Below are positions 1-16,969 of a stretch of 16,969 bases of DNA, one piece after another. Positions within the stretch are counted from its first letter, which is position 1; the number at the start of each line of letters is the position of its first letter. Below the pieces are notes generated by a model, which did no database searches, was not told where the DNA came from, and saw nothing but the letters and a program-made list of their open reading frames with translations. The stretch is from the NCBI GenBank assembly GCA_007571185.1, contig RKRX01000094.1, positions 1-16,969 on the forward strand. The letters are read 5' to 3'. The position numbers and the translations under genes were made by a program. This DNA comes from Oceanicaulis sp. (GTDB lineage Bacteria > Pseudomonadota > Alphaproteobacteria > Caulobacterales > Maricaulaceae).

Positions 1-98
1 AATCAAGAACCGATCAAGAACATTAAAATGTTGAATTTGCTTGGTATTTTTCGTTTCAAGGGCGGAAATTGATAGGAAAATCAAGAACCGATCAAGAA
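1..98. repeat. 20-bp direct repeat, two copies
   Basis: AATCAAGAACCGATCAAGAA occurs at 1-20 and again, identically, at 79-98, a period of 78 bp. Each copy is itself built from two ATCAAGAA units 11 bp apart, so there are four such units in 98 bp. On the minus strand the repeat lies immediately after the TAG stop of the AlbA_2/Schlafen gene. The left side is cut by the window edge, so more copies may exist. It could be an operator or binding-site array, a recombination remnant or an end of the accessory segment. The sequence alone does not decide between these. Confidence 0.6.
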
Positions 99-100
99 AA

Positions 101-1585
101 CTATGCCCACCTGGGATGATAACCCACACGGGGATGGTCCTTGTCCACATACTTGATAAAACCGTCTTCCATGGCCTTCTTCAGGACCGCTGACGCTTGC
201 GCAGCATTTTTTACATCAATACCAAACCTTTGGCAGAGGGTCTTATTCTTCATGCACTCTCCCGCCAGAAATTTCAGAACGGCGTGAAAATAGCAGGCGC
301 GAACTCGTTCCTCTCCGTTCATTTGTGCAAAGGTTTTGGGACCGTATAGAACCACCTGCATCGACGTTTTGTTCACTTTCAGTAGCGGCGCCGGCAGTTG
401 ATGAAACTCCATTTCCAAGAACACCTTGTCCAAGCCGCTTCCTGACTCTTCACACATCCCCATACGTCTCATGAGGGATGCAAGCGATTCGTTTCTGGAC
501 CGCGGCGGCAAATCAATCATTCGATCAGTTTCGACAAGCGAACTCCCCGGGTTTGTGATTTCGATGCGATCTTTGAACATCTCAATCAGGGGTCCAGCGC
601 CCGTGACCGTCATGTCCTGATGAACAAGGGCATTCACCACAAGCTCGCGAATCGACAGCGGTGGAAACGTGAGGCGCTTTTTTCGCAAGGCGTGCCCAAT
701 GTGTTCATTCTGAGGAAGTAGATGACCAATGTAATCAAGGAGGTTCTCGAGATCAGAGGCATAGCCTTTCTCACCGTCACGGCGATGCGCCACCGTCGCA
801 GTTCGATCAACGCCGTCATAGAATACAAAGCGAACTCCCTTGCGTTCAAGATTAACACCAAACTTTTTCAGATTTTTTGCGAACAGAATTGCACCGAGAT
901 TTGTAATGTTCCAACGATCGCCCACATCTTTTTGGATGAGACGATCACCCTCAAGATTCTTCAAAATATGATCATGATGCGTTGGTGGTGCTTGCTTCTG
1001 TTTGGTCAGACTGAAGTAGGTCTCATAATCCAGCAACTGAAGCACGTCGTCAGAGGACTGATAGCCGGCAGAGATGCCTTTTTCCCAATTATGAGGTCGT
1101 ATCTTCTCTATAAGAGCCCGATGTCGATCAGGGTTGTCAGAAAGCTTAGGCGTAGCACTTCCTATGCGAACATATGGAACACCATCAAAACTTATGGGAA
1201 CCATCGTTGGAGCAGAAATTTCCAGCAACACAATGCTACCGTTCGGGTGTGCGATACGCCTGAACTCTAATGCCGGAGCAGGATTAAGCCTTTGACTGAG
1301 CCAAAACTCGAAATTTTGATTGCCAACCTTTTTGGAAAATGGGTCGAAAGATGTGCCGATGACATTATGGGTTTGATCTTCAATCCCCCAGATGAGAAAA
1401 GCCTGCTCTCTGTCATCTATTCGAGCAGAATTGGAAAGAGCCGAAATTAGTGTTCCAATACCGCCCGGATCCGCAAAATTTTTCTTGAACTCCAGCCACG
1501 ACGTTTCGTTCGCCTGGGCGCGAAGCTCATCTATCAGTTCAATGTCACGCTGTAAGTTCAAACCTGTGTCTCTTTCAGACTTCAT
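101..1585 (-). CDS. AlbA_2/Schlafen-domain putative ATP-binding, DNA-binding protein
   Basis: This 494-residue protein belongs to the COG2865 type, often labelled 'RecG-like' or 'putative DNA-binding domain-containing protein'. An N-terminal AlbA_2 (Schlafen) domain spans roughly residues 27-175, with the typical ETSWLEFK opening (27-34). A HATPase_c_4-like segment follows around 310-350 (IRELVVNALVHQD, with N318 in the ATP-lid position), and a winged-helix-like tail covers about 430-490. Family members act as regulators or in phage defence and stress; the role here is unknown. I chose the ATG at 1585 because the conserved domain follows soon after it; upstream in-frame ATGs at 1627 and 1660 would only add a poorly conserved tail. 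No Shine-Dalgarno sequence is evident. A TTATAT box at 1607-1612 could be its -10. The gene is clearly less GC-rich than cydDC beside it, which suggests acquisition by transfer. It is divergent from cydD. Confidence 0.85.
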   Translation of the reverse strand: MKSERDTGLNLQRDIELIDELRAQANETSWLEFKKNFADPGGIGTLISALSNSARIDDREQAFLIWGIEDQTHNVIGTSFDPFSKKVGNQNFEFWLSQRLNPAPALEFRRIAHPNGSIVLLEISAPTMVPISFDGVPYVRIGSATPKLSDNPDRHRALIEKIRPHNWEKGISAGYQSSDDVLQLLDYETYFSLTKQKQAPPTHHDHILKNLEGDRLIQKDVGDRWNITNLGAILFAKNLKKFGVNLERKGVRFVFYDGVDRTATVAHRRDGEKGYASDLENLLDYIGHLLPQNEHIGHALRKKRLTFPPLSIRELVVNALVHQDMTVTGAGPLIEMFKDRIEITNPGSSLVETDRMIDLPPRSRNESLASLMRRMGMCEESGSGLDKVFLEMEFHQLPAPLLKVNKTSMQVVLYGPKTFAQMNGEERVRACYFHAVLKFLAGECMKNKTLCQRFGIDVKNAAQASAVLKKAMEDGFIKYVDKDHPRVGYHPRWA

Positions 1586-1642
1586 ATGGAATATGGGCGC
1601 CACCGCATATAATCGCCCTTGCGAAAACATGGCGAAACGCTG

Positions 1643-1661
1643 TGTGGGCGGATTTCCCACA
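1643..1661. promoter_or_regulatory. dyad between divergent genes, possible operator
   Basis: TGTGGG-N7-CCCACA is a 19-bp inverted repeat in the 168-bp gap between the AlbA_2 gene and cydD. Its place between divergent starts suits an operator, but 6-bp arms can arise by chance. I see no convincing cydD promoter hexamers in the rest of the gap. Confidence 0.25.
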
Positions 1662-1753
1662 ACCTGACATACCTTGGTACAAGTTCGTAAACTCTACAAG
1701 TCGCCACGTGGATCGGTAGAGCGCGTCACAGACAGAAACAGGCAAGACCGTGT

Positions 1754-3472
1754 ATGCCGGGAACCATGAACACGACTGATCTGTCCGCGCCAAACGCCAG
1801 AGCTGCTGAAAAGGCGCGCAGGGTCGCCCTGGATGCCTTGCTGAAAACCTGGGGCGCGCCCGCAGCCTTGCAGACAGGGTTGAGCGCAGCGCTGGGGGCG
1901 ATTCAATACGCCCTGTTTGCGGGATTCGCCTGGGGGGCGGCAAGCGCCGTCAATGCCCTGGTGACAGGCGCCGCAATCAGACCGGGTCTGAGCCTGGCGC
2001 TGTTGTGCGCCGTCTTGCGAGCGCTGGCTCAGGCGGGCGAGACCCGGTGCGGGGCGGAGGCCAGCGCGCTGGCGCGCAGGTCAGTGCGTCGTGAGGCCGC
2101 CCAGGCGCTGACACGAAAGAGCCCCGCCGAGACCGAACGCAGCGAGAGCGGCCAGACCGGCGCCGCGCTCATTGATGCTGTGGAGAAGCTGGACGGGTTT
2201 TATGGTCGTTACCGCCCTCTGACGATCGTCGTGCTGGCCGGCCCGTTCATCATTATGACGGCGGCCTTCATGGCCAGCTATGTGATTGGTCTGTTTTTTC
2301 TGATCACCGCCCCTTTGCTGATTGTTTTCATGGCGCTGGCGGGCGCGGGGGCGGCGGCCGCGTCCAGCGACCAGCTCTCCACGCTGCAAAGACTGGCGGG
2401 GCGGTTTAATGATCGGCTACAGGCGCTGGAAACCCTTAACGCCTTCAATGCAGCACGCCGCGAGCAGGCGGGTCTGGCCACAGCCTCTGAAGACTTTCGC
2501 AAACGCACCATGAAAGTGCTCACCCTGGCCTTTTTGTCTTCTGGAATTATGGAGTTTTTCGCCGCACTCTCGGTGGCCGCCTCGGCGATCTATATCGGCT
2601 TTTCACTGCTAGGCGAAATGCCCTTTGAGACCGGGGAGAGCCCGACCTTGCGAACGGGTCTATTCGTCCTGATCCTGGCGCCGGAATTCTACATGCCCCT
2701 GCGTCGGCTTTCGGCCGCCTATCACGACCGGGCCGACGCGATTGCGGCCGCTCAAGCGCTCGAACCCTTCTTTGAAAGCGGCAAGGACACGGGCGGAACC
2801 AGGTCGGCGCGGCGCATCATCCACGCCCCCGCGCTGCGATTTGAAACCGTAGGGTCAGTCTATGCCGACGGACGCCGCGGGCTTGAGAGTTTGAGTTTTG
2901 AAGCCGGCGCAGGCCAGATTACCGCCCTGTGGGGGGCGTCCGGCGCCGGCAAATCCACCGCGCTGAAGGTGCTGATGGGCTATGCCCCCCTGTCTGAGGG
3001 CCGGATATGGATTGACGGGGAAGAACTGGAGGGCGGTCTGGCCGGTCAGGCCGCCTGGATTGCACAGCGCCCCCGGATGTTCCACGGCACGCTTAAAGAG
3101 AACATCACCTTGTTCGATGACAGCCTGAGCGACGCCATTGTTCAGACCGCCGCCAGCGCAGCGGGCGTGATGGATTTCGCCGCCAGCCTGCCGGACGGTC
3201 TGGATACTGAAATAGGCGAGCAGGGTTATGGCGTGTCTGGCGGTCAGGTTCAGCGTGTGGCGCTGGCGCGCGCGCTGGCAGCGGACGTGAAAGTGCTTTT
3301 GCTGGACGAACCCACCGCCCATCTGGACGGAGAGACCGAGGCCCGCTTCCTGACCGCGTTGAAAAGCGCCGCGCGGGGACGCACGGTGCTGATCGCCACC
3401 CACAGTCCCGCTGTTCGCGCCCTCGCAGACCGGGTTATTGATGTTGTCATTGCCGATAAGGGATGCGCATGA
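1754..3472 (+). CDS. cydD: CydD, ATP-binding/permease subunit of the cysteine/glutathione exporter
   Basis: CydD is one half-transporter of the inner-membrane heterodimer CydDC, which exports cysteine and glutathione to the periplasm and is needed to assemble cytochrome bd oxidase and periplasmic c-type cytochromes. The N-terminal half (about residues 30-310) is the hydrophobic ABC exporter domain. The C-terminal half is the nucleotide-binding domain: Walker A GASGAGKST (394-402), a Q-loop near WIAQRP, signature VSGGQ (494-498), Walker B VLLLDE (514-519) and H-loop His550. The length of 572 residues is normal. A second ATG at 1766 is an alternative start; neither has a good Shine-Dalgarno sequence. 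The gene overlaps cydC by 4 nt in the classic ATGA arrangement. I call CydD rather than a generic exporter because an equally sized CydC-like partner follows directly. No cydAB genes lie in the window. Confidence 0.9.
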   Translation: MPGTMNTTDLSAPNARAAEKARRVALDALLKTWGAPAALQTGLSAALGAIQYALFAGFAWGAASAVNALVTGAAIRPGLSLALLCAVLRALAQAGETRCGAEASALARRSVRREAAQALTRKSPAETERSESGQTGAALIDAVEKLDGFYGRYRPLTIVVLAGPFIIMTAAFMASYVIGLFFLITAPLLIVFMALAGAGAAAASSDQLSTLQRLAGRFNDRLQALETLNAFNAARREQAGLATASEDFRKRTMKVLTLAFLSSGIMEFFAALSVAASAIYIGFSLLGEMPFETGESPTLRTGLFVLILAPEFYMPLRRLSAAYHDRADAIAAAQALEPFFESGKDTGGTRSARRIIHAPALRFETVGSVYADGRRGLESLSFEAGAGQITALWGASGAGKSTALKVLMGYAPLSEGRIWIDGEELEGGLAGQAAWIAQRPRMFHGTLKENITLFDDSLSDAIVQTAASAAGVMDFAASLPDGLDTEIGEQGYGVSGGQVQRVALARALAADVKVLLLDEPTAHLDGETEARFLTALKSAARGRTVLIATHSPAVRALADRVIDVVIADKGCA

Positions 3473-5211
3473 AGGATCTGATGTTCTTCCTCAATCTCGC
3501 TCATCGGGATCGCTGGTGGTTACGTCTGGGCGCGGCGTTAGCCGCCTTGACCCTGCTGGCCGGCATCGGGCTCCTGTCTCTATCAGGCTGGTTCATCACA
3601 GCGGCGGCCATCGCGGGATTGGCGGGAGCTGGCGGCGCGTTCAACTATCTGTTCGCATCCGGCGGCGTTCGCGGCTCCGCCCTGTTCCGGACCCTGGGAC
3701 GCTATGGCGAACGCCTGGTCACCCATGAAGCCACTTTCCGGATTCTGGCGGAGCTGCGCCTTTGGGTGTTTGAACGCGCAACCCCCCTGACCCCTTCCAG
3801 GTTGGGCCGGATGCGCAGCGGCGATCTTCTGGCGCGCGTAACCCAGGATGTGGACGCGCTGGACACGCTCTATCTGCGTCTGATCACACCGGTGATCGCC
3901 GCCCTGACCGGCGTAGTGTTCACCAGCGCCCTGCTTGCCTTCACCGCCCCCGCCGCCCTGCCCGGCGTGCTGGGCGTCTTTATATTCGCCAGCCTTATCT
4001 TGCCTGCCTGGGCGGCCCGGCGCAGCACTGCGCCGGGACAGGAGATCGCTTCGCAATCGGCGCTCGCCCGCGCCGAGGCTTCAGACCTGGTCGCCGGATT
4101 GGCCGAGCTTAAAGCCTATGGCGCCGATCAACGCTTTGTGGACAGACTTGATCGGGCCAATACGGGCTGGATCAACGCCCAGCGCCAGATCGCCGGCCAG
4201 TCCTGGTTGAACACCGCCCTGCTTTCGCTCTCCGCGCCAACCAGTTTTGTGCTTGGCTTCGCCCTGGCCGTCAGCTCAGGCGCCGCCGCGCCCCTGGCCG
4301 CGCTCGCCGGACTTGTGGCCTTTGGCCTGTTTGAAGCCGCCACACCGCTGATTATGACCGCCGAGCTTTATGGCAAGACGACCCGCTCAGCCCGACGCCT
4401 GAAAGCTCTTGATGAACTGACCCCGGACGTGATTGAACCGAGCGCGCCGCAATCTCTACCCGAACGCTGGGATATTGCTTTCAAGGCCGTGCATTTCACC
4501 TATCCCGGTTCAAACAGACCCGTTTTGCACGGCGTGGATCTCACCTTAGCGGAGGGTGATCGGCTGGCGCTGGTCGGCGGGTCAGGCGCAGGCAAATCCA
4601 GCCTTATCAAACTGCTCATGCGTTTTTATGCGCCCCGGTCCGGGGCGTTGACCCTGGGCGGCGCCGCGATGGAACGTCTTGGACTTGAAGACACCCGCAG
4701 TCGCTTCGCTGTGGTGGATCAACGCGCCGCCCTGTTATCGGCCACGATAGGAGACAATCTGCGCCTGGCCCATCCAGAGGCCAGCGAAAAAGAACTCTGG
4801 ACAGGGCTGGAACATGCCCGGGCGGCGGCATTCGTCAAGGCTCTGCCCAATCAGCTGGACACCTGGGTCGGGGAGCAGGGCGGGCTGGTTTCAGGGGGGC
4901 AAGCGCGCCGGATCGCACTCGCTCGGGCGTTTGTAAAGAACGCGCCGGTCCTGCTGTTAGACGAACCTACCGAAGGGCTGGACGCAGACACCGAAGCCGA
5001 TTTCCTTGATGCGCTGACCGCCTGGCTGGATGAAGACGCCCGCCGCAGCATGCTGATCGTCACCCACCGCACCGCCCTGCTTGATCACGCCCGAACCGTC
5101 GCCGTGCTGGATCAGGGCGCAATCGCGGCCACAGGCCCCGCCCACGGACTGGCGGGCCATGTTCCTGAATTTGATCGGCTGTTCCCTAACCAGAGGGCGC
5201 GACCACGCTAA
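3469..5211 (+). CDS. cydC: CydC, partner subunit of the CydDC thiol exporter
   Basis: This is the second half-transporter of CydDC, 580 residues. It opens with a membrane domain (hydrophobic segments from about residue 20, including LSLSGWFITAAAIAGLAGAG, typical of CydC) and ends in an ABC nucleotide-binding domain. Walker A is GGSGAGKSS (370-378), the signature is VSGGQ (474-478), Walker B is VLLLDE (494-499) and the H-loop is His533. Both subunits keep complete ATP-site motifs. I chose the ATG at 3469 because AAGGGA at 3458-3463 sits 5 nt upstream and this ATG overlaps the cydD TGA as ATGA, indicating translational coupling; an in-frame ATG at 3463 lies inside that ribosome binding site. 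The gene is convergent with the small membrane-protein gene at 5235-5423. Confidence 0.9.
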   Translation: MKDLMFFLNLAHRDRWWLRLGAALAALTLLAGIGLLSLSGWFITAAAIAGLAGAGGAFNYLFASGGVRGSALFRTLGRYGERLVTHEATFRILAELRLWVFERATPLTPSRLGRMRSGDLLARVTQDVDALDTLYLRLITPVIAALTGVVFTSALLAFTAPAALPGVLGVFIFASLILPAWAARRSTAPGQEIASQSALARAEASDLVAGLAELKAYGADQRFVDRLDRANTGWINAQRQIAGQSWLNTALLSLSAPTSFVLGFALAVSSGAAAPLAALAGLVAFGLFEAATPLIMTAELYGKTTRSARRLKALDELTPDVIEPSAPQSLPERWDIAFKAVHFTYPGSNRPVLHGVDLTLAEGDRLALVGGSGAGKSSLIKLLMRFYAPRSGALTLGGAAMERLGLEDTRSRFAVVDQRAALLSATIGDNLRLAHPEASEKELWTGLEHARAAAFVKALPNQLDTWVGEQGGLVSGGQARRIALARAFVKNAPVLLLDEPTEGLDADTEADFLDALTAWLDEDARRSMLIVTHRTALLDHARTVAVLDQGAIAATGPAHGLAGHVPEFDRLFPNQRARPR

Positions 5212-5234
5212 TCTGGGAAACACCACAAAGGATT

Positions 5235-5423
5235 TTAGCGCTGAGTCAGACCCAGCCACGTTCTGCACTGTTCGATCGCGCCATCAAGCCGCGCCCACGC
5301 TGGAATCCAGTCTTCGATAAAACCATCCGCCACAGGCGAAAACACCGATGCCAAGAACGCAAGCGCCAACCCCGTCACCAGAATCGTCAGAATCGGCTTC
5401 AGCAAATCCGCGATATATCCCAT
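5235..5423 (-). CDS. small single-pass membrane protein, function unknown
   Basis: A 62-residue ORF begins with ATG at 5423. It is preceded on the minus strand by GGGGAGGATGAG, an excellent ribosome binding site, and this is the main reason to believe it. Residues about 8-29 form one hydrophobic helix (ILTILVTGLALAFLASVF), followed by an acidic and aromatic tail with VADGFIEDWIPAW. A GTG at 5450 is a longer in-frame alternative but would place the ribosome binding site inside the coding region. I do not recognise a family. TATAAC on the minus strand near 5485 could be part of a promoter. The gene runs convergently toward cydC with 23 bp between the stop codons. Confidence 0.5.
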   Translation of the reverse strand: MGYIADLLKPILTILVTGLALAFLASVFSPVADGFIEDWIPAWARLDGAIEQCRTWLGLTQR

Positions 5424-5542
5424 CTCATCCTCCCCGCCCGAAAGCGCCACACCTCACAATTTCACCCTGTTGTGATAATCCGGTTATACCGGGTTTGACC
5501 TGGGCTTGAAAGGCGGATCAGTCAGAATTTGCTAAAAGTGTT

Positions 5543-5629
5543 TGGTACGGGCGGTCGGACTCGAACCGACAAGGGCTTACGCCCGGGGGATTTTGAATCC
5601 CCTGCGTCTACCAGTTCCGCCACGCCCGC
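5543..5629 (-). tRNA. tRNA-Leu (anticodon CAA)
   Basis: On the minus strand an 87-nt cloverleaf can be drawn. The acceptor GCGGGCG (5629-5623) pairs with CGCCCGT (5553-5547), with a G-U closing pair. The D arm holds TGGCGGAACTGGTAGACGC. The anticodon stem is GGGGA/TCCCC with loop TTCAAAA, giving CAA. A long variable arm (GGGCGTAAGCCC, class II) and a T arm with GGTTCGAGTCC follow. The discriminator is A, and CCA is encoded at 5545-5543. The long variable arm and the discriminator A fit leucine. The tRNA lies between the small membrane-protein gene and the exoD-like operon. Confidence 0.97.
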
Positions 5630-5637
5630 ACGTGATC

Positions 5638-5691
5638 TGACGCAGGGAGGCTGTATGCCGCGAATCGAGAACGCGGTCGAGTCCTGCGTCA
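5638..5691. repeat. nested inverted repeat upstream of tRNA-Leu
   Basis: TGACGCAGG (5638-5646) and CCTGCGTCA (5683-5691) are perfect 9-bp arms. A second, inner pair CCGCG (5658-5662) / CGCGG (5672-5676) lies between them. The structure begins 8 bp before the tRNA 5' end, where the tRNA promoter should lie. It could be a cruciform-type regulatory site or part of a small structured RNA; it is too short for a second tRNA. Confidence 0.4.
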
Positions 5692-5723
5692 CAGTCCTCT
5701 TCATACATTGGCTCGTTTACATA

Positions 5724-5752
5724 TTGGAACCTTGGTGGAGCGGGGGTATAGC
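5724..5752 (+). promoter_or_regulatory. candidate sigma-70-type promoter for the exoD-dsbB-coq7 operon
   Basis: TTGGAA (5724-5729), a 17-bp spacer and TATAGC (5747-5752) match a housekeeping promoter moderately well. A start near 5759 would give a leader of about 18 nt before the ATG at 5777, with room for the AGAGGA ribosome binding site. Confidence 0.5.
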
Positions 5753-5776
5753 TGCGTTGCTTCACAGAGGATGGCC

Positions 5777-6484
5777 ATGACCAAAATCACCACGCCTTCC
5801 GGGCGGGCCGCGCCGGATATAGGGCTGATCGCCACACTGGAAAAGATCGCTGTGAACGCCCCTGAAGACGGCCTGACCCTGGGCGCCTTCAGCCATCAGC
5901 TGGATGAGCGAGTATTCGGGGTTCTATTGTTTGCTCTGGCGATTCCGGTCTGCATGCCGTTCTTGTACGGCGTCCCCCAGATCGTCGCCCTACCCATGAT
6001 GGCCATCGCTTTCCAGATGGCTGCCGGACGCCAGGAGCCCTGGATACCGCGCCGGTTTCGCAACCGAGTGGTGAATAACTCCGGGCTGGAACGCATCGCT
6101 AGGGGCGCGCGCAAATGGTTTGGCTGGCTGGAAGTTCTGGCGCGTCCGCGCCTGACCGTGCTCTGCGGCCCGACTGCAGAGCGCATTGTGGGAGGCGTGT
6201 TCGTGATGTTCTGCATCAGCATCCTGACGCCCTTGCCCGCCACCAACACCATGCCGGGGATCGCCATCGCCATCGCCTCTCTCGGCCTGATCACCCGCGA
6301 TGGCGTGCTGGTGCTGCTGGGACTGGCGCTGGGCCTGTTCTGGATTGCTCTGCTGGGTCTGGGTTTTATCCTGTTCGGGGCATCCCTTGTTGATCTACTC
6401 AAAGCGTTCATCACGGATCTTATCGGTACAGGAGGGGTAACCGCCGCTGTCGCGCCTCGATCTTCTTCGATCCTGACATTGTGA
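5777..6484 (+). CDS. ExoD-family exopolysaccharide synthesis membrane protein
   Basis: This 235-residue protein matches the ExoD family (PF06055), named after a Sinorhizobium gene affecting exopolysaccharide production and alkali tolerance; its biochemical activity is not established. The N-terminus carries the family pattern of a short soluble stretch (APEDGLTLGAFSHQLDERVFG, with the FG at about residue 50). A first hydrophobic pair (LLFALAIPVCMPFLYGVPQIVALPM) follows. After a cytoplasmic basic region (about 85-125) come more hydrophobic helices, ending in LVLLGLALGLFWIALLGLGFILFG. The start at 5777 is preferred because AGAGGA (5766-5771) lies 5 nt upstream; in-frame ATGs at 5771 and 5708 have no such site. 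It is the first gene of a three-gene run: its TGA lies 14 bp before the dsbB ATG, and an alternative GTG for dsbB would overlap it. Confidence 0.85.
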   Translation: MTKITTPSGRAAPDIGLIATLEKIAVNAPEDGLTLGAFSHQLDERVFGVLLFALAIPVCMPFLYGVPQIVALPMMAIAFQMAAGRQEPWIPRRFRNRVVNNSGLERIARGARKWFGWLEVLARPRLTVLCGPTAERIVGGVFVMFCISILTPLPATNTMPGIAIAIASLGLITRDGVLVLLGLALGLFWIALLGLGFILFGASLVDLLKAFITDLIGTGGVTAAVAPRSSSILTL

Positions 6485-6498
6485 TCTGGAAGGCTGTC

Positions 6499-7032
6499 AT
6501 GATCACGTCTTGTTCCCTGCTCGACCGCTGGACCCGTCCTGATCAGTGGCCTCTGATCGGCGCGGCCGCATCGGGCGCCATGCTAGCGGGCGCCTTCGCT
6601 TTTGAGGTGTTCGGGCGCTATTCTCCCTGCCCGCTCTGCATTGATCAGCGATGGGCGCATGGGTATGTGATCGCAACGGGGCTGATCCTGTACGGCGGCC
6701 TGCGGCTGGCGCCGCCTTCAAGGGCGATGTTTTCCCGACTTGCCGCCGGTCTTATCGCCGTGTTGTTCGGCTTCAGCGCCAAAGCAGCGATCCATCATGC
6801 CGGGGGCGAGTACGATTTCTGGACACTGGATTGCCAGGCGCGCAACATGACCGGATTGACCGTGGACGCCCTATTAGATTCCTTGAGCACGCCCACCCCT
6901 GTGGTGCTGTGCGATGAGCCGGCCTGGACGTTGCTGGGCATATCCATGGCGGGCTATAATGCGCTGTTCAGCATCGCCCTGGGCGTGACCTCCCTGGTCG
7001 TCGTGTTTCGCAAACCATTCAGGAGCGCCTGA
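6499..7032 (+). CDS. dsbB: DsbB-family disulfide bond formation protein
   Basis: This inner-membrane thiol oxidoreductase reoxidises periplasmic DsbA and passes the electrons to ubiquinone. The 177-residue protein has about four hydrophobic segments. It also has all four redox cysteines: the CPLC pair (Cys44, Cys47) at the end of the first helix region, followed by the typical IDQRW, and the second periplasmic pair Cys112 (LDC) and Cys138 (VLCDEPAW). I chose the ATG at 6499 because GGAAGG (6488-6493) lies 5 nt upstream; the in-frame GTG at 6481, which overlaps the previous stop, is the alternative. The TGA shares one base with the coq7 ATG (TGATG), so the two are probably translationally coupled. 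This makes sense because DsbB needs the quinone that Coq7 helps to make. Confidence 0.93.
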   Translation: MITSCSLLDRWTRPDQWPLIGAAASGAMLAGAFAFEVFGRYSPCPLCIDQRWAHGYVIATGLILYGGLRLAPPSRAMFSRLAAGLIAVLFGFSAKAAIHHAGGEYDFWTLDCQARNMTGLTVDALLDSLSTPTPVVLCDEPAWTLLGISMAGYNALFSIALGVTSLVVVFRKPFRSA

Positions 7033-7601
7033 TGGGCCATGCCCGCAAAACCGTCCGCCGACCTGGCCGTAGGTCTGATCCCGGGATGATTGAAGCCATG
7101 ATCCGAGTCGATCACGCAGGCGAATATGGCGCGGTGCAGATCTATCAAGGGCAGCGCGCAGTCTTTGGGGAACGTCCCGAAAAGGCGCGTATCACCAGCC
7201 AGCTTATGCATATGCAAGCTGATGAGCAGCACCATCTGACAGCCTTTGACACCCATATCCGCAATGGGTTGTCCCGTCCCACCCTGTTATCGCCGTTGTG
7301 GAATCTGGCCGGGTTCGTCCTGGGCGTCGGCACAGCCCTGATGGGTGAAAAAGCCGCCCATGCCTGCACCGAAGCGGTCGAGGACACCATTGAGGACCAT
7401 TACAATAGCCAGATTGAGCAGCTGACCTTAGCTGGTGAAAGCAGGCTGTGCACCCAGTTCACCCGGTTCCGTGATGAAGAAATCGCACACAAGAACCTGG
7501 CCGTAGAGGAAGGCGCGAAGGATGCCGCAGGTTATCCGGTGTTGTCCGCCGCCATCAAGGCGGGCTGCCATATGGCGATCAGAATCAGCAAACGGATATG
7601 A
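7032..7601 (+). CDS. coq7: Coq7, 3-demethoxyubiquinol 5-hydroxylase
   Basis: This membrane-bound ferritin-like di-iron monooxygenase of ubiquinone biosynthesis hydroxylates the 5-demethoxyubiquinol ring. All six iron ligands of the family are visible: Glu31 (DHAGEYGA), Glu65 and His68 (DEQHH), Glu117 (EAVE), and Glu150 and His153 (EEIAH). The 189-residue length is the normal single-domain bacterial size. The hydrophobic segment LWNLAGFVLGVGTALMG (about 89-105) fits membrane association. AGGAG (7021-7025), placed within the end of dsbB, is its ribosome binding site, and the start shares one base with the dsbB TGA. It is the last gene of the exoD-like - dsbB - coq7 run; 120 bp follow before the next gene. 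Confidence 0.95.
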   Translation: MGHARKTVRRPGRRSDPGMIEAMIRVDHAGEYGAVQIYQGQRAVFGERPEKARITSQLMHMQADEQHHLTAFDTHIRNGLSRPTLLSPLWNLAGFVLGVGTALMGEKAAHACTEAVEDTIEDHYNSQIEQLTLAGESRLCTQFTRFRDEEIAHKNLAVEEGAKDAAGYPVLSAAIKAGCHMAIRISKRI

Positions 7602-7684
7602 TCCCGACAACGCTCCACGATCTTAATCATTTCCCGTATAAACCATGAATACCGCCCTTGATCGCGCGTGCCCCCGCGCGCACT

Positions 7685-7699
7685 GTGCACCCGGTGCAC
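7685..7699. promoter_or_regulatory. GTGCAC-N3-GTGCAC palindrome upstream of maiA
   Basis: GTGCAC (7685-7690) and GTGCAC (7694-7699) are each self-complementary and together form a 15-bp dyad that ends 22 bp before the maiA ATG. This place suits an operator. A GC-rich stem-like stretch (7663-7682) precedes it without a T run, so I do not call a coq7 terminator here. Confidence 0.35.
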
Positions 7700-7721
7700 G
7701 TTCTGACAGAATGACACGATC

Positions 7722-8372
7722 ATGAAACTGGTTCTTCATGGCTATTTCCGGTCCGGCGCCGCCTATCGCGCCCGTTTGGCGTTGAACTGGAAAGGGGTGG
7801 CGTATGAGTATGCCCCTGTAAACCTTGTGAAAGGCGAGCAGCATAGCGCCATCTACAGAGCCTGTAATCCGCAAGGCTTAGTGCCTACGCTTGAAGTGAA
7901 TGGTGCAATTTTAACCCAATCGGTCGCCATCGTGGAATGGATTGAAGAAACCTTCCCTGACCGACCGCTGTTGCCCTCAACCTCGCTTGAACGCGCCAAG
8001 GTGCGCGCTTTCGCCGCCGCCATCGGCTGTGATATCCACCCGCTGCAAAACCTGCGCGTCCTGAAAGAAGTGCGCGCCCTGACCGAAGACAATCCAGAAA
8101 GCGGTTTCAACTGGGCCCGGCATTGGATCAAGACCGGGTTTGAAGCCCTGGAACAGCTGGCTGAATCGGGATCGGGACAAAACGGTTTCTTGTTCTCCGG
8201 CGGGCCAACCCTCGCGGAAATCTACCTCCTGCCGCAAATGTTCAATGCGCGCCGGTTCGGGGTGGATCTAACCCCCTATCCGCGCCTTGTAGACGCTGAT
8301 GAAGTCGCCCGCGCCTTGCCGGAATTCGCGCGCGCCGCGCCCGAAAATCAACCCGATCTACCACAGCGCTGA
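7722..8372 (+). CDS. maiA: maleylacetoacetate isomerase / zeta-class glutathione S-transferase
   Basis: This 216-residue soluble GST is related to the enzyme that isomerises maleylacetoacetate to fumarylacetoacetate in tyrosine/homogentisate breakdown, using glutathione. The N-terminal thioredoxin fold holds YFRSGAAYRARLALN (about 8-22), NPQGLVPTLEVNG (49-61) and QSVAIVEWIEE (66-76). The C-terminal helical domain contains the family hallmark DIHPLQNLRVL (about 104-114) and ends with YPRL. The usual active-site SSC or SSA motif reads SGA here (Ser11-Gly12-Ala13), so the cysteine is absent and the second serine is replaced. It may therefore be a related GST with another substrate. No other tyrosine-degradation genes are in the window. 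The gene is convergent with the DUF418 gene. Confidence 0.82.
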   Translation: MKLVLHGYFRSGAAYRARLALNWKGVAYEYAPVNLVKGEQHSAIYRACNPQGLVPTLEVNGAILTQSVAIVEWIEETFPDRPLLPSTSLERAKVRAFAAAIGCDIHPLQNLRVLKEVRALTEDNPESGFNWARHWIKTGFEALEQLAESGSGQNGFLFSGGPTLAEIYLLPQMFNARRFGVDLTPYPRLVDADEVARALPEFARAAPENQPDLPQR

Positions 8373-8387
8373 TGATGAATATCAGCG
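8367..8387. terminator. stem-loop at the end of maiA
   Basis: CGCTGAT (8367-8373) and ATCAGCG (8381-8387) form a 7-bp stem with a 7-nt loop over the maiA stop codon. No T run follows directly on either strand, so termination here is only a possibility; the place between convergent genes favours it. Confidence 0.25.
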
Positions 8388-8452
8388 ACATTGGCGATGA
8401 GTCATTTTATTGAAGGGTGGTAAAGGCTTGAACCGACTCGTTTTCGTATTCT

Positions 8453-9652
8453 TCAAGATGAGAGCGGCCCGCCATAGCTCAGCCGCCGCCAGAGCCATTC
8501 AAAAGGTCCGAAGCGAAACACCCTCAGCCAGAGCACAGAGATAACCAGCTGTGCGATCCAAACGACGGTCACATAGCGAGCCTGCTCAACACGCTCCAGC
8601 ACGCCGAATAACCCCATCTCCGTGGCAATGAAGGTCATGACAAAAGTCTGGACAAGATAGTTCGTGAAAGCCATGCGGCCTGCAGCGGTGAATGGGTGGC
8701 GCATCAGTTTAAGCCAAGGCAATTTGGCGATGATCATCACCACCGCAGCATAACCTAGCGCCACCACAAGGCTTGCAAAAGCGTTCAGCGATTTGGCCAT
8801 CCAGGCATAGTCCACGCTGAAGTCAGACGCCGTCATCAGTCCGCTCATTCCCCACAGTAACGGCAGGCAGGGCAGCAAACAAAGCGCCGCCACCAGTCCA
8901 TACTGCTTCAGACTCCATGTCCCCAACAGGAAACCTGACTTGTACAGCGCCATACCCACCATCATCACCCCCAGAATGCGCGGACCGAAGAAGATCACGT
9001 TCTGGAACAGGACTAACAGATTGCCGATAGCGTTGAACATTCGGCTGGGCCAGAAACCGCTTTGATAGGCGGAAATCCAGGTTTGCAGGCTCTGTTGGTC
9101 CGGAACCACCCCGAAAGGCTGAGGCTCATAAATGATCGGGTTCACCGCACTTGACCACCCCGTTGCCGCCAACAGCAGGTTCGTCAACAAGATCGCGGCG
9201 CTTCCCCAGATCAGCAACCTGCGTATCGACATGCGTCGAAACAACACCGCCAGCATTCCCGCAAGCGCATAACCGGTCAGGATATCGCCGAACCAGAATA
9301 CAAAACCATGCACCAGCCCGAAAACCAGCAACCAGATCATGCGTGAATAGTGAAGCTTGCGGGAGGCATTCTCGGCTTCACCCATCATCAGCACGATCCC
9401 GGCCCCAAACAGGGCGGAGAAAATGGTGATGAACTTCATTTCGAAGAAAGTGTAGGTGACGCGCCAGACCACAGCGTTGGGGCCGGTAATATCCATGTGC
9501 ACGGGCGGCATATCCAGAGCGCCCCAATACATCAGGAACATTTGTACATTGACCGGTAAAATACCCATCACCGCGAAGCCGCGCAGCATATCAAGGCTCT
9601 CAAACCGGTTCCTGACCAAAACAGGCGCGGTGTGCGGCATAACCTGACTCAT
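8453..9652 (-). CDS. DUF418 domain-containing integral membrane protein
   Basis: This 399-residue multi-pass membrane protein belongs to the YeiB-like/DUF418 group; family function is unproven. The typical opening R-x-ESLDMLRGFAVMGILPVNV (about 15-35) leads into the first helix. Helices continue through FITIFSALFGAGIVLMMGE (about 75-93) and WLLVFGLVHGFVFWFGDIL. The C-terminal DUF418 region contains PFTAAGRMAFTNYLVQT and ends FGPFEWLWRRLSYG, both family signatures. I chose the ATG at 9652 because AGGAGGGG lies about 6 nt upstream on the minus strand; the frame stays open to 9724 but that extension has no domain similarity. It lies 109 bp downstream of the hydrolase gene on the same strand and may be cotranscribed with it. 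Confidence 0.9.
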   Translation of the reverse strand: MSQVMPHTAPVLVRNRFESLDMLRGFAVMGILPVNVQMFLMYWGALDMPPVHMDITGPNAVVWRVTYTFFEMKFITIFSALFGAGIVLMMGEAENASRKLHYSRMIWLLVFGLVHGFVFWFGDILTGYALAGMLAVLFRRMSIRRLLIWGSAAILLTNLLLAATGWSSAVNPIIYEPQPFGVVPDQQSLQTWISAYQSGFWPSRMFNAIGNLLVLFQNVIFFGPRILGVMMVGMALYKSGFLLGTWSLKQYGLVAALCLLPCLPLLWGMSGLMTASDFSVDYAWMAKSLNAFASLVVALGYAAVVMIIAKLPWLKLMRHPFTAAGRMAFTNYLVQTFVMTFIATEMGLFGVLERVEQARYVTVVWIAQLVISVLWLRVFRFGPFEWLWRRLSYGGPLSS

Positions 9653-9761
9653 AGCGCCCCTCCTTCCTGGTCGTAGGCGGTGATGTCCGTGCGCATCATG
9701 CATTCGGTTTGTGACGCCGGGCACAATAACCGTGTTCGAGTGACTGAACCATCACAGTCCA

Positions 9762-10448
9762 TCAACGCCTGTTTGATAGTGGCGTATGATCGGTCAGACG
9801 CCCCTCAAACGCCGCCTTGATAAAATGTCTTCCCAGATCCATCCCGTCTGGACCGATGGAGTGAGAAACACCGCGAGAGATGTGGAACTCCGCTCCGTGC
9901 CCTGCAGCCGCCAGCCCTTGCGTCGCCATCAGCGTCATCCCCACCGGCAGTACATCATCGGCATCGCCATGAATAAGCAGGATAGGCGGTTTGCCTGTCA
10001 TCTCTTTCTTGAGCTTTTCCGGCCCCGCCAGCGCGCCGGAATAGCCGATAATTCCCGCTGGCGCGGCCGGTTGGCGTAGCCCGGTATGAAGAGCAACCAT
10101 GGCTCCCTGGCTGAACCCGATCAGCACCAGATCGGATGGCGCCAGTTTCCAGCGAGCAAGCTCGGATTTGATAAATCGCTCTGCCGTGGCGTGTACAGAG
10201 CGCACCCCCTGCTCCATAGCAACGGGATCAAGCCGGGAGATCGGGAACCATTGAAACCCGCCCGGCGCGCCGGGCACGGGTTCAGGCGCATTCGGCGAGG
10301 CCCAGGCTATATGAGGAAATTTCGGCGCCCAGTGCTGCGCCAGACCGGCGAGATCAGCGCCGTTGGAACCATACCCGTGAAACATGATCACAAGCTTCTT
10401 CGCCTGCCTGCCTGTCGGCGAAAGGCGCGGGCCATCAATCAGGATCAT
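9762..10448 (-). CDS. alpha/beta hydrolase, phospholipase/carboxylesterase family
   Basis: This 228-residue soluble esterase belongs to the PF02230 group (carboxylesterase/lysophospholipase/acyl-thioesterase type). The visible elements are the oxyanion-region motif FHGYGSNGADL (about 23-33), the nucleophile elbow GFSQG with Ser113, the acid in HGDADDVLP (Asp164 or Asp165) and the catalytic His196 in GVSHSIGPDG. The substrate is not predictable. The ATG at 10448 is the only sensible start, since HG-motif spacing from the N-terminus is normal for the family; its Shine-Dalgarno sequence is weak. A perfect TATAAT lies 32 bp upstream. The gene is divergent from gluQ with 103 bp between the starts. 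Confidence 0.9.
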   Translation of the reverse strand: MILIDGPRLSPTGRQAKKLVIMFHGYGSNGADLAGLAQHWAPKFPHIAWASPNAPEPVPGAPGGFQWFPISRLDPVAMEQGVRSVHATAERFIKSELARWKLAPSDLVLIGFSQGAMVALHTGLRQPAAPAGIIGYSGALAGPEKLKKEMTGKPPILLIHGDADDVLPVGMTLMATQGLAAAGHGAEFHISRGVSHSIGPDGMDLGRHFIKAAFEGRLTDHTPLSNRR

Positions 10449-10479
10449 GGGAAGGTCTCTTAAGGAACGACACGCCGCG

Positions 10480-10507
10480 ATTATAGCGGGGCCGCACCAG
10501 GGTGGAA
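10480..10507 (-). promoter_or_regulatory. candidate promoter for the hydrolase gene
   Basis: On the minus strand a perfect TATAAT (10485-10480) stands out in a GC-rich gap, about 32 bp before the hydrolase ATG. The -35 candidate TTCCAC (10507-10502, 16-bp spacer) is poor, so the call rests on the -10 box. Confidence 0.4.
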
Positions 10508-10551
10508 CCCCGCCCTTGCCTCATTTGCACGTTGGCGCCAAGTCTGAGGTC

Positions 10552-11421
10552 ATGACCGTTTTCCGCACCCGTTTTGCACCTTCTCCTACCGGCTATCTGC
10601 ATCTGGGACACGCCTATGCCGCGTTGACTGTGTTCGACACCGCCCGCCAAGCGGGTGGAACAGCGCTATTGCGGATTGAGGATATCGACCGGACCCGCTG
10701 CAAGCAGGAATTTGAACAGGCGATATACGATGATCTGCGCTGGCTGGGCTGTGACTGGCCGGAACCGGTTAGACGACAAAGCGATCACATCTCGACGTGT
10801 TCCGTGCTCGATCAGCTGGCCGCCCAAGGACTGATCTATCGTTGTTTCAAAACCCGCAGGGAAATTGCACAAGACATCGCCCGCGCGCCCCACCATCCCG
10901 GCGAAGGTTCCGGGGGCGTGATCTATCCCGGTCCCGCCACACCCATGAGCCCTGATGAGGAGGCCGAGCGCCTGTCAAAGGGAGCACCGTTTGCCTGGCG
11001 ATTGTCAATCACGGCCTGTCGCGAGTATCTGGGCGAACGCTTTGACCAGCTGGATTTTGAGGAAACCGGCCAAGGCGCCGAAGGAAAAACCGGCCGGGTG
11101 CGCGCCCGTCCCGACAGTCTGGGCGACGTCATCCTGGGACGCAAGGATATGGGAACCAGCTATCATCTGGCCTGCACCCATGATGACGCGCTTCAGCGGA
11201 TCAGCCATGTGATCCGGGGCACTGACCTGTTCTTCGCCACTCATCTGCACCGCTTGCTGCAGGAATTGATGGGATGGTCTGTTCCGGTCTATCACCATCA
11301 TCCCCTGATACGCGATGAGACCGGCAAACGTTTCGCCAAGCGTGACCGGGCGATCACCTTGCGCGCCCTGAGATCAGCCGGGTTCAGCCCGGCTGATCTC
11401 AGGGCGCGTGTGGGGCTTTAA
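10552..11421 (+). CDS. gluQ: GluQ, glutamyl-queuosine tRNA(Asp) synthetase
   Basis: This truncated glutamyl-tRNA synthetase paralogue attaches glutamate to queuosine in tRNA(Asp). The 289-residue length fits GluQ, which lacks the anticodon-binding domain of GltX. The class I core is present: FAPSPTGYLHLGH with the HIGH-type HLGH at 17-20, LRIEDIDRTR (40-49), and a KMSKS-type KRFAK (259-263). The zinc site appears broken. Of the usual Cys, Cys, Tyr, Cys ligands, only Cys98 and Tyr125 align; Lys100 replaces the second cysteine and Ala129 the last. The ATG at 10552 is chosen because the conserved MTVFRTRFAPSPTG begins there; the frame is open further upstream without similarity. A 21-bp perfect hairpin lies within its last codons. 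Its TAA falls inside the target duplication of the neighbouring insertion. Confidence 0.93.
   Translation: MTVFRTRFAPSPTGYLHLGHAYAALTVFDTARQAGGTALLRIEDIDRTRCKQEFEQAIYDDLRWLGCDWPEPVRRQSDHISTCSVLDQLAAQGLIYRCFKTRREIAQDIARAPHHPGEGSGGVIYPGPATPMSPDEEAERLSKGAPFAWRLSITACREYLGERFDQLDFEETGQGAEGKTGRVRARPDSLGDVILGRKDMGTSYHLACTHDDALQRISHVIRGTDLFFATHLHRLLQELMGWSVPVYHHHPLIRDETGKRFAKRDRAITLRALRSAGFSPADLRARVGL
11362..11408. repeat. perfect 21-bp hairpin inside the 3' end of gluQ
   Basis: The arms 11362-11382 and 11388-11408 are perfectly complementary over 21 bp with a 5-nt loop (TTCAG); a G-U pair would extend the stem on each further step outward to 11360/11410. The arms code for RALRSAG and PADLRAR of GluQ. 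No T run follows, so it is not a standard terminator. It may block 3' exonucleases or pause polymerase at the convergent gluQ/peptidase junction. Confidence 0.9.
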
Positions 11422-11424
11422 TCC
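11417..11424. repeat. target-site duplication, left copy (TTTAATCC)
   Basis: TTTAATCC directly abuts the left terminal inverted repeat and is repeated exactly at 12122-12129. It contains the gluQ stop codon TAA (11419-11421). Confidence 0.85.
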
Positions 11425-11450
11425 GGGAATTATCCCGCAAAGTGCCATTG
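11425..11450 (+). repeat. terminal inverted repeat, left
   Basis: This 26-bp sequence is the exact reverse complement of 12096-12121. Its outer 12 bp, GGGAATTATCCC, carry a GGGA/TCCC mini-palindrome. Matching stops abruptly on both sides, as expected for true element ends. Confidence 0.9.
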
Positions 11451-11547
11451 CCCACTAGCTTATCAATCTGAGAAATTGAATTAGGCGCATGTAGTAGGTG
11501 AAGGCTTTTGCAACCGGTAATTCAATGTACAATTTCCAATTTTTTAA

Positions 11548-11832
11548 TCATGCTAAACTAAGTTCACTATGTGAACCTATTCTTTCTAAACAAAGCGTCG
11601 TAGCATTAGGTTTGCAATATATTAAAATTAAATCCGGTTTAAGATGGCAATCGCGGCTTCCTGTGTATTTTCCAAGTAATGGATGATCTTTGTATCTATA
11701 TGGTAATACAGAATCATTTGCCAACAATTTTATTGCATTATCAAGAAGATTGTCAACTTCTTTTTCATATTGACCACGTTTTTCACGTTTGTAATCTCGC
11801 AAAAAACGAGATGTTCGTCTAATCGATCTCAT
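11548..11832 (-). CDS. YafQ-family (RelE superfamily) mRNA endoribonuclease toxin
   Basis: This 94-residue protein resembles the type II toxin YafQ, a ribosome-dependent mRNA-cleaving enzyme. The C-terminal half carries the family pattern YKDHPLLGKYTGSRDCHLKPDLILIY and ends RIGSHSEL. The residues reported as important in E. coli YafQ all have counterparts: His50, Asp61, His63, Asp67 and the C-terminal His88. The N-terminus is basic (RSIRRTSRFLRDYKREKR), as usual for RelE folds. The toxin ATG at 11832 lies inside the upstream small gene (14-nt overlap), so the toxin should be translated by coupling to its antitoxin. Codon use is AT-rich, unlike the chromosome around it. It is the second gene of the element's only operon. 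Confidence 0.9.
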   Translation of the reverse strand: MRSIRRTSRFLRDYKREKRGQYEKEVDNLLDNAIKLLANDSVLPYRYKDHPLLGKYTGSRDCHLKPDLILIYCKPNATTLCLERIGSHSELSLA

Positions 11833-11989
11833 GATTTTCTAAACATGTATGCAAATGTTTTATCAAATTATCTGGATGACCAACGTACACAGTTTGACCG
11901 AGACGAGCATCACGTTGCGCTTGTTCAGTTTCTGCATTAGGAGCAATTGAACTATATTTTTTGGTAACTTTAAGCTCATCGATTTTCAT
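11819..11989 (-). CDS. putative antitoxin partner of the YafQ-like toxin
   Basis: A 56-residue ORF starts with ATG at 11989, about 8 nt after AGGAG on the minus strand, and ends with TAG at 11819 after the toxin start. The protein opens MKIDELKVTKKYSSIAPNAE, has a central QAQRDARLGQTVYVGHPDN and ends in CLENHEID. Size, order (upstream of the toxin), overlap and charge suit a type II antitoxin. It does not look like DinJ or RelB: I see no obvious ribbon-helix-helix pattern, and DinJ is longer. The link to the toxin is by context, not by similarity. If it binds DNA, the promoter at 12046-12073 is the likely target. Confidence 0.75.
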   Translation of the reverse strand: MKIDELKVTKKYSSIAPNAETEQAQRDARLGQTVYVGHPDNLIKHLHTCLENHEID

Positions 11990-12045
11990 CTTTAATTCTC
12001 CTGTTCAACACTGATTAGAAATTGTACACATAACTTCCACCTTTC

Positions 12046-12073
12046 CGTATAACAGCATTTTTCAAAAAGTCAA
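12046..12073 (-). promoter_or_regulatory. promoter of the toxin-antitoxin operon
   Basis: On the minus strand TTGACT (12073-12068) is followed, after 16 bp, by TATACG (12051-12046); TTATAC at 12052-12047 is an equivalent reading with 15 bp. This is the best -35/-10 pair in the element. It lies between the right terminal repeat and the antitoxin, so the cassette brings its own promoter. Confidence 0.6.
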
Positions 12074-12095
12074 CCCCCAGAAATAAATTTGTTAT

Positions 12096-12121
12096 CAATG
12101 GCACTTTGCGGGATAATTCCC
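12096..12121 (-). repeat. terminal inverted repeat, right
   Basis: Exact reverse complement of 11425-11450 over 26 bp. The base before it (12095) and after it (12122) no longer match the left copy, so the ends are well defined. Confidence 0.9.
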
Positions 12122-12129
12122 TTTAATCC
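12122..12129. repeat. target-site duplication, right copy (TTTAATCC)
   Basis: Exact copy of 11417-11424. Read on the minus strand it is GGATTAAA and supplies the TAA stop of the S9 peptidase gene (12125-12123). Confidence 0.85.
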
Positions 12130-14105
12130 TCCGCCCTGTTCAGATCGAGCACATCTTCCAGGAACTCAGCCTGACGACGGGTGTAAAAGAGTTGGTTGGA
12201 CAGTTTGCGCCAACCATGACCTTCGTCGTGGATACGGATGTAATCAGCCCGCACCCCATTCTCCCGCAGAGTGTGCACCATGACCTCGGTCTCATAAATA
12301 TCGATGCGCGGATCCATCACGCCATGGGAATAGAGCACCGGCACGCCAATCTGATGCGCCTGACGAATCGGTGAGTTCATGGTGTAATAATCCCGCCAGC
12401 GCTGTTCAGTGATGTCGCCATATTCGATCCGGTCGGACGCCTTCAGCCCCGGTGAGGCGATCTCCAGCGCCGTCACCCAGTCCGCCACCCCGAACAGGGA
12501 GACGCCAGCGGCGAAATGGCCAGGGAAATTGGCCAGCACCGCATTCACCGCGTAACCGCCATACGAGCCGCCCACCACAGCAGCGCGATCAGCATCAACC
12601 CGGCCATCGGCCCGCAGCCAGTTGAGCATGTCCACAAGATCGGCGATGGAGTCCAGCCGATTCTCACGGTCATCCAAGGTCACATAGGTGTGCCCGAATC
12701 CGGTGGAGCCTCGCACATTGGATTCAAACACGGCCATACCCCGATCCACATGATACTGGACCGTGGCGTCAAAACCGGGCCGGGACTGGGCGGTGGGACC
12801 GCCGTGAACGAAGAACACCACCGGCGGCGGACGATCATCCACCCGCGAGCTTTCATCGGGCATATAAAGCAGACCCTGGATCTGAACGCCGTCGCGCGCG
12901 GTGATGCGGACGTCCTCGGGTCGGACCAGACGATCTGCGTCAAGCCCCGCCAGCGAAGCTGTGAAAGTGTTGTAGACTTTCTGCTCACTGATATCGAAGA
13001 GTACAAAGCCGCCCGGCGTGCGCCAGCCATTCACGTTGATCAGCAAACGATCCGACTCATCGGTGCAACTGACCGAATACACCCCCTCGGGCAGGTCCGG
13101 GCTGCCCACCATGCGGTCGCGGCGGGTGTCGCGAATGAAAAGACCGGAATACCCGCCTTCATTGATGCTCCACACCAGATACCGGTCATCAGGACCGCAC
13201 AAATCCACGCTTTCAATATCGTGACGGACGCTTTCAATAACCTCAAAAGCGCCTTCAGACAGATCATAGCGCATGAGCGCGCTGTACTCGCGCTCCCGGT
13301 TGGAGACAAGATAAAAGCCCTTTGAATCATCGCTCCACTGGATCGAGTCGTGCGCCGCGCGGCGTTCGGGTATGGACACATCCGTCAGTTCGCCAGAGAT
13401 CAGATCAAGCAGAAACAGGTCATTGGAGTCCTCGCCCCGCGCTCTGCTCACCGTCACATAGCGCCCATCGGGCGATATGGCGCCGGGATAATTGGCGAAA
13501 CTGCCCTTGTAGATCATCCGGGCTTCTCCCGCGCCCAGGGCGGCGGTGTAGATGTCAAAGTCGAGATTGTTGCGCGCGGTGGAGGCGTAGACGATCGTTT
13601 CACCATCCGCCGCAAAATCGCCAAACACCCGGAACGCGCCCGTTTGTGCGGGCAAGACCAGCGATTCCGACAGCCCGTCCGCGGTAATGCGGAAATAGGC
13701 TTCCTGCTCATCCCCGTCATTATCTGCGCCGTAGATCAGCGACTGGCTGTCCGGCGCCCAGCGAAAGAAGGTCACGCCATTGCCATAGGTCAACCGGATC
13801 GGTTGGCCGCCTTTGGCGTCCACGATCCACAATTGCGGCTCGCCGGTGACCGACCAGCGAAACGCCGCCCGGGTTCCGTCAGGGGAAAGTCGGGCGCCGC
13901 CCGACGCGCCATTGGCGGCCAGAAGATAGCGGGCGATATCGGCAGGGTCTTCACCCGCCAACCCCACACGCACCGGTTCGGCGGTGGGCGAAATCGCCTC
14001 AAGGCGCTCATCAAAACCGGACTGGCCGCCCGCGGTTTGCGCCCAAACCGGCGCTGTCATCAGCGCCGATAGAACCGCCACCAAGCGTGAAACCGTTGTT
14101 ATCAT
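12123..14105 (-). CDS. secreted S9-family (prolyl oligopeptidase) serine peptidase
   Basis: This 660-residue protein starts with a signal peptide (ITTVSRLVAVLSALMTAPVWAQ, cleavage probably after WAQ at about 23), so it acts in the periplasm or outside. Residues about 50-400 contain repeated beta-propeller (PD40/WD40-like) strands such as ARLSPDGTRAAF, FFRWAPDSQSLIYG and GAISPDGRYVTVS. The C-terminal alpha/beta hydrolase domain (about 425-655) has the nucleophile GGSYGGY with Ser514, Asp598 in HGVMDPRID and His630 in DEGHGW. Acylaminoacyl-peptidase or dipeptidyl-peptidase-like activity is expected; the substrate is unknown. GGGGAAG lies 7 nt before the ATG. The stop codon is inside the target duplication of the inserted element, so the product is intact. 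Confidence 0.93.
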   Translation of the reverse strand: MITTVSRLVAVLSALMTAPVWAQTAGGQSGFDERLEAISPTAEPVRVGLAGEDPADIARYLLAANGASGGARLSPDGTRAAFRWSVTGEPQLWIVDAKGGQPIRLTYGNGVTFFRWAPDSQSLIYGADNDGDEQEAYFRITADGLSESLVLPAQTGAFRVFGDFAADGETIVYASTARNNLDFDIYTAALGAGEARMIYKGSFANYPGAISPDGRYVTVSRARGEDSNDLFLLDLISGELTDVSIPERRAAHDSIQWSDDSKGFYLVSNREREYSALMRYDLSEGAFEVIESVRHDIESVDLCGPDDRYLVWSINEGGYSGLFIRDTRRDRMVGSPDLPEGVYSVSCTDESDRLLINVNGWRTPGGFVLFDISEQKVYNTFTASLAGLDADRLVRPEDVRITARDGVQIQGLLYMPDESSRVDDRPPPVVFFVHGGPTAQSRPGFDATVQYHVDRGMAVFESNVRGSTGFGHTYVTLDDRENRLDSIADLVDMLNWLRADGRVDADRAAVVGGSYGGYAVNAVLANFPGHFAAGVSLFGVADWVTALEIASPGLKASDRIEYGDITEQRWRDYYTMNSPIRQAHQIGVPVLYSHGVMDPRIDIYETEVMVHTLRENGVRADYIRIHDEGHGWRKLSNQLFYTRRQAEFLEDVLDLNRAED

Positions 14106-14140
14106 CAGGACTTCCCCTACACTCAGGCATGTTGACTGAC

Positions 14141-14169
14141 AGCCTAGACCCGAAACCCGAAAGGATCAA
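14141..14169 (-). promoter_or_regulatory. candidate promoter for the S9 peptidase gene
   Basis: On the minus strand TTGATC (14169-14164), a 17-bp spacer and TAGGCT (14146-14141) give a reasonable housekeeping promoter ending about 35 bp before the ATG at 14105. The rest of the 235-bp gap to thiC (14106-14340) holds no convincing gene. Confidence 0.5.
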
Positions 14170-14340
14170 CTCAGGTCAATTTTGGCTGCCGATAACGTGC
14201 GATCTATCTGGTTTTCACCTGTCTCCACAAGGAAGGGATATGACCCGGGCGGAAGTGTTGCAGATTGATACAGCGGCGCAAATGCTGACATTGGTTGATG
14301 ACACGCCCTGGAATCCAGCATCGACAATTGCGCGGATGCT

Positions 14341-16212
<1,872 letters not shown>

Positions 16213-16230
16213 TCAGATAGAAACAAGGTG

Positions 16231-16252
16231 AAAAATCGCCAGAGCTCCAGCG
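16231..16252 (-). terminator. terminator-like hairpin in the thiC leader
   Basis: On the minus strand CGCTGG-AGCT-CTGGCG (16252-16237) forms a 6-bp stem with two G-U pairs, followed by ATTTTT (16236-16231). It ends about 31 nt before the thiC ATG, where an attenuator or riboswitch expression platform would lie. The stem is weak, so its strength needs testing. Confidence 0.4.
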
Positions 16253-16262
16253 CGCTCAATCG

Positions 16263-16329
16263 GATGGCGACTTCCCGGGGATGTCGGCCGCCGCCCAGCA
16301 TGGCCCGATCCAGCCCCGGGAGCGCCATC
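16263..16329 (-). promoter_or_regulatory. long imperfect hairpin in the thiC leader
   Basis: GATGGCG (16263-16269) pairs with CGCCATC (16323-16329). After a short asymmetric internal loop, TCCCGGGG (16273-16280) pairs with CCCCGGGA (16314-16321), giving 15 bp in all. The 33-nt apex has further pairing (TCGGCC with GGCCCGA, one bulge). It directly precedes the terminator-like hairpin, so it is a candidate regulatory RNA element. I do not see the conserved TPP aptamer blocks intact. Confidence 0.45.
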
Positions 16330-16495
16330 TCAACCCTTCTCCAGGACCGTCCACCCTGAACAAGCCGGCGGCGCCTGGCAAGCCGCGCCATGCACCCGCA
16401 GCTTTCAGGACCATTCTTGTTCGCCTTCACACAAGAAAGCCGTCGGCTTGACCCGGAAGACTCGACCCCCCATCAACTTTAGGGGCTTGATCGCA

Positions 16496-16969
16496 CTATC
16501 CTCTGAACGGATCCCGTATGAGAATCGTGTCATCGCGCTCAGGGCTGGTGGAGAGCAACGCGACCGGCGTTTCGATCAGCTCTTCGATCCGGCGCACATA
16601 TTTCACAGCCTGCGCCGGCAGGTTCGCCCAAGAGCGCGCCCCGCCGGTGGAGCCGTCCCAACCTTCAAAACTTTCATAGACCGGTTCAATATCGGCCTGC
16701 GCCCCGGCGGCGGCGGGCAGATAGTCATACACCTGACCGTTGAATGTATAACCCACGCAGATTTTCAGCTCTTTGAATCCATCCAGCACATCAAGCTTGG
16801 TCAGGGCGATGCCATCAACGCCATTGATCTTGCAGCTCTGGCGCACCAGAACCGCATCAAACCAACCGCAACGGCGCTGGCGAGAGGTAACCGTACCGAA
16901 CTCATGGCCGCGTTGACCCATTCTCTGGCCGGTTTTATCGATCAGCTCGGTGGGGAACGGTCCCTCGCC
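16496..16969 (-). CDS. purA: PurA, adenylosuccinate synthetase (C-terminal part, cut by window edge)
   Basis: PurA joins IMP and aspartate using GTP, the first committed step to AMP. Only the last 157 residues are in the window; the frame runs open off the right edge, beginning [16 protein letters not shown]. Family blocks are clear: [18 protein letters not shown], then [17 protein letters not shown] with the nucleotide-base-recognising [16 protein letters not shown], and a C-terminal [19 protein letters not shown] near the usual end. The stop is TAG at 16498-16496. No frame disruption is seen. It is upstream of thiC on the same strand but separated by 295 bp, so cotranscription is not required. 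Confidence 0.96.

Follow-up and report, generated by a model that had tools for sequence, protein, structure and literature searches.

A 697-bp element of Oceanicaulis sp. with IS1595-family ends around a YafQ-type toxin-antitoxin pair, very probably a mobile insertion cassette

Our analysis suggests that the 697-bp element at positions 11425-12121 of the window (the whole 16,969-nucleotide stretch analysed, contig RKRX01000094.1 of Oceanicaulis sp.) is a mobile insertion cassette (MIC), with two IS1595-family ends around a YafQ-type toxin-antitoxin (TA) pair, which would be mobilised in trans by an IS1595 transposase. We consider this reading, which comes from sequence comparison, very probable. 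The element has perfect terminal inverted repeats (IRs) and an exact 8-bp target duplication (TSD), its ends are shared with an intact IS1595 transposase gene of the same genome, sibling cassettes lie elsewhere in that genome, and its toxin is of the YafQ family (Table 1).

Table 1. The element and its insertion site, in window coordinates.
Feature	Position	Strand	Remarks
Left TSD copy, TTTAATCC	11417..11424	no strand	8 bp; gluQ stop codon inside
Left terminal inverted repeat	11425..11450	+	26 bp, perfect
YafQ-family (RelE superfamily) toxin, 94 aa	11548..11832	-	profile matches, PDB relatives
Antitoxin, 56 aa	11819..11989	-	alignment to C-terminal half of DinJ-like antitoxins
Promoter-like TTGACT-N16-TATACG	12046..12073	-	inside right end; read from sequence
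Right terminal inverted repeat	12096..12121	-	26 bp, perfect
Right TSD copy, TTTAATCC	12122..12129	no strand	stop codon of convergent peptidase gene inside

The two arms are complementary at 26 of 26 positions, and the GC content of the element is 35.3%, compared to 60.1% in the flanks. Perfect 20-bp inverted repeats within 2 kb start at nine positions in the whole window, seven of which are the element arms and two a hairpin in gluQ. No transposase was found within the element, either in the list of open reading frames or by Pfam and NCBIfam searches; as in a MIC, passenger genes are present instead, and these are only a YafQ-type toxin gene and its small upstream partner. Thus, the perfect 26-bp repeats with their 8-bp duplication, the AT-rich and transposase-free content and the YafQ-like toxin with an upstream partner, all of them part of the original prediction, were borne out. 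One IR arm, folded as single-stranded DNA, gave an uninformative z of -1.9.

The element is inserted where the stop codons of two convergent neighbours overlap, namely those of gluQ (ending at 11421) and an S9-type peptidase gene (ending at 12123), both names being assigned by reading and not by family search. Since the TSD holds the stop codons of both neighbours, both frames are intact, and with the element removed in silico they end at the same stops. Note that the 3' end of gluQ forms a perfect 21-bp hairpin with a 5-nt loop (window 11362-11408), which may act as a terminator between the convergent genes; none was seen at the corresponding place in three congeners.

The start of the toxin gene is overlapped by the antitoxin frame over 14 nt, and together the two genes occupy positions 11548-11989, 63% of the 697 bp. 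The toxin matches the Pfam YafQ_toxin family (PF15738; E=2.1e-26, 92.5 bits, cut-off 30), which makes it a YafQ-family toxin as found in YafQ-DinJ type II TA systems. It also scores above the cut-off of the NCBIfam family RelE_StbE (62.8; cut-off 27.9) and below that of the YafQ subfamily TIGR00053 (63.7; cut-off 87.25). With E of 0.001 or less, it matches YafQ-like toxins of known structure (11 distinct PDB sequences), and its KDHPL, CHLKPDL and GSHSEL stretches, within which the catalytic residues presumably fall, are kept in both PDB alignments displayed. Among the 120 matches listed of 322 in the protein collection, the closest relative is 98% identical and the others are at most 63% identical. 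This closest toxin, P0001, lies on a 1193-bp contig and has two residue differences, one of them within KDHPL; it is either a strain variant or a second copy. A protein search with the window antitoxin returned two relatives, one 98% identical and the other letter-identical to a remnant on contig C217 of the same genome. The 98%-identical toxin and antitoxin could represent the same insertion in variant strains and not a second insertion.

The upstream partners of other YafQ genes, if measured from their first start codon, mostly have 82-110 aa, and a VRARID...VSDA start is common to many of them; the N-terminal part of the one partner searched matches the PDB antitoxins DinJ and RelB. Aligned with partners of 87-88 aa, the window antitoxin corresponds to their C-terminal part and is devoid of the ribbon-helix-helix half, the N-terminal DNA-binding half of a DinJ/RelB antitoxin. 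Read from two codons upstream, its frame has no Pfam or NCBIfam match. Thus, the pair resembles YafQ-DinJ (PDB 4ml0, 4q2u) in its toxin family, its overlapping upstream antitoxin gene and its antitoxin C-terminus, but differs from it in the absence of this N-terminal half.

The IRs of a known IS are found on both sides of the element, since the first 24 bp of its arms are identical to the end beside the IS1595 transposase gene of contig C30. This gene is an intact 324-aa frame for an ISXO2-like DDE transposase (PF12762, E=3.5e-38; NF033547, 170 bits, cut-off 75). IS1595-type transposase sequence adjoins the same or a variant end on contigs C30, C139, C85, C25 and C112, with a relic on C176; the Pfam domain check was done on the C30 and C139 transposases, and the latter also matches PF12762. 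On the 21 contigs of this genome examined in detail (the window and 20 others), no IS1595 copy with both ends was seen, the copies being decayed or cut by contig ends.

The ends themselves are widespread. A search of the 1.66-Mb genome (238 contigs) for the 22-bp repeat core, with up to 3 mismatches allowed, gave 16 matches, 10 of them exact (both window ends included), and none for the reversed core pattern used as a control. The repeat-bearing sites elsewhere in the genome have differing flanks. On 19 of the 21 contigs we found 22 ends with at most 4 mismatches in 24, compared to 0 in the reversed contigs. Two end pairs in these contigs have an exact 8-bp TSD (0 in the reversed contigs), namely the window element and a second complete transposase-less cassette of 1546 bp (C154:340-1885; TSD CTTTGTTG). 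The cargo of the latter is a 456-aa N6/N4 methylase fused to an HNH domain, which is 65% and 54% identical to the passengers of two related IS1595 transposons, L230 and L199, respectively. The original prediction had proposed that a full IS, or more copies, with the same ends would support mobility, and indeed IS1595 transposase genes adjoin these ends and the C154 cassette has a different 8-bp duplication.

Other siblings are related to the TA cassette itself. C196:95-553 is a copy 74% identical to it with an interrupted toxin frame, and both C217:8634-8886, a remnant, and C101:1-218 hold the promoter end and the start of the antitoxin. At C25:1-402, a related end (5 mismatches in 24) and the same promoter core precede a different TA pair, composed of an antitoxin-like frame and the first part of a toxin-like one, both differing from those of the window; this pair is cut by the contig start. 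These sibling TA copies are decayed or cut by contig ends, and the window copy is the only intact one among those examined. Finally, contigs C158 and C61 have 176 bp in common up to the IR end (99%) and diverge from the first flanking base.

A promoter had also been predicted within the element. A promoter-like TTGACT-N16-TATACG was read in the right end, but it was not listed by a consensus promoter scan, which requires the second hexamer to end in T. The TTGACT core is common to other TA cassettes and to the region upstream of the C30 transposase gene, where GGGTTGACTTTTGGAAA resembles the GGGGTTGACTTTTTGAAA of the TA cassettes, both by eye and in a MAFFT alignment. This likeness favours a scenario in which the TA pair took the place of the transposase gene behind an IS promoter. 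The TA genes begin directly after the end-promoter module, the position of the transposase gene in the relatives.

We propose that an IS1595 transposase made elsewhere in the genome would recognise the 26-bp ends, as the shared ends suggest, and that the cassette would have inserted into an AT-rich 8-bp target, which was thereby duplicated. The TA operon is likely driven by the IS-like promoter region at the antitoxin-side end, in place of the transposase gene. Plausibly, a TA pair first came to lie behind the IS promoter, flanked by functional ends, and for as long as the genome had the IS, the unit could then have spread as a MIC. The toxin and the antitoxin would both be active, and the pair would favour retention of the cassette. 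The element had previously been described as a mobile, self-contained cassette: the repeats at many sites and the second cassette with another TSD agree with mobility, but the element is not self-contained, since it would need a transposase in trans.

An alignment of 16 transposases was used to scan the GTDB genome collection, and the loci of the best 80 of 512 relatives were taken. The record titles of these 80 loci name Boseongicola, Roseovarius, Rhodobacteraceae, Gammaproteobacteria, Chloroflexi and others; judging from the bin names, we read most of the MAGs behind them as being of sponge origin. The relatives of the IS have GGG[A/G]ATTAT ends. Under a strict test, in which a left end had to lie a short distance upstream of the transposase and to be paired with a matching right end, with an exact 8-bp TSD around the two, 33 of these 80 loci are complete elements of 1604-4859 bp, with their passenger frames downstream of the transposase. 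Thus, the exact 8-bp TSD of the window element has the length found in these 33 relatives. A looser pairing gave one pair each in 48 of the same best 80 loci and 0 in the reversed loci, and none of the looser-test pairs was transposase-less. An end search in nine of these genomes gave matches in six, with 0 in the controls. Equal-length end pairs recur there (2931 bp four times in genome G441; 4545 bp four times and 2578 bp twice in G443), which fits the transposition of whole units. Two individual loci are worth describing. L161 is a 2578-bp IS1595 transposon with an exact TSD, whose cargo is an MT-A70 methylase together with a BglII-type restriction enzyme; end pairs of this length lie at two places in G443. 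At L158, the 4545-bp element has a right flank (ATAGTTTT) identical to the left flank of the L159 copy, as recombination of the chromosome between two copies would produce.

In the 33 complete elements, 61 passenger frames have a length of at least about 110 aa, many of them without any family. Among the 25 of 34 families listed, the matches comprise 9 N6_N4_Mtase, 5 HNH, 3 N6_Mtase, 3 Methylase_S, 2 Mrr_cat, 1 BglII, 1 MT-A70 and 1 PIN, counts that are not independent because some elements come from one genome or are alike (e.g. L217 and L220). Methylase or restriction cargo is present in at least 13 of the 33 complete elements from the best 80 of 512 loci (L161, L168, L173, L174, L192, L195, L199, L207, L215, L217, L220, L230 and L232). 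The PIN gene, in L155, has an overlapping 284-aa partner without a family. Note that one L156 "passenger" is an IS66 transposase.

Another possibility could be that the element landed as a full IS1595 transporter IS with a TA passenger and later lost its transposase by internal deletion. The relatives do have passengers downstream of the transposase, including the PIN-domain gene with its overlapping partner frame. However, the TA genes of the window directly follow the end-promoter module, where the relatives have the transposase gene, the window IRs are still perfect, and the siblings at other sites have the same cassette start. We therefore regard such a decayed IS as unlikely.

The original prediction had likened the element to a MITE that gained an addiction module. 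That a MITE captured a chromosomal TA operon, unconnected to IS passenger biology, would suit a short, AT-rich and transposase-free element with the ends of an IS found in the genome. Yet a MITE is short and non-coding, whereas two genes make up most of this element, and the C154 cassette, with the same ends, carries a methylase-HNH that resembles IS1595 passengers, so cargo transport looks typical of the group. The MITE label was consequently replaced by that of a MIC, IS ends around passenger genes, which fits better, and we give a captured operon of this kind little chance, even less than a decayed IS. TA loci are frequently chromosomal, and the pair might then be an immobile locus with flanking repeats and a duplication that are there by chance or unrelated. 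This explanation is the least credible and barely tenable, since perfect 26-bp repeats common to many sites accompany an exact 8-bp TSD; the absence of TSD-flanked pairs from the reversed controls and the repeat matches elsewhere already contradict it. The preferred reading remains that of a MIC moved in trans.

With a 713-bp query, the element had no match in 60 related genomes, the 14 congeners included, or in the plasmid and phage collections. The exact IR pattern had 0 matches in viral_contigs and genome_contigs, collections in which records near this genome may be absent. A GluQ match is present in 15 of 15 genomes of the genus (its own included), although in G002 it is only 45% identical. 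The gluQ region was compared in eight congeners. The three with the closest GluQ (G014, G007 and G006; 73-75% identical) have no element but do have the peptidase gene downstream of gluQ, separated from it by an MFS-like gene (named by reading) and, in one or more of the three, by additional genes. The remaining five showed no peptidase gene in the stretch compared downstream of gluQ. Thus, regarding the comparison with an empty gluQ/peptidase junction that had been suggested, the element is absent from these relatives, but no exact empty site was seen among the eight gluQ regions, since other genes intervene where the peptidase was found.

Searched with the toxin, 38 of 385 genomes of the class (its own included) and 14 of 50 genomes holding IS1595 relatives have a match. 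The ends were then scanned around 22 toxin matches in 20 stretches and in 55 of 56 loci, the two sets partly overlapping. Of the 56 loci, 30 came from the class search (one being the window) and 26 from the genomes with IS1595 relatives; L247 was left out because it has no toxin match, and class-search toxin copies without a locus of their own were scanned only where they fall inside the 20 stretches. Besides the window, no YafQ cassette with GGG[A/G]ATTAT ends was found among the stretches and loci scanned, and the TA-carrying MIC is known from one genome only within the searches made. Some signals were rejected: the cassette-like signal at L140 reflects repeated palindromes of that genome, L108 has two weak end-like matches without repeat or TSD, and L128 and L249, with short arms, 5- and 6-bp repeats and spans of about 1.8 and 1.9 kb, respectively, were taken as chance. 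The alphaproteobacterial genome G396, which holds loci L134-L140, has nine YafQ-like matches and many copies of the GAAGGGGGGG palindrome.

The founding IS1595 paper is said to be Siguier 2009, and the MIC231 paper is reportedly Chen 1999. MICs carry passenger genes. In chromosomal integrons, TA gene cassettes are small self-contained TA units that move as cargo via attC sites and an integrase, whereas the window element has DDE-transposase ends with a TSD. Passages of several papers describe MICs, MIC231 of Bacillus cereus and others, as having IS ends and no transposase of their own and as being moved by the cognate IS (PMC6542083, PMC3129680, PMC3281130); the window element shares the IS ends and the absence of a transposase, and differs in that its ends are of the IS1595 family and its cargo is a TA pair only. 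As outlined in part of PMC5704250, tISCpe8 and MTnSag1 are IS1595 transporter IS, and ISApl4, a plain IS1595 element, has an A/T-rich 8-bp duplication according to a section of PMC12561309. With these elements our case has in common the transposase family (found in this genome), a G-rich IR start, A/T-rich 8-bp duplications and, in some of them, passengers. Unlike them, it has no transposase, a 26-bp IR of different sequence, and a TA pair instead of resistance genes as cargo. TA pairs are also passengers in Tn3-family transposons, possibly under a transposon promoter, as noted in portions of PMC7157771, and in this the window element is similar. It is nevertheless outside the Tn3 family, having 697 bp, other ends, no tnpA, tnpR or res, and an 8-bp TSD in place of the short one of Tn3-derived elements (5 or 6 bp in the relevant part of PMC4133298).

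In the literature searched, which was covered partially, no description of a TA pair as the sole cargo of a MIC or MITE was found, nor of an IS1595 MIC combined with a TA pair whose antitoxin is without the DNA-binding half. Hence a TA-only IS1595 MIC with such an antitoxin looks new. If our reading is true, the element would be a small and simple example of an addiction module spread by a pair of transposon ends, without a transposase of its own. It would also connect transposable elements with the enrichment in restriction-modification and TA genes of sponge symbionts, as both are reported in parts of PMC5649159; the host of the window itself may or may not live in a sponge. As a model, it would make two questions accessible to experiment: does a TA pair hold a transposon at its site, and how does a TA operon function when its antitoxin does not bind DNA? 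More tentatively, and with clear reservations on our side, the IS1595 branch, which we read as common in sponge-associated bacteria, might be a dispersal system for addiction modules. Methylases, restriction enzymes or a PIN-type pair would be the cargo of its full transposons, and a single methylase-HNH gene or a TA pair that of stripped cassettes sharing their ends; the cassette antitoxin would have lost its DNA-binding half and the operon would sit on the IS promoter, with loss of the element punished and expression tied to the transposon end.

Some further observations concern the host genome. IS1595-like ends lie in or beside helicase-like, hsdR-like and hsdM-like genes, identified by eye or, for HsdM, by family search (3862 in L016, contig C139; 5691 in L073, C68; 1373 in L072, C47; 7432-9658 in L019, C30), and such ends may often target the restriction loci of this genome or carry them as cargo. 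Another interspersed repeat family is found at 2058-2560 in L071 (C104), 8495-8867 in L013 (C4) and 8505-8633 in L009 (C217), with 82-88% identity between contigs in the longer matches. Finally, this genome measures 1.66 Mb at 91% completeness, compared to 2.8-3.4 Mb for the 14 congeners listed, and carries many IS1595-like ends and broken copies; it is possibly a genome in reduction.
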